Shown here piece after piece: positions 1-64,000 of a stretch of DNA of 64,000 bases. The translations under genes were made by a program, and so were the position numbers. Each line of letters starts with the position of its first letter. Position 1 is the first letter of the stretch. The stretch covers positions 434,001 through 498,000 of the forward strand of contig PNMM01000001.1 of assembly GCA_013823625.1 (NCBI GenBank), read 5' to 3'. Below the pieces are notes generated by a model. The model saw only the letters and a program-made list of their open reading frames with translations. It searched no databases and was not told the origin of the DNA. This DNA comes from Microbacterium sp. Lineage in GTDB: Bacteria; Actinomycetota; Actinomycetes; Actinomycetales; Microbacteriaceae.

Positions 1-426
1 CTGTTCGACACCGCGTCGCCGCTGCTCTACGGCACGCAGTCGTATCGCGGCGCTCGCCGCCTCGCGTCGCTCGGCGCCGAGGGGGCCCTCATCTCGACAA
101 CCGCCGACACGATGCGATTTCTGCGCGCGCTCATGGACGGCGAGGTGCTCGACCCCGAGACGCTCGAGCTCGCGGTGAGTGATCGGCTACCGCTGTTTCC
201 GCGCGTGACCTACGGCGTGGGCATCATGGCGCTCTCGCTGCCGCGCCTCCTGACCCGCCTGCCGCGCCCGGGCATCCTGCTCGGCCATGCCGGCATGACG
301 GGGCACGTGATGTTCGCTGACCCGGTGAGTGGCCTCGCGGTCGTTGGCACGATCAATCAGTTGGCCGCGCCGCGCCTGTCGTTCCGCTTGCTGATCGGCG
401 CGCTCCGCGCCGCACGCAGGCGCTGA
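1..426 (+). CDS. Serine hydrolase (beta-lactamase/class C family), C-terminal part
   Basis: The reading frame is open from the first base, so only the last 141 residues are in the window. The segment ISTTADTMRFLRALMDGEVL followed by GHAGMTGHVMFADP matches the C-terminal third of class C beta-lactamase-like serine hydrolases, where a (K/H)xG motif (here HAG) completes the active site. The catalytic SxxK and YxN motifs would lie upstream of the window. The substrate cannot be told; such proteins range from D-aminopeptidases to esterases. It ends 12 bases from the convergent gene at 439. Confidence 0.75.
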   Translation: MFDTASPLLYGTQSYRGARRLASLGAEGALISTTADTMRFLRALMDGEVLDPETLELAVSDRLPLFPRVTYGVGIMALSLPRLLTRLPRPGILLGHAGMTGHVMFADPVSGLAVVGTINQLAAPRLSFRLLIGALRAARRR

Positions 427-438
427 GTTCGACCACGC

Positions 439-1887
439 TCAGTCGAGCTCGAGCCGGCGCCGAAACTCGGCCGTCAGGCGGGCCCGCTCAACCTTGCCCA
501 TACGGTTGCGCGGAATCACCGACACCTGGCCGAACACGGTGGGGTGTTTGCCGGGCAGTCGTTGCCGCAGCAGCTGGTCGAGTGCGCGCAAGTCGCAGTC
601 GGCGTGCGCCACCACGGCAATCCCGAGTTCAGGCACGCCCGGGGTCTTCTCGATGACGAAGGTCGCGGCGTCGATCACTCCCGGAAACCCTTCGACCGCA
701 GCATCCACGGCCGCCGGGTCGACCTTGACGCCACCAACATTGACGATCTCGCTCACACGACCGTCGAGCACGAGCGTGCCCCGCGGGCCGATCGCCCCGC
801 GGTCGCCCGGGTAGAACCAGCCATCGCGAAACGATTGCTCAGGGTCGGGCCCCACATAGCCACTCGCGAGCCCGGCACCTCGATATCGCACGTCTCCGAC
901 AACGCCGTCACCGACGGGTGTGCCTTGCTCGTCGACGATCTGCAGCTGGATGCCCTCCAACGGCCGCCCGACATCGGCCGGGTCGCCCTCGCCGTGCACC
1001 ATGCGCATTGCGACGCCACCGCCCTCCGTCGAGCCGTAGACGCCCCGCACGGGCACAGTGAGTACTTCGGCGATCTGCGCGAGCAGGGCGGGGGTCGCGG
1101 CGGCACCAGCCGTGCGTACCTCGCGAAGGGTCGGCAGGGTCAGGCCTTGCTCGCGCATGAGTTGAACGAGGCTACCGACTTGCACGGGCGAACCCGCGAG
1201 CACCTCGACTTTCGCGTCGGCAGCGCGACGCAGCAGGCGTTCGTCAGACAGTTCGGTCGCGATGTAGGGCGTGCCGTGCTGGAGGCACGCGAGAGCGGTG
1301 TGAAACCCGCCCGTGGTCGACAGAGTCATGAGGTTGAGCTCGGGGCGTGCGTCCGTCCAATAGCGGTGCAGCGTCGCGAGCCGGTGTTCGACGGCGCTCA
1401 CCGAGAGCGCGACGCCGCGCGCAGCGCCCGTGGTGCCACTCGTCATGATCACGCGGCACGTGGCGTCGGCGCGCGGGTAGAGCACGGTCGCGACCTCGGG
1501 GTCGCCGGCCTCATCGGCGTCGGCCACGGCCTGCTCGATCCACAGCTGATCGATGGCGATGACGAGCGCGGCGTCGTGACGGCGGGTTCCGGGGGAGGTG
1601 AGCAGGGCATCCAGCGCCAATCCGCTCGTCGTGCTCACTCCCGTGAGCGAGACGGTACGGGTCGCGATGCGAAAGAGCGCGAGCGTCACGATCCAGTCGA
1701 TGGCGGGGGGCACATCCGTGGCGACGAGCATGCGTGGCTCAATGCCGAGCTCGCGTAGTCGTCGGGTGACGGCCGAAACGGCGCGGGCGAGCTGCGCGAA
1801 TGACCAGGTTTGGTCGCGGGCAATGAGGGCCACGTGGTCTGGTCGCGCGGTCGCTCGCTCCTGCAGGTGGAGCACGGGTGCAAACAT
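439..1887 (-). CDS. AMP-dependent acyl-CoA synthetase/ligase family protein
   Basis: An ANL-superfamily adenylate-forming enzyme of 482 residues from the chosen ATG. The core motifs are all visible: the phosphate-binding loop MTSGTTGAARG, the YGSTEGG motif, the WFYPGDRG motif with its ribose-binding Asp, the hinge segment VGGVKVDP, and a C-terminal RNRMGKVERARL with the catalytic Lys. It should activate a carboxylic acid as acyl-AMP and probably transfer it to CoA or a carrier. I chose the ATG at 1887 because a GGAG lies upstream and the family fold begins there (FAPVLHLQERA); a GTG 60 bases further upstream is in frame. It is shorter than typical 520-550 residue ligases. The acid is unknown. 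Confidence 0.8.
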   Translation of the reverse strand: MFAPVLHLQERATARPDHVALIARDQTWSFAQLARAVSAVTRRLRELGIEPRMLVATDVPPAIDWIVTLALFRIATRTVSLTGVSTTSGLALDALLTSPGTRRHDAALVIAIDQLWIEQAVADADEAGDPEVATVLYPRADATCRVIMTSGTTGAARGVALSVSAVEHRLATLHRYWTDARPELNLMTLSTTGGFHTALACLQHGTPYIATELSDERLLRRAADAKVEVLAGSPVQVGSLVQLMREQGLTLPTLREVRTAGAAATPALLAQIAEVLTVPVRGVYGSTEGGGVAMRMVHGEGDPADVGRPLEGIQLQIVDEQGTPVGDGVVGDVRYRGAGLASGYVGPDPEQSFRDGWFYPGDRGAIGPRGTLVLDGRVSEIVNVGGVKVDPAAVDAAVEGFPGVIDAATFVIEKTPGVPELGIAVVAHADCDLRALDQLLRQRLPGKHPTVFGQVSVIPRNRMGKVERARLTAEFRRRLELD

Positions 1888-2021
1888 GGGGGCGCTCCGC
1901 TCGAGAAATGGATGCCGGTCGAAACCGCGCGGGGATACGCGTTCCACTGTAGAGTTCGAAAGCGCTTCGTGTTCGATTGCACGCGGCCACGAGCCTTTCG
2001 TCCCCCTCGAGGAGCCCCGCC

Positions 2022-3722
2022 GTGCCTGAGATTCTCCGTGAGAACCCCGCGCTGACGTCTTTGCCCCTGACCCGGCGTCGTGCGACGCGAGCGGCAGCTG
2101 TGGTGACCTCGGGCGGTCTGCTCGCGAGCATGGGCGCCGTCGGCGCAGCTCCGGCCTTTGCGGCCGACGCCACCAACTGCGACCCGGGCAACACCGTCGA
2201 CGCGGCGACGGGCACGGCCGGCGACATTCAGACGTTGCTGGATGCCAACACCGCGATCGTCTGCCTCTCGGGCTCCTTCACCCTCACGGCCCCGCTCGAG
2301 TTCGACCACAACCTCACGTTGTTCGGCCTGACGGCCGGTGAGTTGGATGGCAATGACCTCACGCGGCTCGTCGAAGGCGGAGCCGGGACGAGCCTGACGG
2401 TTCAGAACCTCTCGCTCGTCGACGGCTCGGCGGTACGGGGCGGCGCAATCTATGTCGATGGTGACCTCACGGTCGACAACTCGACCTTCACCGACAACTC
2501 AGCTGACGAGGATGGCGGTGCAATCTACGTCGACACCGTGACGGGAGACCCCACGATCATCGTCACGGATTCGACGTTCTCTGGCAACGCCACCGGCCCC
2601 CTGATCGATGGCTTTGACGGCTATTCGGGCGGCGCGATCTACTCAGACTCAACCGGCACCTTCACCATCACAGGTTCAGAATTCACCGAGAACTCGGCGT
2701 CGTTTCTCGGCGGTGCGGTGTTCGGGTACGCAGTGTCGACCGAAGAGAGCACACTCTCTAGCAACAGCGCCGGTGGAGGTGGCGCGCTCTACGCGACACT
2801 CATGGCAAGTATCGAGTCGACGTACTCCGACAACAGTGCCGAGTACGGCGGCGCCGTCATGGCGCTCGCCTACGCGGCCAGCATCGGCTCGACCTTCGTC
2901 GGCAATGAAGCCAGCTTCGCGGGTGGGGCTATCGCGAGTGGCATGGGCGGCGGCGGTGGTTTTGGCGGTTACGGCAGCATGCAGAGCCTTAACTCGACGT
3001 TCGTTGACAACACCGCAGTAGAGCTCGGCGGCGCAATCCTGGCGGATTACGGGCAGGTTGCGCTCTCGACGTTCCTCAACAACGAGGTCGATTCGAGCGG
3101 AGAAGGCAACGCGATCTACCTCTTCGCCGACGAGTCGGAAATGGAGATCGCTGGCAACGTCTTTGCGGGCACCAACGCGGCGGCACAGTTGGGCGCGGAG
3201 CCGGCTGGCATCTATAGCGACCTCGGCGGCAACGTATTCAGCACCGCTCTCGCCACGGAAACGGCTCTCGCGGCGCCGCACCCGAGCACCCTGTTCTCGC
3301 GCTCGGTTACCTCGCTCTTTGGGCCGAGCCCCACTCTCACCGCGAACGGCGGCACGACGGCGACCATTGCGCTCGTGAGTGGCAGCCCGGCCATCGATGC
3401 GGTACCGCCCGCGACGCTCGCCCAAATCGATCTCCTCCCGACGTCGGCGTTGGCATCCGCCGCGGAGGCACTTCAGAGTGTCTCTGACTTCACCGCCGCT
3501 GCCACCGGTGCAGGTCTCGATCAGCGCAACGTTGAGCGAAACGGTTTTGCTGACGCGGGTGCGTTCGAGTTCGGCGATGCCGAACTCGCTGCCACCGGTA
3601 GTGACGCAACAACCAACGGTTGGCTTGCGGCTCTCGCTGCGATGCTTCTCGGTTCGGGAGTGGCCGCGGCACTCGTGGCCCGTCGTCGCTCGCGCGCAGC
3701 ATCCAGGTCGTACGCTCCCTAA
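2022..3722 (+). CDS. Secreted beta-helix surface protein with LAXTG-type sorting signal
   Basis: A 566-residue secreted protein. The GTG start has GAGG nine bases upstream. The N-terminus has a twin-Arg-containing n-region, a hydrophobic stretch and an AFAADA cleavage region. Residues about 110-390 carry repeated GGAI/GGAV and FxxNxA units such as STFTDNSADEDGGAIY, as in polymorphic-membrane-protein-like right-handed beta-helices. The segment LDQRNVERNGFADAGAFEF resembles the choice-of-anchor Q domain. The C-terminus is LAATG (residues 522-526), a hydrophobic helix and RRRSR, a cell-wall sorting signal of the LAXTG kind used by class E sortases of high-GC actinobacteria. No sortase gene is in the window. 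It is probably an adhesin or surface-layer-like protein; the ligand is unknown. Confidence 0.8.
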   Translation: MPEILRENPALTSLPLTRRRATRAAAVVTSGGLLASMGAVGAAPAFAADATNCDPGNTVDAATGTAGDIQTLLDANTAIVCLSGSFTLTAPLEFDHNLTLFGLTAGELDGNDLTRLVEGGAGTSLTVQNLSLVDGSAVRGGAIYVDGDLTVDNSTFTDNSADEDGGAIYVDTVTGDPTIIVTDSTFSGNATGPLIDGFDGYSGGAIYSDSTGTFTITGSEFTENSASFLGGAVFGYAVSTEESTLSSNSAGGGGALYATLMASIESTYSDNSAEYGGAVMALAYAASIGSTFVGNEASFAGGAIASGMGGGGGFGGYGSMQSLNSTFVDNTAVELGGAILADYGQVALSTFLNNEVDSSGEGNAIYLFADESEMEIAGNVFAGTNAAAQLGAEPAGIYSDLGGNVFSTALATETALAAPHPSTLFSRSVTSLFGPSPTLTANGGTTATIALVSGSPAIDAVPPATLAQIDLLPTSALASAAEALQSVSDFTAAATGAGLDQRNVERNGFADAGAFEFGDAELAATGSDATTNGWLAALAAMLLGSGVAAALVARRRSRAASRSYAP

Positions 3723-3773
3723 CGATCTCGCGCTAGACTCGCTCGCACATCCCCCAACGACGAGGAGTGCGGA

Positions 3774-5168
3774 GTGAGCCACAAGCGTGCCGTCACCCTG
3801 GCCGAGCTGCTACCGCAGCCCATCCAGGGCATCCAGAGCCTGAAAGACACCTACGGCGAGTGGGATGTCCACGAGAGCCAACACGTCGATGTCGAGCACG
3901 TGCAGGCCGTACTCGGAGAGCTCGTCGAGCGCCTCGACGACAACTTCCCCTACTTTCACCCGCAATACGCGGGGCAGATGCTCAAGCCGCCGCACCCTGT
4001 TGCCGTCGCCGCCTACCTCGCGACGATGCAGCTCAACCCCAACAACCACTCGATCGACGCGAGTGCGGCGACGACGCGCATGGAGCACGAGGTGCTCGAC
4101 CAGCTCGCGGCCATGTTCGGCTACCCCGCCGACTACATGGGCCACCTCACGTGGAGCGGCACGACCGCCAACCTCGAGGCGCTGTGGGTAAGCCGCGAGA
4201 TCGCGCCCGGCAAGGCGATCGCTCACTCGGCGGATGCTCACTACACGCACTCGCGCATGGGCGAGGTGCTCGGCATCGCCACCGTGGGTATTCCGACCGA
4301 GGCCGACGGCCGCATGAGCCTCGACGCGCTCGAGCGGGAGCTCGCGACCGGCCGCATCGGCGTGGTCGTCGCGACCCTCGGCACGACGGGGCTCGGCGCG
4401 GTCGACCCGCTCGCCGACATCATCCCGCTCGCCCGCCAGCATGGTGCTCGCGTGCACGTCGACACGGCCTATGGCGGCTTCTTCGCCATCATTGCCGACG
4501 AGCTCGACCCCGAAACGGCGCGACACTTCCGGGCCATCGCGCAAGCCGATTCGGTCGTCGTCGACCCGCACAAGCACGGCCTGCAGCCCTACGGCTGCGG
4601 AGCGGTGTTGTTCAACGACCAGTCGATTCTGCGGTTCTACCACCACGAGTCGCCCTATACCTACTTCGCGAGCACCGAGCGGCACTTCGGCGAGATTCAA
4701 CTCGAGTGCTCGCGCGCGGGCGCGAGTGCGGCGGCGCTGTGGGCCACGCTCAAGGTTTTTCCCCTCACGATGCAGGGCCTCGGCGCCATCGTGCTGCCCG
4801 GCTATCGGGCCGCACAAACCTGGCACGGGCTCATCGCCGAGAGCGACATCTTGCAGCCGTACCAGCGGCCTGAACTCGACATCATCACCTACCTGCCGCG
4901 CGTGACCTCAATGTCAGAGCTCGATCGCGTGAGTCACGCGATCTTCGAGATGGCGGCCGACACCACGCGGCCACAGCAAACGCACTTGGCGACATACGTC
5001 GTGACGCCCCGCCAGCTCACGGCGCGCGGCATTGACCTCGAGCCCGATGTCGAGCGCGCCCGCATCATGCGCAGCGTGCTCATGAAGCCCGAGCACGAGC
5101 CGCTGATTCCCGAGATGCACCATCACGTGTCGATGTGGTCGCGCCGAGCGTACGAGGCGACTCACTAG
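3774..5168 (+). CDS. PLP-dependent group II decarboxylase-family enzyme
   Basis: A 464-residue fold-type I PLP enzyme of the glutamate/aromatic amino acid decarboxylase family. LTWSGTTANLEALW is the phosphate-binding loop, VHVDTAYGGFF holds the Asp that pairs with the pyridine nitrogen, and DPHKHGLQPYGCG holds the cofactor Lys at residue 267. The GTG start is preceded by GAGGAG with six bases spacing, and a -10-like TAGACT lies at 3734-3739. The substrate (glutamate, tyrosine, diaminobutyrate or other) cannot be read from the motifs. An aminotransferase or lyase role is possible. It stands alone, convergent with the next gene. Confidence 0.8.
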   Translation: MSHKRAVTLAELLPQPIQGIQSLKDTYGEWDVHESQHVDVEHVQAVLGELVERLDDNFPYFHPQYAGQMLKPPHPVAVAAYLATMQLNPNNHSIDASAATTRMEHEVLDQLAAMFGYPADYMGHLTWSGTTANLEALWVSREIAPGKAIAHSADAHYTHSRMGEVLGIATVGIPTEADGRMSLDALERELATGRIGVVVATLGTTGLGAVDPLADIIPLARQHGARVHVDTAYGGFFAIIADELDPETARHFRAIAQADSVVVDPHKHGLQPYGCGAVLFNDQSILRFYHHESPYTYFASTERHFGEIQLECSRAGASAAALWATLKVFPLTMQGLGAIVLPGYRAAQTWHGLIAESDILQPYQRPELDIITYLPRVTSMSELDRVSHAIFEMAADTTRPQQTHLATYVVTPRQLTARGIDLEPDVERARIMRSVLMKPEHEPLIPEMHHHVSMWSRRAYEATH

Positions 5169-5181
5169 CGACGCAGGGTGG

Positions 5182-5901
5182 TCACCCCGCCGATGCAGGC
5201 AGCACGCGCGAGCGCACTGTGCTCGCAGGCATCGGAGTGGTGATGATGAGCGGCATGCTCCCCGTCGCGGTGGCCACGGCTGTCGGCGGCTCGGGCGCGA
5301 GCGGTGACCGTTCGGCCGCATCCCCCGACGCCACCCACATCTGCGGGGCAGGCGGCGGCGCGGCGGCCAGATCACGGCGAAGATCGTCGCCCGAAGAAGG
5401 CGTGACCGGGTCGAACGTCCAGCGTTCGAGATCGGCCCCGAAGAGCTTCTTGGCGCTTCGCGGCTTCTCGCTCCACCTCACGAGTCGATCGCGGTAGTCG
5501 GTGAGCGTCTGCTGCGCCTGAAACTGAAAACCGGCCGAGTCGCGCTTCATGGCCGTCAGCTCGTGAGCCGCCCAGGTCGCGGCGAGTCCGGCGCCGGCGA
5601 TAGGCAGCAGACGGATGCGCGTCTCGGCTTCTGCGATGAGGTGGTCGAGCTCACTGCGGTCGGTGTCGCTGAGGGCGCTCCAGGTGGCGGCGCGACGGCC
5701 GGCCAGCACGAAGCCTCCGATAGCGGCGGTGAGGGCATCCCGATAATGCAGTCTGATGAGCCGTTTGGTCGACGCTCGCCCGATGAGCGCCGCGACAATG
5801 CCCGCGACGATGATCGCCAGAGCGGGGATGATCGCGCCCGAAAGCACGCGCCAGCCCTCATCTGAGGCGAGCCACTGCAGAATGCCGGTGCCCGAGTCCA
5901 T
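5182..5901 (-). CDS. Membrane-anchored protein of unknown function
   Basis: I do not recognise this 239-residue protein. It has one clear hydrophobic segment near the N-terminus (about residues 20-42, SGAIIPALAIIVAGIVAALI), then a charged, probably helical cytoplasmic part, a Pro/Ala-rich stretch (AAAPPPAPQ) and a low-complexity tail. The ATG at 5901 is preferred because a -10 box TAGTGT ends seven bases upstream, as for other leaderless genes here; an in-frame start 36 bases upstream adds only MACPPFGGSVHR. It follows the EamA transporter gene on the same strand. Confidence 0.55.
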   Translation of the reverse strand: MDSGTGILQWLASDEGWRVLSGAIIPALAIIVAGIVAALIGRASTKRLIRLHYRDALTAAIGGFVLAGRRAATWSALSDTDRSELDHLIAEAETRIRLLPIAGAGLAATWAAHELTAMKRDSAGFQFQAQQTLTDYRDRLVRWSEKPRSAKKLFGADLERWTFDPVTPSSGDDLRRDLAAAPPPAPQMWVASGDAAERSPLAPEPPTAVATATGSMPLIITTPMPASTVRSRVLPASAG

Positions 5902-5908
5902 GCGGTGC

Positions 5909-5928
5909 ACACTACCCCCGAATGGGGG
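5909..5928 (-). promoter_or_regulatory. Promoter and abutting 5-bp-arm palindrome
   Basis: A -10 box TAGTGT (5914-5909) lies seven bases before the start at 5901. Directly upstream of it CCCCC-ATTC-GGGGG (5928-5915, minus strand) can form a hairpin. It may end transcripts from the transporter gene or act as an operator; there is no T-run. Confidence 0.35.
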
Positions 5929-5938
5929 ACATGCCAAC

Positions 5939-6910
5939 CTAGGTCGAGGATTCGTCGGTGCGACGTACCGTCACGATGGGCCCCGTGCCGAGGGCGAGGT
6001 CGGCGTCGACGACTTTTCCGACCCGCGCGGTCTGGGCCAAAATGATGCCCGCAAGCACGACCGCGGTCCCGACAATCTGCACGAGTTCGAGGGTTTCGCC
6101 GAGCCACAACCACGCAACCGCGAAGGCAAAAACCACTTCGCTTGACGCCACAATTCCGGCGGCGGTCGCGGGCAAGTGCCGCAACGCGGCAAGGCTCAGC
6201 AAGAACGGTGCGAACGAGCCGAGCAGAATGTTCCAGGCGAGCGGCAGGGCCATCGGTACTTCGAGCGTTCCGGATGCTCCACCAATGTCGACAGGCGTCG
6301 CGAAGATGCCCGGCGAGAGTTCCCACCATCCGCTGACGAAGCTCCAGAACACGGCTGCGAAGGTCATGGTCCAGAACGACACGGCGAGAGGAGACGTGTG
6401 CGCCACTTGGCGTTCACCGACCAAGAAGTAGACCGCCAGACACACCGCGGCTGCGAGCGCGAGCACGACACCGAGGGCATCCAGCGTGCTCGCCCATACT
6501 TGAGCCACGATCGCGAGCCCCAGGAGCACGAACACGATCGCGAGCCACAGCCGGGCCTTCACGGGCTCGCGAAAGATGAAATACGCGACGAGGGCCACCA
6601 TGAGCACGGCCGTGTACTCCAACAGCAGCGCGATGCCCACGGGCAAGATCTCGAGGGCGGCAGCATAGGTCGCCTGCAGTAGCGCAACGCCCACAACGCC
6701 CAGCAGCAGCATGATGGGCCACTGTCGCCGCGGCAACACGAACGCGCGCCGGTCGATCACGAGCAGTACGAGGCCCGCAATGATCGCGGTACCCACGAGG
6801 CGAAACTCGGTGACCTGGGCGGGGGTGAGCCCCGCCTCCATCGTCACCTTGATTACACTGCCGTTCGCTCCGAAGAGCATGGCGGCCAGGAGGGCGTAGA
6901 GGTATCCCAC
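5939..6910 (-). CDS. EamA/DMT-family exporter
   Basis: A 323-residue integral membrane protein with ten predicted helices in two five-helix halves, the drug/metabolite transporter layout. The first half begins YLYALLAAMLFGANGSVIKV and the second half carries PMALPLAWNILLGSFAPFLL and AWLWLGETL, typical EamA signatures. It probably exports an amino acid or small metabolite; the substrate is unknown. The GTG at 6910 puts the start ten bases after the aldo/keto reductase stop and directly before the first helix, so the two genes probably form an operon. Longer in-frame starts would overlap the reductase and add an Arg-rich extension not seen in the family. Confidence 0.8.
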   Translation of the reverse strand: MGYLYALLAAMLFGANGSVIKVTMEAGLTPAQVTEFRLVGTAIIAGLVLLVIDRRAFVLPRRQWPIMLLLGVVGVALLQATYAAALEILPVGIALLLEYTAVLMVALVAYFIFREPVKARLWLAIVFVLLGLAIVAQVWASTLDALGVVLALAAAVCLAVYFLVGERQVAHTSPLAVSFWTMTFAAVFWSFVSGWWELSPGIFATPVDIGGASGTLEVPMALPLAWNILLGSFAPFLLSLAALRHLPATAAGIVASSEVVFAFAVAWLWLGETLELVQIVGTAVVLAGIILAQTARVGKVVDADLALGTGPIVTVRRTDESST

Positions 6911-6920
6911 GAGCGACGAG

Positions 6921-7943
6921 TTAGCGCGCGCTGCCGGTGCCGTGTACGGCGTGCGGCTCGATCGCCTCAAGCTCGTCGGCCGTGAGCGGCGCAGCATTGA
7001 GGGCATCAAGGCTGTTGTCGAGCTGACGAACGCTGCTCGCGCCGATCAGGGCGCTCGTGACCTGCGGGTGGCGCAGCACCCACAGCAGGGCCATTTGCGC
7101 GAGCGACTGGCCGCGTGCTTCAGCGATGGCGTTGAGCGCTCGCGCTCGGTTCAGATACTCCTCGTCGATCGTGTCACTCGTGATCCAACGACCCTCGGCT
7201 GCGCGCGAGTCAGCGGGAATGCCCTCGAGGTACCGGCCAGTGAGCAAGCCCTGCGCGAGAGGGGAGAAGACGATGCTGCCGAGGTTGAGCTCGGCGAGAG
7301 CATCCAACAGTCCGTCTTCCATACGGCGGTCGAACATGTTGTAGCGCGGTTGGTGAATGACGAGAGGGATGCCCATCTCGCCGAGCACGCGGTGCGCCTC
7401 GCGCGTCTGCTGCGCGTCGTAGTTCGAGATGCCCGCGTAGAGCGCCTTGCCACTCGTGACCGCGGTCGCGAGCGCGCCCATGGTCTCTTCGAGCGGAGTG
7501 TCGGGGTCGGGGCGGTGGTGGTAGAAAACGTCAACGTAGTCGACGCCCATGCGCTTCAGGCTCGCATCGAGTGAGCTCAACACGTACTTGCGCGAACCCC
7601 ACTCGCCGTAGGGCCCTGGCCACATGTAGTAGCCCGCTTTGGTCGAGATGATGAGCTCGTCGCGATACCCCGCAAAGTCCTGATTCAGGATGTGCCCAAA
7701 GTTCTCTTCGGCGCTCCCCGCGGGCGGGCCGTAGTTGTTCGCCAGGTCGAAGTGGGTCACGCCGCGGTCGAACGCGCGGCGCAGAATGGCCCGCTGGGTT
7801 TCGAGGGGGCGGTCGTCGCCGAAGTTGTTCCAGAGGCCGAGCGAGATGCGGGGCAGCTTGAGGCCGCTGCGACCCACGCGAGCGTAGTCGAGCGCGTCGT
7901 AGCGGTTCGAGGCGGCGAGGTAAGCATCATTGGTGTCGGCCAT
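6921..7943 (-). CDS. gpr: Aldo/keto reductase, L-glyceraldehyde-3-phosphate reductase type
   Basis: A 340-residue NADPH-dependent aldo/keto reductase closely matching E. coli YghZ/Gpr in motif order: LKLPRISLGLWNNFG, FDLANNYGPPAGSAEENFG, STKAGYYMWPGPYG and a C-terminal SALIGASS cofactor motif. The catalytic tetrad is present as Asp66, Tyr71, Lys102 and the His pair of FYHHR. Family members reduce L-glyceraldehyde 3-phosphate, methylglyoxal and other aldehydes, a detoxifying role in the cytoplasm. The ATG is fixed by the -10 box TACTCT six bases upstream, giving a leaderless mRNA. The EamA exporter gene follows after ten bases. Confidence 0.88.
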   Translation of the reverse strand: MADTNDAYLAASNRYDALDYARVGRSGLKLPRISLGLWNNFGDDRPLETQRAILRRAFDRGVTHFDLANNYGPPAGSAEENFGHILNQDFAGYRDELIISTKAGYYMWPGPYGEWGSRKYVLSSLDASLKRMGVDYVDVFYHHRPDPDTPLEETMGALATAVTSGKALYAGISNYDAQQTREAHRVLGEMGIPLVIHQPRYNMFDRRMEDGLLDALAELNLGSIVFSPLAQGLLTGRYLEGIPADSRAAEGRWITSDTIDEEYLNRARALNAIAEARGQSLAQMALLWVLRHPQVTSALIGASSVRQLDNSLDALNAAPLTADELEAIEPHAVHGTGSAR

Positions 7944-7949
7944 ACGACC

Positions 7950-7955
7950 AGAGTA
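7950..7955 (-). promoter_or_regulatory. -10 box of leaderless aldo/keto reductase gene
   Basis: TACTCT on the minus strand, followed by exactly six bases and the ATG at 7943. Transcription would begin at or next to the start codon. No convincing -35 box is seen. Confidence 0.45.
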
Positions 7956-8006
7956 CGGGTCGTCGGCCGCGGTTCCCTCGCCGCCTCGGTGCTCACGCGT
8001 GGGCGC

Positions 8007-8654
8007 TCACGCGTTCACGGTTGCCGCGGGCGCGGCGTTCGTCACGCGCACGCCCTTGGCGATGAGCCACACGCCCAGTGAAAACTCCCACACCGCGATC
8101 GGCAGGGCGGCGATCGTGCCGACAGGCCCGGTCTGCTCCCACAGGCCTAGCACCACTCCGTACGACGAGAGCAGCAGCATCGGGGCGCCGATGAGCCCGA
8201 TGATCGGGATCACGCGAGGCACCAGGTGGCCGCGCAGCATGATCGTGCCAAGCAAGAAGGCGTTGATTGACGACATGAACGCGGGGCCGAGCAAGAAGCT
8301 CGCATCGTGCAGTTCACCGAGCACGGGTGCGGCCGCCGAAGTGGGGCCCAGTTCGATGAGGGCGAGCACTGCCACGACTCCCGTCAGGATCACGCCGGCC
8401 TCCATCGTGCGCGAGACGACGAACCCGACCGCGAGGGTCTCGCTTACTCGGCGGGCGATCGGCAAGATCGCGATGGCCGTGCCGACACACGTGAAGGCGA
8501 GAGTGATCTCGAGCACGAGGCCCCATGAGGCGAGCGTCTGTGCAGACTCGCCCTCGAGCAATGGCGTCTTGAGGGCGAGTGCGGGAATCGACGTGATGAA
8601 CGTTGCCAAGTAGAAGATGCCTGCCCAGAGGGCGAGGCGGCGATCGGTGGTCAT
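8007..8654 (-). CDS. DUF4386-type membrane protein
   Basis: A 215-residue protein with six predicted transmembrane helices. The opening RRLALWAGIFYLATFITSIP, the internal SRTMEAGVILTGVVAVLAL and the LLGPAFMSSINAFLLGTIML segment are characteristic of DUF4386 proteins, whose function is unknown. The ATG has AAAGGAC four bases upstream. It is transcribed away from the TetR gene at 8757, and the shared 102-base gap holds two copies of a palindrome, so it is the likely target of that repressor. In that arrangement it may take part in export or membrane protection, but that is inference from context only. Confidence 0.8.
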   Translation of the reverse strand: MTTDRRLALWAGIFYLATFITSIPALALKTPLLEGESAQTLASWGLVLEITLAFTCVGTAIAILPIARRVSETLAVGFVVSRTMEAGVILTGVVAVLALIELGPTSAAAPVLGELHDASFLLGPAFMSSINAFLLGTIMLRGHLVPRVIPIIGLIGAPMLLLSSYGVVLGLWEQTGPVGTIAALPIAVWEFSLGVWLIAKGVRVTNAAPAATVNA

Positions 8655-8683
8655 GGTGTCCTTTCGGGATGCTTGGCCTCTGT

Positions 8684-8700
8684 GGTGTACGGCGTACACC
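8684..8700. promoter_or_regulatory. TetR operator 1
   Basis: GGTGTACGGCGTACACC, a 17-bp inverted repeat with perfect 7-bp arms around a 3-bp centre. It lies 30 bases upstream of the DUF4386 start. Its centre is 36 bp from that of operator 2. Confidence 0.7.
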
Positions 8701-8719
8701 TTGGCCGCTGGCCACGATA

Positions 8720-8736
8720 GGCGTACGCTGTACACC
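8720..8736. promoter_or_regulatory. TetR operator 2, overlapping the regulator promoter
   Basis: GGCGTACGCTGTACACC repeats the operator 1 design with one arm mismatch. The -10-like TACGCT (8724-8729) of the regulator promoter lies inside it, so repressor binding would block transcription of its own gene. Confidence 0.65.
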
Positions 8737-8756
8737 ATGTCAAGCCGAAGGTCATC

Positions 8757-9470
8757 GTGATGGCGCCAGACGTACCCGCGTTGGCCACGCGCAGCGCCAC
8801 GCCACTCAACCGAGCGGCGGTCGTGAGCGCAGCGGTCGCGCTCGCCGACCGCGAAGGGCTCGCCGCCGTGAGCATGCGGCACCTCGCGGGTGAACTCGGG
8901 GTCGTGCCGATGGCGCTCTACAAGCACGTCGCTGACAAAGACGACCTCGTTGCAGCGATGGTCGACCTCGTGGTCGCCGGGTATGCGGCACCTCCACCGG
9001 GGCTCGAGTGGCGCGAGGGGGTGCGCCAGCGGGTACTGGGGGCGAGGGATGCTCTGCTCGAGCATCCGTGGCTGCGGCAGGCAATCGAGGCGGCGACGCA
9101 GCGCACCCCGTCGGTACTTGGGCACATGGACGCCGTCGCAGGAGAGTTTGCCGCTGGCGGCCTGTCGTACGATCTCGTGCACCATTCGATGCATGCCCTC
9201 GGGCACCGCATCTGGGGGTTCAGCCCCGAAGCGTTTTCGAGCCCCCCGGCTTCCGGCGCCCCGCCAGCGCCCGCACCGCCGGCCGAGGAGCAGGCGGCGA
9301 TGATGGCAGCGATGGCACAACGGTTTCCGCACATCTCGGCGATCGCCGTCGACACGGCAACCCGGCACCCGCTCGGTGCGTGTGATGAGCAGTTCGAGTT
9401 TGAGTTCACCCTCGACTTACTGCTCGAGGCATTTGCTCGACTGCACTCAGCCGGGTGGTCGTCGCGCTGA
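8757..9470 (+). CDS. TetR-family transcriptional regulator
   Basis: A 237-residue regulator. Residues about 20-65 form the TetR helix-turn-helix (VVSAAVALADREGLAAVSMRHLAGELGVVPMALYKHVADKDDL); the LYKHVADK recognition-helix region is of the TetR_C type regulators. The rest is a helical ligand-binding domain with a Pro/Ala-rich loop and a His pair (YDLVHHSMHALGH). Starts at GTG 8757 or the adjoining ATG 8760 are both possible; AAGG at 8747-8750 serves either. A seven-codon ORF overlaps the start by TGATG. It is divergent from the DUF4386 gene and most likely represses both itself and that gene through the two palindromes. The ligand is unknown. Confidence 0.88.
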   Translation: MMAPDVPALATRSATPLNRAAVVSAAVALADREGLAAVSMRHLAGELGVVPMALYKHVADKDDLVAAMVDLVVAGYAAPPPGLEWREGVRQRVLGARDALLEHPWLRQAIEAATQRTPSVLGHMDAVAGEFAAGGLSYDLVHHSMHALGHRIWGFSPEAFSSPPASGAPPAPAPPAEEQAAMMAAMAQRFPHISAIAVDTATRHPLGACDEQFEFEFTLDLLLEAFARLHSAGWSSR

Positions 9471-9577
9471 TTGGTCAGCACGGTGGGCTCCTCCCCAGGC
9501 GCACCACCGCCCGCCTGAATCCCCGCTTTGCTTCTGTCGCCACCGAGCGCCCGATGGGATGCCCGCATCATGTGCGC

Positions 9578-9614
9578 GGGCGCCGGCGTTCTCCGGCACG
9601 AACCGCCGGCGCCC
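9578..9614. promoter_or_regulatory. Strong inverted repeat upstream of the SSB gene
   Basis: GGGCGCCGGCG (9578-9588) and CGCCGGCGCCC (9604-9614) are perfect 11-bp arms, extended by TTC/GAA after a one-base bulge, around a loop TCCGGCAC. It lies 108 bases after the TetR stop and 53 before the SSB start. No T-run follows, so it could be a weak terminator for the TetR gene, or a leader hairpin or protein site for the SSB gene. Confidence 0.5.
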
Positions 9615-9667
9615 ACCCGGCGTCACACTCTTGCGCCGGCAGGTTTCTCGACATTCAGGAGCACGCC

Positions 9668-10183
9668 ATGACCGACATCATCACCCTCACCGGCCTCGTG
9701 GCCACCAACCCGCGACACATCGTGACGAGCGAGGGTCTCTCGATCACGTCGTTTCGACTCGCCTCGAATCAGCGTCGCTTCGATCGCACGCAAAACGCGT
9801 GGGTCGACGGCGACACCAACTGGTACACGATTACCGCGTTTCGTCAGCTGGGCACCCACGTGGCGACCTCGGTCGAGAAGGGGCAACGCGTCATCGTCAC
9901 CGGGCGGGTGCGCATTCGCGACTGGGAGAGCGGCGAGAAATCGGGTACCACGATTGAAGTCGATGCCGAGTCGATCGGGCACGACCTCGCGTGGGGGCGC
10001 GCGACGTTCACGCGCAGTGTCATCGCGTCGAAGTCTGAGGGCGCCGACGAGTCAGGGGCGACTACTGACACAACGCCCGACGCCTTCGCGGCGCCCGAGC
10101 CCCGAGACGACTCGGGGGCTCTCAGCGGCGAGAGCGACGACCGCCAGCTGATGGCGAGTGGGGCCTCCGGCACACCGTTCTGA
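9668..10183 (+). CDS. ssb: Single-stranded DNA-binding protein paralogue
   Basis: A 171-residue protein whose first 110 residues are an SSB-type OB fold: ITLTGLVATNPRHIV, ITSFRLASNQRRFDR, WYTITAFRQLGTHVATSVEKGQRVIVTGRVRIRDWE. The tail is Ser/Asp/Glu-rich but ends GASGTPF, without the DDxIPF acidic tip that binds partner proteins in housekeeping SSB. It is therefore probably a secondary SSB, as actinobacteria often have (for example an SsbB used in competence or chromosome segregation). AGGAG lies six bases before the ATG. It is monocistronic, convergent with the response regulator gene, and ends at a strong shared hairpin. Confidence 0.82.
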   Translation: MTDIITLTGLVATNPRHIVTSEGLSITSFRLASNQRRFDRTQNAWVDGDTNWYTITAFRQLGTHVATSVEKGQRVIVTGRVRIRDWESGEKSGTTIEVDAESIGHDLAWGRATFTRSVIASKSEGADESGATTDTTPDAFAAPEPRDDSGALSGESDDRQLMASGASGTPF

Positions 10184-10201
10184 TGCGGCCGGCGACAGGC
10201 C

Positions 10202-10861
10202 CTATCGAACGCGAATCCCCCCGCGTTGCCAGAGAGTGACGGCAGCGACGCGGGGATTCGCGTTTTCTCCCGTGTCGAGCCCGAGGGCCAAGAAGAGTCG
10301 ATTGAGCATTGTTTCGACCGCCCGCACCGAGGTGCCTCTGGCTTCGGCCAGCGCCCGAGTCGACGCGCCTTCAGCCAAGAGGCGCAACACCTCTGCTTGC
10401 GCGGCGGTCACTGACGGCACGTCACCGTCGGCCTGGTGAGAGCGAAAGCGGTCACTGTCTCTTGCTTCTCCGCTGATCGCACGGTGCACGGCATCGGCGA
10501 GGTCGTCGATACGCGCGAGTTGCGACTTCACGAGATAGACCGCGCTCGACGGAATCTTGTCGGGGTTCGACACAGCGAGCTCAGGCGAGCGATGTGAGGT
10601 CAGTACGACGAGGCCGATCCACGGGAACTCGTCCGCGATGGTCCGCAATAGCTCAGCGCCCGTATCTGTCGTGCCGAAGTTCAAGTCGCTAATGACCGCG
10701 TGCGGATCCCCCGTGCGCACGGCATCGAGAGCGTCGGTCACCGTCGTTGCCGTGGTCACCGAGAACCCCTTGGCGGCGAGCCCACCGCTCACGAGTGACA
10801 GCGTGAACGTGTCATCGTCGGCGACAACGACGCGCAACAGTCGAGACTCTTCGTCACTCAT
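10202..10861 (-). CDS. LuxR-type response regulator
   Basis: A 219-residue response regulator. The receiver domain spans residues 8-130 with the acidic pair ADDD, phospho-acceptor Asp59 (VISDLNFG), Thr switch residue in VVLTSH and Lys in YLVKSQ. Residues about 150-210 hold a LuxR-type helix-turn-helix (VTAAQAEVLRLLAEGASTRALAEARGTSVRAVETMLNRLFLALGL). Its ATG overlaps the stop of the histidine kinase gene by eight bases, so the two are translationally coupled and almost certainly a cognate pair. The hybrid kinase also has its own receiver. The last codons form an inverted repeat with codons further upstream, an intragenic terminator. Confidence 0.88.
   Translation of the reverse strand: MSDEESRLLRVVVADDDTFTLSLVSGGLAAKGFSVTTATTVTDALDAVRTGDPHAVISDLNFGTTDTGAELLRTIADEFPWIGLVVLTSHRSPELAVSNPDKIPSSAVYLVKSQLARIDDLADAVHRAISGEARDSDRFRSHQADGDVPSVTAAQAEVLRLLAEGASTRALAEARGTSVRAVETMLNRLFLALGLDTGENANPRVAAVTLWQRGGIRVR
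10208..10264. terminator. Bidirectional intrinsic terminator inside the regulator's last codons
   Basis: AACGCGAATCCCC (10208-10220) and GGGGATTCGCGTT (10252-10264) are a perfect 13-bp inverted repeat, extended inward by GCGTTGC/GCGACGC after a CC bulge. On the plus strand it is followed by TTTTCTCC, so it can end the SSB transcript; on the minus strand it lies within the last codons of the response regulator gene. Confidence 0.75.
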
Positions 10862-13541
10862 CGTCTACCCCTTCGGCCGATCGATGTTCACGAAGGGTAT
10901 CGCGAATACTTGTCAAGAGTTGGCTCGTCGTGAAGGGCTTGGCGATGAATCGCGAAATGCCGAGGCCGATCGCTGCGGTCTCGGGCCCACCGGCGGTGAA
11001 CCCGCTGGCGGCGATGATCGGGATGCGCGGGTGGTGCTCTTCGAGATAGGCGCTCGTAGCGGCCCCATCCATGATCGGCATCATCATGTCGGTGATGACG
11101 AGGTCAACCACGTGGTCGCCGCTCTCGATCAGATCAATCGCTTCGCGACCGTTGCTCGCTGAGAGCGTGCGATACCCGTGTGATTCGAGCGTGACCGCAG
11201 CCACACGGCGAATGGTGTCATCGTCATCGACGATGAGGATGAGTTCTGAGTCGCCGCGGGGCACCGAGTTCCGTGATTCGGCGAGAGGAGCCTGGTCTCG
11301 CACGACGTGCTCGCCAACGGGCAGCCCGACGAGAAAGCGCGCACCGTGGCCAGGCTCGCTGTAGACCTGCATGAAGCCACCATGGCTGCGGATGATCGCG
11401 AGCGACGTCGCCAGCCCGAGGCCGGTGCCTTTGCCCGGTGGTTTGGTCGTGAAGAACGGCTCGAAGATCTTCTCTTGAACCTGAGAGCTCATGCCGTGCC
11501 CCGAGTCTTCAACGCCGATGACGATGTACCTACCCGGTGCGGCGGAATGGCTGACAGAGAGGTAGCCCTCGTCGATGTCGAGTTCGTTTGCGGTGACCGT
11601 CAGGCGCCCGCTGCCCTCCATTGCGTCACGGGCATTGATGGCCAGGTTCACCAATACCTGCTGCAGTTGAGTGGGATCTCCGATGGTCGCTGACAGGTGC
11701 GGGGCTCGATTGACGGTGAGCTGGATGCCCTCCGGAAGCATGTCGCGGGTGATGGCCACGAACTCATCGACGAGACGGTTGACATCAACATCGATGCGTC
11801 GACCGTCGACGCCGCGCACAAATGAGAGCACTTGGCGCACCATGTCTGCCCCGCGCTTCACGGCGGTTTCGGTCGAGGCGAGCATGTCGCGACGGTGCGC
11901 ATCGTCTTCGTCGAGGGCCAGTAACTGTACCGACATCAGGATCGGGGTGAGCACGTTGTTGAGGTCGTGGGCGATGCCTCCCGCGAGGGTGCCGAGCGCT
12001 TCCATGCGTTCAGCCCGCAGTCGAGCATCCTGTTCACGGCGCCACTCGGTGATATCGCTATTGACAGCGAGAATCAGGGTCTGTTCACCGTCGGGGTTCG
12101 GAATCAACTGCCACCGACAGTCGACGACGAGAGGGCGGCCGTCGCGTGCCACTTGATTGATTTCGTCGGAGAAGTATCCGTCTCGCAAGGTGATCGCCGA
12201 GGCGTGATCGAGTTGCGTTGTGTCGTTGTAGATCAGCTCGCTGACGCGGCGCCCCATCGCCTCGTCACGTGACCATCCGTACAGATCTTCGGCCGCTTTG
12301 TTCCAGAAGTGCACGCGGTAGTCGAGGTCGCGCACAATGATGGCGTCTCGAGCGGCGTCGAGAAGTGCCGCTTGTTGTTCGACTTTGGCTTGCGCGTGGC
12401 GCGCAATGGCCCGGGCGCGTTCGTCGTCGGTGACATCGCGCAGGTAGATCGCAAGGCCGTCGTTAGTCGCAAACGCGGTGCACTCGATCCATTGGCCTGG
12501 CGCGAACATGACTCCGCGATACGCACCGCGCTGTTTCGTCGCCAGTGCGCTGGCGAAGCACTCTCGAAAGCCCTCTCCATCGTCACCCGCGAAGAGGTCG
12601 TCGAGTGTCAGAGTTACCACGTCACTTTCGGCTCTGTGCGCCAGGTCAATGGCGTGCTGGTTGGCGAAGATGATCGAGCCGTCGGTCGCGGTGAAGATAA
12701 TGCCGTCGGCGATCGAGTTGAGGGTCAGGCTGAGTCGTGCCTCGAGAGCCCTCTCTCGTTCACGGGCCGCTGCCATGTCAGAGACATCCCAAATAGCACC
12801 GTAGGCGCGCATGACGCGGCCGTCAGAATCGCGCTCAGCTTCACCGATGGTTCGAACAGTGAGGCGCTCGCCGGTCGTCGAGAACATGGTCTTCTCGACC
12901 TCGAACGGGGCGCCCTCGGTGAGGCACTGATGCACGAGCGATTCCATGACCGCGCGGTCGTGATCGGCCATCCGCGCCCAGGCGAGCTCAGTGATGTCAG
13001 TGAGAGTCGGGTCGATGTCGAGAATCACCCGAGCACCGAGCGACATCGTGACGGCTTCTGTCTCGGCATCAACTGACCACCCCCCGAAGCGCGCAAGCCG
13101 GCCCGCCAGCCGCACAAGGTCGTCGCTCTGCCGCGCTTCGACATCGTGACGCTCGATTGCGGTCATGTTGATCGAGGTGCCATACACCCCCACGACCTCA
13201 TCGCCGATGCGCAGCGGCAGCAGTGTGACCTCGGCGACAAACGGTTCGCCGCTCGGGGTCGTGCCGGTGCCGCGGTACCGCGCTGCTTCGCCCGAGAGGC
13301 TTCTCGCAATGGCAGCCCGAATCTGTTCGGGATCGGTCGAGCGAGATGAGGCGCCAAAGGGTCGGCCGATGATCTCATGCTCAGCGTGACCGAGCGAGCT
13401 GCACAAGTGGGCGTTCGCCATCTGCAGAGTTCCCTCAGCGTCGATGACGAATGCGGCATCAGGGCTGTCACGCGTCGCAATGCGCAGGGCATGCACGAGC
13501 GTTCGGAGCTCGAGCGGCGCTTCTGACGCTGATGTCGTCAC
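10854..13541 (-). CDS. Hybrid sensor histidine kinase with four PAS-like domains
   Basis: An 895-residue soluble kinase with no membrane segment. In order: PAS-like domains at about 18-130, 145-257, 265-378 and 390-500 (the last with [15 protein letters not shown]), a HisKA domain with His525 in [13 protein letters not shown], an HATPase domain with N-box Asn636, DSGHGMS and GTGLGLATS, and a C-terminal receiver with phospho-acceptor Asp818 (VITDMMMP). It should sense a cytoplasmic signal, autophosphorylate and pass phosphate to its own receiver or to the LuxR-type regulator with which it overlaps. Its GTG start overlaps the stop of the upstream receiver gene (GTGA). The four PAS domains suggest redox, light or small-ligand input, but no cofactor residue can be assigned. 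Confidence 0.9.
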
Positions 13542-13936
13542 GATGACCCCGACACTACTCCGGCCTGCGTCGCGAGCAAGCGGCCCACGTGGGCGACCAG
13601 ATCATCAAGCTCAATGGGTTTACGAGCGAAAGCGCAGAGCGGCCCGAGCACATCGGCGGGTGGCTGCGACTCACCACTCAAGACCAGCACCGCAACGCTC
13701 GGGTCGAGTTCGCGAAGAGCGGCGAGGGTGCTGTGAACCGAACCCCCCGGCATGTTGACATCGAGTACGACGAGTCTCGGGTGATCATCGCGAGCGATCG
13801 CGACCGTCTCGGTGGCGTCGACCGCTTCTCGCACCTCGTAACCGAGGCGAGTGAGCGCCATACGCAGAACTCCGCGCACGAGGGCATCGTCATCCGCGAC
13901 GAGCATCGTCGTGCGCACAGCCTCTGGCGCGCTCAT
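13538..13936 (-). CDS. Single-domain response regulator (receiver only)
   Basis: A 132-residue stand-alone receiver: acidic ADDD near residue 15, phospho-acceptor Asp59 in VVLDVNMPGG, Ser in VLVLSGES and Lys in FARKPIEL. There is no output domain, so it probably acts as a phosphate shuttle or by protein contact, most likely with the hybrid kinase whose GTG start overlaps its stop. The ATG is supported by a -10 box TACACT six bases upstream, so this gene starts a leaderless operon of receiver, kinase and LuxR regulator. Confidence 0.85.
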   Translation of the reverse strand: MSAPEAVRTTMLVADDDALVRGVLRMALTRLGYEVREAVDATETVAIARDDHPRLVVLDVNMPGGSVHSTLAALRELDPSVAVLVLSGESQPPADVLGPLCAFARKPIELDDLVAHVGRLLATQAGVVSGSS

Positions 13937-13942
13937 GCCTGA

Positions 13943-13948
13943 AGTGTA
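13943..13948 (-). promoter_or_regulatory. -10 box of the leaderless receiver-kinase-regulator operon
   Basis: TACACT on the minus strand, six bases before the ATG at 13936. It lies in the 52-base gap between the receiver gene and the upstream membrane protein gene. Confidence 0.45.
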
Positions 13949-13988
13949 CGGCGAACGAGAGGTCGCGAGAGGGTCAACCCGCGCCGAC

Positions 13989-15377
13989 TCATGGTGAGGC
14001 GGGTTGGGGCGCTGCGACGTCTTCGCCGGCGATGCGGTCAAGGTCACGGGAGATCGACCGCACATGGTCGAGAACCGCGGTTGCGAGTTCTCGGGCCTGA
14101 GTGTCGGTCGAGTCGCCGTTCGAATGAAAGTTGAGGGCCATGATGCAGGCGGCGATCCGCCCTTGCACGGGGCCGTGCATGAGGTCAGACAGTCGTTGAC
14201 GCTCACGAGCGACAAACTGCTCGTTGAAGGCCCGCTGGGCAGCGAGCTCGGCGCGCAGCACCGCAAGGCGAGCATCGGCCTCGGTGTTCGCATCGGCCAT
14301 GACGATCGCGGAGTAGTACATCGCGCTCGCGGTCGTGAGGCTGATGGCGAGCAACGGAACCACGAGCATCCCGTGCCACGTGATCGGGTCGATTCCGCTG
14401 TTGAGCATGAGGTAGCTACTGACGCCAATGCTCAGCGCAAGGGCGATGCCGTTGATACGTTGGCCCTGCGTGGCGAGCAAAGAGGGTCGCACTGCTGCGA
14501 CGACGGTCGGCACAAGGCCGAGCACCAGACCTGCCGCTGCGGTCGACACCATCAACTCGAGTGCAGCAAGGGGCCCAAAGATTCGCCACACGTCGAAGAG
14601 AACGAGCACGACCGTTGATCCGGTCACGAGAGCGGCCGAAAGCCAGGGGAGGCGTGGCGGCACGTCGAGCGCTCGGCTCAGGCCGGCGCGGGTCATTGCA
14701 ACCGGGGCAACCGGATCGTCGGCAGACTCCAGCAGGTCGGCCGTGTGGTCGTGAAGTCGTGACAGTCGCAAGCTCAGCTCAGCCACCGAGGCGCGGTCGA
14801 GCGACTCGCGACTGGCCTCGAGACTGCACTGTAGGTCGCTCAGCGCGGGGGCAAGAGACTCTGCGACCGCATTGCGCAACTGCTGTTGAATAAACGCACG
14901 CGACACCTCCGTGTGCGGATGCTCATTCTCCAACTCAAACTCGGTGACGTCGAGGGCACCCAGCACGGCCCGTCGGTGTTCGAACTGGGCGACGGCGTAC
15001 ACCATTGCTGGCAGCCATACGATGCTCACGAGAAGCCAGATGGCGATGCGCGACGCGAACGCAGGATCGACGCCCGCAATGCGTTCGGCAATCACGCCCG
15101 CGACAAAGCCCCGGGCGACGGCGGCTAGTGCCCACACGGTAAACACCGTGGAAAGGGGCATGAGCGTGTTTCGTCGGCGAGCGATCGCTCCGCCGAGCAG
15201 GATGATGCTGCCGGCTACCAGGTGTTGCGCGGCCGCTGACACGAGCGGCCACCACCACTCGGGGTACGGAGTCGTCGACTCTTGCAGAAGCACGAGCAGT
15301 GTCGTGGGCGGCAGCAGCCCAACAAGAAACAACCAGTGAGCCGCCCAGGGGCCACCGAGAGCTTCACGAAGGGTCAT
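13989..15377 (-). CDS. Membrane protein with kinase-like phosphoacceptor helix but no ATPase domain
   Basis: A 462-residue protein with four predicted helices in residues 10-130, a long cytoplasmic coiled segment (about 150-225, LSRLHDHTADLLESADDP), four more helices in about 240-355, and a C-terminal helix ERQRLSDLMHGPVQGRIAAC. That last motif matches the HisKA_3-type dimerisation/phosphoacceptor helix (ExxRLxxxLHDxVxQ-like) with His401. The protein ends 61 residues later, with no N, G1 or G2 boxes, so it cannot itself bind ATP in the usual way. It lies just upstream of the receiver and hybrid kinase genes, which suggests a phosphotransfer or scaffold role. It may instead be a decayed kinase. 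Confidence 0.7.
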   Translation of the reverse strand: MTLREALGGPWAAHWLFLVGLLPPTTLLVLLQESTTPYPEWWWPLVSAAAQHLVAGSIILLGGAIARRRNTLMPLSTVFTVWALAAVARGFVAGVIAERIAGVDPAFASRIAIWLLVSIVWLPAMVYAVAQFEHRRAVLGALDVTEFELENEHPHTEVSRAFIQQQLRNAVAESLAPALSDLQCSLEASRESLDRASVAELSLRLSRLHDHTADLLESADDPVAPVAMTRAGLSRALDVPPRLPWLSAALVTGSTVVLVLFDVWRIFGPLAALELMVSTAAAGLVLGLVPTVVAAVRPSLLATQGQRINGIALALSIGVSSYLMLNSGIDPITWHGMLVVPLLAISLTTASAMYYSAIVMADANTEADARLAVLRAELAAQRAFNEQFVARERQRLSDLMHGPVQGRIAACIMALNFHSNGDSTDTQARELATAVLDHVRSISRDLDRIAGEDVAAPQPASP

Positions 15378-15740
15378 GGGCGGCTCTGCCTCTGCTCTCG
15401 TCTAGGCCACGTCGGGCCAACCACTCAGGATTCGCTCACCCTGCCACACAAAGACGAGCGGCCGCTCTTGGTCTCACCCGAAGAGACCAAGAACGACCGC
15501 TCACGTCAGCGACTCAGATTCGACCCGAACGAATCTGACGCGCTGACCACGTGCGAGCTCTCGGTGATCCCCCGACCACCGCTCGCCAAGTGTTCCTAGT
15601 GAATGATGCTTCGGGCATCCGACCCTCGCAAGTTACGCGAGCGGCTGGTGTTCGCTATTCGAATGGCTCAGCAGAGAGCAGAGTGAGCGCCCTAGAATCG
15701 GCCGGTGGTCGCACGATGCGATCGGGATGCGGAGCCGGTG
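15378..15740. other. Longest gene-free interval of the window
   Basis: These 363 bases lie between the divergent starts of the membrane protein and a lipoprotein. No plausible coding frame is seen. The middle (15456-15641) is filled by five consecutive hairpins, annotated separately. The right edge holds the lipoprotein promoter (TAGAAT at 15693-15698). Confidence 0.7.
15456..15641 (+). ncRNA. Candidate structured non-coding RNA with five hairpins
   Basis: Hairpin 1: GAGCGG 15456-15461 with CCGCTC 15497-15502, a 4x4 internal loop, then TCTTGGTCTC with GAGACCAAGA around loop ACCCGAA (15476-15482). Hairpin 2: GTCAGCG 15505-15511 with CGCTGAC 15541-15547, a 3x3 internal loop, then CAGATTCG with CGAATCTG around the same loop ACCCGAA (15523-15529). 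Hairpin 3: GCGAGC with GCTCGC (15553-15586) and GGTG with CACC around ATCCCCCGAC. Hairpin 4: GATGC-TTCGG-GCATC (15605-15619). Hairpin 5: CTCGC-AAGTTAC-GCGAG (15625-15641). The plus strand is preferred only because it puts C-rich segments in the loops, as in the actinobacterial 6C-type RNAs; the strand is not proven and no clear promoter was found. Tandem terminators are the main alternative. Confidence 0.4.
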
Positions 15741-16223
15741 ATGAGCGAGGTGCCTGTGGCGCGACGACGAGTGACCCTCGCCGTGGCGGCCGTAGTGACC
15801 ACGCTGGTGCTCGCGGGCTGCGCCCCGACTGCCGACACGCCGCAGCCAACTCCATCAGCGACGCGCACGCCCACACCCACGCCGACCCCCACAGAGATTC
15901 CGGAGCTCGTCGAGGGCGGCACGGCGGGCCAGAACAGACCCTTCGTCGAGTTGGTGATCGGCGAGCTGCTGGCGAGCAATCCTGAGCCCGCGAGCCTGCA
16001 GATCATCGACACCCTCGTGGCCGGGGGTTTCGATCGCGCGGCGATGCAAGTCACAGAAGACACGACGCGTGTGGGCAATCGCGCCGACTCGATTCTGTTC
16101 TCGATTCTCATTGACGGCGAGTGCCTGCTCGGGCAGGTTGCCGGCGGTGCGGTGGCAACCTCTCTCGGTGACGTTCTCGGCACCGGCCGGTGCCTGGTGG
16201 GGCGCACGCTCTCTCTAGACTGA
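15741..16223 (+). CDS. Small secreted lipoprotein, DUF6993-like
   Basis: A 160-residue lipoprotein: n-region VARRRVT, hydrophobic stretch and lipobox LVLAGC, then a Pro/Thr linker (PTPTPTPTEIPE) and a compact domain with two Cys (DGECLLGQ, TGRCLVG) that may form a disulfide. The layout fits the DUF6993 proteins of Microbacteriaceae, function unknown. The ATG at 15741 has GGAG six bases upstream and gives a normal signal peptide. An in-frame GTG at 15705 lies exactly six bases after a TAGAAT box, so either a leaderless longer form or a 36-base leader is possible. The ettA gene follows after four bases but has its own promoter box. Confidence 0.7.
   Translation: MSEVPVARRRVTLAVAAVVTTLVLAGCAPTADTPQPTPSATRTPTPTPTPTEIPELVEGGTAGQNRPFVELVIGELLASNPEPASLQIIDTLVAGGFDRAAMQVTEDTTRVGNRADSILFSILIDGECLLGQVAGGAVATSLGDVLGTGRCLVGRTLSLD
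16216..16221 (+). promoter_or_regulatory. -10 box of leaderless ettA
   Basis: TAGACT, overlapping the end of the lipoprotein gene, followed by six bases and the ATG at 16228. It gives ettA a transcript of its own that starts at the start codon. Confidence 0.45.
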
Positions 16224-16227
16224 GAGC

Positions 16228-17910
16228 ATGGCCGAATTCATTTACACCATGGTCCGCGCCCGCAAGGCGGTGGGCGACAAGCTCATTCTCGATGACGTGA
16301 CGATGTCGTTTTTTCCGGGCGCGAAGATCGGAATGGTCGGCCCCAACGGCGCCGGAAAGTCGACGATCATCAAGATCATGGCGGGCCTCGACACCCCGTC
16401 GAACGGTGAGGCGCGGCTGAGCCCCGGTTACACCGTCGGCATTCTCATGCAAGAGCCCGAGCTCGATGAGACCAAGACCGTGCTCGAGAACGTGCAAGAC
16501 GGCGTGCGCGAGCTCGCCGACAAGCTGCACCGCTTCAACGAGATTTCACTCGCGATGGCCGACCCCGATGCCGACTTCGACGCCTTGCTCGCCGAGATGG
16601 GCACGCTGCAAGAAGAGCTCGATGCCCAAAACGGCTGGGACCTCGACTCGCAATTGGAGCAGGCGATGGATGCCCTGCGCTGCCCGCCCGGAGACGAAAT
16701 GGTCACCCACCTCTCCGGTGGAGAAAAGCGTCGCGTCGCGCTCTGCAAGCTCTTGCTCGAGAAGCCTGATCTGCTGCTGCTCGACGAGCCCACGAACCAC
16801 CTCGACGCCGAGAGCGTGCTGTGGCTCGAGCAGCACTTGCAGAAGTACCCCGGCGCCGTGATTGCCATCACCCACGACCGGTACTTTCTCGACCACGTTG
16901 CCGAGTGGATCGCCGAGGTCGACCGCGGGCGTCTTTACCCCTACGAGGGCAACTACTCGACCTACCTCGAGAAGAAGGCCGCGCGCCTTGAGGTGCAGGG
17001 CAAGAAAGACGCCAAGCTCGCCAAGCGCCTCGAGAGCGAACTCGAGTGGGTGCGCTCGAACGCCAAGGGTCGTCAGGCCAAGTCGAAGGCGCGTCTCGCT
17101 CGCTACGAAGAGATGGCGTCAGAGGCCGAGAAGACGCGCAAGCTCGACTTCGAAGAGATCGTGATTCCCGTGGGCCCGCGCCTGGGCTCGCAGGTCATCG
17201 AAGCGACCAAGCTCAAGAAGGGCTTCGGCGACCGCGTGCTCATCGACGGGCTCTCGTTCACGCTGCCGCGCAACGGCATCGTCGGCATCATCGGCCCCAA
17301 CGGTGTGGGCAAGACCACGCTCTTCAAGACGATCGTGGGGCTCGAAGAGCTCGACTCGGGCACGCTCAAGATCGGCGAGACGGTCGACATCTCCTACGTC
17401 GACCAGAGCCGTGGCGGCATCGACCCCAACAAGACCCTGTGGGAGGTCGTGAGCGACGGCCTCGACTACATCCAGGTGGGCAAGACCGAGATTCCGTCGC
17501 GGGCATATGTCTCGCAGTTTGGCTTCAAGGGCCCCGACCAGCAGAAGAAGGCGGGCGTGCTCTCGGGTGGTGAGCGCAACCGTCTCAATCTCGCGCTCAC
17601 GCTCAAGCAGGGCGGCAACCTGCTGCTGCTCGACGAACCGACCAACGACCTCGATGTCGAAACCCTCGGCAGCCTCGAGAACGCGCTACTCGAATACCCC
17701 GGCTGTGCCGTGGTCATCACCCACGACCGGTGGTTTCTCGACCGCATCGCCACGCACATCTTGTCGTACGAGGGCACCGAGGCGAACCCGAGCTACTGGC
17801 ACTGGTTTGAGGGCAACTTCGAGGCCTACGAAGCCAACAAGATCGAGCGCCTCGGGCCCGAGGCGGCCAAGCCACACCGCTCGGCGTACCGCAAGCTGAC
17901 GCGCGACTAG
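16228..17910 (+). CDS. ettA: ABC-F protein EttA, energy-dependent translational throttle
   Basis: A 560-residue ABC-F ATPase with two nucleotide-binding domains and no membrane part. Domain 1 has Walker A GPNGAGKS (residues 38-45), signature LSGGEKRRVA and LLLLDEPTNHLD; domain 2 has GPNGVGKTT, LSGGERNRLN and LLLLDEPTNDLD. Between them is the ABC-F linker with the Lys/Arg-rich WVRSNAKGRQAKSKARLA. The opening residues EFIYTMVRARK are typical of EttA, which binds the ribosomal E site and gates the first elongation step according to ATP/ADP. Length matches the family (about 555-560). Confidence 0.93.
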   Translation: MAEFIYTMVRARKAVGDKLILDDVTMSFFPGAKIGMVGPNGAGKSTIIKIMAGLDTPSNGEARLSPGYTVGILMQEPELDETKTVLENVQDGVRELADKLHRFNEISLAMADPDADFDALLAEMGTLQEELDAQNGWDLDSQLEQAMDALRCPPGDEMVTHLSGGEKRRVALCKLLLEKPDLLLLDEPTNHLDAESVLWLEQHLQKYPGAVIAITHDRYFLDHVAEWIAEVDRGRLYPYEGNYSTYLEKKAARLEVQGKKDAKLAKRLESELEWVRSNAKGRQAKSKARLARYEEMASEAEKTRKLDFEEIVIPVGPRLGSQVIEATKLKKGFGDRVLIDGLSFTLPRNGIVGIIGPNGVGKTTLFKTIVGLEELDSGTLKIGETVDISYVDQSRGGIDPNKTLWEVVSDGLDYIQVGKTEIPSRAYVSQFGFKGPDQQKKAGVLSGGERNRLNLALTLKQGGNLLLLDEPTNDLDVETLGSLENALLEYPGCAVVITHDRWFLDRIATHILSYEGTEANPSYWHWFEGNFEAYEANKIERLGPEAAKPHRSAYRKLTRD

Positions 17911-17952
17911 CGGGTCGACCTCGATGGCTCGCCTTCACGTCGCACAGCGCCG

Positions 17953-18417
17953 ATGACGCGCCTTCATGTCGCGATCTCGCTGCGGTGGAGCGACCTCGAC
18001 GCCTATGCGCACGTCAACAACGCGCGCATGTTCACGCTGCTCGAAGAGGCGCGCATTGCCGCCTTTTGGGGCGGGGGAGCGAATGGCGCCCCGACGGCGG
18101 TGCTCACGACAGGGCCGGGCGCTGACTCGGTCACGCTCATCGCGGCCCAGCAGATCGAGTATCGCGAGCAGATTCCGTATCACCGCGAGCCGCTCGACGT
18201 AGAGCTCTGGATCGGCAAGCTCGGCGGCGCGAGCCTGCAGGTCTGCTACGAGGTCTACAGCCCCGCCGCGCACGAGCCGCGCACGCTCTATGTGCGCGCC
18301 TCGACGACGATCGTGCTCGCCGACCGCGAGACGGGCGCGCCCCGTCGCATCACCGACGACGAGCGCGAGGCCTGGGCGCCTTACGTCGAAGAGCCGCTGG
18401 TCTTTCGGCAGCAGTAG
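17953..18417 (+). CDS. Acyl-CoA thioesterase, 4HBT hotdog family
   Basis: A 154-residue hotdog-fold protein. RWSDLDAYAHVNNARMFTLLEEAR is the 4-hydroxybenzoyl-CoA thioesterase/FadM-type motif, with the catalytic Asp in SDLDAYAHVNN; the beta-strands QIEYREQIPY and LYVRASTTIVL complete the fold. It probably hydrolyses a fatty or aromatic acyl-CoA. It follows ettA by 42 bases. Just upstream, a partial duplicate of its first codons makes a ten-codon ORF (17924-17956) that overlaps its ATG by ATGA. No Shine-Dalgarno is visible, so translation may depend on that coupling. Confidence 0.82.
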   Translation: MTRLHVAISLRWSDLDAYAHVNNARMFTLLEEARIAAFWGGGANGAPTAVLTTGPGADSVTLIAAQQIEYREQIPYHREPLDVELWIGKLGGASLQVCYEVYSPAAHEPRTLYVRASTTIVLADRETGAPRRITDDEREAWAPYVEEPLVFRQQ

Positions 18418-18426
18418 ACACGAGCG

Positions 18427-19257
18427 TCACCGCCCGATGCGGTGCCACTCGCGCACGAACGACACGGCCGCCGTGAGCGGGTAATCGTTGGCGTCGCGCT
18501 CCGTTTCGTCGGGCAACTCGTAGAGGTTGAGCATGAGTTGCAGGGGGTAGGCGGGTGACTGGTCGGCTTCGGCCACGAGCTCGTCGTCGATGTAGAAGCG
18601 GGCTGCGCCGGGCATCCACTCGACGGAGAAGGTGCGGCCGGCCCGAACGTCGCCCGCGGTCTCGACCTGCGCGAAGTCATCGCGCAGCGTGGGGTCGCCA
18701 AACGGGTGAATGCCCACGCCCACGAGCGCTGAGCCATCGGGGCGGATGTCACGGCCAAAGATCTCGACGACACACAGTTCGCCCGACTGCTCGGGAACGT
18801 GCTCGAAGCCGATCAACCACAGGGCCGTGAGTGCCCGCGGGTGGGTGCTGGGCTGCAGGTTGACCTCAATGAGTCCGTAGTGGGGCAGCCAGAGTCGCTG
18901 GTCGAGCTGCGCCGTGCGCACGAGAAGGCCCTCGCGAAACGGATGCTGACCCGAGCCACTGCCCACCTCACCCGAGCGTGCGCCGGTCTGCAGGTTCGAC
19001 ACGCGAAGTTCGCCGTTGAACTCGGGGCTCCACGCCTCTTGGTCGTGGTCGATGCGCAGGGTGAGCCCCGGGCTGCTCGAGTCAGAGGCGCCGAGCGAGT
19101 AGCGCGCCGCCGAGCGCTCAGGACTACTCCACTGCGGTAAGTAGTGCGGCACCCAGCGCGAGGTGTCGAGAGCTGACCCGGTGAATCGTTCCTCGACAAC
19201 GAGTTCGTAGCGCGAGCGATCGAGTCGCTCGTTCGGCAGGTCGGGAGGCAGGCGCAC
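18427..19257 (-). CDS. GH16-like (laminarinase-fold) protein with altered catalytic motif
   Basis: A 276-residue protein with a GH16-type concanavalin-like fold: ELVVEERFTGSALDTSRWVPHYLPQW at the front, LPHYGLIEVNLQP and the final strands FYIDDELVAEADQSPAYPLQLMLNLYEL. The family active-site motif ExDxxE appears as ELCVVE: Glu160 and Glu165 keep the nucleophile and acid/base spacing but the middle Asp is replaced by Cys162. No signal peptide is present, which is unusual for a polysaccharidase, so it may be a cytoplasmic carbohydrate-binding or atypical hydrolase protein. CACCGC-CCGAT-GCGGTG at its 3' end can form a terminator-like hairpin. Confidence 0.7.
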   Translation of the reverse strand: MRLPPDLPNERLDRSRYELVVEERFTGSALDTSRWVPHYLPQWSSPERSAARYSLGASDSSSPGLTLRIDHDQEAWSPEFNGELRVSNLQTGARSGEVGSGSGQHPFREGLLVRTAQLDQRLWLPHYGLIEVNLQPSTHPRALTALWLIGFEHVPEQSGELCVVEIFGRDIRPDGSALVGVGIHPFGDPTLRDDFAQVETAGDVRAGRTFSVEWMPGAARFYIDDELVAEADQSPAYPLQLMLNLYELPDETERDANDYPLTAAVSFVREWHRIGR

Positions 19258-19323
19258 GCGACGATGGTAGCGGCACGCGGTGACCGGCGAGCCCAGAGAA
19301 TACCGTGGCCGCAGAAGTGGGGC

Positions 19324-20235
19324 TCAGGCCTGCGGAACGCGCACCATGCCCTCTTGCGCGACGCTCGCGACGAGCATCCCGTCGCGTGTGAAAATGCGGC
19401 CGAGCGAGAGGCCGCGCCCGCCTTGCGCGGTGGGCGACTCTTGCACGTAGAGCAGCCAGTCGTCGACGCGCGCGAAGCGGTGCCACCACATGGCGTGGTC
19501 GAGGCTCGCCATCTTGAGCCCGGGGGTAGCCCAGGTGGCGCCGTGACGCCGCATGATCGGCTCGAGAATCGTGTAGTCGCTCGCGTAGGCGAGCGCGGCG
19601 CGGTGCAGGTTTTCGTCGTCGGGCAGTGGCGACATGCTGCGAAACCACACGGCCTGGTGCGCCACGGCCTCGGGGCCCGGGGCGAAGTAGACGGGGGCAT
19701 CCACGTGCCGCAAATCGAACGGTCGGCTGTTCGCCCAGTACTGCGCGACCGGGTGATCGATGGGTCCGAGGATGTCGCGTGCGCTCGGCAAGTCGTCGGG
19801 GTCGGGGATTCCCGCTGGCATCTCGGCCTGGTGCTCGAGGCCCGGGTCGACGTCTTGAAAGCTCGCGATCATCGAGAGAATCGGCTCGCCGTTTTGGTAG
19901 GCCTGCGTGCGCCGTGTCGAGAACGAGCGGCCGTCGTGAATGCGATCGACCGAGAACGTGATGTCTTGCTCGTCGTCGCCGGGCCGCAAGAAGTAGCCGT
20001 GCATCGAGTGGATGAATCGATCAGCCTCGACCGTGCGCATTGCGGCGAGTACGGCTTGCGCGGCAACTTGCCCGCCAAAGACGCGTCTCTGTGGCGTCCA
20101 CAGGCTCGGCGCCGTGAAGATGTCTTCGCGCGTGCGGGCGCCCGTGCTCGTGAGCGTGAGCGCAGTGAGCATGTCGGAGACGGGGTCGCCGACTATGGGC
20201 GCAGGGGCGACGGGGTCGTGAAGAGCGTCGGTCAC
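19324..20235 (-). CDS. tesB: Acyl-CoA thioesterase II
   Basis: A 303-residue TesB-type double-hotdog thioesterase. RVFGGQVAAQAVLAAMRTV, HSMHGYFLRPGD and STRRTQAYQNGEPILSMIASFQ form the first hotdog; LASDYTILEP-like YASDYTILEPIM and MASLDHAMWWHRF form the second with the catalytic Asp/Gln/Thr set expected of TesB. It hydrolyses medium- and long-chain acyl-CoA in the cytoplasm. The GTG start is fixed by TAGACT six bases upstream. Length is close to the family value (about 285-300). Confidence 0.92.
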   Translation of the reverse strand: MTDALHDPVAPAPIVGDPVSDMLTALTLTSTGARTREDIFTAPSLWTPQRRVFGGQVAAQAVLAAMRTVEADRFIHSMHGYFLRPGDDEQDITFSVDRIHDGRSFSTRRTQAYQNGEPILSMIASFQDVDPGLEHQAEMPAGIPDPDDLPSARDILGPIDHPVAQYWANSRPFDLRHVDAPVYFAPGPEAVAHQAVWFRSMSPLPDDENLHRAALAYASDYTILEPIMRRHGATWATPGLKMASLDHAMWWHRFARVDDWLLYVQESPTAQGGRGLSLGRIFTRDGMLVASVAQEGMVRVPQA

Positions 20236-20240
20236 ACGCG

Positions 20241-20247
20241 TAGTCTA
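20241..20247. promoter_or_regulatory. Overlapping divergent -10 boxes
   Basis: On the minus strand TAGACT (20247-20242) sits six bases before the tesB GTG; on the plus strand TAGTCT (20241-20246) sits eight bases before the ATG at 20255. The two boxes share five bases, so the two promoters cannot be occupied together. Confidence 0.45.
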
Positions 20248-20254
20248 TGGAGCG

Positions 20255-20953
20255 ATGAACACCGCGTTCGCGCTCTCGTCTGTGCCCGCTGCGCACGACC
20301 TCTCTGTGCTTCTCGCGCGCGCTCTTCGCCTCGACGAGGCCGGCGCCGTTCGACTCATCGCCGATGCCGGCGTGCTCGCCGTGTATGTCGCCGTCATCAC
20401 GCCCAAGGGTTTGCTCGATCGCGGCCCCACGGTGCTCGGCTTGCGAACCCTGGCCTTGAGCCCCACGGCCGAGGGTGAGCGCACCTTCGACGTCGTTGTG
20501 CCCATTCGTTCGTTGCAGGCGAGAGTGGATGCTGCGCTCACGACCGTCGGAGACGACGCACCCGTCGGCACCCCCGTCACGATCGGTTTTCCGGCAGCGG
20601 CTAGCACGATCGTGTGGGCCGGAATCAGCCCACCCCGCGGGGGATGGCAACGCATGTCACCCCTCGACCCCACGGTCTTCGCGGCCGCCGCGCGCGCGGG
20701 CATCGAAGAGGTTGCGACCGCCATTCCCGAGGGCACGGGCGAGCAGATCGTGCACCGCGTGCGCAGCGAAGTGTGGGGTCGACCCATTCCTGAGGCTGAC
20801 CACTTGCCCGCGGGCAGCGCGTTCGCCCTCGAAAGCCTGGGCTTTCTCGGCGACGACCCCGTGCAGCAGTTCGCCACCGGATCGTGGGTGCGACTCAGCA
20901 CCAACCGCGGGCACGTGCTCGTGAAGCAAAACGCCTGGAGCCTGAGCAACTAG
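20255..20953 (+). CDS. Conserved hypothetical protein
   Basis: A 232-residue soluble protein that I do not recognise as a named family, though its clean coding bias and divergent position mark it as a real gene. It starts MNTAFALSSVPAAHDLSVLLARALRLDE and has two halves of alternating strand and helix (LAVYVAVITPKGLLDRGPTVLGLR; VHRVRSEVWGRPI). There is no signal peptide, membrane helix or metal motif. Its promoter overlaps that of tesB, which suggests reciprocal expression. The stop is followed by a CGCGG-TGTG-CCGCG hairpin (20964-20977) before the convergent dehydrogenase gene. Confidence 0.7.
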   Translation: MNTAFALSSVPAAHDLSVLLARALRLDEAGAVRLIADAGVLAVYVAVITPKGLLDRGPTVLGLRTLALSPTAEGERTFDVVVPIRSLQARVDAALTTVGDDAPVGTPVTIGFPAAASTIVWAGISPPRGGWQRMSPLDPTVFAAAARAGIEEVATAIPEGTGEQIVHRVRSEVWGRPIPEADHLPAGSAFALESLGFLGDDPVQQFATGSWVRLSTNRGHVLVKQNAWSLSN

Positions 20954-20989
20954 CTGCCGCGCCCGCGGTGTGCCGCGCCTGCCGCGACG

Positions 20990-22639
20990 CTACGCCTGCC
21001 GCGCGATCGCGCGCCCCGCCCGCAGCCCGGTGTGCAGACACCCGCCGAGGAACGTGCCCTCGAGCGAGCGGTAGCCGTGCACCCCGCCGCCGCCAAAACC
21101 GGCGGTCTCGCCGACGGCGTAGAGGCCGGGAATCCGCGAGCCGTCGGCGCCGAGCGCACGCGAGTCGAGGTCGGTTTGCACGCCGCCCAGACTCTTGCGG
21201 GTCAGCACGTGCAGCCGCACGGCGATGAGCGGGCCGTGCTTCGGGTCGGTGAGCCGGTGCGGCGGCGCGACGCGGATGAGCTTGTCGCCCCGGTATTTCC
21301 GCGCGCCGCGAATGGCCGTGAGCTGGGCGTCTTTGCCGAACTCGTTGTCGAGCATGCGGTCACGCGCGGCGATTTCGTCGCGCACGCGGGCGGCGTCGAG
21401 TGGGGCATCCGGTTCGAGGGCCGCCATGCGCGCCACGAGGTCGTCAACCGAGTTCGCGACGATGAAGTCGGCTCCGTCGCGCTTGAAGCGCTCGACGGGT
21501 TCGGTCGCGCCCTTGCCGAGGCGTTGGCGTAGCAGCTCGCGCACGCTGCGTCCGGTGAGGTCGGGGTTTTGCTCGCTGCCGCTGAGCGCGAACTCTTTCT
21601 CGATGATCGACTGCGTCGTGACGAACCAACTGTGGTCGTAGCCCGTCGTGCGCAAGTGGGCGAGGGTGCCGAGCGTGTCGAAGCCCGGAAAGAGCGGGGT
21701 GGGCAGGCGGCGACCCGTCGCGTCGAGCCACAGGCTCGAGGGGCCGGGCAAGATGCGAATGCCGTGTTTCTCCCACACGGGGGAGTGATTCTGGATTCCC
21801 TCGACGTAGTGCCACATACGATCACCGTTGACGAGCCGAGCGCCGGCGGCTTCGGCTATGCCCAGCCCGCGGCCGTCAACGTGCGCGGGCACGCCGCTCA
21901 CCATGTGCTGCGGGGGAGTGCCGAGCCGCTCGGGCCAGGCCGCGCGCACGAGGTCGTGGTTGCCGCCGATGCCGCCCGTGGCCATAACGACCGCGCTCGC
22001 CTCGAGGCTGAACTCGCCGACCACATCGCGGTTTGACGGTGCACCGCGCTCCGCGGTGTCGGGGGAGAGCACGCTGCCACTTACGCCGACCACGCGACCA
22101 TCGGTGACGGTCAGCGCGTCGACCCGGTGACGGAAGAGCAGAGTGACGAGTCCGGCATCCACCCCTCGACGCACCGTGGCGACGAAAGGCTCGAGAATCG
22201 CCGGGCCGGTGCCCCAGACGATGTGAAAGCGCGGCACCGAGTTGCCGTGCCGCGTGGCCGTGTCGCCGCCGCGCTCGGCCCAGCCCACGACCGGAAACAG
22301 CCCAATGCCCTTGCTGCGCAGCCACGCACGCTTCTCGCCTGCGGCCCACTCGAGGTAGGCATCGGCCCAGGCGCGCCCGTGCTCGTCGTCGGCTCGGTCG
22401 AAGCCTGCCGTGCCGGCCCAGTCTTGGCGAGCAAGATCGAGCGAGTCGCGGATGCCCATCCGTCGTTGCTCGGGGCTGTCGACCAAGAACAGCCCGCCAA
22501 ATGACCACCACGCCTGACCGCCGAACGTGGCCTCGGGTTCTTGGTCGACGATCGTGACGTGCTTGCCGGCATCGACGAGCTCGGCCGCGGCGACGAGGCC
22601 CGCGAGGCCCGCGCCGACGATGATGGCGTCAGAACTCAT
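20990..22639 (-). CDS. FAD-binding dehydrogenase (fumarate reductase/KstD-like)
   Basis: A 549-residue flavoprotein. The N-terminus AIIVGAGLAGLVAAAELVDAGKHVTIVDQE is a complete Rossmann dinucleotide fold with the terminal acidic residue, and the C-terminal GLYAVGETAGFGGGGVHGYR is the second FAD motif. The central GQAWWSFGGLFLVD and MATGGIGGNHDLVRAAWP match the COG3573 FAD-binding dehydrogenases, related to fumarate reductase and ketosteroid dehydrogenase. The substrate is unknown. The ATG overlaps the stop of the DUF2510 gene upstream (ATGA), so the two are translated together. Confidence 0.85.
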   Translation of the reverse strand: MSSDAIIVGAGLAGLVAAAELVDAGKHVTIVDQEPEATFGGQAWWSFGGLFLVDSPEQRRMGIRDSLDLARQDWAGTAGFDRADDEHGRAWADAYLEWAAGEKRAWLRSKGIGLFPVVGWAERGGDTATRHGNSVPRFHIVWGTGPAILEPFVATVRRGVDAGLVTLLFRHRVDALTVTDGRVVGVSGSVLSPDTAERGAPSNRDVVGEFSLEASAVVMATGGIGGNHDLVRAAWPERLGTPPQHMVSGVPAHVDGRGLGIAEAAGARLVNGDRMWHYVEGIQNHSPVWEKHGIRILPGPSSLWLDATGRRLPTPLFPGFDTLGTLAHLRTTGYDHSWFVTTQSIIEKEFALSGSEQNPDLTGRSVRELLRQRLGKGATEPVERFKRDGADFIVANSVDDLVARMAALEPDAPLDAARVRDEIAARDRMLDNEFGKDAQLTAIRGARKYRGDKLIRVAPPHRLTDPKHGPLIAVRLHVLTRKSLGGVQTDLDSRALGADGSRIPGLYAVGETAGFGGGGVHGYRSLEGTFLGGCLHTGLRAGRAIARQA

Positions 22640-23268
22640 GGCGCGAAGGTCATCGTCGAGACGCCGTTGATGATTTGCACCGTCAAGAAGATAGACAGTG
22701 CGATACCGAGCATGAACGCCGCGACGAACGTCGCGATCGTCACCCACATGACCGACAGCCCTTGACCCGTTCGGCGGTTGGCAACGACGGCGCGGCCGAT
22801 CGTGTAGACGCCGTAACTCACGACAAAGGTTAAGAAGATCCAGGCCCAGTGGAACGGCTGCGGCACACCGCGCTGCTTGAGCTCGCGCCAGTCGAGGTAG
22901 GCGAACCAAATGATGAGTCCGGTCGTGATCCAGCCGAGCGCAATCATGAGCAGGTAGCCCGGCGTGACCAAGAACGTGACGGCGCTCATGCCGGTGGGGT
23001 CGGTGAGAAGGGCCTCGATGTAGCCGGACCAGTCAATGAACAACAAGCCCAACGTCGGCAGCCACGGCAGAAAGACGATGAGCCAGATCCACGGCGTGTT
23101 CGGGTCGGTGCCTTCAGGCGCTCGCAAGGCCTGGGCCGCGGCCGCCGCCGAGTAGGGCGTTTCGAGGGTGTCAGTCCACTTCGTGCCATCCCACCATCGG
23201 CGCTGAGCACTGCCCGCCGGGTCGGGATACCAGCCGGCAACAGCCGGTGATGCAGCGGGATCAGTCAT
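22636..23268 (-). CDS. DUF2510 membrane protein, paralogue 1
   Basis: A 210-residue protein: an N-terminal DUF2510 motif ([26 protein letters not shown]), a short linker, and four or five predicted transmembrane helices with RRTGQGLSVMW between the last ones. DUF2510 is common in actinobacterial membrane proteins; its role is unknown. It is a paralogue of the protein at 24749-25381, sharing the domain order, length and many blocks (ETPYSAAAAA, APEGTDP, FHWAW, GRAVVA). The ATG has GAGGAG five bases upstream, inside a nine-codon ORF that copies the end of glbO. It is coupled by ATGA to the dehydrogenase gene. Confidence 0.82.
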   Translation of the reverse strand: MTDPAASPAVAGWYPDPAGSAQRRWWDGTKWTDTLETPYSAAAAAQALRAPEGTDPNTPWIWLIVFLPWLPTLGLLFIDWSGYIEALLTDPTGMSAVTFLVTPGYLLMIALGWITTGLIIWFAYLDWRELKQRGVPQPFHWAWIFLTFVVSYGVYTIGRAVVANRRTGQGLSVMWVTIATFVAAFMLGIALSIFLTVQIINGVSTMTFAP

Positions 23269-23294
23269 GGGGTCTCCTCGAACGGGGGCGTCAT
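23265..23294 (-). other. Nine-codon leader ORF resembling the end of glbO
   Basis: The minus strand reads MTPPFEETP then TGA, overlapping the DUF2510 ATG by ATGA. Its last five residues, stop, Shine-Dalgarno GAGGAG and overlap are identical to the glbO/DUF2510 junction at 25378-25398. It is best read as a remnant carried along when the DUF2510 gene was duplicated; it may now couple translation. Confidence 0.5.
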
Positions 23295-23353
23295 TGCACG
23301 GGCGGTTCGGTGTCGATAATCGCACAGCCTCGCGCTCATCAGGCGGCATGCCC

Positions 23354-23722
23354 TTAGCGCGCGGGCGTGCTCACGATCTCGTCGGCGTGCTGGGCAATCC
23401 AGCCCATGAGAGGCAGCAAGTGTGCGGTGAGTTCGCGACCCCGCTCGGTGAGGCGGTAGGTGACGCGCGGCGGGATGACCGGCTCGGCCTCGCGGTCGAC
23501 AAAGCCGTCGGCCACCAGGGTGCGCAGGGTTTGCGCGAGCATCTTTTCGCTCACTCCCTCGACGACGCGGCGCAGCTCGCTCCAGCGGTGATCGCCCGCG
23601 CTCAGGGCGAGCAGCACAAGCACGCCCCACGTGCTCGTGACGTGGTCGAGCACGAGGCGGCTATTGCACTGGGCGGGCAAAACTCCGCGCGTGACGCCGG
23701 GAACAGTGCTCAGGTCGACCAT
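23354..23722 (-). CDS. HxlR-family transcriptional regulator
   Basis: A 122-residue winged-helix regulator: STWGVLVLLALSAGDHRWSELRRVVEGVSEKMLAQTLRTLVADGFVDRE holds the DNA-binding helices, and VTYRLTERGRELTAHL the wing and dimerisation helix. CNSRLVLDHV keeps an N-terminal Cys (in PAQCNSR), the residue used for redox or quinone sensing in several HxlR/QsrR-type regulators; whether it senses here is inference. The ATG is fixed by a TACCGT box six bases upstream. It is divergent from an NAD(P)-binding oxidoreductase gene, the usual HxlR target. Confidence 0.88.
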   Translation of the reverse strand: MVDLSTVPGVTRGVLPAQCNSRLVLDHVTSTWGVLVLLALSAGDHRWSELRRVVEGVSEKMLAQTLRTLVADGFVDREAEPVIPPRVTYRLTERGRELTAHLLPLMGWIAQHADEIVSTPAR

Positions 23723-23728
23723 GCCCAC

Positions 23729-23766
23729 ACGGTAGCAGAGGTACTAACCAAAAAGTGGGTACTGCG
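23729..23766. promoter_or_regulatory. HxlR promoter and candidate operator
   Basis: TACCGT (23734-23729, minus strand) is the -10 of the leaderless hxlR-type gene. Next to it lie two GGTACT motifs (23740-23745 and 23758-23763, plus strand) around ACCAAAAAGTG, a likely binding region between the regulator and the divergent oxidoreductase. Confidence 0.35.
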
Positions 23767-23848
23767 GATTGGGAAGCTATCGGGCGAAGGCGGGGTTGAC
23801 GCGAGAGTGCCGCAGAACGTCGGCGCAGCATCCACGAAAGGAACCCCC

Positions 23849-24709
<861 letters not shown>

Positions 24710-24748
24710 CCCTGCGGCACGCCGAGCACTGACGCGGCGGCGCGCCGC

Positions 24749-25381
24749 CTACGGAGTGAGGTTCGTGAAGTCGACGCTCGCGAGCGAGATCTGCACGAGG
24801 TAGATCGCGAGCCCGATCGACACGATGATGCCCAAGACGATCGTGGCGATCGTGAACCACAACGACGCCATACCTCGACCCGTACGGCGGCGCGCCACAA
24901 TGGCGCGGCCGATGGGGTAGACGGGCCACACGCTCGCGAGCACCAAGAACGACCACGCCCAGTGGAACGGGCGCGGAACCCCGCGGCGACGAAGCTCACG
25001 CCAGTCGAGGAACGCGAAGAGCACGAACAAAATGTTCGTGATCCAGCCGAGCGCCGTGACCGCGAGGTATCCGGGGGCGGTCACGATGCTCAGTTGGGCG
25101 GCCGCGGTCGGGTCGGTGAGAGACGTGACGACCACCTGCTCCCAGTCGATCAAGAAGATCGACAGCACCTGCAGTACGGGAATGGCCATGAGCGGCCAGA
25201 TCCACGTCGTGTAGGGGTCGGTGCCCTCGGGCGCCTTCTCAGGTAGCGCCGCGGCAGCGGTTGAGTAGGGCGTTTCGAAGTGATCGGTCCACTGCATGCC
25301 ATCCCACCAGCGACGCTGTGCGCCTCCAGCGGGGTCGGGGTACCAGCCGGCGGGCGTCGACGGAACGGCGGGGTCGGTCAT
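24749..25381 (-). CDS. DUF2510 membrane protein, paralogue 2
   Basis: A 210-residue paralogue of the protein at 22636-23268 with the same plan: DUF2510 motif [26 protein letters not shown], then four or five transmembrane helices and [12 protein letters not shown]. Its ATG overlaps the glbO stop (ATGA) and uses GAGGAG inside the last glbO codons as ribosome site, so it is the third gene of an mscS-glbO-DUF2510 operon. That position makes it the likely parental copy of the pair. Function unknown. Confidence 0.82.
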
Positions 25382-25770
25382 GGGGTCTCCTCGAACGTGT
25401 TGACCATAGAAAACGCGGCTCTCTCAAGATAATCCCACAGCGTGGCTTCGAGCAGGGGAGCGAGAGCGAGACTCTCAACCGCGGCCCGCATGTGGCCGAG
25501 CCACCGATCGCGCGCATCGGGGTTGATGTGAAAAGGGTTGTGGCGCATCCGTAGTCGCGGATGCCCCCGTTGCTCGCTGTAGGTGCCCGGCCCGCCCCAG
25601 TACTGCTCGAGAAACGCGGTGAGTCGCCAGATGGCGCCCTCTAGCTCGTCTTCGGGATACATCGGCTTGAGCACCGGGTCGGCCGCGACGCCCTCATAGA
25701 AGCGACGAACGAGACGCTCGAAGGTCTCGTGGCCGCCCACCTGCTCGTAGAAGCTCGGGCTCTCGGTCAC
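25378..25770 (-). CDS. glbO: Truncated haemoglobin, group II (trHbO)
   Basis: A 130-residue haem protein very close in motif order to mycobacterial Glb[49 protein letters not shown] and [11 protein letters not shown]. Visible haem-pocket residues are proximal His77, Tyr25 (B10), Tyr38 (CD1) and Trp90 (G8), the group II set. TrHbO binds oxygen and is linked to respiration and to defence against nitric oxide and peroxide. The GTG start overlaps the mscS stop (GTGA), and its own stop overlaps the next ATG, so three genes are co-translated. Confidence 0.94.
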
Positions 25771-26747
25771 AGGTCGCTGTCTTCGGGCGGGGTGACGGGG
25801 CGACGGCTTGAGCGAGCGGCCTCGCGGGCGTCGATGCCATCCATGACGATGCGGTTGAGCGAGGGCACGGCGACGCCCATTTCGTCGAGCGCGAGCTTGA
25901 GGCGCAAGCGCAGCGCCCGCGCCATGTCGAATTGGTCGCCCGAGCGCACCTTCATCACGAGACGGATGACGAGGGCCTCGGCCGAGATCGACTCGATTCC
26001 CCAGATCTCGGGCGGCTCGAGAACTTTGCGTTTGAACTCGGGATCGGCGGCCATCGCGTTGGCGGTGTCGAGCAGCACGCGCTGCACCTCGTCGACGTCA
26101 GAGGTGTAGGGCGCGGGCAGGTCGATGATGACGCGAGCCCAGCCTTGCGACTTGTTGCCGACGTTGATGATTTCGCCGTTGCGCACGTACCAGAGCACTC
26201 CGCCGACGTCGCGCACTTGCGTCACGCGCACGCCCACGATCTCGACGACACCGCTCACGGGGCCTTGCGTCGACTGCAGCTCGACGATGTCGCCGACGCC
26301 CAGCTGGTCTTCGAAGACCATGAAGAGGCCATTGAGCATGTCTTTGACGACGTTCTGCGCGCCAAAACCAAGGGCGGCGCCCAAGATTCCCGCCGAGGCG
26401 ATGAGCGCCGTGACCGAGAAATCCAGCTCGCCGAGCACGAGCACGATCGCCACCGCGACGATCGCCCAGGTCACGAGGTTGTTGAGCACCGTGCCCATCG
26501 TGCGCGTGCGCTGCACGACGCGAACGGCGTGCAACGGCGAAGCGCTGAGCTCAACGGTGTCGTCAACGTTTTGGGCCTTCTTGACGCCGGAGACGACTCG
26601 ATCGACGACGCGACGGATGATCCCGATCAGCACCCAGCGCAGAATCACGGCGCCGACGATCACCCCGGCGATACGGATCGGCGGCTCGTATGTCGTGAGA
26701 AAGCTGCCGATCGTCGCCCAGAAGGTTGCCCAGTCGAAGTCGCCCAT
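25767..26747 (-). CDS. MscS-family mechanosensitive ion channel
   Basis: A 326-residue small-conductance mechanosensitive channel. Three helices are predicted (about 22-42, 85-105, 112-140); the pore helix is the Gly/Ala-rich [23 protein letters not shown], followed by the beta domain [16 protein letters not shown] and [16 protein letters not shown]. The C-terminal alpha/beta vestibule is complete, and a Arg/Pro-rich tail follows. It should release ions under hypo-osmotic shock. It heads the operon with glbO and DUF2510. A TAAGCT box lies nine bases before its ATG. Confidence 0.92.
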
Positions 26748-26827
26748 CGTGAGGCCAGCTTAGCGACCGCCCCGATGAGCAGTCTCTGCCTAGACTTTCG
26801 GCAGGCCTTGGGGAATGGAGTGTGCCG

Positions 26828-27631
26828 GTGGATGCTCGCACGATCGCGACCGTGTCGACACAGATCGACGACACCTGGACGGCCGATCAACGCGCGGCTT
26901 TTCTTGGCCTTGACCTGAAAGCGATGCGGCGCACGTTGGTGCTGCTTGCTGCGATCGCGCTCGTCGCTCTGGCGAGCATCATGCTGATTGCGATAGTCGG
27001 CTACGCACTGCTGGTGCCCACCCCGGAGATCCCCTTTGCGGTCATCGCCGCGGGGTCTGTGATCGGTATCGCCGTCGCGGCCACGCTGAGCGTGTGCACA
27101 ACACTGCTCATGAGCACGCGTCTCGTGCTCGCGAGCCCCATGGTGCAGCAGTCTGTCGTCGTCTCGATGATCGTCGCTGTCGGTTACCTGACCATGAATG
27201 TCGCGCGGACATTGGGCGGGGCGCCCTGGCTCATTTCCGTCTCGCTCGGGTTGACCGCCTGGACGCTCGGTGAGGGCGCATCGCAGCAATCTCTCGTCAT
27301 GTCGGCGCTTCGCCGACCGCAGTATCCGCGTCGAGGGCTCGCGATGCTGGCCGCGCAGCGTGCTGAATTCGGGCTCGGCGGTCACGCAACCGTGTTGGGT
27401 ATCAGCACGACGCGAGAGGCCGTGGGAGGTCTCAGCCGCGGAGTGGTCGTGATCAGTTGCGCGGCGCTCTTGGCGGTCTCTCCGCTCGTGGGCTTGCTCG
27501 CCGCTCTCGTTCGCTTAGCGGCTGATCTCGCCGACGTGTGGGCACTGACGACGCAGCGCCACCGACTGCTCTCGATCGCCCCGGCTGTCGCCGCGACTCT
27601 GCTCGTGGTCGCGGTCGCCGCCCTCTACTAG
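26828..27631 (+). CDS. Multi-spanning membrane protein of unknown function
   Basis: A 267-residue protein with six predicted transmembrane helices after a short hydrophilic N-terminus (DARTIATVSTQIDDTWTADQRAAF). The middle loop SALRRPQYPRRGLAMLAAQRAEFGLGGHA is basic and probably cytoplasmic. I do not recognise a family; transporter or peptidase motifs are absent. GTG 26828 is preferred because GGAG lies seven bases upstream; the GTG two codons earlier has only one base spacing. TAGACT at 26791-26796 is a plausible -10. The end of the gene and the following bases (27610-27649) can form a 9-bp hairpin before the convergent pepN. Confidence 0.6.
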   Translation: MDARTIATVSTQIDDTWTADQRAAFLGLDLKAMRRTLVLLAAIALVALASIMLIAIVGYALLVPTPEIPFAVIAAGSVIGIAVAATLSVCTTLLMSTRLVLASPMVQQSVVVSMIVAVGYLTMNVARTLGGAPWLISVSLGLTAWTLGEGASQQSLVMSALRRPQYPRRGLAMLAAQRAEFGLGGHATVLGISTTREAVGGLSRGVVVISCAALLAVSPLVGLLAALVRLAADLADVWALTTQRHRLLSIAPAVAATLLVVAVAALY

Positions 27632-27649
27632 AAGAAGGCAGCGACCGCG
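27610..27649. terminator. Possible bidirectional terminator between convergent genes
   Basis: CGCGGTCGC (27610-27618) and GCGACCGCG (27641-27649) form a 9-bp stem around a 22-base loop that includes the stop codon of the plus-strand gene. No T-run follows. Confidence 0.35.
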
Positions 27650-27658
27650 CCGCGACGA

Positions 27659-30202
27659 TTACGCCCGGTCGCGCGCCTGGGCGGCAAGAGCACGCTCGAC
27701 GCCCGCGAGGTTCTCGGTGACGAGGCGCCGCAGGGCCGGCTGGGCATCGGTGTTGGCGTCGAGCCACGTGCGTGTCGCATCCACCAGCGCCTGTGAGGCG
27801 AGCGGAGTCGGGTAGAGGCCCAGCACGACGTATTCGGCAATTGCGTAGGTGCGGCTTTCCCACACCTCGGTGAGCATGTCGAAGTAGGGCTGCACGAGCC
27901 CCTCGAGCGAGCCCGGGTCGTTCACGTGCGTGTAGCCCATGGTCGTCATGCGCACGATCACGTTGGGCAGGTCGTCGCTCGCGACGAGCGAGTCGAACGC
28001 CGCGCGCTTATCGTCGGCGCTCGGCAGGGCCGCTGCCGCGCGGGCGGCCGCCTGCTGGCCGTTCGAGGTGTTGTCGCGTGCCAGCGCCGCATCGATCTCG
28101 GCACGGGATGCCGCGCCATTGAGTGCCAACCCTTCGAGCAGCTCCCACTCGAGGTCGGTGTCAATCTCCACGCCGTCGAGCACGATCGAGCCGTCGCGCA
28201 GCCCGCGCAACGTCTCAACGTGAGCGGGAGTGCTCGCGACATTCGCAAAGAACTTGACGAACTGGAACTGGCTGTCGCTACCGGCTTCGGCCGACTGGGC
28301 GAGCGCCCACAGCGCGTCACCGATCTCGGCGATGATGCCCGGCCGAGCCGCAGGGTCGACATACAGGCGCGCAACGGTCAGCAGTTGCATGAGCGTCGTG
28401 CGCACGGTGGTCGACTCGGTCTCGCTCGCGATGTTGCCGAGCACGAGGCGCACGTAGTCGCGCGGTGCGGTTTCGGCATCGCGCGTCGAATCCCACGCCG
28501 AGCCCCACACGAGCGAGCGCGCGAGCGGGTTCTCGATCTTGCTGAGGTGTTCGATGGCCACGGCGAGTGAGGCGTCGTCAAGACGGATCTTCGCGTAGGC
28601 GAGGTCGTCGTCGTTGAGCAAGATGAGCGCGGGGCGATCCATACCCACCAACTCGGGCACGTCAGTGCGCGCGCCATCCACGTCGAGCTCGAGGCGGTGG
28701 GTGCGCGTGAGCGCACCATCCACGAGGTCATAGAAGCCGATGGCCATGCGGTGCGGGCGAATCGTCGGGTAGTCAGGATGCGCGCTCTGCAGCACCGCGA
28801 ACGCGGTAATGACTCCCGCATCGTCGACGGTCAGCTCGGGGCGCAGCGTGTTGACGCCCGCGGTTTCGAGCCACAGTTGCGACCACGTGGCAAGCTCGCG
28901 CCCGCTCGTGGCCTCGAGCTCGGTGAGCAGGTCGGTGAGCTCGGTGTTGCCCCAGGCGTGCTTTTGAAAGTACTGGCCGACGCCGGCGAAGAACGCGTCT
29001 TGGCCCACCCACGCGACGAGCTGCTTGAGCACGCTGCCGCCCTTGGCGTAGGTGATGCCGTCGAAGTTGACTTGTACGTCTTCGAGGTCGTTGATGGTCG
29101 CGACGACCGGGTGGGTGGAGGGCAGCTGGTCTTGGCGGTAGGCCCAGCTCTTCTCCATGGCCTGAAAGGTCGTCCAGGCTTCGTGCCACTCGGTGGCTTC
29201 GGCCGTGGCGATCGTCGAGGCCCATTCGGCGAACGACTCGTTGAGCCACAGGTCGTTCCACCACTTCATGGTGACGAGGTCGCCGAACCACATGTGGGCG
29301 AGCTCGTGCAAAATCGTGACGACGCGGCGCTCTTTCACGGCGTCGGTGACCTTGCTGCGGAAGATGTAGACCTCGGTGAACGTCACCGCGCCCGCGTTTT
29401 CCATGGCGCCCGCGTTGAACTCGGGCACGAACAGCTGGTCGTACTTCTCGAAGGGGTAGGCAAAGCCGAACTTCGACTCGAAGTAGTCGAAGCCCTTGCG
29501 GGTGATGTCGAAGATGTAGTCCGAGTCGAGAAACTCGAAGAGGCTCGCGCGCGCGTAGATGCCGAGCGGAATCGTGCGACCGTCGGCGCTCGTGAGCTCG
29601 CTGTGCACGCTCTGATAGGGGCCCGCGATGATGGCGGTGATGTAGCTCGAGATGCGTTGCGTGGGCGCGAAGACGGTGGTGGCGGCGTCGCCACTCTCGG
29701 CGCGCGATGCCACGGGAGCGTTCGACACGACGACCCACGCGGCCGGTGCGGTAACCGTGAACCGGAACGTCGCCTTGAGGTCGGGTTGCTCAAACACCGC
29801 AAAGACGCGGCGGCTGTCGGGCACCTCGAACTGCGAATAGAGATACACCTCGCCGTCAACGGGGTCGACGAAGCGGTGCAGGCCTTCGCCCGTGTTGGTG
29901 TATTCGTGGTCGGCAACGACCGTCAGCACGTTGTGCGCGGCAAGCCCATCGAGCTGGATGCGCGTTCCGTCAGCTACCGCCGCCGCATCAAGCTCGACGC
30001 CATTGAGCGTGACGCTGTGCACCGTGCGCGTAATCGCGTCGATGAAGGTGCTCGACCCCGCCGTGGCGCTGAACGTCACCGTCGACGTCGACCGAAACAC
30101 CTCATCGCCCGTCGTCAGATCGAGCGTGACGTCGTAGCTCTCGGTCTCGACCAGCCGCTTGCGCTCGTGGGCTTCAACTCGGGTGAGGTTCTCTGCGGGC
30201 AC
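27659..30202 (-). CDS. pepN: Aminopeptidase N, M1 family
   Basis: An 847-residue zinc aminopeptidase of the actinobacterial PepN type. GAMENAGAVTF is the substrate-binding exopeptidase motif; the zinc site is His299, Glu300, His303 (HELAHMWFGD) and Glu322 (NESFAEW). The ERAP1-like C-terminal domain occupies about residues 520-845. It removes N-terminal residues from peptides in the cytoplasm and so recycles products of Clp and other proteases. The GTG start has a perfect AAGGAGG eight bases upstream, the strongest ribosome site in the window. Confidence 0.94.
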   Translation of the reverse strand: MPAENLTRVEAHERKRLVETESYDVTLDLTTGDEVFRSTSTVTFSATAGSSTFIDAITRTVHSVTLNGVELDAAAVADGTRIQLDGLAAHNVLTVVADHEYTNTGEGLHRFVDPVDGEVYLYSQFEVPDSRRVFAVFEQPDLKATFRFTVTAPAAWVVVSNAPVASRAESGDAATTVFAPTQRISSYITAIIAGPYQSVHSELTSADGRTIPLGIYARASLFEFLDSDYIFDITRKGFDYFESKFGFAYPFEKYDQLFVPEFNAGAMENAGAVTFTEVYIFRSKVTDAVKERRVVTILHELAHMWFGDLVTMKWWNDLWLNESFAEWASTIATAEATEWHEAWTTFQAMEKSWAYRQDQLPSTHPVVATINDLEDVQVNFDGITYAKGGSVLKQLVAWVGQDAFFAGVGQYFQKHAWGNTELTDLLTELEATSGRELATWSQLWLETAGVNTLRPELTVDDAGVITAFAVLQSAHPDYPTIRPHRMAIGFYDLVDGALTRTHRLELDVDGARTDVPELVGMDRPALILLNDDDLAYAKIRLDDASLAVAIEHLSKIENPLARSLVWGSAWDSTRDAETAPRDYVRLVLGNIASETESTTVRTTLMQLLTVARLYVDPAARPGIIAEIGDALWALAQSAEAGSDSQFQFVKFFANVASTPAHVETLRGLRDGSIVLDGVEIDTDLEWELLEGLALNGAASRAEIDAALARDNTSNGQQAAARAAAALPSADDKRAAFDSLVASDDLPNVIVRMTTMGYTHVNDPGSLEGLVQPYFDMLTEVWESRTYAIAEYVVLGLYPTPLASQALVDATRTWLDANTDAQPALRRLVTENLAGVERALAAQARDRA

Positions 30203-30312
30203 GGCGGCTGCCTCCTTGCGGCACGGTGCTGATGAGCACGGATTTCGGGATGCGCGGCTCGTGGCCGCACACCCCCTCAGCGTAGTGCGGGCTCAGTCAG
30301 CGCGTCGCGTCG

Positions 30313-32292
30313 CTAGGAAGCCCGCGGGGTGCCGTCGGGCAGCACCGCAGTGCGGGCCGGGGCCGGGTAGCTCGCCGACTCGGGGTCGGCGCGCAACCAC
30401 ACGACTCCGTGGGCGGGCAGGGTGAGGCCGGCGCGCAGGGTGTGGCGGGCATCCGTCAGCAGGTCGATCATCGTGCCGGGCAGGCCCGAGAGGGTGAGTG
30501 CGGCGATGGTGTGGGGTTGGTCGGCGACGTTGGCGAAGCAGACGATGGCGCCCGCGGGGCCGGGGCGCTGGTAGCCGAGCACGTGCGGGTTTTTGGTGTC
30601 GAAGCCGATGAGGGTGCCGCCGCTGAACTCGGGGGTGGCGCGGCGCACGGCGATGAGGTGCTGCAGGCCCGCGAAAATGCGGCCCGCGTCGGTGGTGGGG
30701 TCGCTGCGCTGCGCGTAGAGCTCGGCGGGGTAGTGCGGGCGGTGCGCCCAGCGGCTGTCGTCGGCCTGCGCGGGCACGTCGGCCCAGTGCGGGTCGTTGA
30801 GTTGGCCCACTTCGTCGCCCAGGTAGATGAGCGGAATGCCGCCCGTCGAGAGCACGATCGAGTGGGCGAGCAGAATGCGGCGGATGGCTCCGGCGTCGCC
30901 CGCCTCGAGGCCCGCGAGGGAGGCCGTGGTGCCCGAGATGCGGCAGTCGCCCGTCTTCGGGTTGTCTTGAAACGGGATGCCGCGGGCAAAGCTGCCGGGG
31001 AACCGGTTGACAAAGAAGTTGTTCAAGAAGCGCCGGTGGTCGAAGCCATTGATGCCGAACTCGGCGGCGTCTTCGTCGGCGAAGGTCCAGCCGATGTCGT
31101 CGTGGCTGCGCACGTAGTTGACCCACGCGGTGCCCGGCGGCAGGTTGTGGCGGCGGTCGAGCGCTTGCTGCAGCAGGCGCACGTCGCGCGTGGCGAGCGA
31201 GTTCCAGATGAGCGCCATTTGCAGCGGGTTGTAGCTGATGCGGCACTCGTCGACCGAGATGTATTCGACCACCTGGTCGGGGTGCACGATCGCTTCGCTC
31301 TTGAACATGACGGCGGGGGCCGCAATGCGCAGGGCCGCCGTGAAGATCTGAATGAGCAAGTGCGCTTCGGGCAGGTTTTCGCAGCTCGTGCCCAATTGCT
31401 TCCAGATGAACGCCACGGCGTCCATGCGCAACACGTCGATGCCCTGGTTGGCGAGAAACAGCATCTCGCCCGCCATGGCCCGCATCACAGCGGGGTTGGA
31501 GTAGTTGAGATCCCACTGGAAGGTGTGAAAGGTCGCCCACACCCAGCGCTCGGCCTCGGCGCGGCTGGGCACGGTGCCATCGGGGTGGGGAAACGGCACG
31601 AACGAGCCCGGGTGGTCATCGGGAAAGATCTCGCGCACCGTCGCCTCGAAAGCGTCGGGCTGCTCCCGGCCGTCGAAGACCCAGTAGTAGTTCTCAAACT
31701 CCTGCTCGCCCGCGATCGCGCGGCGGGCCCACTCGTGCTCGTTCGACGTGTGGTTGAAGATGAAGTCGAGCACGAGGGCAATGCCGTTGGCACGCAGCTC
31801 GGCCGCGAGGCTCTGCAGTTGCGCCATGTCGCCGAGCGCCGGGTTGACCTCACGGTAGCTCGAGACGGCATAGCCGCCATCGCTGTTCTCGGCCGGCGCC
31901 TCGAAGAGCGGCATGAGGTGCAGGTAGGTCAGGCCCAGTTCTATGAAATACGGGATGCGCGCGCGCACTCCCTCGAGATCGCCCGCATAGCGGTCGACGT
32001 AACAGACGCCCCCCAGCATCTGATTCGACTGGAACCAGTCGGGGTCGGCCAGGCGCGCCGCATCCACCGCGCGCAGCTCGGCCGGGCGGTGTTGCCACGA
32101 CTCGGCGAGCTGGGTGACGAAGGCGGCGAGCTCGGCATCGACCCGTTCTGAGCCATAGAGCTCAGTCATGAGCCCGTGGATGCGCGGCATTTCGGCCGAC
32201 GTGCGCGCCACAAACTCTGCCCAGTCGGCAGGGTCTGTTTCTGGCTGTCGCGCGTCGTCGAGCGCGTGCATCCACGGGTGGGTCAGCAGCAC
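30313..32292 (-). CDS. ams: Amylosucrase, GH13 subfamily 4
   Basis: A 659-residue alpha-glucan-forming glucosyltransferase that makes amylose-like chains from sucrose and releases fructose. It follows the Neisseria enzyme motif by motif: [65 protein letters not shown]. Catalytic residues by this match are Asp291 (nucleophile), Glu333 (acid/base) and Asp398. There is no signal peptide. No glycogen or sucrose gene lies nearby, so it seems to act alone on imported sucrose or as a carbon-storage enzyme. The GTG start is preceded, seven bases away, by a TAGACT box. It was judged amylosucrase rather than trehalose synthase because of the subfamily-specific motifs. Confidence 0.92.
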
Positions 32293-32299
32293 GCGGCCC

Positions 32300-32305
32300 A
32301 GTCTA
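32300..32305 (-). promoter_or_regulatory. -10 box of the amylosucrase gene
   Basis: TAGACT on the minus strand, seven bases before the GTG at 32292. It is 29 bases from the TTGTCCA palindrome, which could therefore affect both divergent genes. Confidence 0.4.
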
Positions 32306-32333
32306 GGGTTCTATGCCACCGGTTGCACAGATA

Positions 32334-32349
32334 TTGTCCAACTGGACAA
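32334..32349. promoter_or_regulatory. Perfect 16-bp palindromic operator
   Basis: TTGTCCAACTGGACAA has perfect 7-bp arms. Its left arm coincides with a -35-like TTGTCC, 17 bases from GACCAT (32357-32362), which is six bases before the ATG at 32369. The shape resembles GntR-type operators. No regulator gene is adjacent. Confidence 0.6.
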
Positions 32350-32368
32350 CTCGTGAGACCATAGAGGC

Positions 32369-33790
32369 ATGCACACGACCGTTTTCGAGCGCAATCGCCC
32401 CGATGCCCGCCTCATCGCCGAGAGCCTCGAGGGCTCGCGGCTGCAGCCGTTCTGGCTCGATGACCTTCCCGATCGCCCGGCGCAGCCCGCGCTCACCGGT
32501 CGCGAGACGGCCGACCTCGTCGTCGTGGGCGGTGGCTACACCGGACTCTGGACGGCCCTGCTCGCGAAACAGCGCGACCCCGACACCCGCGTGGTGCTGC
32601 TCGAAGGCAAGCGCATCGGCTGGGCGGCGAGCGGCCGCAACGGCGGCTTCGTCGAAGCCACGCTCACGCACGGCGCCAAGAATGGTGAGACGCGGTTCGC
32701 CGACGAACTCGAGACGCTCGACCGCATGGGCATGCAGAACCTCGATGAGATTCAGGCCACGGTCGATGCCCAGGGCTGGGCCGTGGACTTTGAGCGCGTC
32801 GGATCCTTCGCCGTGGCGACCGAGACCTACCAGGTGGCCGAACTCGAAGCCGCGCACGACGGCGAGCACGAGCTGTTCTACGACGCCACCGCGATGCGCG
32901 CGCAGATCAACTCGCCCACCTATGAGGGCGGGCTCTGGTCGACACGCGATACCGCGCTCGTGCATCCCGCCAAGCTCGCGATGGCCCTGATGCAGGCGTG
33001 CCTCGATGCCGGTGTCGAGATCTTCGAGTCGAGCCCCGTCGCCGACCTCAGCGCCGAGCGCGATGCCGTGACGGTCACGGTGCGCGGCGGCGGCAGCGTG
33101 CGGGCCGCGCGGGTGGCGCTCGCGACCAACGCCTTCCCCTCGCTGCTCAAGCGCTTTCGCCTGCACACCGTGCCGGTCTACGACTACGTGCTCATGACCG
33201 AACCGCTGACCCAGCCCCAACTCGCCTCGATCGGCTGGCAGGGTCGTCAGGGCGTGGCCGACAGCGCCAACCAGTTTCACTACTACCGCCTCAGTGCTGA
33301 CAACCGCATCTTGTGGGGTGGATACGACGCGATCTACCACTTCGGCGGGCGCATTCGCCCCGAGTACGACGACCGTCGCGAGTCGTTCGAGAAGCTCGCG
33401 AGTCACTTCTTCACGACTTTTCCGCAGCTCGAAGGCGTGCGGTTCACGCACCGCTGGGCGGGCGTGATCGACACGTGCAGCCGCTTCTGCGCGTTTCACG
33501 CGACCGCGCACCAGGGGCGCGTCGCCTACTCGGCGGGCTTCACGGGCTTGGGGGTTGCGGCGACGCGCTTCGCGGCCAACGTCATGCTCGACCAGCTCGC
33601 CGGCGAGACGACCGAGCGCACCTCGCTCGACATGGTGCGCAGCATGCCGCTGCCGTTTCCGCCCGAGCCCGCGACCTACCCCGCCGTGCAGTCGGTGCGC
33701 TGGGCGCTCGACCGCGCAGATCACAATTCGGGAAAGAGAAATGCGTTTTTGCGCACGCTCGACGCTGTGGGTCTAGGGTTCGATTCGTGA
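32369..33790 (+). CDS. FAD-dependent oxidoreductase (DAO/putrescine oxidase-like)
   Basis: A 473-residue flavoenzyme of the D-amino acid oxidase superfamily. ADLVVVGGGYTGLWTALLAKQRDPDTRVVLLEG is the FAD-binding fold, and IGWAASGRNGGFVEATLTHG matches gamma-glutamylputrescine oxidase-like enzymes (PuuB/OrdL). It probably oxidises an amine or N-methyl amino acid. Its stop overlaps the GTG of a cupin gene (GTGA), a pairing often seen in polyamine or amino-acid catabolic operons. A perfect palindrome overlaps its promoter. Confidence 0.85.
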   Translation: MHTTVFERNRPDARLIAESLEGSRLQPFWLDDLPDRPAQPALTGRETADLVVVGGGYTGLWTALLAKQRDPDTRVVLLEGKRIGWAASGRNGGFVEATLTHGAKNGETRFADELETLDRMGMQNLDEIQATVDAQGWAVDFERVGSFAVATETYQVAELEAAHDGEHELFYDATAMRAQINSPTYEGGLWSTRDTALVHPAKLAMALMQACLDAGVEIFESSPVADLSAERDAVTVTVRGGGSVRAARVALATNAFPSLLKRFRLHTVPVYDYVLMTEPLTQPQLASIGWQGRQGVADSANQFHYYRLSADNRILWGGYDAIYHFGGRIRPEYDDRRESFEKLASHFFTTFPQLEGVRFTHRWAGVIDTCSRFCAFHATAHQGRVAYSAGFTGLGVAATRFAANVMLDQLAGETTERTSLDMVRSMPLPFPPEPATYPAVQSVRWALDRADHNSGKRNAFLRTLDAVGLGFDS

Positions 33791-34131
33791 CCCTTCCCCT
33801 CGACGCAGCCACCGTGCTGCAGGCCCTCGAGCTTGAGCTCGAGCACGAGCCCGTTGACGCCGCTCAGGTCGTCGAGGGCTCGCCCACGACGGGCATCGCC
33901 GCACTTACCGAACTCGACGAGTGGGAGGTGGGGGTGTGGGAAATCACGCCCGGCACCGTCACCGACGTTGAGGTCGAAGAAGTGTTCATCGTGCTGCGCG
34001 GTCACGCGATTCTGCGCCGCGGTGACGGCACCGAGGTCGAGCTCTCGCCCGGCAGTGTCGGTCGCCTCGACGACGGCGAAGAAACCGAGTGGCGCGTGCT
34101 CGAGACGCTGCGCAAGATCTATATCGCGTAG
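33787..34131 (+). CDS. Cupin-domain protein
   Basis: A 114-residue single-domain cupin: EVGVWEITPGTVTDVEVEEVFIVLRGHAILRRGDGTEVELSPGSVGRL covers both cupin motifs, but the usual metal His residues are mostly replaced (DVEVEEVF in place of HxHxxxxE; one Glu remains), similar to the DUF861/ureidoglycine group. It is coupled to the FAD oxidoreductase by a GTGA overlap and probably helps sense or process the same compound. A TAGGGT box seven bases before the GTG could give a separate leaderless transcript. Confidence 0.8.
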   Translation: MTLPLDAATVLQALELELEHEPVDAAQVVEGSPTTGIAALTELDEWEVGVWEITPGTVTDVEVEEVFIVLRGHAILRRGDGTEVELSPGSVGRLDDGEETEWRVLETLRKIYIA

Positions 34132-34152
34132 CGCCCTGAGCCCGCGCGGCAC

Positions 34153-34929
34153 CTAGAAGGTGCTGTCGCCCCGGATCACCACGTCGCTGCCGCCGTCTAC
34201 GAACACGACCTGCCCGCACAAGTGCGAGTTGTCGACGCTCGTGAGGTAGCCGATGAGGTTCGCCACGACGGCCGGCTCGGCGATGCCGTTGAGCGGCATC
34301 GGCACCACTTCGAGAATCGCCTTGGTCGACTCTTCCGTCGCCGTGTAGGCGTCGGTCATCGGCGTGCGAATGATGCCCGGGGCCACGGCGTTGAGCGGAA
34401 TGCCCGCCCCGGCCCAGTCGGCAGTCGCCGCGGTGCGACGAATCCACCGCACGAGAGCGCGCTTCGTCGAGCCATAGATCAACCCGCCGGCGCCCGCGTC
34501 GAGCAACTGCTGGGCGCGGTGCAGAGCAGCCGGCTCGTCATGCGCGAGGCACGCGTCGACGAGCTCGTCGTCGACCGGAAAGAGCGAGGCCATGGATGCT
34601 GTCGCCACCGCGCGCGGAGCATCCGACCCGCTCAGCAGCGGCCGCAGCCCCTCGAGCGTTGCAAGGGCGCCAAAGTAGTTCACCGCGACGGTGGCAGTGG
34701 ATTCGGTCGCGAGCCCCGCGTTGGCGACGACTGCGTCGAGCCGCCCACCGCTGAGCTCGGCCGCCTGTGAGACGAGAGCCGCGCGGCCCTCGTGCGTGGT
34801 GAGGTCGACCGTGATGTCGGCGTCGTGCAGATCAACACCGATAACGCGATGGCCCTGACCCGTGAGCAGGGTGGCAGTCGCGGCTCCGATGCCGCTCGCC
34901 GCGCCCGTGACGAGGTATGTGCGAGTCAT
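34153..34929 (-). CDS. SDR-family oxidoreductase
   Basis: A 258-residue classical short-chain dehydrogenase. TGAASGIGAATATLL is the cofactor motif, Asp at VIGVDLHDADI suggests NAD preference, VVANAGL replaces NNAG, and YGSTKRALVRWIRR holds the catalytic Tyr and Lys; the Ser lies in TASMASLF. The compact N-terminal half, with LHDADITVDLTT, resembles 3-alpha-hydroxysteroid dehydrogenase/carbonyl reductases. Substrate unknown. AAAGGAGTC lies close before the ATG. It is divergent from rpiB. Confidence 0.86.
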   Translation of the reverse strand: MTRTYLVTGAASGIGAATATLLTGQGHRVIGVDLHDADITVDLTTHEGRAALVSQAAELSGGRLDAVVANAGLATESTATVAVNYFGALATLEGLRPLLSGSDAPRAVATASMASLFPVDDELVDACLAHDEPAALHRAQQLLDAGAGGLIYGSTKRALVRWIRRTAATADWAGAGIPLNAVAPGIIRTPMTDAYTATEESTKAILEVVPMPLNGIAEPAVVANLIGYLTSVDNSHLCGQVVFVDGGSDVVIRGDSTF

Positions 34930-35008
34930 GATGACTCCTTTCGATCGGTAGTGGTTTCAGGGTCGCGCTGGCGCGGTCCACCCGACAGAGTCGAACGTCC
35001 TGCCCTCG

Positions 35009-35014
35009 TAGAAT
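35009..35014 (+). promoter_or_regulatory. -10 box of leaderless rpiB
   Basis: TAGAAT followed by six bases and the ATG at 35021, so transcription should start at the start codon. Confidence 0.5.
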
Positions 35015-35020
35015 CGAGAC

Positions 35021-35506
35021 ATGCGCATCCACGTGGCAACCGATCACGCCGGCCTCGAGTTCAGCCAGACGGTGCGTGAGCACGTCGCCGCGCAGGGGCA
35101 CGAAGTGCACGATCACGGGCCGCAGGTCTACGACGCGCTTGACGACTACCCGAGCTTTTGCATCAACGCCGCCCGCGCGGTCGCGCGGGATCAGGCCGCG
35201 GGCATCGAGGCGCTGGGCATCGTCTTTGGCGGCTCGGGCAATGGTGAGCAGATTGCGGCCAACAAGGTGCAGGGCATCCGTGCCGCCCTCGTCTGGAGCG
35301 ACGCGACCGCGCAGCTCGCGCGTGAACACAACGACGCCAATGTCATCGCTATCGGGGCGCGCCAGCACTCGGTCGACGAAGCCCTGCGGTTTATCGACCT
35401 CTTCATCAGCACGCCGTTTCCGGGCGACGAACGCCACGTGCGGCGCATCGCACAGCTCGCCGAGTACGAAACCACCGGCACGATCGCCGGGCACGAGATC
35501 GTCTAG
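35021..35506 (+). CDS. rpiB: Ribose-5-phosphate isomerase B
   Basis: A 161-residue RpiB/LacAB-fold isomerase that interconverts ribose 5-phosphate and ribulose 5-phosphate in the pentose phosphate pathway. HVATDHAGLEF starts the phosphate site, and FGGSGNGEQIAANKVQGIRAALVW is the active-site loop of the mycobacterial type, in which a Glu in NGEQ replaces the Cys base of E. coli RpiB. The Nei-type glycosylase gene follows three bases after the stop, so the two are co-transcribed. Confidence 0.93.
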   Translation: MRIHVATDHAGLEFSQTVREHVAAQGHEVHDHGPQVYDALDDYPSFCINAARAVARDQAAGIEALGIVFGGSGNGEQIAANKVQGIRAALVWSDATAQLAREHNDANVIAIGARQHSVDEALRFIDLFISTPFPGDERHVRRIAQLAEYETTGTIAGHEIV

Positions 35507-35508
35507 CG

Positions 35509-36525
35509 GTGCCCGAGGGCCATTCGGTTCATCGCATCGCGCGGCAGTTTGCGCGGCACTTCGTCGGCTCGGCGATCATCGCGAGCTCGCCCCAGGGCCG
35601 CTTCGCTGAGGGTGCCGCGCTGCTGAACGGTCGCACGATGACCGACTCCAAGGCCGTCGGCAAGCAGATGTTTCTCGAGTTCGATCACGCCCTCTGGCTG
35701 CGCGTGCACCTCGGCATCTATGGCGCGTGGGATTTCGCTGGCTCGGTCGCTCAAGACGCCACCCAACGCTCGGCGGGCGGCCGCATGGGCCAGACAAACA
35801 TGAGCGGCACCGACCCGGATGCGGCGACGGATGCTCGCTCAACTGTCGTCGGCGAACACGAGGCATCCCTCTCGTCGATCGGGGCTCCGCGGCGCACGCG
35901 CTTGCGCATGGCCGAGGCCGAGAGCGAGAGCGCCATCGACGATGCGGCGCTCGAGGGCTTTCCGCCCGAGCCCGTGGGTCAAGTGCGCGTGCGGTTGCTC
36001 ACCGAGCGCGCGGTCGCTGACCTGCGCGGGCCGACCGCGTGCGAGGTGCTCGACGCGGCGGCGGTGCAGAGCGTCATCGACGCGCTCGGCCCTGACCCGC
36101 TCGTCGATGACGCCGACGTGGGGGAGGAGCGCATGCTCGCGCGCATCCGGGGCCGGCGCGTACCGATCGGGCTGCTGCTCATGGACCAGTCGGTCGTGAG
36201 CGGAATCGGCAATGTGTATCGCGCTGAGCTGTTGTTTCGCGCGCGCCTCGACCCGCACACGACCGGGGCCGCGCTGCCCGACGACGTCATTCGTGCGCTC
36301 TGGCGTGACTGGGTGTACCTGTTGGGCCTTGGCGTGGAGACCGGCCAGATGCTCACGATGGATGGCCTCGACGAAGACGGCCAGCGTGCGGCGCTGCGCA
36401 ACCGGGCTGATCGCCACTGGGTCTACAAGCGCGAGGGCTTGCCGTGCCGCATCTGCCACACGAACATTGCTCTCGAGGTCGCCGCGGGCCGCAAGCTCTA
36501 TTGGTGCCCGAGTTGCCAGCAATAA
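35509..36525 (+). CDS. Fpg/Nei-family DNA glycosylase
   Basis: A 338-residue endonuclease VIII-like base-excision enzyme. The processed N-terminus PEGHSVHR supplies catalytic Pro2 and Glu3. The helix-two-turn-helix is DQSVVSGIGNVYRAELLF, and the zinc finger is the CRIC and CPSC pairs at the C-terminus. It removes oxidised bases and cuts the abasic strand. Compared with E. coli Nei (263 residues) it carries an insertion of about 60 residues (85-145) rich in Ala, Asp and Thr. GTG start three bases after rpiB. Confidence 0.9.
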   Translation: MPEGHSVHRIARQFARHFVGSAIIASSPQGRFAEGAALLNGRTMTDSKAVGKQMFLEFDHALWLRVHLGIYGAWDFAGSVAQDATQRSAGGRMGQTNMSGTDPDAATDARSTVVGEHEASLSSIGAPRRTRLRMAEAESESAIDDAALEGFPPEPVGQVRVRLLTERAVADLRGPTACEVLDAAAVQSVIDALGPDPLVDDADVGEERMLARIRGRRVPIGLLLMDQSVVSGIGNVYRAELLFRARLDPHTTGAALPDDVIRALWRDWVYLLGLGVETGQMLTMDGLDEDGQRAALRNRADRHWVYKREGLPCRICHTNIALEVAAGRKLYWCPSCQQ

Positions 36526-36538
36526 GAGAGGTCACCCC

Positions 36539-37174
36539 ATGAGGCACACGCCGCACTACCTGCTGCTCGACCACGACGAGATTCGCCGACTCATCCGCGA
36601 GAACCCCTGGGTGACGATCGTGTCGAGCCCGCCCGGCGGTGGCATCGTGGCCTCGCACTATGCCTTCTTGCTCGACGAGGCCGCGTCGACGGGTGACGAA
36701 ATCGTGCTCGTGGGCCACGTGGGCCGCCCCGACGAGCAAGCCCACGAGCTGGGGCAGCACGAAGTGCTGCTCATCGTGCAAGGCCCGCACGGCTACATTT
36801 CGCCCAGTTGGTATGACGAGGGCGACATCATTCCCACGTGGAATCACGTCACGGCGCACCTCTACGGCACGCCCGAGATTCTCAGCGACGAGCACAACCT
36901 CGAGGCGCTCGCGCACCTCACCGACCACTTCGAGCAGCACGTCGCCGAGCCGCGAGGCTTGCACCTCGACCCGGAGTACTCTCGACGTGTAGCTCGAGGC
37001 ACGGTCGGCGTTCGGGTGCGAGTGACGCGCATCGATGCCCGCGCCAAGCTCAGCCAGAACAAGACACCCGAGGTGATCGAGAACATCGTCGCCGAACTCG
37101 AGGGTGACGGGCCTTACAGCCACCCCGGCTTGGCCCGCGAGATGAGGAGACACCATGACGCGCGCGATTCGTAA
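36539..37174 (+). CDS. FMN-binding negative transcriptional regulator-like, PaiB family
   Basis: A 211-residue split-barrel flavin-binding-fold protein. MRHTPHYLLLDHDEIRRLIRENPW, IVASHYAFLLDEA and SPSWYDEGDIIPTWNHVTAHLYG are characteristic of PaiB/FMN-binding proteins, and LSQNKTPEVIENIVAELEGDG ends the fold. B. subtilis PaiB was described as a negative regulator of sporulation and protease genes, but many members are probably enzymes or flavin-binding proteins. It follows the glycosylase gene by 13 bases and overlaps the amidohydrolase gene by 20. Confidence 0.85.
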   Translation: MRHTPHYLLLDHDEIRRLIRENPWVTIVSSPPGGGIVASHYAFLLDEAASTGDEIVLVGHVGRPDEQAHELGQHEVLLIVQGPHGYISPSWYDEGDIIPTWNHVTAHLYGTPEILSDEHNLEALAHLTDHFEQHVAEPRGLHLDPEYSRRVARGTVGVRVRVTRIDARAKLSQNKTPEVIENIVAELEGDGPYSHPGLAREMRRHHDARDS

Positions 37175-38642
37175 CGCACGCCCGCTCGGCGGCCATGACC
37201 CCATCGATCTGCTCATCGACGACGGCGTCATCGTCGGCATCACCCCCGCGGGAACCGCCCCCGCCGCACTCGACGACATCGACCTCGAGGGCCGCTTCAT
37301 CATGCCCGGCCTGTGGGACGAACACGTGCACCTCACGCAGTGGGCGCAACACCGCCGCCGCATTGACCTGTCGTCGGCCGAGAGTGCCGCCGAAGCCGTG
37401 GCGATCGTGCGCTCGGCCATCGCTCGCGGTGAGGCGCGCGATTCTGTTGTCGTCGGCGTGGGGTTCCGTGACGGACTGTGGCCGGATGCGCCCGCCGCCG
37501 CCCTGCTCGACACTGTCGCGAGCGACCGCCCCATCGTGCTCGTGAGCGCCGACGTGCACTGCGTGTGGCTCAACAGCGCCGCCCTCGTGCACTTCGCCGT
37601 CGAGCCTTCGGCCGGCGCCGACGGCGATGGCGTCTTGCGCGAAGACGCGGCCTTTGCCATCACGGCTCGCCTCGATAGCGCGCCCGACGCCGAGCTCGAT
37701 ACCTGGGTTGCCGAGGCCGCGGCCGAAGCAGCGGCCCGCGGAGTCGTGGGCGTCGTTGACCTCGAGATGCGCTGGAACCGCGACGACTGGCTGCGCCGCG
37801 TCGCGAGCGGCTTCGATGCCCTGCGCGTCGAATTCGGCGTCTACCCACAGCACCTCGACCGCGCCATCGCGCTCGGCATGCGCTCGGGCCAGCACCTCGC
37901 GGGCACCGTCACCGTTGGCCCGCTCAAGGTCATCACCGACGGCTCGCTCAACACGCGCACGGCCTATTGTTGCGACCCGTATCCGGATGCTCCCGCCGAG
38001 GCCTACGGCCGCCTCAACGTGCCCCCTTGCGACTTGCACCCTTTGCTCGCCCGCGGCATCGAGGCAGGCTTCGAGCCGGCCGTGCACGCGATCGGTGATG
38101 GCGCCAACCGTTTGGCTCTCGACGTGTTTGCCAAGCTCGGCCGCGGCGGACGCATCGAGCACGCGCAACTCGTGCACGACAGTGACTTCGCCCGATTCGC
38201 GTCGCTCGGGGTCACCGCGAGCGTGCAGCCGGAGCACGCCGTCGACGACCGCGATGTTGCCGAGCGCTACTGGCCGGGCCGCACGCGCCGGGCCTTTGCG
38301 CTGCGCTCGTTCCTCGACGCCGGCGCCCACATCGTGCTGGGCTCTGACGCGCCCGTCGCGCCGCTCGACCCGTGGATCGCGATCGCGGCGGCGACGAGTC
38401 GCACGCGCGACGGCCGACCGGCCTTCCACCCCGAGCAGTGCCTCACGGTGGTCGAAGCCCTCGCGGCGTCGACGCGCTCGCTCGTGGCGCTCGGTGAGCC
38501 CGCGGATCTGGTTGCTCTCGACGTCGACCCGCTTGCCGTGAGTGCCGATAAGCTGCGCTCGATGCCCGTCGCGCTCACGATGCTCGGGGGCACCGTGACG
38601 CACGCGGCGCCCGCGCTGGGCGCCGTGTTCGCGGCGCGCTAA
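37155..38642 (+). CDS. Amidohydrolase-family protein (YtcJ-like)
   Basis: A 495-residue metal-dependent hydrolase of the amidohydrolase superfamily. Metal ligands appear as DEHVHL (HxH), the later His in VHAIGDGAN, and the Asp in LGSDAPVAPLDPW; QPEHAVDD also fits the family. Two domains are seen: a small beta-sandwich from both ends (residues 1-50 and 430-495) and the barrel between. YtcJ-like enzymes hydrolyse amide or related bonds; the substrate is unknown. It overlaps the preceding gene by 20 bases, so rpiB to here reads as one plus-strand run. Confidence 0.85.
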   Translation: MTRAIRNARPLGGHDPIDLLIDDGVIVGITPAGTAPAALDDIDLEGRFIMPGLWDEHVHLTQWAQHRRRIDLSSAESAAEAVAIVRSAIARGEARDSVVVGVGFRDGLWPDAPAAALLDTVASDRPIVLVSADVHCVWLNSAALVHFAVEPSAGADGDGVLREDAAFAITARLDSAPDAELDTWVAEAAAEAAARGVVGVVDLEMRWNRDDWLRRVASGFDALRVEFGVYPQHLDRAIALGMRSGQHLAGTVTVGPLKVITDGSLNTRTAYCCDPYPDAPAEAYGRLNVPPCDLHPLLARGIEAGFEPAVHAIGDGANRLALDVFAKLGRGGRIEHAQLVHDSDFARFASLGVTASVQPEHAVDDRDVAERYWPGRTRRAFALRSFLDAGAHIVLGSDAPVAPLDPWIAIAAATSRTRDGRPAFHPEQCLTVVEALAASTRSLVALGEPADLVALDVDPLAVSADKLRSMPVALTMLGGTVTHAAPALGAVFAAR

Positions 38643-38652
38643 CTGCTTCGAC

Positions 38653-41600
38653 TTACCGCAACTGCGAGATGCGCGTCGCGATGTCGCGCGCGTTCTGCAT
38701 GCGCCGCTCAAAGCGTGCGGCAATCACGATGATGATGACGCCTGCGAGTCCGAGCCACAGCCACCACTCGACCGACTCACCTACGAGCGTCAGCAGCGGC
38801 CACGACTGCACCAGCAAGTGAATGAGCAGGGCGATACCGCCGAGCACGAACGGTGCTTGCAGGCGCCGCACGAGGCCGATGACAAACACGGCCGCAGCGA
38901 CCACGCCAATGGCGACGGCACGCCAGAGCGGTTCGCCCACGGCGTCGATCGCGAGCAGCGAGGGGGCCAACAGCGCGACGAGGCCGGGTGCGAGCCACAG
39001 CCAACTGCGGGCCTTCTCGACCGTGGCGAGGTGCAGGGTTCCGACGGCGAGCAGGGCAATCGCGAGCGGAACGCTCACGAGTTCGACCGGGTCCACTGCC
39101 CCCGCGAGGCCGAGCACTCCCGCGCCGAGGGCCCCCGAGCCGAGCGCGCCGGCCGTGGCAATGCTGCGCAGGCGGCCTTCGCCGAGCATCCACGCGGCGA
39201 CGCCGACGGCGCTCAACACGAGCACGACGAGCACGGCGCGCACGAGCGAGCCGCGATCGAGCGGTTGGCCACCCGCGGCCGCGAGTAAGTCGAACGTCTG
39301 GGTTGCCGCGAGCACGATGAGAGCACCCACGCCGCTCAGCACAAGCGCGCTGCTCAGTCGGGGCAGCGCGGCATCGAGCCGCTGCTCGGCAAGCAAGGGA
39401 ACGATCGCGAGCGCGAGCGCCACAGCCGCGACGACGATCGCGCGGGTGGCCGCGAGTTGACCGTCGTCGGCGGCGTGCAGTCCGCTCAGTGCGGCAGAGG
39501 GCAGCAGGGCAACGAGCAAGGCTGCGGCCGTGAGGGGAGCGGCCGAGGCCGACCCCGGCTGCGAGCGTCGTCGCGCGAGCAGGCTGCTGGCTGCCACGAC
39601 GAGCAGCATCGCGCCCGCGAGCGGTAGCACATAGAGCTCGGCGGTCGTTTCGCCGGTGTCGGCGAGCCGCATCCACAGGGCAATCGTCGCGATGGCGAGG
39701 GCGACCCAGCCGATGAAGCGGCGGGGCGAGCGCGAGCCGATGAGGCCGTCGCGGCTCGTCGCGATGACGAGTACGAGCACGGCGAGAACCAGCACGGGCA
39801 GCCAGGGAAGCCCCGAATCGGGGTCGCGACTCAGGCCACTGATGAGCACGGCGAGGCTCGCGATGACGGCCGCGACATCGCCCGCGGCGCGATCAAGCGC
39901 GCCATCACTGAAGGTCGAGCGCAGCGTGCGGGCTCGCGATGACACCTCGCCGGCGCCTCCGTGAACGAGCAGGCCGATGATCGCGACGACCACGAGCGCG
40001 CCAACGGATGCTGCTGCCGCCAGGCTCGGCGACACCGAAAGCGGCGCGCTCTCAAGCCCGAGCAGCACGGCGCGAGCCACCACGAAGGGCAGCAGCACGC
40101 GGGCCACGCGCCGCTCGACGGAGCGATCGGCGCGCGCACGGCTCAGCGTGATCACGAGGCACAGGGCGACCGCCCCGAGGCCCAGGGTGAGGGCTCCGTC
40201 GAGGCTCGCCGCGCCGGGGAAGAACGCGGCAATGACGGCCGCGAGCGTTGCGACCGCGCCGACGACCTGACGTTCGAGGGCGGCGAGGCCTCCCACTTGA
40301 CTGCTCGCGATGAGCACGGCGGCCGCAAGAATCACGGCGCTCGCGGCGCTCAAGCCGAGCCCGGGCAGGGCCACGCTGAGGTCGCCCGCGAGCTCGGGCA
40401 TTGAGCCGAGCACGAGTGCCGCCGCGAGGCCCATGAATCCCGCGCGCAGCGGCACGAGGGCGGTGGTGGGGCGAGCAATCGCGATGGTCACGAGGGCCAC
40501 GATGAGCCCCAGAGCCCAGCCGTGCGGTACCGCCCAGCCCGTGACGAAGGCGCCGAGCGCCGCGCCCGTGCTGAGCGGGATGCACAGGGCGACGAGGGCG
40601 CGGCGAGCATCCGTCGACGACACGCGGTTCGCGAGCAGCAGACCCACGGCCGCGCCCACCGCGAGGAGGGCAAATGCGAGCATGACGAGCCACCACGCGG
40701 GCAGCAGGGGAACCGCGGCGACCGCGACCATTCCACCCATGAGCGTGAGCGCCCGAGCGCGACGCACAAGCACTCTCAGGGTTGCCCAACTCAGGGCCGT
40801 GATGCCGAGCGCGAGGGCGAGCGATGCGATGGCGGCGATCGTGGTCGGCTCACCCGAGGTGACGGCGTCGGTGATGTCGAGCGGAATGATCTGAAGGCCG
40901 CGGGTGCCGGCTTCGACGAAGGCGGCGATGCCCACGATCGCGGCGAGGCCTGCGGCAATGGCGGCGAGGCCCGCCGCCGTAAACGTGGCCGACGCGGCTG
41001 AAGTGCGCACCGGTGCGTCGGCGGCAACACGCCGCCAGGCCTGTTCGGCGAGCACGGCCACGATCGTCGCCGCGATGAGGGGAGCGCTCACGACGAGTCG
41101 GTCTTGATCGAACCGTGCGGCCGAGATGACCGCGCCGATGACGGCGGCCACCGCGGCGCCGGCCCCGATCGCGCCGAGGGCGAGCGTGTCGAGAGCGCGG
41201 CGTGAGCCGGCCTCACGCGCGCGGCGCACCTCGGGCGCGAAGGTCACGAGGTGCAGGGCTGCCGCGGCCGCGAGCACGACGCCCGCGATGACCGGTGAGT
41301 AGCGCGATGGCGGGTCAAGGTCGAACAGGCCGAGCACCGCGACCATTGCCGCGACGGCGCCCGCGCTGTGCGCAACAATGAGGGCGCCGCGTCGGGCCGC
41401 CGAGCGCGAGACGGGCACGATCCACCACGAGAGAGCAGCGGCCGCGAGGCCCGCGATGCCTCCGGCGACGCCAGCGGTTCCCTCGAGCTGGGGCAGCAGT
41501 TCGGGCACGAGGTAGCCCGTCGTGAGGGCGGCGCCGATCGGCAACAGGCCTGCGCCCACCACCGCGGGAATCGCGAGCGACGACGTGCGCGACCACAGGG

Positions 41601-42318
41601 CCGCGGTCGCCCCCACGATGAGCAGGGCTGCACCCCAATAGATGGTCTCGTTCGTGGCGCCCAAGCCGCTGGGGTCGTTGAGGCGCAGAGCCCACGCGTC
41701 GAGCACGAGCATGACCGTGCCCAAGGCGGCGATGCCCTCGGCGGTCGACGTGAGCCCGCGACGACCGAGCATGCCCGCCGCGATCATCGTCGCGAGCGTG
41801 CCGCCCACCATGATCGCCATGCGCACGCTGCTGCCGAAGGTCACGAAGGCGTAGACCAGGCCAAAGACCGCAAACACCGACAGCAGGCTGATGCCCACGA
41901 CGATGAGCGAGATCTGGATGCCCGAGCGGCGCGGCCCGGCACTGGGCGCACCCTCGGCCGGGGTGTGGAGCGGCGCGGCCACGGTGTCGGCGGGCGTCGC
42001 GAGCTGCGCGGCCGTGGCGGCGGGCTGCGCGGCCGGGGCCGGAGCGGCGGCTGGCGCCGAGACGGCCGCAGCCGCGGTGTCGCGGCGAATGCGGCCGATG
42101 ATATCGAGGCGAGCATCCAGAGCATCGGCGATGTCGGCAGAGGCACTGGCCAGGTCGGCGGCCTCGGGGTGCCGCAAGTCGAGGCCGCAGCTCGTGCAGA
42201 CAACGGAGGTCAGCGGCGTGAAGCATGCCGGGCAAATGCTGGTCGACCGCAGCTCGGCCGCCGAACGCGGAAAGAGAACGCGGCCTGCCCAGGCGCGATC
42301 GGGGGTGGAATCGCTCAT
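38653..42318 (-). CDS. Giant multi-spanning membrane protein, SCO7613 C-terminal type
   Basis: A 1221-residue protein with more than 25 predicted transmembrane helices. The first 50 residues hold a zinc ribbon (Cys29, Cys32, Cys41, Cys44: CPACFTPL and CTSCGLDL), then an Ala/Pro-rich linker, then continuous helices to a short cytoplasmic end QNARDIATRISQLR. This is the plan of actinobacterial SCO7613-C-terminal-domain membrane proteins, whose function is unknown; a membrane enzyme or polymer transporter is possible. The ATG at 42318 is chosen because TAACGT lies six bases upstream; a GTG two codons earlier is also in frame. Confidence 0.82.
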   Translation of the reverse strand: MSDSTPDRAWAGRVLFPRSAAELRSTSICPACFTPLTSVVCTSCGLDLRHPEAADLASASADIADALDARLDIIGRIRRDTAAAAVSAPAAAPAPAAQPAATAAQLATPADTVAAPLHTPAEGAPSAGPRRSGIQISLIVVGISLLSVFAVFGLVYAFVTFGSSVRMAIMVGGTLATMIAAGMLGRRGLTSTAEGIAALGTVMLVLDAWALRLNDPSGLGATNETIYWGAALLIVGATAALWSRTSSLAIPAVVGAGLLPIGAALTTGYLVPELLPQLEGTAGVAGGIAGLAAAALSWWIVPVSRSAARRGALIVAHSAGAVAAMVAVLGLFDLDPPSRYSPVIAGVVLAAAAALHLVTFAPEVRRAREAGSRRALDTLALGAIGAGAAVAAVIGAVISAARFDQDRLVVSAPLIAATIVAVLAEQAWRRVAADAPVRTSAASATFTAAGLAAIAAGLAAIVGIAAFVEAGTRGLQIIPLDITDAVTSGEPTTIAAIASLALALGITALSWATLRVLVRRARALTLMGGMVAVAAVPLLPAWWLVMLAFALLAVGAAVGLLLANRVSSTDARRALVALCIPLSTGAALGAFVTGWAVPHGWALGLIVALVTIAIARPTTALVPLRAGFMGLAAALVLGSMPELAGDLSVALPGLGLSAASAVILAAAVLIASSQVGGLAALERQVVGAVATLAAVIAAFFPGAASLDGALTLGLGAVALCLVITLSRARADRSVERRVARVLLPFVVARAVLLGLESAPLSVSPSLAAAASVGALVVVAIIGLLVHGGAGEVSSRARTLRSTFSDGALDRAAGDVAAVIASLAVLISGLSRDPDSGLPWLPVLVLAVLVLVIATSRDGLIGSRSPRRFIGWVALAIATIALWMRLADTGETTAELYVLPLAGAMLLVVAASSLLARRRSQPGSASAAPLTAAALLVALLPSAALSGLHAADDGQLAATRAIVVAAVALALAIVPLLAEQRLDAALPRLSSALVLSGVGALIVLAATQTFDLLAAAGGQPLDRGSLVRAVLVVLVLSAVGVAAWMLGEGRLRSIATAGALGSGALGAGVLGLAGAVDPVELVSVPLAIALLAVGTLHLATVEKARSWLWLAPGLVALLAPSLLAIDAVGEPLWRAVAIGVVAAAVFVIGLVRRLQAPFVLGGIALLIHLLVQSWPLLTLVGESVEWWLWLGLAGVIIIVIAARFERRMQNARDIATRISQLR

Positions 42319-42324
42319 GCGCAC

Positions 42325-42394
42325 ACGTTAGTGCCGTGACGTTCAACACGCGCGAAACGTTGGGATGCGTGTGCATGGCGGTCACCGCCAGACT
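42325..42394. promoter_or_regulatory. Divergent leaderless promoters
   Basis: TAACGT (42330-42325, minus strand) is six bases before the giant membrane protein ATG. CAGACT (42389-42394, plus strand) is six bases before the sigma factor ATG. GTTCAACACGCGCGAAACGT between them is a candidate sigma-dependent site but matches no consensus I can name. Confidence 0.4.
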
Positions 42395-42400
42395 GGAACC

Positions 42401-42934
42401 ATGCCCGAGTCGACCGAGCCCTTCGTTGCCGCCTATACCCAGCACTTGCCCGCCGTGAGCCGCTATTTGGCCCGTCGTGTTGACCGCGCTGACGTTGACG
42501 ACCTCGCCGCCGACGTCTTTGCGATCGCGTGGCGCAAGCGGTCGTCCGTGGCCGAGGGTGAAGAGTTGCCGTGGCTGTACCGCATCGCGTCGTACCAGGT
42601 GGCGAATCACCGCCGCCGACTTGCCGCGCGGGCTTCGGTCATGGGGCTGCTGTCGGTGCCCGACTCGGCGCCCTCGGCCGAGTCGCTCGTGACCGCCGAT
42701 GCCGAGCTCGCGCGGGCGTGGGGCGCCATCGCCCCACGCGACCGCGAAGTGCTCGCGCTCGTCGTGCTCGACGATCTGCCCGTCAGTGATGCCGCTGTGG
42801 CGTTGGGGGTGTCGGCGAATGCCGTGAGCATCCGTTTGCACCGCGCCAAGAAGGCGCTCGCCGCAGCGCTCGGCGCAGGCCTGGCCGAAAACGGTTCGAC
42901 CGATTCTGAAAGATCGACCGCCCCCGCGACATAA
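42401..42934 (+). CDS. ECF-type RNA polymerase sigma factor
   Basis: A 177-residue group IV sigma factor. Region 2 is DVDDLAADVFAIAWRKRSSV with the -10-binding segment ELPWLYRIASYQVANHRRR; region 4 is LVVLDDLPVSDAAVALGVSANAVSIRLHRAKKAL, a helix-turn-helix for the -35 element. The Ala-rich ending is short. It is followed after seven bases by a membrane-anchored protein gene, the usual position of an anti-sigma factor, so it probably answers an envelope signal. Confidence 0.9.
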   Translation: MPESTEPFVAAYTQHLPAVSRYLARRVDRADVDDLAADVFAIAWRKRSSVAEGEELPWLYRIASYQVANHRRRLAARASVMGLLSVPDSAPSAESLVTADAELARAWGAIAPRDREVLALVVLDDLPVSDAAVALGVSANAVSIRLHRAKKALAAALGAGLAENGSTDSERSTAPAT

Positions 42935-42941
42935 ACCAGGT

Positions 42942-44399
42942 ATGAGTGACAACACAGACAACCTGACTGACCGCCTTCGGCGTTCGGCGGGCACGGATGC
43001 TGGTGCCCCCGACCTCTCGCCCGACCTCGTTGCCTCGGCCGCGGGTCGTCGCGCCCCTCGACTCGTCAACCACGGACGCACCACGCGGCTCGCGAGCGCT
43101 TCGCTCGCCGCCGTCGCGGCTGTGGCCGTCGGGTCGCTCGTCGTCGTGAACCCCTTCGCCCCGCGTGCCCCGCTCTTCACGGCGGCCGCGGGCGCGCAGA
43201 GTGTCGCGGCTCCCGGTGGCGCACAGTCGGCCCTTGCCGCAGAAGACGCGAAGATGGCGATCTGGATCAACTACGAGTACGTCGCGGGCGCCGACCTCGG
43301 TACCGACGGCGGCAGTGGCGGGGTCTACGAGCTGCGCCGCATCGGTTCGCCCGAGCAAGTGATCGCCGATTTGGCCGACCAGTTTGGGGTCGACGGCGAT
43401 GTCGCCGAGTCCTCATACTTCGACCCGGCCTACCCGACCTATGTGGTGGGTCCCGAAGACGGGTCAGCACCGTCGATCACCGTCACGTGGACGGGAACCG
43501 GCAACTGGTGGTTCAACAACCCCTCGGCGTACCCGCCCGCGGTGTGCGAGCTCGTGAGCTATGAGACCGAGAACGGCACCGAAGAGTACGAAGAGTGCGT
43601 CACGCCCGAGGTTCCGGCGAGCGAATCGCTCGCGCCGAGCGAGGCTGAAGCCAAGGCGCTCGCCGCTGAGCTCTTCAGCGGACTGGGTCTCGACGTTGAC
43701 GCCGACGACGTGCGCGTGAGCGCCGATCTCTGGCAGACCATGGCAACCGTCAACCTCGTGGTTGATGGCTTTGCCACGGCGATTGACTACAGCGTGGCGT
43801 GGAGCCCGCTCGGCGAGATCGCCTGGGCTTATGGCCACTCGATCGAGGTCATCGACCGCGGCGACTTCGACACCGTCTCACCGACGGCCGCTGTCGACCG
43901 TCTCTCTGACTGGCGCTGGTTCGGCGCCGGCGGGCCGGACTACCAGAGTGGCATGGCCTACCTCGCCGCCGAGGCGGGTCTGGCGCGCAGTTCCGTCGCG
44001 GGTGACGAGTCCGTGTCATCGCCGACGGAGGGCGAGGTTGTCGAGCCTGTCGACCCCACCGACACCGTCGAGCCGGTCGAGCCGACCGAGCCGACCGAGC
44101 CAGTTGAGCCGACCGAGCCCGGCGAAGAGCCGATCGTCGAACCGACCGACGAGCCCATCGTCGACCCCACGATCGAGCCGATGCCGATTATCGAGCCCGA
44201 GACGGTGACCGTCACCGTCGAGTCGTCCGAGCCCACGTTGCTGCTGATGTGGGATGCCGACGGCAACGCCTGGCTCGTGCCGGGGTACGCCATGCAGCAC
44301 CCCGACGGCTTCTGGAACACCATCGTTTCGCTCATCGAGGGCGTCATCGAACTGCCGGCACCCTTCGAGGGCGAGATCGTTCCCTTGCTCGAAGACTGA
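42942..44399 (+). CDS. Membrane-anchored sigma-factor partner (possible anti-sigma) with extracytoplasmic domain
   Basis: A 485-residue single-pass protein. A cytoplasmic part of about 48 residues (DNLTDRLRRSAGTDAGAPDL) precedes one helix (about 50-70, ASASLAAVAAVAVGSLVVV); the rest is outside, including a globular Asp/Tyr/Trp-rich domain and an acidic Pro/Glu/Thr-rich repeat stretch around 365-405 (EPVEPTEPTEPVEPTEP). Position and topology fit a regulator of the sigma factor seven bases upstream, but the HxxxCxxC zinc motif of ZAS anti-sigma factors is absent, so the role is inferred. A perfect 16-bp hairpin terminator follows the stop. Confidence 0.65.
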   Translation: MSDNTDNLTDRLRRSAGTDAGAPDLSPDLVASAAGRRAPRLVNHGRTTRLASASLAAVAAVAVGSLVVVNPFAPRAPLFTAAAGAQSVAAPGGAQSALAAEDAKMAIWINYEYVAGADLGTDGGSGGVYELRRIGSPEQVIADLADQFGVDGDVAESSYFDPAYPTYVVGPEDGSAPSITVTWTGTGNWWFNNPSAYPPAVCELVSYETENGTEEYEECVTPEVPASESLAPSEAEAKALAAELFSGLGLDVDADDVRVSADLWQTMATVNLVVDGFATAIDYSVAWSPLGEIAWAYGHSIEVIDRGDFDTVSPTAAVDRLSDWRWFGAGGPDYQSGMAYLAAEAGLARSSVAGDESVSSPTEGEVVEPVDPTDTVEPVEPTEPTEPVEPTEPGEEPIVEPTDEPIVDPTIEPMPIIEPETVTVTVESSEPTLLLMWDADGNAWLVPGYAMQHPDGFWNTIVSLIEGVIELPAPFEGEIVPLLED

Positions 44400-44412
44400 C
44401 CCCCACGGAATA

Positions 44413-44450
44413 GACAGTGCCCCCGCGAGTTGGGTCGCGGGGGCACTGTC
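44413..44450. terminator. Intrinsic terminator after the sigma operon
   Basis: GACAGTGCCCCCGCGA (44413-44428) and TCGCGGGGGCACTGTC (44435-44450) form a perfect 16-bp stem with loop GTTGGG. It ends the sigma-partner operon. Confidence 0.85.
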
Positions 44451-44503
44451 GTGTGCGCGGCGCCGGCGCCGAGTGGGGACTTCCGACCCTGGCCGGAGTA
44501 ACG

Positions 44504-45022
44504 ATGCGCGTGCAGGGTGGCCCCATGGCACGACGCGCGTGGGGCATCCTGATGATCGGAGTCATGGTCGGTCTATCAGCGTGCGTTGCGCCTGCACCGC
44601 CGATTGCGACTCCGTCGGCGTCGCCGACCCCCGAGGTGTCATCACCCACGGCATCGCCGACGGCGACCATTGACCCAGAACCCGAGCCAAGTGGCACCGC
44701 GTCGCCGCAGACCCCACCTCCCGACCGCGTCGTCGGGCTCACCGCCTCTGTCGGAGGAGGAAGCGGTGAAGTGCTGCTGCGCTGGAGCCAAAACGACGGC
44801 GACGTTGTTTCGTACATCGTGTTGCGGGCCCTGACTCCGGGGGGTCCGGTGACGCAGATCGGCACGGTCACCCCAGACCAGGTGGACGAATTCGAGATCG
44901 TCCCCTTCGTCGACACAACGGCAGCGGTCGCCTACTACCGGATGCGGGCCGTTGATGCCTCGGGCCAGCAAGGACCATCGTCGGTCGAAGTGTGTGGCGC
45001 GTCAGTCGGCTACAGCTGCTGA
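44504..45022 (+). CDS. Secreted lipoprotein with fibronectin-III-like domain
   Basis: A 172-residue lipoprotein. Signal peptide MARRAWGILMIGVMVGLSAC gives a lipobox LSAC; a Pro/Ser/Thr linker (SASPTPEVSSPTASPTA) follows, then about 85 residues that look like one fibronectin type III domain (RVVGLTASVGGGSGEVLLRW, VVSYIVLRAL, YYRMRAVDASGQQGPSS) ending in two Cys. It is probably an extracellular binding protein. GGAG lies five bases before the ATG at 44504; an in-frame ATG at 44525 is also possible. Confidence 0.68.
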   Translation: MRVQGGPMARRAWGILMIGVMVGLSACVAPAPPIATPSASPTPEVSSPTASPTATIDPEPEPSGTASPQTPPPDRVVGLTASVGGGSGEVLLRWSQNDGDVVSYIVLRALTPGGPVTQIGTVTPDQVDEFEIVPFVDTTAAVAYYRMRAVDASGQQGPSSVEVCGASVGYSC

Positions 45023-45077
45023 GCGAGTCGAGGCCGCGGCAAGAACCCGGACCGCTCTCAACGCTTGGGTGGCTGGC

Positions 45078-46118
45078 CTATCGAAGGTATTGTTCAAGAT
45101 CCATTTCGACCCCCTGTGAGACAGACGCGGGCCCCCCGACGATGAAAATCGTGTCGGGCCGCATCTCTTGAAGTCGGTCGCGAACGACACTGGGGATGCT
45201 GTCGGGCTCGACAAGAAGCACTGGCCCAATGTCGAGAGTAGATGCCGAGAGGGCGTCGGCGAACGAGCGGCCCGACACGATCACGACGGCTCCGCCACCA
45301 CCGGTGAAGGGGTCTTGTTCAGAGATTCGTACCGCGGTTTGGTATCGGTCAATGCCTTCGATGCGCGTCACGGAACCCGTGGTGAAAGAGCGCAGGCTTT
45401 GCGCCACCCCTTCCGACACCGACCCGCTTCCGCCGATGATGACGATGTTTGACGGTCTCAACCATCCGAGGGCCTGCTGAGTCTCGGAGGGAATCCCGGT
45501 GCGCGAAACGAGGAGAAACGAACCGTAGGTTCGGCGAATGAGGGGAACGGCAGCAAGGGCGTCGGGGTAGTCCGCGCCCGTCGCGATGTACGTCGTTCGT
45601 CCGGGGGTGTTGTCAGCACTCGCGACTTTGGCCGTATCGAACCGATTCGCGCCGTTGTTCATCACGAGGACCCCGCCGACCAAGTTCGCCAATTGCTCCT
45701 TGACTGATGGTGTGATGACGGCGCTCCCCCCGAACGAGACGATCGCAGACGGGTCGAGCCGTTGAATCTCGGTCCTCACCGATGGCGGAAGGGAGTCTCC
45801 TGGGATGAGCAAGAGCGGCCCGAAACTACTATTCGCGGCTGCCGTCAAAGCATCGGGAAACGTTCGCCCCGAGGCCACGAACACCTCGCACGCTTGAAGT
45901 TCAGCAAACCGAAGTTGCGAAACTGCAATGGCCGTCTGATATCGATCAGAGCCGGCAAGGCGCACGACGCCGGTCGGGGGATTGGTGTACTCCGTGCAAT
46001 ACCGGAATCGAGCTGGTTCAGCCGCTGTGTTAACGGGCTGCGCCGCGACCGCCGTCGGCGATGCGAGGGCGATGACAAGAGCGCCGGTGAGTATTCCAGC
46101 AAGGCGTCTGCGCAACAT
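45078..46118 (-). CDS. Cell-wall-binding repeat (CWB2) protein
   Basis: A 346-residue secreted protein made of a signal peptide (cleavage near AVAAQP) and three CWB2-type repeats: RLAGSDRYQTAIAVSQ with VFVASGRTFPDALTAAANS and IVSFGGSAVITPSV; a middle repeat RFDTAKVAS with YIATGADYPDALAAVPL and IVIIGGSGSVSEGV; and RIEGIDRYQTAVRIS with VVIVSGRSFADALSAS and IFIVGGPASVSQGV. Such triple repeats bind cell-wall anionic polymers. There is no other domain, so the protein itself may be a small wall protein. The ATG is fixed by TAAGTT six bases upstream. Confidence 0.9.
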   Translation of the reverse strand: MLRRRLAGILTGALVIALASPTAVAAQPVNTAAEPARFRYCTEYTNPPTGVVRLAGSDRYQTAIAVSQLRFAELQACEVFVASGRTFPDALTAAANSSFGPLLLIPGDSLPPSVRTEIQRLDPSAIVSFGGSAVITPSVKEQLANLVGGVLVMNNGANRFDTAKVASADNTPGRTTYIATGADYPDALAAVPLIRRTYGSFLLVSRTGIPSETQQALGWLRPSNIVIIGGSGSVSEGVAQSLRSFTTGSVTRIEGIDRYQTAVRISEQDPFTGGGGAVVIVSGRSFADALSASTLDIGPVLLVEPDSIPSVVRDRLQEMRPDTIFIVGGPASVSQGVEMDLEQYLR

Positions 46119-46124
46119 GGAGAA

Positions 46125-46130
46125 AACTTA
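46125..46130 (-). promoter_or_regulatory. -10 box of leaderless CWB2 gene
   Basis: TAAGTT on the minus strand with six bases to the ATG at 46118. It lies 38 bases downstream of the tRNA-Gly gene, which reads in the same direction. Confidence 0.45.
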
Positions 46131-46168
46131 CCTTGTCGGCGACGGCGTAATTGAGAGGAACGAAACGG

Positions 46169-46239
46169 AGGGGCTGACGAGAATCGAACTCGCATCATCT
46201 GTTTGGAAGACAGAGGCTTTACCACTAAGCTACAGCCCC
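46169..46239 (-). tRNA. tRNA-Gly (anticodon TCC)
   Basis: The minus strand folds as a 71-nt cloverleaf: acceptor GGGGCTG with CAGCCCC, D-arm GCTTAGTGGTAAAGC, anticodon stem TCTGT/ACAGA with loop CTTCCAA (anticodon TCC), T-arm GCGAGTTCGATTCTCGT. The discriminator is T and no CCA end is encoded. A TACGAT box lies 30 bases upstream. Confidence 0.95.
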
Positions 46240-46388
46240 GCTTTGGGCCAGAAGCCCGCGCGACCTCCATCGTAACGCATCGGCGAAGGCACCCAGCCGA
46301 GCGGCGCGGCGACTCGGCTAGACTTGCCGAGGCCATTTTTCGAAGCGACGTCGCGTCGTGACGCTGACGTGGTTCACGGTCACGGTTT

Positions 46389-46465
46389 CGGGGCGTAGCT
46401 CAGCTTGGTAGAGCGCCCGCTTTGGGAGCGGGAGGCCGCAGGTTCAAATCCTGTCGCCCCGACCA
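46389..46465 (+). tRNA. tRNA-Pro (anticodon TGG)
   Basis: A 77-nt cloverleaf: acceptor CGGGGCG with CGCCCCG, D-arm GCTCAGCTTGGTAGAGC, anticodon stem CCCGC/GCGGG with loop TTTGGGA (anticodon TGG), T-arm CAGGTTCAAATCCTG, discriminator A and an encoded CCA. It lies 41 bases upstream of tig, and TAGACT at 46318-46323 is a possible promoter box. Confidence 0.97.
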
Positions 46466-46506
46466 CAGCCCCAAGACTTCAGCACAACACTCAGGAGAGA
46501 ACCCCT

Positions 46507-47865
46507 TTGGTCCAGTCCACGGTCGAGAAGCTCAGCCCGACGCGCGTCAAGATCGCCATCACGGTCACGCCCGACGAGCTCAAGCCGAGCATCCAGCACG
46601 CCTACAAGCACATCGCCGAGACGGTGAACATTCCCGGTTTCCGTAAGGGCAAGGTTCCGCCGCCCATCATCGACCAGCGCGTCGGTCGCGGCGAGGTGCT
46701 CAACCACGCCGTGAGCGAGGGCCTCGACGGCTTCTACCGCGCCGCCGTGAAAGACCAGGGCGTGCGTGCGCTCGGTCGCCCCAAGGCCGACATCACCGAG
46801 TGGCCGAGCGAGAAAGACTTCTCGGGTGACCTGCTGGTGACCATCGAGGTGGATGTTCGCCCCGAGTTCGAGATCCCCAAGTACGACGGCCTCAAGATCG
46901 AGGTCGAGGCGACCGACGTCACCCCCGACGAGGTCGAGGCCGAGCTCGAGAACCTGCGCAGCCGCTTCGGCACGCTCGTGACGGTTGACCGTCCCGCGAC
47001 GAAGGGCGACTTCGTTCAGCTCGACCTCGTTGCCACCGTCGGCGGCACCACGGTCGACACGGCGAGCTCGATCTCGTACGAGCTCGGCTCGGGTGAGCTC
47101 ATCGAGGGCATCGACGACGCCGTTGACACCCTCACGGCCGGCGAGACCACGACCTTCGAGTCGAAGCTGCTCGGTGGCGACCACGAGGGCGAGATGGCCC
47201 AGATCGAGGTCTCTGTGCTCTCGGTGAAGGAGCGCGAGCTGCCCGAGGCCGACGACGACTTCGCCCAGATCGCCAGCCAGTTCGACACCATCGGCGAGCT
47301 GCGTGCCGACCTGCGTGAGCAGTTGCTCAAGCAGAAGTCGTTCGGCCAGGGGGCTCAGGCACGCGACAAGCTGCTCGCCGCGCTGCTCGAGAAGGTCGAG
47401 ATTCCCGTACCCGACTCGCTCGTTGAGGGCGAAGTGCACCGCCACCTCGAGAACGAGGGTCGACTCGAGGATGACGCCCACCGCGCCGAGGTCACCGAGT
47501 CGAGCACGACGACCTTCCGCAACCAGATCTTCCTCGACGCTCTCGCCGAGAAAGAAGAGGTCAAGGTCAGCCAAGACGAGCTGACGCAGTACCTCATTCA
47601 GGGTGCCGCGCAGTACGGCATGGAGCCGGGCGAGTTCATCAAGATCCTCGACCAGAACGGCCAGATTCCGGGAATGGTCGGCGAGGTTGCTCGCTCGAAG
47701 GCGCTCTCGGTTGCGCTCAGCAAGGCGAAGGTGGTCGACACCAAGGGCAAGCCCGTCGACCTGACCGCGTTCACCGCCGCCGCCGTGGCCCCGGTTGCCG
47801 ACGGCATCAGTGCCGACGATCACGCCGGGCACGACCACGACGACCACGAGGGTCACAACCACTAG
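46507..47865 (+). CDS. tig: Trigger factor, ribosome-associated chaperone
   Basis: A 452-residue trigger factor. The N-terminal ribosome-binding domain holds [10 protein letters not shown] (residues 44-53); the FKBP-type prolyl isomerase domain is at about 155-235 ([28 protein letters not shown]); the C-terminal arms follow. The tail is His/Asp-rich ([14 protein letters not shown]) and could bind metal. The start is TTG, chosen because AGGAG lies nine bases upstream and the family begins at [14 protein letters not shown]; in-frame starts upstream fall inside the tRNA-Pro gene. Confidence 0.95.
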
Positions 47866-47879
47866 GTCACGCATCACCA

Positions 47880-47913
47880 CGATGGGCTCGGCGCTTCGGC
47901 GTCGGGCCCATCG
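47880..47913 (+). terminator. Intrinsic terminator after tig
   Basis: A continuous 15-bp stem (CGATGGGC with GCCCATCG outside, CGGCGC with GCGTCG inside) closed by a C(TTCG)G tetraloop, 15 bases after the stop codon. Confidence 0.8.
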
Positions 47914-47984
47914 TCGTTCGGCGGGCCAAAGCCCGGGGCGCTCTGCCCACGGCGAACACGGCCGTTCTCGCGCGTTCGCTTGGG

Positions 47985-47990
47985 TAGATT
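47985..47990 (+). promoter_or_regulatory. -10 box of the clpP1-clpP2 operon
   Basis: TAGATT lies 30 bases before the clpP1 ATG. Unlike many genes here it leaves a leader, which holds the ribosome site AGGAG (48008-48012). Confidence 0.45.
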
Positions 47991-48020
47991 CGAACAACGA
48001 GACGAACAGGAGCTCTTTCC

Positions 48021-48608
48021 ATGGCTGAACCGGCAATGCCGAACAGTGTTTTCGACCGACTGCTGAAAGACCGCATCATCTGGCTCGGGTCAGAAGTGCG
48101 CGACGAGAACGCCAACGAGATCGCGGCCAAGCTGCTGCTGCTCGCGGCAGAAGACCCCGAGAAAGACATTTACCTGTACATCAACTCGCCCGGTGGCTCG
48201 ATCACGGCGGGCATGGCGATCTACGACACGATGCAGTTCGTGCCCAATGACATCGTGACGGTCGGCATCGGCATGGCCGCCTCGATGGGCCAGCTGCTGC
48301 TCACCGCCGGCACGAAGGGCAAGCGCTACATCACGCCCAACGCGCGCGTGTTGCTGCACCAGCCGCACGGTGGCTTCGGGGGCACCTCGAGCGACATTCA
48401 GACGCAGGCGCAACTCATCGTCGACATGAAGCACCGACTCGCCGAAATCACGGCGGCGCAGACCGGCAAGACGGTTGAGCAGGTCAACGCCGACGGTGAC
48501 CGCGACCGCTGGTTCACCGCCGAAGAGGCGCTGGCCTACGGCTTCGTCGACCACATTCGCGCGTCAGCCACCGACATCGTCGGCGGCGGCGGCACGAGCG
48601 GCAAGTAA
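48021..48608 (+). CDS. clpP1: ATP-dependent Clp protease proteolytic subunit ClpP1
   Basis: A 195-residue serine peptidase. The catalytic triad is Ser88 (GMAASMGQ), His113 (LLHQPHGG) and Asp162 (DRDRWF). In actinobacteria ClpP1 and ClpP2 assemble as a mixed two-ring tetradecamer that is fed by ClpX or ClpC1 and is essential in most species studied. The AGGAG ribosome site is at 48008-48012. clpP2 follows after 27 bases. Confidence 0.96.
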
Positions 48609-48635
48609 CGCGGCGAGAGACGAAGGACGACACTC

Positions 48636-49298
48636 ATGGAATTCCCCACCTACGGCGCCGCGAACCCCGCACTGCCGAACAGCCGCTACATCTTGCCGAG
48701 CTTCGAAGAGCGCACGGCCTACGGCTACAAGCGTCAAGACCCCTACGCCAAGTTGTTCGAAGACCGCATCATCTTCCTCGGCGTGCAGGTTGACGACGCC
48801 TCGGCCGACGACGTCATGGCGCAGCTGCTCGTGCTCGAGAGCCAAGACCCCGACCGCGACATCGTCATGTACATCAACAGCCCCGGTGGCTCGTTCACGG
48901 CCATGACGGCGATCTACGACACGATGCAGTACATCCGTCCGCAGATCCAGACCGTCGTGCTCGGCCAGGCGGCTTCGGCCGCGGCCGTGCTGCTCGCGGC
49001 CGGTTCGCCGGGCAAGCGCCTCGCTCTGCCGAACGCACGGGTGCTCATCCACCAGCCCTCCACGGGCGATGCGGGCCGCGGCCAGGCGAGCGACATCGAG
49101 ATTCAGGCTAAAGAGATCGCTCGCTTGCGCGAGTGGCTCGAGGTCACGCTCTCGAAGCACTCGAACCGCACGGTTGAGCAGGTCAACAAAGACATCGACC
49201 GCGACAAGATCCTCATCGCCGACGAGGCGCTCGAGTACGGTCTCATCGACCAGGTGCTCACGAGCCGCAAGACGGTGACGGCCGCGCTGACGGCGTAG
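48636..49298 (+). CDS. clpP2: ATP-dependent Clp protease proteolytic subunit ClpP2
   Basis: A 220-residue paralogue of ClpP1 with triad Ser114 (GQAASAA), His139 (LIHQPSTG) and Asp190 (DIDRDKI). The N-terminal extension [29 protein letters not shown] is typical of actinobacterial ClpP2. AAGGACGAC precedes the ATG. A strong hairpin terminator follows, so clpX, which usually comes next, is transcribed separately. Confidence 0.96.
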
Positions 49299-49313
49299 CC
49301 ACACGTTAACGAA

Positions 49314-49348
49314 CGAGCCCCGCATCCGATATCCGGATGCGGGGCTCG
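49314..49348. terminator. Intrinsic terminator after clpP2
   Basis: CGAGCCCCGCATCCG (49314-49328) and CGGATGCGGGGCTCG (49334-49348) form a perfect 15-bp stem with loop ATATC. It also faces the convergent copC transcript. Confidence 0.85.
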
Positions 49349-49369
49349 ACTCGTTTCGAAGGCCGAGAC

Positions 49370-50023
49370 CTAGCTACCGCTGGTCGACTCGGTGTTCGAG
49401 CGCTCGGTCTGCTCGGCGCGACGGTTGCGCGTGATCACTGCACTCGCGATGATCGCGCTCACGGCTGCGATCACTGCGAGCACGAAGGCCACGATCGTGA
49501 GCACGACCGCCGACTCGGTGTCGGCAGTCGTGTCAGCACCGCCGGGCGTCGTGTCGCCGGAGGCGTCACCGGAGCCGGGGCACTGGGGCGCTGACGCAAG
49601 TGCGGGTGAGGCGGTTGCGTCACCCGCGGGCTCGTACCGGAAGGTGATGGTGTCAGAAAGCGTGTGGCCATCAGCCGACACGATCTGAAACGTGAGGGTG
49701 TAGTCGCCTGCCGCCCCGAGGGCCGCCGCTGTTGACATCGAACGCCCGTCAACCGTGACACAGCCATCGCCATAGAACCCGCCGTTGGCATCACTGATAA
49801 CCATGCCAAACCCCGCGGCCTCGCCCGTGAGATCGAGCAAAATGTCGTTCGTCGTGATGTCGAAGGCCGCGGGCACCTCGGTGAGCGTCTCGCCGTCGGC
49901 GGGCGTCGAAGACACAACGTAATTGTGCGCCGCCGCCGGAGCGGCCGCCCCGAGCACAATGCCCAGGGCGACCGCAACGGCACCGAGCGCGGCCAGCGTG
50001 CGCTGACGCGTCATCGAGGTCAT
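49370..50023 (-). CDS. copC: CopC-family copper-binding protein
   Basis: A 217-residue exported protein: signal peptide ending AAPAAAHN, so that the mature chain starts with His, the copper ligand of CopC; the domain HNYVVSSTPADGETLTEVPAAFDI and VSADGHTLSDTITFRYEP follow, with a second His in DGHTL. A Gly/Thr/Asp-rich linker leads to one C-terminal transmembrane helix that anchors it to the membrane. It should bind Cu(II) outside the cell. It is the last of three minus-strand genes, nine bases after the YcnI gene; no copD is nearby. Confidence 0.9.
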   Translation of the reverse strand: MTSMTRQRTLAALGAVAVALGIVLGAAAPAAAHNYVVSSTPADGETLTEVPAAFDITTNDILLDLTGEAAGFGMVISDANGGFYGDGCVTVDGRSMSTAAALGAAGDYTLTFQIVSADGHTLSDTITFRYEPAGDATASPALASAPQCPGSGDASGDTTPGGADTTADTESAVVLTIVAFVLAVIAAVSAIIASAVITRNRRAEQTERSNTESTSGS

Positions 50024-50031
50024 GAGGTGGC

Positions 50032-50703
50032 TCAGGCCTTCGTTGCCGTCGCGCGTCGAGCAAGAACGGCGAGCACGACTCCCACGATGCCGACGATCAC
50101 GCCAACAACACCGAGCACGCGCGCGAGCACGTCGCCCTGTGCGGCGGCTGATCCGGCGTCGGTCGAGTGAGCGTCGTCGGTGCTGTGGTCGTCACCGCTG
50201 TGGTCGTCGCCCGCGCCGTGGCTGTGGTCGTCATCGGTGGCAGCCGTGAGCGTGACGAGAGGCACTTCGTCACCCACCCACTCGACCGAGCCTTCGGTGC
50301 AGGTTTGCGTCACCGGAAACTCGACCGTGTCGCCGGCTTCACCCTCGGGCAGCTTGAGTGACAGCGCGAACGTGTCACGCAGGTCAGAGGGCAGTCCGCC
50401 CGTGGTCGAGGTGTAGACCACCTGGGTCACCTGCTCGCTCGACTCGTCGAAAACCCGCTCGACCGTCCACGACGGGTTCACCGTCGGGGTGACGCTCGCA
50501 ATCGACTCGGGAATGTCAATCGTCACGACCTGAGTCGGTGACTCTTCGCAGCCATGCGGGACCGAGAAGGTGACAACCGTGTACGAGCCCGCGGCCGTGC
50601 TGCTGGCGTCGGCGCTCACGTGGGCACTCGCGGCCGTGGGGGCCGAGAGGGCAAGGGCGGTGCCGGCGATCGCGGCGAGGGTGATGCTCACGTGCTTCTT
50701 CAT
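50032..50703 (-). CDS. ycnI: YcnI-family (DUF1775) copper-binding protein
   Basis: A 223-residue exported protein. The signal peptide ends TAASAH, leaving a mature N-terminal His in HVSADASSTAAG; with the Trp of NPSWTVERV and the acidic residues of PHGCEES this fits the mono-His brace of YcnI. A His/Asp-rich linker (DDDHSHGAGDDHSGDDHS) and a C-terminal membrane helix follow. AGGAAT lies six bases before the ATG. It is encoded with copC and should handle copper at the cell surface. Confidence 0.9.
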   Translation of the reverse strand: MKKHVSITLAAIAGTALALSAPTAASAHVSADASSTAAGSYTVVTFSVPHGCEESPTQVVTIDIPESIASVTPTVNPSWTVERVFDESSEQVTQVVYTSTTGGLPSDLRDTFALSLKLPEGEAGDTVEFPVTQTCTEGSVEWVGDEVPLVTLTAATDDDHSHGAGDDHSGDDHSTDDAHSTDAGSAAAQGDVLARVLGVVGVIVGIVGVVLAVLARRATATKA

Positions 50704-50718
50704 TGCAGATTCCTGTTC

Positions 50719-50739
50719 GTTGACGTGCTCGACGTCAAC
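50719..50739. promoter_or_regulatory. Inverted repeat in the YcnI leader
   Basis: GTTGACGT-GCTCG-ACGTCAAC, perfect 8-bp arms, six bases upstream of the ribosome site of ycnI. It could be a repressor operator or a leader hairpin; it does not match the CsoR consensus. Confidence 0.5.
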
Positions 50740-50794
50740 ACGTGATCGTGCCGAGGCGCCGAGCGAAAAATGGGGTTCAGTGAGAGGTCGCCCG

Positions 50795-51424
50795 TTAGGC
50801 GATCGCACACACCGGAGGCCCACGACGATCAGGAATGCGCACCGCGTCGGTGCCGCGAAGAAGCGAGGGATGCTGGCCGCGAGCGACCAGGCGCCCGACT
50901 GTCGGCACCCCGGGCGCGACGTCGCCCTGCAGCGCGCGAGCGAGCGCGGCGAGCAGCGCGGCGAGGCACCCCGCAACGGCAGTGACTCCGACGCGAATGA
51001 GCGCGTAGGCAACGATGGCCGCGGCCACGTGGCCTGCGATCATCGCCATCGTGGGGGCGGCCGCCGCGACGCTGGCATCGACTCCAAGGCTGAGCGGCAG
51101 TGCGTGGCCGTGCGCCGATGCAGAGTGTGCGGCGTCGTGCGCCGCCACCGGGCTGCTGGCGCCGAAGAACGCGAACATCGCGTGGAACATGACCTGGTCG
51201 AGCGCCACACCCGCGGCCGTGCGGCGGCGGCCCAAGCGGCGGCCCACGACGAGCATCCCGAACCCGCCCGAGAGCACGAGGGCCGCAATGATCGCGACGA
51301 TCGAGGGGCTCGAGCCTCCGGCGGCCGTGTGAAATGCCGCCGCGACGAGGGTCGACACCCCCGCGACAAGCCACGACGCAGCAAGACGCTGGCGCCGTAC
51401 GGCAAGGGCAGAAGTCGCGGTCAT
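50795..51424 (-). CDS. Membrane protein of the copper-type cluster, His-rich loop
   Basis: A 209-residue protein with five predicted helices. The loop between the second and third pairs is His-rich (AAHDAAHSASAHGHALPLSL), which with the preceding MFHAMFAFFG suggests metal binding. It is the first gene of the minus-strand trio with ycnI and copC, 91 bases before ycnI. I know of no named family; by position it could be the copper-transporting partner that CopD usually provides. A TATATT box lies ten bases before the ATG, nearly leaderless. Confidence 0.6.
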   Translation of the reverse strand: MTATSALAVRRQRLAASWLVAGVSTLVAAAFHTAAGGSSPSIVAIIAALVLSGGFGMLVVGRRLGRRRTAAGVALDQVMFHAMFAFFGASSPVAAHDAAHSASAHGHALPLSLGVDASVAAAAPTMAMIAGHVAAAIVAYALIRVGVTAVAGCLAALLAALARALQGDVAPGVPTVGRLVARGQHPSLLRGTDAVRIPDRRGPPVCAIA

Positions 51425-51550
51425 GACACCAACAAATATAGGCGCCGCCGCTGAGTGGATGCCCCGCTCAGGCCGCCCTCGTCGCGACCACGGCGCCGCG
51501 CACGACACCCGGGTGGGGTGAGGTGCACGCAGAACGTCGTGTGACCGCGT

Positions 51551-51556
51551 TAGGCT
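51551..51556 (+). promoter_or_regulatory. Possible -10 box of clpX
   Basis: TAGGCT, 52 bases before the clpX ATG. A purine-rich ribosome site GAGGGGTGAGG (51597-51607) lies in the leader. Confidence 0.35.
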
Positions 51557-51608
51557 CGCGTAACGGGCGGGTCGAGTGTGATCTGCCCTGCGATTGAGGG
51601 GTGAGGCA

Positions 51609-52889
<1,281 letters not shown>

Positions 52890-52904
52890 CAGCGCCACCC
52901 ACGC

Positions 52905-53987
52905 ATGACCGAGCTCAGCATCGGGGTGCGCGACGACGCCACGGGCCCCGCTAGCCTCACGGCGACGCGCATGAACCGCCACACCTTCTGGTGCGGCCAG
53001 AGCGGCTCGGGCAAGACCTATGCGCTCGGGGTGGTGCTTGAAGAGCTGCTGCTGCGCACGGCACTGCCACTCGTCATCATCGACCCCAACGCTGACTTCG
53101 TTCGGCTCGGTGAGGTGCGTGAGGGTGTAGATGCTGACGTTGCGGCCACGCTGTCATCGCGCGACATTCGCGTCTTGCGCCCCGCCCACGTCGGCGGCGA
53201 CGCGTTGCGCGCACGATTCTCGACGATGCTGCCGCAGTCGAAGGCCGCGATCATGCGGCTCGACCCCATTGCCGATCGCGAGGAGTTCAACGCCTTTCTG
53301 CACCTCGGCGACTCGAACGAGCCGCTCGACGCACGCACGCTCATGACGCGCTTGCGCGAGGCTGCCGACCCCGGGATGCTCGCGATCGCCCAGCGCATCG
53401 AAAACCTCGCACTGCTGCAGTGGCAGATCTGGGCGGGCGAGAACCCGGCCGCGAGCGAGATCATCGCTGAGCGGCCCGATGCCACGGTGCTCGATATCGG
53501 TGGGTTCGCGCATCCAGAAGAATCGCTCTCCGTCGTGCTCTCGGTGCTCGACGACCTGTGGATGCGGCGCGAGGAGCGCCGACCCGTTCTGCTCGTGATT
53601 GATGAGGCGCACAACGTGTGCTCGCCCGAGCTCACGGGCACGCTGGCGGTCGCCGTGCGCGAGCGCATCATCCAGATCGCGGCCGAGGGTCGAAAGTATG
53701 GCCTGTGGCTGCTGCTCTCGACCCAAAGGCCCTCGAAGGTGCACCCGGGAGTCATTTCGCAGTGCGACAACCTCGGGCTCATGAAGATGAGTTCGCCGGC
53801 TGATCTTGCCGAGTTGGGGTCGGTGTTCGGGTTCATTCCCGACGAACTCTTGGCGCGCGCCGCGTCGTTCGAGCAGGGTCAAGCGTTGCTCGCGGGCGGC
53901 TTCGCGCCCACCGACGGTGTCGTGCGCATGCGCGAGCGGTACACGCACGAGGGTGGCGCCGATGTGCGCGTGCCCGTTCGCGGCTGA
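52905..53987 (+). CDS. HerA/VirB4-like ATPase (helicase HerA central domain type)
   Basis: A 360-residue P-loop ATPase. Walker A is GQSGSGKT (residues 31-38), ADFVRLGE-type strand VIIDPNADFV follows, Walker B is LLVIDEAHN, and LLLSTQRPSKVHPGVISQCDN is the motif that places it with HerA/FtsK-like DUF87 proteins. The N-terminal HAS-barrel of archaeal HerA is absent. The role is unknown; no NurA or Sir2-type nuclease lies beside it. It starts 15 bases after clpX, so the two may be co-transcribed. Confidence 0.82.
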   Translation: MTELSIGVRDDATGPASLTATRMNRHTFWCGQSGSGKTYALGVVLEELLLRTALPLVIIDPNADFVRLGEVREGVDADVAATLSSRDIRVLRPAHVGGDALRARFSTMLPQSKAAIMRLDPIADREEFNAFLHLGDSNEPLDARTLMTRLREAADPGMLAIAQRIENLALLQWQIWAGENPAASEIIAERPDATVLDIGGFAHPEESLSVVLSVLDDLWMRREERRPVLLVIDEAHNVCSPELTGTLAVAVRERIIQIAAEGRKYGLWLLLSTQRPSKVHPGVISQCDNLGLMKMSSPADLAELGSVFGFIPDELLARAASFEQGQALLAGGFAPTDGVVRMRERYTHEGGADVRVPVRG

Positions 53988-53993
53988 GCGGGC

Positions 53994-53999
53994 TACCCT
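53994..53999 (+). promoter_or_regulatory. -10 box of leaderless PNPOx-like gene
   Basis: TACCCT, just after the preceding stop codon, with six bases to the ATG at 54006. Confidence 0.45.
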
Positions 54000-54005
54000 G
54001 GCGGC

Positions 54006-54530
54006 ATGAGCGACTCACTGCGCGATCGGCTGAGGGCGTTGCCCGCCTTTGCAGCCGAGCTCCCGACGTTCGACCCATCGAGTGCTCCCGCAACGGCGCA
54101 CGAGTTGTTTCTGCAGTGGCTGGACGACGCGCTCGCGCGCGGCGTGCTGCAGCCCCACGCCTGCACGCTGTCGACGGCGGGGCCGACGGGCCACGTGACG
54201 GCTCGCACGCTCATTCTGAAAGACCTCGTCGATGGCCAGTGGGTGTTTGCCGGCGCGCGGTCGACCCGCAAAGGCATCGATCTGGCGGCGAACCCGAGCG
54301 CAGCACTCACGTTCTACTGGCCCGAGCTTGGCCGCCAGGTGCGCGTGACGGGCGAGGTTGAAGAGCTGCCGAGCGCGGTTGCCGCGGCCGACTGGGCTGC
54401 ACGACCGGCCGTGACCGAGCCGAGCAACCCCGACTGGGCGGCCTGGGCCCTCGCTCCGACCGAGGTCGAGTTTTGGCAGGCGCGCCACGACCGCCAGCAC
54501 GTGCGTCACTGGTACCGCGCGGCACCCTAG
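54006..54530 (+). CDS. Pyridoxamine 5'-phosphate oxidase-like flavoprotein
   Basis: A 174-residue split-barrel flavoprotein of the PdxH family: MTLSTAGPTGHVTARTLILKDL-type strand pair (TGHVTARTLILKD), WVFAGARSTRKGIDLAANPSAALTFYW and RQVRVTGEVEELPS are the FMN-binding core, and a short C-terminal HVRHWYR. It is shorter than PdxH (about 215) and lacks the usual C-terminal RLxP motif, so pyridoxal phosphate synthesis is possible but not certain. It is leaderless by its -10 box. Confidence 0.8.
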   Translation: MSDSLRDRLRALPAFAAELPTFDPSSAPATAHELFLQWLDDALARGVLQPHACTLSTAGPTGHVTARTLILKDLVDGQWVFAGARSTRKGIDLAANPSAALTFYWPELGRQVRVTGEVEELPSAVAAADWAARPAVTEPSNPDWAAWALAPTEVEFWQARHDRQHVRHWYRAAP

Positions 54531-54533
54531 GCT
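54528..54533 (+). promoter_or_regulatory. -10 box of the benE gene
   Basis: TAGGCT, overlapping the previous stop codon, with seven bases to the GTG at 54541. Confidence 0.4.
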
Positions 54534-54540
54534 CGACCTC

Positions 54541-55722
54541 GTGCTGCAGCCGATCATTGCCGGGATCATCGGCGCACTCACGGGCTTTGCCAGTTCCTTC
54601 GCCCTCGTCATCACCGGTCTGCTTGCGGTGGGCGCGAGCCCGGCTGAGGCCGCGAGCGGGCTTCTCGTGCTGTGCATCGGTCAAGCGTTGCTCGCGGGCG
54701 TACTCTCGTGGCGCTTCCGCTTGCCGCTGAGCTTTGCGTGGTCGACTCCGGGCGCGGCTCTGTTGGTCGCCGCTGAAGGTTCGACGGGGTCGTACGGAGC
54801 AGCCATTGGGGCGTTCATCGTGTGCGGGCTGCTCATCATCGTGAGCGGATTGTGGCCGTGGCTCGGTCGAGCCATGACGCGCATCCCGATGCCGCTCGCG
54901 GGGGCCATGCTCGCGGGCATTCTCTTTCCGATTTGCATCGCGCCCGTCACGGCGGTCATGCAAGAGCCGCTCTTGGCGGCGCCCGTCATCATCGTGTGGT
55001 TGCTGCTCATGCGGTGGCTGCCACGCTGGGCCGTACCGGCGGCGATGCTCGTCGCGATTATTGGCGTGGTCGTGAGTGCCGGTAGCGAGTGGATGACCGG
55101 CGCAACACTCACGCCCGGCCTCACCGTCACGCTTCCGCAGTTCGACCCGCTCGTGATCGTGTCACTCGGCGTGCCGCTCTACATCGTCACGATGGCGGGG
55201 CAGAACGTGCCGGGCTTCGCGGTGCTAACGACGCTGGGCTACCGTGACGTGCCGTCACGCACGATGCTGGCCGCGAGTGGAGCGGCCACCGCGCTGACCG
55301 CCCCGTTCGGCGGATACGCGCTCAACCTCGCTGCGATCACGGCGGCCCTCATGGCCGGCCCCGACTCGCATCCGGATCCGGCCCGCCGCTGGGTTGCTCC
55401 CATCGCGGGAGGCGCGACCTATGTGCTGCTCGGGCTCGGCGCGGGTGTCGCGACCGCGCTCGTCGCGGCGGCTCCGCCCATCTTGATCATCGCGGTTGCG
55501 GGGCTCGCACTCTTCGGCGCGTTCGCGTCGGGACTCGTGAGCGCCTTCGAGGTGCCCGAGACCCGCCTGACCGCGGCCGTGACGCTCATCGTCGTCGCCT
55601 CGGGCGTCGTCGTGCTCGGAATCGGCAGCGCGTTCTGGGGCCTGCTCGTCGGCGCGCTCGTCATGCTCGTCACGCACCGCAGGAGTACAGTCGACCCGAC
55701 CCCGCCAGAGGAGGCATCATGA
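54541..55722 (+). CDS. benE: BenE-family transporter
   Basis: A 393-residue integral membrane protein with eleven or twelve predicted helices. GITGALTGFASSFALVITGL-like start (IIGALTGFASSFALV), the SFAWSTPGAALL segment and APFGGYALNLAAITAALMAGPDSHPD match the BenE benzoate/proton symporters. Whether the substrate is benzoate is unknown, as no aromatic catabolic gene is in view. GTG start. Its stop overlaps the next ATG (ATGA), so the two are coupled. Confidence 0.88.
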   Translation: MLQPIIAGIIGALTGFASSFALVITGLLAVGASPAEAASGLLVLCIGQALLAGVLSWRFRLPLSFAWSTPGAALLVAAEGSTGSYGAAIGAFIVCGLLIIVSGLWPWLGRAMTRIPMPLAGAMLAGILFPICIAPVTAVMQEPLLAAPVIIVWLLLMRWLPRWAVPAAMLVAIIGVVVSAGSEWMTGATLTPGLTVTLPQFDPLVIVSLGVPLYIVTMAGQNVPGFAVLTTLGYRDVPSRTMLAASGAATALTAPFGGYALNLAAITAALMAGPDSHPDPARRWVAPIAGGATYVLLGLGAGVATALVAAAPPILIIAVAGLALFGAFASGLVSAFEVPETRLTAAVTLIVVASGVVVLGIGSAFWGLLVGALVMLVTHRRSTVDPTPPEEAS

Positions 55723-56522
55723 CCACCAGCGCCACGGAGCAGCGTCGCGACGCCAGAGTCGGAGCCGCCCGCAAGGGCGCCATCTACGGAATCATCGTCT
55801 CGTTTTCGCTCGCCGCGATTGTCGGCATCATTGCCCTGCTCAGCGGCGACTTCGGGGAGATTCAGGGCAAGGTCATTCTGACCACGCTTCTGATGGGTGC
55901 GACAAGCATCACCGCCCTGTGTCACCTTGCGATCGCCGACCGCGCCATGCGCCTTGTCGGCTTCGTCGGCCTCGCCGCGAGCGCTCTGGCCCTCGTGACC
56001 GGGCTCGTGATGATCTGGCGCAGCTGGAACGACTCGTCGTTCGAAGACTGGCTGAAGGTCTTCATCGTCTCGAGCATCCTCGCGGTGAGCTTCGCGCACG
56101 CCAATCTGCTTTTGTTGCTCGCGGGTCGACGGCGGCGGGTTATTCGCATCGGGCTCATGGTTACCCTCGTGATGATTGCGGCCGTCGCCATCATGATCAT
56201 CCTTCCCGTCGTGAGTGAAGGCGAGATTCCGGGCTACGAGAACGAAGCCTGGTATTGGCGTCTCTTCGGCGTTGTCGGCATTCTCGACGTGCTCGGCACG
56301 GTCGTCGTGCCCGTGCTGGCCATCTTCGTGAAAGACGCTCCGGCGGTCGCCGTCGCCGATGCGATGGGCCAGGATGCTCCACCGGCCTCAACCGCGCCCG
56401 TCGACCACCTGATCCTCTCGTTGCCGGCCGAGCTCTCGCGTGCGGTCGAGCAGCGCGCCGCGGCCGACGGGGTGGACCCAACCACCGCCGCGCTCGCCGC
56501 CCTGCGCCGCGGCCTGCAGTAG
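55719..56522 (+). CDS. Membrane protein with a ribbon-helix-helix-like C-terminus
   Basis: A 267-residue protein with six predicted helices in residues 20-205. After a short linker (DAMGQDAPPASTAP) the last 40 residues, DHLILSLPAELSRAVEQRAA then DGVDPTTAALAALRRG, have the strand-helix-helix shape and periodicity of Arc/CopG proteins. I do not recognise the family. It could be a membrane-tethered dimerisation or DNA-binding module. It is coupled to benE by ATGA. Confidence 0.6.
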   Translation: MTTSATEQRRDARVGAARKGAIYGIIVSFSLAAIVGIIALLSGDFGEIQGKVILTTLLMGATSITALCHLAIADRAMRLVGFVGLAASALALVTGLVMIWRSWNDSSFEDWLKVFIVSSILAVSFAHANLLLLLAGRRRRVIRIGLMVTLVMIAAVAIMIILPVVSEGEIPGYENEAWYWRLFGVVGILDVLGTVVVPVLAIFVKDAPAVAVADAMGQDAPPASTAPVDHLILSLPAELSRAVEQRAAADGVDPTTAALAALRRGLQ

Positions 56523-56568
56523 CGCGGCTGAGTTCGCTCGCAGACCCGCGCTGCCCGGCACGGCTCGC

Positions 56569-56574
56569 TAGCCT
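56569..56574 (+). promoter_or_regulatory. -10 box of leaderless acetyltransferase gene
   Basis: TAGCCT with six bases to the ATG at 56581. Confidence 0.45.
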
Positions 56575-56580
56575 GGAGTC

Positions 56581-57903
56581 ATGACCGCCGACCACAACGC
56601 CCTGCCGCTCGACGAGACCTCGCGGGCGGCTCTGGCCGGCCACGGCCTCACCTATGCGGTGCTCGACACGAGCAACACCGCGGCGTTTGACCGGTTCGTG
56701 CAAGCCGTCTACCGCGGCTTGCACTTCGAGGCGCTCACGCCGGAACAACTCACCGAGTATCGAGCGGGCTTCGGGCACGCTCGCTCGGTCGCGGTGCATG
56801 ACGCCACTGCCGCTGAGGCCGACACACCTGTCGCCACGGTCACCTCGTGGCGCACACCTCTCAGCCTCGGTGATGCGCGCAGCATCGAGGCCTGGGCGAT
56901 CAGCCTCGTGCACGTTGCCTCGACGCATCGCCGCCGGGGGATCGCGCGAGGGCTGCTCGAGGGTGAGCTACGCGCGGCACACGCGGCAGGCATCCCGATC
57001 GCCATGCTGACGGTCTCTGAGGCAACCATTTATGGGCGCTGGGGCTTCGGGCCGGCGGCCTATTGTGCCGACTATCGCATCGCGACGCGCGAGCTGACGG
57101 TCACCGCCCCCGCAACCCCGGGTCGCGTGCACCTGGTCGAGGCGCGCGCTCTGCGCCCCCGTGCTCCGGGCATCGCGGCGCGCGCTCACGAGCGCGTGGG
57201 TGGCGAGGTCGCGAGCGATGATTTGCACTGGGATCGCGCGTTCGCCCTCGCGGCGCGAACCGCCTCGCACGCGCCGAAGCTGCGGGCCGCGCGGTACGAC
57301 GACGAGCACGGAGAGCCGCAGGGCTTCGTGCTGTATTCGGTCAACGAGCACGCGAGCGACTTCTCGGCTCACACGCTCACGGTCGAGCACTTGTGTGCCG
57401 CGACTGATGATGCCCTGACGGCGCTGTGGCACTTCGTGCTCGATCAGGATCTCGTATCGACCGTGGTCGCCGAGTTGCGTCCGGTCGACGAGCCCCTCGA
57501 GTGGATGGTCTCGAATCCGCGCGCGGTCGAGACCATCGCGCGGCGCGAACACTTGTGGCTGCGCATTCTCGACGTGCCCGCGGCGCTCACGGCGCGCCGC
57601 TATGCCGCCGCCGATTCGGTGGTGCTGCGGGTGAGTGACTCCCTCGGTTTCGCGACGGGCGAGTGGATGCTCACGACAACCCCCGATGGCACCGCGACCG
57701 TCTCGGCCCACGCCGGCGACCCGCACGGCGCTGCGGTCATCACGCTCGGCGTCGAGGCGCTCGGGTCGCTGTTGCTCGGCGGAACCCCCGTCGAGGCGCT
57801 GCGCATTGCCGGCCGCCTCGCCGAAGGATTCCCCGGCTCGGCAGCGCGCTTCGCCGCGATGCTGCACGTTCCGCGCGCCCCGTGGCTCAGCACCTGGTTC
57901 TAG
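56581..57903 (+). CDS. Eis-type GNAT N-acetyltransferase
   Basis: A 440-residue tripartite acetyltransferase of the Eis/enhanced-intracellular-survival family: an N-terminal GNAT domain with acetyl-CoA motif VHVASTHRRRGIARGLLEGE, a second GNAT-like domain (about 150-290), and a sterol-carrier-protein-like C-terminal domain. The terminal Phe440 fits the C-terminal carboxylate used as catalytic base in Eis. Members acetylate aminoglycosides and Lys residues; the natural substrate here is unknown. The ATG is fixed by a -10 box six bases upstream. Confidence 0.87.
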   Translation: MTADHNALPLDETSRAALAGHGLTYAVLDTSNTAAFDRFVQAVYRGLHFEALTPEQLTEYRAGFGHARSVAVHDATAAEADTPVATVTSWRTPLSLGDARSIEAWAISLVHVASTHRRRGIARGLLEGELRAAHAAGIPIAMLTVSEATIYGRWGFGPAAYCADYRIATRELTVTAPATPGRVHLVEARALRPRAPGIAARAHERVGGEVASDDLHWDRAFALAARTASHAPKLRAARYDDEHGEPQGFVLYSVNEHASDFSAHTLTVEHLCAATDDALTALWHFVLDQDLVSTVVAELRPVDEPLEWMVSNPRAVETIARREHLWLRILDVPAALTARRYAAADSVVLRVSDSLGFATGEWMLTTTPDGTATVSAHAGDPHGAAVITLGVEALGSLLLGGTPVEALRIAGRLAEGFPGSAARFAAMLHVPRAPWLSTWF

Positions 57904-57911
57904 GCGCGTTC

Positions 57912-57976
57912 TGACGCGCTACGCGGCGAGGCCGCGCCGCTGTGCTGAAGCGCTACGCGGCGAGGCCGCGCCGCTG
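57912..57976. repeat. 34-bp-period tandem duplication and terminator hairpins at the 3' end of dcp
   Basis: Two 32-base copies differing in one base have a period of 34; the second covers the last codons and stop of dcp. Each holds CGCGGC-GAG-GCCGCG (57922-57936 and 57956-57970), a 6-bp stem. Lying between convergent genes, they probably act as a bidirectional terminator. Confidence 0.7.
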
Positions 57977-59983
57977 CAGCAGCGGCTCGATGACCGCGTC
58001 TCGCCCCCGGAACTTGCGGTAGGCGTCGAGCGGGTCGCCCGCGCCGCCAAGCCCGAGCACGTACTGCCGGAAGCGATCGCCATTGGCGCGCGTGAGGCCG
58101 CCGTTCTGCTCGAACCACTGCACGGTGTCGGCGTCGAGCACTTCGCTCCAGATGTAGCTGTAGTAGCCGGCGTCGTAGCCGCCCGAGAACGTGTGGGCGA
58201 AGTACGTGCTCGAGTAGCGGGTGGGCGCCGCCGGGTTGTCGAGACCCACGCGCTTCAGTGCCGCGGCTTCGAAGGCGGCAACATCCGTCACGGCAGCGGC
58301 TTCGGCGGCGCTCAGCGTGTGCCAGGCCTGGTCGAGCAAGGCAGCGGCGAGGTACTCGCTCGTCGCAAAACCCTCGCCCCAGAGCTGCGCTGACCGTACG
58401 CGATCGAGCACCTCGGCCGGAATCGGCTCGCCCGTTTCGTAGTGCACCGCGTAGTCGTTGACGATCTCGGGCCAGAGCATCCACATCTCATTGACCTGGC
58501 TGGGGAATTCGACGAAGTCGCGGTACACGTTCGTGCCCGTGAAGCGCGGGTAGGTGACGTGCGCGAAGAGGCCGTGCAGGGCGTGCCCGAACTCGTGGAA
58601 GAACGTGTTGACCTCGTCGTAGGTCAGCAGCGTCGGCTCGCCCGCGGCGGGCTTGGGCACGTTGAGATTGTTGACAACGACTGTCGGATGCTCAAGCAGC
58701 GTGTTCTGCCCGATGAGCTCGTTCATCCACGCCCCGCCGCGCTTGCTGTCGCGCGTGTACAGGTCGAGCAAGTAGAGCCCGAGCTCGGATCCATCCTCGT
58801 TGTGCACCTCGAACACCCGCACCTCCGGGTGGTAGCCCTGCAGGTCGGAGCGTTCGGTAAACGTGATGCCGTAGACCGCGGTCGCGGCCGCGAAGACGCC
58901 CTTCTGCAGCACGCGCTCGGCCTCGAAGTAGGGGCGCAACTCGCTCGTGTCGACGTCGTAGTCGGCCTTGCGCACCTTCTCGTTGTAGAAGGCCCAGTCG
59001 TGTGCCTCGATGGGGTGGCCCGCGAGGGCTTCGAGCTTGGCTTGCTCGGCCGCAGCGTTGCGCGCGGCGGCGGGGGCGAGGCGCTCGAGCATGGCGGCGA
59101 CGCGCTCGGGGCTTTTCGCGGTCTCGTCAGCCGTGACGAACGCCGCGTGGTTGGCGAATCCGAGCAGTTCGGCGCGCTCGGCCCGCAGTCGCGCGATCTC
59201 CAGCAGCACGGGGCGGTTGTCGTAGTCGCCGTTACGGCCACCGCGGGCGCGCGAGGCAGCCATGATTCGAGAACGCACCTCGCGGTTGGTGAGGCTCTCG
59301 AGCCAGGGGTGCCCCGTCGGCAGCACGAGCGTGACGAGGTACTTGCCCTCGAGTCCGCGGTCGGCAGCCGCTTGCGCGGCGGCGCTGAGTTCACCGGGGG
59401 AGAGGCCGTCGAGTTCGGCCGGGTCATCGATAACGAGAGCGAGCTCGTTGGTGTCGGCGAGCAGGTTCTTTTCGAACCGGGTTTCGAGGGTCGAGATGCG
59501 CGCGTTGAGCTCGCTCAGCCGCGCCTTCTGTTCGTCGTCGAGGCCCGCACCGGCGAGCGTCATCTCGGTGTAGTGCCGCTCGACGAGGTAGCGCTGTTCG
59601 GGCGTCAGGCCCAGCGAGTCGAGCTGCTCGTGCAGTTGCGCGATACGCCAGTAGAGCGCCGCATCAAGCTTGATGGCGTCTTCGTGGGCCGCGAGTTTCG
59701 GGGCGAGCTCTTCTTCGAGCGCGTTCGTGACGTCGTTCGAATCGGCCGAGGCCTTGTTGTAGAACACGCGCAGCACACGCGTGAGCAACTGGCCACTCTG
59801 CTCGAGGGGAACCATCGTGTTCTCGAAGTGCGGCATGTCGCGCCGACGCGTGATGTTCTGAATCTCGGCGAGTTGCTCGGCCATACCCTGCTCGATCGCG
59901 GGGGCGTAGTGCTCGTCGCGAATCTCGGCGAAGGGCGGCAACTGGTAGGGCAGGGTGCTCGCGGCAAAGAACGGGTTCGACAT
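57953..59983 (-). CDS. dcp: M3-family metallopeptidase (peptidyl-dipeptidase Dcp/oligopeptidase A-like)
   Basis: A 676-residue cytoplasmic zinc peptidase of the thimet oligopeptidase group. The zinc motif is FFHEFGHALHG with His463, Glu464 and His467; the third ligand Glu lies in DFVEFPSQVNEMW. The long helical N-terminus (YAPAIEQGMAEQLAEIQNI) and the C-terminal GGYDAGYYSYIWSEVLDAD are typical. It degrades peptides made by Clp and other proteases. Its ATG is six bases from a TAAGCT box. The last codons (LQRRGLAA) are duplicated downstream. Confidence 0.92.
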   Translation of the reverse strand: MSNPFFAASTLPYQLPPFAEIRDEHYAPAIEQGMAEQLAEIQNITRRRDMPHFENTMVPLEQSGQLLTRVLRVFYNKASADSNDVTNALEEELAPKLAAHEDAIKLDAALYWRIAQLHEQLDSLGLTPEQRYLVERHYTEMTLAGAGLDDEQKARLSELNARISTLETRFEKNLLADTNELALVIDDPAELDGLSPGELSAAAQAAADRGLEGKYLVTLVLPTGHPWLESLTNREVRSRIMAASRARGGRNGDYDNRPVLLEIARLRAERAELLGFANHAAFVTADETAKSPERVAAMLERLAPAAARNAAAEQAKLEALAGHPIEAHDWAFYNEKVRKADYDVDTSELRPYFEAERVLQKGVFAAATAVYGITFTERSDLQGYHPEVRVFEVHNEDGSELGLYLLDLYTRDSKRGGAWMNELIGQNTLLEHPTVVVNNLNVPKPAAGEPTLLTYDEVNTFFHEFGHALHGLFAHVTYPRFTGTNVYRDFVEFPSQVNEMWMLWPEIVNDYAVHYETGEPIPAEVLDRVRSAQLWGEGFATSEYLAAALLDQAWHTLSAAEAAAVTDVAAFEAAALKRVGLDNPAAPTRYSSTYFAHTFSGGYDAGYYSYIWSEVLDADTVQWFEQNGGLTRANGDRFRQYVLGLGGAGDPLDAYRKFRGRDAVIEPLLQRRGLAA

Positions 59984-59989
59984 GGCTCT

Positions 59990-60061
59990 AGCTTAGGCCC
60001 GGGCGTGCAAAGACTTCTCTGCAAAGATTCGCTTGCAAAGAAACCTTTGCATTGCTACCGT
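59990..60061. promoter_or_regulatory. Divergent leaderless promoters with tandem-repeat operator
   Basis: TAAGCT (59995-59990, minus strand) is six bases before dcp. TACCGT (60056-60061) is six bases before the ArsR-type ATG, with TTGCAA 17 bases upstream as -35. TGCAAAG occurs at 60006, 60020 and 60034, an exact 14-base period, then inverted as CTTTGCA at 60045. This looks like an operator for the regulator gene. Confidence 0.6.
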
Positions 60062-60067
60062 GGGGGC

Positions 60068-60694
60068 ATGGCAACCGACACCAGCCCCGAGGCGAACCGC
60101 ATCGCTGACCTCGACGGCCTCAAGGCGCTCGCGCATCCCTTGCGCATGCAGCTCATCGAGGCGCTCTCGACGCACGGTGACGACACAGCGAGCGGCCTGG
60201 CAGAACGGCTCGGCGAGTCGAGTGGGGCCACGAGCTACCACTTGCGCCAGCTCGAGAAGCACGGCTTCGTGCGTGAGGTTGCTGGTCGCGGTACGGCTCG
60301 CGAGCGGTGGTGGGAGCGCGTGCCCGGCCCCATTCACATCGGCAGTGACGAGCTCACCAACAGCGAGGCAGCCCGGGCCGCGTCACGCGTCATCATGCGC
60401 GAGTGGCTGCACCACCGCGAGGCGGGCGTGCGCGACGTTATCGATCGCGGCCACGACGTGCTCTCGCCCGAGTGGCGTGAGGCCACGTCGTTGCAGTCGA
60501 CGAGCGTGCACGTCACCGCGGCACAACTCAACGAGCTCAATGAGCAGATCAGCGACCTGCTGGTGGCGTTCGCTCGCGAGCACCGTGGGCAACGCGTGCC
60601 GGGTTCGCGACCCGTGCAATTGCAGTACTTCGGTTTTCCCGTTCTCGACGGCATCGAGATTCCGGCCACCACGACCACCCAGAACAGGGGCTGA
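60068..60694 (+). CDS. ArsR-family winged-helix regulator
   Basis: A 208-residue regulator. DLDGLKALAHPLRMQLIEAL and ASGLAERLGESSGATSYHLRQLEKHGFVRE form the ArsR-type winged helix; the wing is GRGTARERWWERVPG. The C-terminal 110 residues are helical and carry no metal Cys cluster, so the ligand is probably not arsenic. The TGCAAAG repeats in front suggest autoregulation and control of dcp. The ATG is fixed by a -10 box six bases upstream. A small ORF follows after two bases. Confidence 0.87.
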   Translation: MATDTSPEANRIADLDGLKALAHPLRMQLIEALSTHGDDTASGLAERLGESSGATSYHLRQLEKHGFVREVAGRGTARERWWERVPGPIHIGSDELTNSEAARAASRVIMREWLHHREAGVRDVIDRGHDVLSPEWREATSLQSTSVHVTAAQLNELNEQISDLLVAFAREHRGQRVPGSRPVQLQYFGFPVLDGIEIPATTTTQNRG

Positions 60695-60696
60695 TC

Positions 60697-60903
60697 ATGA
60701 CCACGATTTCGCTCACGGTGTGCGACGCGACTCCTCGCGAGTCGACGCTGCGCAAGCTTGCTCTCTCAACGGGCGTCGCGCTCGTGCGTTGGGCGCACCG
60801 CCGCCCGACCCCGCCGACGCACGAACAGCAAGCCCGGCGGCTCGCTACTCAACGCGCCGCCGCGCAGCAGCGCGACAGCCTGCGGTACGGCATCACGCAG
60901 TAA
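60697..60903 (+). CDS. Small basic protein of unknown function
   Basis: A 68-residue protein (net positive; ends LRYGITQ) that begins two bases after the ArsR-type gene, so it is co-translated. Its middle HRRPTPPTHEQQARRLATQRAAAQQRD is Arg/Gln-rich and probably helical. No family is recognised; its position and spacing support a real gene. Confidence 0.6.
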   Translation: MTTISLTVCDATPRESTLRKLALSTGVALVRWAHRRPTPPTHEQQARRLATQRAAAQQRDSLRYGITQ

Positions 60904-60920
60904 CGCCCCCGGCGGGTCGC

Positions 60921-61157
60921 TTAGCGCGGGGTGTCGCCGTTCTCGATCGTCACCGTGCCGTCATGGGCGACGCGGATGACCGTTCCATCGTCGAGCTCAA
61001 CCACGGGTCGCCCCTCGAGCCACGTGAGGGTCCAGCGCCACAGCGTGGTGTCGTAGCCGAGCAGCTCGCCCTCCACGGCGCGAATCGCGCCCACCACGTC
61101 GGGGCTCAGCCGTGCCGGCGCTTCGCCACCCACGGCCCATCGGGTTCCTAGCTGCAT
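60921..61157 (-). CDS. Small hypothetical protein
   Basis: A 78-residue protein of unknown family. LSPDVVGAIRAVEGELLGYDTTLWRWTLTWLEGRPVVELDDGTVIRV has an alternating pattern suggesting a small beta-rich fold, possibly binding-domain like. Its ATG lies three bases after the stop of the GNAT gene, so it is the last gene of a valS-GNAT-small protein run. Confidence 0.55.
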   Translation of the reverse strand: MQLGTRWAVGGEAPARLSPDVVGAIRAVEGELLGYDTTLWRWTLTWLEGRPVVELDDGTVIRVAHDGTVTIENGDTPR

Positions 61158-61160
61158 GGC

Positions 61161-61610
61161 TCAGACCTCCCACTCGTAGGTGACCCACGTAGCGCGCGTG
61201 GCCAGCCGATCGTAGACCCGCTGGGCACGCTCGTTGTCGGCCGCGGTGATCCAGCGCACCGTGCCGCCGCCGTGGGCGCGAGCGTGGGCGGCGACGGCCT
61301 CGAGCAGGGCAGTCCCCGCGCCCGAGCCGCGCACCTCGGGCACGGTGTAGAGATCATCGAGAAACCATCCGGGGCCGGCCGTGAAGGTGTCGGGCTGCTC
61401 ACGCACGTGCGCAAAGCCCACGACCTCGGCATCGAGTTCAGCGACGAGGCAGACGAGCGGATGCTCCGCATCCGTCAGCCACGCCCACACGCCGTCAAGC
61501 ACCGCGTCATCGAAGGCCGTCTCGTAGAAGACGCCGTACGCGGTGAAGAGCTCGCGCCACCGGGCGGCGTCACGCGCTTCAATGGGTCGGACGCTGATGG
61601 CACTCGTCAT
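61161..61610 (-). CDS. GNAT-family N-acetyltransferase
   Basis: A 149-residue GNAT enzyme. VRPIEARDAARWRELFTAYG opens the fold, WFLDDLYTVPEVRGSGAGTALLEAVAAHARAHG is the acetyl-CoA binding motif (RGSGAG), and WITAADNERAQRVYDRLATRATWVTYE is motif B. The substrate is unknown. It starts three bases after the valS stop on the minus strand, so both are probably co-transcribed. Confidence 0.88.
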   Translation of the reverse strand: MTSAISVRPIEARDAARWRELFTAYGVFYETAFDDAVLDGVWAWLTDAEHPLVCLVAELDAEVVGFAHVREQPDTFTAGPGWFLDDLYTVPEVRGSGAGTALLEAVAAHARAHGGGTVRWITAADNERAQRVYDRLATRATWVTYEWEV

Positions 61611-61613
61611 GGC

Positions 61614-64000
61614 TCAGGCCTCCGGTTGTTCGCCGAGTTCGATTGAGACGACCGCGACCTCGTCAGCCGCCTCGAACGTGAGCGACTCAATGCGGCCCAC
61701 GGCAGCAAGGTCGCCCGCGGCGAGCTCGAGCAGCGAGGGGCCCGCGATGACGGCGTTCGTGACCGGCGTCTTTTGCGAAGCCTTGGCGTCGGTCTTGGCG
61801 CGGCGGATGCCGATGAGCGCTTGTGAGACGAGCGGTAACAGGCCGCCGTGCTGGGCGTCGACGCCGAGCTCGTCGACGGTCGGCCACGGTGAGGTGTGCA
61901 CCGAGGTCTCGTGCGTCCAGCTCCACACCTCTTCGGTCGCGAAGGGGATGACCGGAGCGAACAATCGCACGAACACGTCGATCGCGAGCTGCAGCGCCGT
62001 GACGGCGCTCGCCTGGCCTGCCTCGCCCTGGGCACCGTAAGCGCGCTCTTTCACGAGCTCGAGGTAGTCGTCGGTGAAAGTCCAGAAGAACTGCTCCGCC
62101 GCTTCGAGCGCGCGCGCGTGGTCGTATTCCTCGTACGCGCGGGTCGCTGTCGTGACAACCTCACCCAGGGTCGCGAGCATGTCGATGTCGAGCGGCTCGG
62201 TCACCGCATCCGGCCCCGTCACAGTGCCCGCGGGGGCCTCGAACGAGTAGACGAACTTAGCCGCGTTGAGCACCTTGATCGCGAGTCGGCGCCCGATCTT
62301 GATCTGCTTGGGGTTCTGCGGGTCAAACGCGGCGTCGGTGCCGAGGCGTGACGACGCGGCCCAGTAGCGCACCGCGTCGCTGCCGTGCTCGTCGAGCATT
62401 CCGGCCGGAGTCACGACGTTGCCCTTCGACTTCGACATCTTCTTGCGGTCGGGGTCGACGATGAAGCCCGAGATGCCCGCGTGCTTCCACGGAAGGCTGC
62501 CGTGTTCGAGCTCGGCCCGCAGCACGGTCGAAAACAGCCACGTGCGAATGATGTCTTGGCCCTGACTGCGCAAGTCATACGGAAACACGAGACCAAAGAG
62601 CTCGGGGTCGTCTTCCCACTTGCCGGCGATTTGCGGGGTGAGGCTCGACGTAGCCCACGTGTCCATGATGTCGACCTCGCCGATGAAGCCGTTGGGCTGG
62701 CCGCGCTGCGCTTCGTCGTAGCCGGGCGCGGGCATCGAAGCCGGGTCGACCGGCAGCATGTCTTCGCTCGGCACGATGGGGTCGCCCGTGGGCTCGCCCT
62801 CGGCGTCGAGGTGGTACCAGACCGGAATCGGCACGCCGAAGAATCGCTGACGCGAGATAAGCCAGTCACCTGACAGGCCGCCGACCCAGTTCTCGTACCG
62901 TACGCGCATGAAGTCGGGGTGAAACTCGATCTCGCGGCCGCGTTGCAGCAAGCGGGCGTTGAGGTCTTCGTCGCGCGCGCCGTTGGCGATGTACCACTGC
63001 CGCGTCGTGACGATCTCGAGCGGCTTATCGCCCTTTTCGAAGAACTTCACGGGGTGGGTGATGGCGCGCGGCTCGCCCACGAGGTCGCCCGACTCGCGCA
63101 GCAGTTCGACAATGCGAGCCTTCGCACTGAATACGGTCTTGCCCGCGAGCTCGGCGTAGGTCTCGAGTGCAGCGCCCACGATGCCCTCCGGGGCTTCGGC
63201 GAGAATGCGACCGTCTTTGCCCAGGATCGGGCGCAGGCCGAGGTCGAGCTCGCGCCACCACACCACGTCGGTCAGGTCACCGAAGGTGCAGACCATCGCG
63301 ATGCCCGAACCCTTGTCTTGCTGGGCGAGGTGGTGCGCCACCACAGGAACCTCGACGCCAAACAGGGGCGTGCGCACGGTCGTGCCGAACAGCGGCTGGT
63401 AGCGAGGGTCATCGGGATGCGCGACCAGGGCAACACACGCCGGAATCAGCTCGGGGCGCGTCGTCTCGATGTCGATCGTCGTGCCATCCGGGGCGTGGAA
63501 TGACACTCGGTGAAAAGCGCCCGGCATCTCTTTGTCTTCGAGTTCGGCCTGCGCGACGGCGGTGCGGAACGTGACATCCCACAGCGTCGGGGCGTCAGCG
63601 CGGTAGGCCTCACCGCGCGCGAGGTTGCGGAGGAAGGCGCGCTGCGCTGCGCGCTGCGCGTCGTCGCCGATCGTGCGGTAGGTCTGGCTCCAGTCGACGC
63701 TCAAGCCGAGCGTGCGCCACAGGTCTTCAAACTGCTTTTCGTCTTCGACCGTCAGTTGCTCGCACAGTTCGATGAAGTTGCGGCGGCTGATCGGCACCTG
63801 GTCGGCAGCTTTGCCGCTCGCGTTGTCGCCGCCCTCGAAGGGAGGCGTGAAGGACGGGTCGTAGGGCAACGCCGGGTCACAGCGCACGCCGTAGTAGTTC
63901 TGCACGCGGCGCTCGGTGGGCAGTCCGTTGTCGTCCCAGCCCATCGGGTAGAAGAGGTTCTTGCCCCGCATGCGCTGAAACCGCGCGGCGAGGTCCATGT
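61614..64000 (-). CDS. valS: Valyl-tRNA synthetase, C-terminal part
   Basis: The reading frame runs off the window end, leaving 795 residues. NGLPTERRVQNYYGVRCDP and KKMSKSKGNVV (the KMSKS loop) identify class I ValRS; the HIGH motif lies beyond the window. The editing domain is seen at about residues 170-340. The C-terminus ends after the anticodon domain with AVGRIESLTFEAADEVAVVSIEL and has no long coiled-coil arm, as in archaeal-type ValRS; this group also occurs in some bacteria. It charges tRNA-Val and edits threonine. Confidence 0.93.
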   Translation of the reverse strand, partial: MDLAARFQRMRGKNLFYPMGWDDNGLPTERRVQNYYGVRCDPALPYDPSFTPPFEGGDNASGKAADQVPISRRNFIELCEQLTVEDEKQFEDLWRTLGLSVDWSQTYRTIGDDAQRAAQRAFLRNLARGEAYRADAPTLWDVTFRTAVAQAELEDKEMPGAFHRVSFHAPDGTTIDIETTRPELIPACVALVAHPDDPRYQPLFGTTVRTPLFGVEVPVVAHHLAQQDKGSGIAMVCTFGDLTDVVWWRELDLGLRPILGKDGRILAEAPEGIVGAALETYAELAGKTVFSAKARIVELLRESGDLVGEPRAITHPVKFFEKGDKPLEIVTTRQWYIANGARDEDLNARLLQRGREIEFHPDFMRVRYENWVGGLSGDWLISRQRFFGVPIPVWYHLDAEGEPTGDPIVPSEDMLPVDPASMPAPGYDEAQRGQPNGFIGEVDIMDTWATSSLTPQIAGKWEDDPELFGLVFPYDLRSQGQDIIRTWLFSTVLRAELEHGSLPWKHAGISGFIVDPDRKKMSKSKGNVVTPAGMLDEHGSDAVRYWAASSRLGTDAAFDPQNPKQIKIGRRLAIKVLNAAKFVYSFEAPAGTVTGPDAVTEPLDIDMLATLGEVVTTATRAYEEYDHARALEAAEQFFWTFTDDYLELVKERAYGAQGEAGQASAVTALQLAIDVFVRLFAPVIPFATEEVWSWTHETSVHTSPWPTVDELGVDAQHGGLLPLVSQALIGIRRAKTDAKASQKTPVTNAVIAGPSLLELAAGDLAAVGRIESLTFEAADEVAVVSIELGEQPEA

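Follow-up and report, generated by a model that had tools for sequence, protein, structure and literature searches.

Comparison with related genomes points to a conserved gene for a structured RNA between two divergent genes in this stretch of Microcella DNA. It was recognized as such in Microcella alone; two other genera show related arrangements next to the same neighboring gene. We favor the reading that the RNA gene encodes a stand-alone small RNA (sRNA) of about 150 nt, which would be transcribed on the minus strand, starting near 15596 and ending near 15446, under an IclR-family regulator bound near -61, and we give this reading a probability of roughly 55%. Comparison supports the conserved RNA structure, the favored strand, and the layout of promoter and operator.

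The window, by which we mean the whole 64,000-nucleotide stretch that was analyzed, comes from a genome of 2.45 Mb in the genus referred to here as Microcella. With the start codons adopted in this analysis the intergenic gap spans 15378-15704, or 327 bases, and not the 363 given in the preliminary description. A blastn search matched the gap in 17 of the 99 genomes searched (the window's own counted), all within the genus, and the kinase-like and DUF6993 genes flank the match at 17/17 loci. The gene ettA comes next in 16 of these, the contig at L005 stopping before that point. The kinase-like gene belongs to a row of four signaling genes on the minus strand (10202-15377), which encode the kinase-like protein without a recognized ATPase domain, a receiver protein, a PAS hybrid kinase and a receiver-like protein. 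The DUF6993 gene apparently has no leader. The positions of all features are collected in the table.

Table. Features of the gap and its flanking genes. Positions are those of the window; hairpins 1 to 5 keep the numbers of the preliminary description.
Feature	Position	Strand	Remarks
Kinase-like gene, probable membrane protein with H-box HGPxQGR	13989..15377	-	downstream of the RNA; ATPase domain not recognized
Predicted small RNA, about 150 nt	15446..15596	-	alignment A2, covariance model R1; ends placed from promoter and hairpin positions, 3' end uncertain
Third hairpin of the RNA (hairpin 1)	15456..15502	-	loop UUCGGGU at 15476-15482; possible terminator, tail GUCUUUGUGUGG; helix 5
Second hairpin of the RNA (hairpin 2)	15505..15547	-	loop UUCGGGU at 15523-15529; helices 3 and 4
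First hairpin of the RNA (hairpin 3)	15553..15586	-	loop GGGG, outer stem; fold, alignment, helices 1 and 2
-10 box CATCAT	15603..15608	-	spacer 17 nt; CANNNT in 25/25 copies at 17-18 nt; overlaps hairpin 4
-35 box TTGCGA	15626..15631	-	TTGCNN in 25/25 copies; inside hairpin 5
Palindromic putative operator ATTCGAATAGCGAAC (RTTCG-N5-CGAAY)	15650..15664	-	centre about -61 from predicted start; same place in 25/25 copies
Probable -10 TAGAAT of the DUF6993 gene	15693..15698	+	by eye
Divergent DUF6993 gene	15705-16223	+	Pfam DUF6993 match

The preliminary description saw five consecutive hairpins in the gap, of which three (1, 2 and 3) belong to the RNA. Hairpins 4 (15605-15619) and 5 (15625-15641) are present in the window but overlie the conserved -10 and -35 boxes, respectively, and are not kept: the two occur together in 0 of 24 other copies, and a different stem of at least 5 bp lies in that stretch in 6/24. 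The promoter boxes beneath them and their lack of conservation rule out a single RNA of five hairpins. The identical 7-nt loop ACCCGAA (plus strand) attributed to hairpins 1 and 2 was recovered with the positions and loops as described; their arms of 20 and 18 nt are 90% and 89% complementary, and counting G-U all 20 pairs of hairpin 1 form on the minus strand. Hairpin 3 is likewise real and conserved, but its loop is CCCC on the plus strand and GGGG on the minus strand, and not the C5 first proposed; its 3' side is unpaired and G-rich in most aligned copies. The region 15450-15660 folds more stably than dinucleotide-shuffled sequence on both strands (z of -7.00 on plus and -6.74 on minus), with 0/200 shuffles equally stable on either. 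TTCGGGT/ACCCGAA occurs at 8 sites in the window, and only in hairpins 1 and 2 does it close a perfect stem of at least 9 bp; hairpins with such stems and loops of 3-9 nt number 9 in the window.

Evidence for selection on RNA structure comes from alignment A2, in which the 17 loci, read on the minus strand, yield a consensus of 40 pairs and from which covariance model R1 was built. It had been argued that stems that differ around loops that agree are what such selection would give, and a covariance search for compensatory substitutions in relatives had been proposed as the check; these substitutions were found, with change on both sides at 23/40 stem pairs among the 17 sequences (shuffled mean 11.0; 0/500 shuffles as high). 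Of 680 cells, 94.7% are paired, against 28.8-52.4% when the partner column was slid. Two-sided change cells (68 vs 18.4 shuffled) and the covariation score (0.352 vs 0.178) were each equaled in 0/500 shuffles, and further pair types (45 vs 40.1) in 16/500. Seven of the nine inner pairs of the second hairpin (15505-15547) carry two-sided changes, and 99.7% of cells pair in the helix of hairpin 1.

Of the 26 Microcella genomes, R1 matches 24, all with E values of 1.2e-11 or lower; in the other two, G003 and G017, the matches are weak and partial (E 0.08 and 2.7). Both UUCGGGU loops are kept in 24/24 copies, with closing pairs C-G, G-C and A-U, while the loop-to-loop distance varies between 46 and 50 nt, with all lengths in that range represented. 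There is no kept reading frame, each of the six frames being open in 4-10 of the 24 copies; this and the variable loop spacing rule out a coding function. One genome, G021, holds a second copy (L079:1501-1617) with hairpins 3 and 1 kept and the middle hairpin absent. An operator and a promoter accompany this copy as well, but what lies ahead of it is the end of a yaeQ gene, so that it leads into no gene; a GAF-LuxR regulator gene also adjoins it.

Among 398 genomes of the family, R1 matched 26 at E<=0.01, 10 of Microcella and 16 others. The 16 loci in the latter (L043-L058) were rejected as the same element, there being no kinase-like, DUF6993 or ettA protein match nearby. Nine fall in genus g32, and 8 of these nine are of one single-hairpin type. 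In eight g32 genomes (L044, L045, L046, L048, L049, L051, L052, L053) the hairpin reads GGGTTCGGACCCG-UUCGGGU-CGGGTCCGAATCCC or nearly so, mostly with a TTGACA-like box upstream, and at L044 and L045 it lies near what we take to be a purD-like gene. The best match outside the genus, L043 (g32, E 1.8e-8), is a pair of UUCGGGU hairpins a short way past a mechanical ORF, perhaps tandem terminators; L056 and L057, inspected by eye, look like chance matches inside genes. A scan under strict filters of 396 genomes of the order, some of them in the family, gave a single genome at E<=0.001, the window's own, and a pattern scan of named genomes returned 12 stretches, 10 of them in actinobacterial records and two (L021, L022) apparently chance occurrences in coding sequence, as judged by eye.

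Upstream of the hairpins a fixed register, RTTCG-N5-CGAAY, 18-19 nt, TTGCNN, 17-18 nt, CANNNT, is found in 25/25 copies (24 Microcella and L079); the pattern was drawn from the 17 aligned loci and L079 and then held in 7 more. The positions of the boxes place the predicted 5' end near 15596, at a conserved GGAACA, and the centre of the palindrome near -61, which we take to be the position of a class I activator. It is this position that would make the regulator an activator and not a repressor. A LexA or ClgR box was set aside, since the spacing of the palindrome appears not to suit their consensus. According to PMC8222616, PcaR of C. glutamicum binds GTTCGC-N3-GCGAAC, and GTNCG-N5-6-CGNAC is the consensus for one group of IclR-family sites. 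Measured against that consensus as quoted there, 16/25 copies fit strictly and 9/25, the window's included, are off at one outer base, and by motif type the palindrome is thus a putative IclR-family operator.

The long-form exact palindrome TGTTCGCNNNGCGAACA occurs at 12 places in 10 of 199 family genomes. Three of these (L167, L173 and L176, in three other genera) lie at the start of CoA-transferase genes, the one at L167 within a mechanical ORF yet ahead of its conserved domain. This is where a PcaR-like site would be expected, which we count in support of the IclR-type reading, and the three sites together make up a likely PcaR regulon of the family. For finding additional sRNAs the palindrome was of little use: among 11 of the 12 sites (L170 left out), CGGG-loop hairpins lie downstream only at L168 and L177, both beside kinase-like genes. 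The window's own genome has another exact palindrome, TGTTCGCAAAGCGAACA, in an intergenic stretch next to a TetR-type gene (L174:1501-1517; contig 1 at 191833). The palindrome core, searched in both orientations, was not found in the literature of one open library.

We propose the following sequence of events. An IclR-family regulator would bind the palindrome near -61 and switch on the weak promoter TTGCGA-N17-CATCAT, leading to minus-strand transcription from about 15596 to about 15446. The resulting RNA of about 150 nt would fold into three hairpins, the last of which probably ends the transcript, so that its predicted 3' end falls after hairpin 1. The G-rich loops GGGG, UUCGGGU and UUCGGGU would form the probable contact surface, most likely base-pairing with other RNAs at C-rich stretches (CCCC, ACCCGAA), the alternative being that they hold a protein. 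What we infer is transcription itself, the IclR type of the regulator and its role as an activator, the position of the 3' end, and that the RNA acts in trans. Going further is speculative: it is doubtful, though conceivable, that this is a new Microbacteriaceae RNA family, found both next to a degenerate sensor-kinase gene and in a further copy at another site, in which a metabolite-sensing IclR-type regulator turns on an sRNA that presents the invariant UUCGGGU, on different stems, to one dedicated partner. That partner, whether RNA or protein, would recognize the many UUCGGGU hairpins found elsewhere in these genomes as well.

The strongest competing explanation, which we regard as possible though clearly less probable, is that the hairpins form the 5' leader of the kinase-like gene, transcribed from the same minus-strand promoter, with a pause or stop at hairpin 1 and regulated read-through (attenuation). 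From the end of hairpin 1 to the ATG of that gene is 78 nt. The encoded protein has no match in Pfam or NCBIfam; near its C-terminus it carries an HGPxQGR box whose H, G, P, Q, G and R are invariant in 7 aligned sequences (the window's included), with no ATPase domain following, and which resembles a histidine-kinase phosphoacceptor motif. Of the 26 genomes of the genus, the 24 that have the RNA are also the 24 that have the gene, a distribution that a cis leader predicts equally. In G003, which is 99% complete, both are absent while ettA and DUF6993 are kept, again as a leader would have it. Their joint absence from G017 says little, since that assembly is 81% complete, also has no ettA match, and may just not include the locus.

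Relatives of the kinase-like protein occur outside the genus in 5 of 249 family genomes, at 25-31% identity, and at three of these five loci (L161, L162 and L163, in two other genera) UUCGGGU or UCGGGU hairpins lie upstream of the related gene, with a DUF6993 match further upstream at L162. These arrangements, read from sequence, fit a leader as well as they fit a linked sRNA. At L161 AATCTTTTT comes directly after the UUCGGGU hairpin, which makes a textbook terminator on the strand of the RNA, and so strong a terminator before the related gene speaks against a leader. In the window hairpin 1 has the stem of an intrinsic terminator but a weakly U-rich tail, unlike the strong U-tract at L161. 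Averaged over the copies, T content in the 14 nt after hairpin 1 is 0.27 by simple count and 0.23 from the folded stem ends, and most of the 25 copies have a weak U-tract or none, which would permit read-through and thus speaks for a leader, or for another way of ending. Against a leader, the consensus of the 17-sequence alignment shows no obvious alternative pairing. There is also the additional copy in G021, with no gene for it to lead into, which we count in favor of a stand-alone RNA. Overall, we weight the stand-alone sRNA at somewhat under twice the leader.

Beyond the kinase-like gene, L163 and L164 (840-1120 in each, minus strand) hold a second unit with the palindrome TGTTCGC-N3-GCGAACA, followed at L163 by two hairpins with CGGG-type loops; then, at both loci, comes a strong hairpin whose loop is GGGG and whose tail contains T. 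This unit is perhaps another RNA of the same kind.

Quite improbable, in our view, is that the hairpins are tandem intrinsic terminators whose shared loop is simply the one this family prefers, although the preliminary description had allowed that terminators might explain part of the pattern. In support of that suggestion, UUCGGGU proved to be a favored hairpin loop in the family. A 27-nt hairpin model with this loop (R2) and a control with a permuted loop (R3) were each searched against 199 genomes of the family. Among the matches listed at E<=1e-4, R2 found 63 places and R3 9; removing 12 R2 places (training hairpins, the element itself and the g32 look-alikes) leaves 51 vs 9, a ratio that is rough, as UUCGGGU hairpins were the source of the R2 stems and each genome contributes its own count for an orthologous site. 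Genomes with any match at E<=0.05 number 121 for R2 and 89 for R3. Several of the 30 R2 loci fetched are placed like terminators when judged by eye. The identity of the loops is therefore in part a family habit, though the loop is kept in every copy of the RNA, and its invariance may reflect hairpin stability rather than pairing. What tells against terminators in the gap itself is that the flanking genes are divergent, so that no gene ends there, that hairpins 2 and 3 have no T-tract, and that the conserved promoter points into the hairpins.

Two further groups of UUCGGGU hairpins were seen in this survey. Hairpins with GTGCCC stems at L093, L094, L097, L098, L104 and L106 are probably one conserved terminator; at L093, L094 and L097 they stand beside a presumably MazG-like gene, and others of the group share further neighbors by their ORF starts. 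Two tandem UUCGGGU hairpins occur at L050:1443-1535, and the gene after them we take to be aspartokinase-like.

Very unlikely is an RNA on the plus strand, whose C-rich loops (ACCCGAA, CCCC) would bind ribosome sites of mRNAs in a 6C-like fashion. In its favor, C-rich loops are classically used for pairing, the plus-strand fold is also far better than shuffles, and T content past hairpin 3 on that strand (0.38) is higher than in the minus-strand tail. The two strands make different predictions for single changes that keep a pair, which appear on the minus strand as G-U if the RNA is minus and as A-C if it is plus. Over 24 copies, minus-strand stem cells include 34 G-U vs 7 A-C, beside 682 Watson-Crick and 45 other, although the cells are not independent, the species being related; by hairpin the counts are 17:2 (hairpin 1), 9:4 (hairpin 2) and 8:1 (hairpin 3). 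On the plus strand the G-U cells would be mismatches, and by eye no comparably conserved promoter lies upstream on that strand in the 17 loci. The minus strand is favored because G-U exceeds A-C and the promoter layout points that way, which makes the loops G-rich (UUCGGGU, GGGG) and not C-rich. That the element acts as DNA, as a cruciform or as protein-binding inverted repeats, is scarcely credible: most aligned copies do keep the stem of hairpin 1 well even at the level of sequence, but the G-U asymmetry and the compensatory changes around invariant loops are features of RNA.

Altogether, these comparisons describe a conserved structured RNA gene, lying below every Rfam threshold, in a high-GC family. 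They define a promoter and a putative operator precisely enough to name the class of regulator to test, and reveal a family-wide excess of UUCGGGU loops that may reflect a terminator preference or a shared binding site. At the gathering level Rfam finds two tRNAs in the whole window; inside the gap, all that appears up to E 10 is microRNA families with scores far short of their thresholds. Searches of one open library returned no paper titled on this RNA, on the UUCGGGU loop or on an IclR-driven sRNA, and nothing relevant by title for Microcella and small RNA.

Among known systems, the RNA resembles 6C RNA (background from PMC6789036) in being actinobacterial and intergenic, with hairpins in a row and loops rich in one base; it differs in that 6C loops are C-rich, whereas the Microcella RNA has three hairpins with loops that are G-rich on the favored strand. 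The loose likeness to 6C RNAs suggested beforehand did not hold, and this assignment was rejected: RF01066 gives no match in the window at the gathering level and none in the gap up to E 10. A 6C scan of the genus found 0/26 genomes over the cut-off and one below it, which says little, as 14 controls also gave none over the cut-off (C. glutamicum falling below it). With ANTAR-target RNAs it shares a tandem pair of hairpins with matching loops, and it lies near two-component genes. ANTAR targets, as defined in PMC8164766, need 6-nt loops with A1 and G4, and the 7-nt UUCGGGU in 24/24 copies excludes the Microcella hairpins by that definition. In its operator type and spacing the promoter resembles IclR-regulated promoters such as those of PcaR in C. 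glutamicum; the Microcella site differs in preceding a noncoding RNA.

The multi-hairpin sRNAs CsrB and RsmZ titrate a protein, with GGA as the motif and a CsrA-like partner. Like them, the Microcella RNA displays one repeated loop motif on different stems, the motif being UUCGGGU and not GGA. With trans-encoded sRNAs it has in common, by comparison, a conserved structure with compensatory change, a predicted promoter of its own and no coding sequence.
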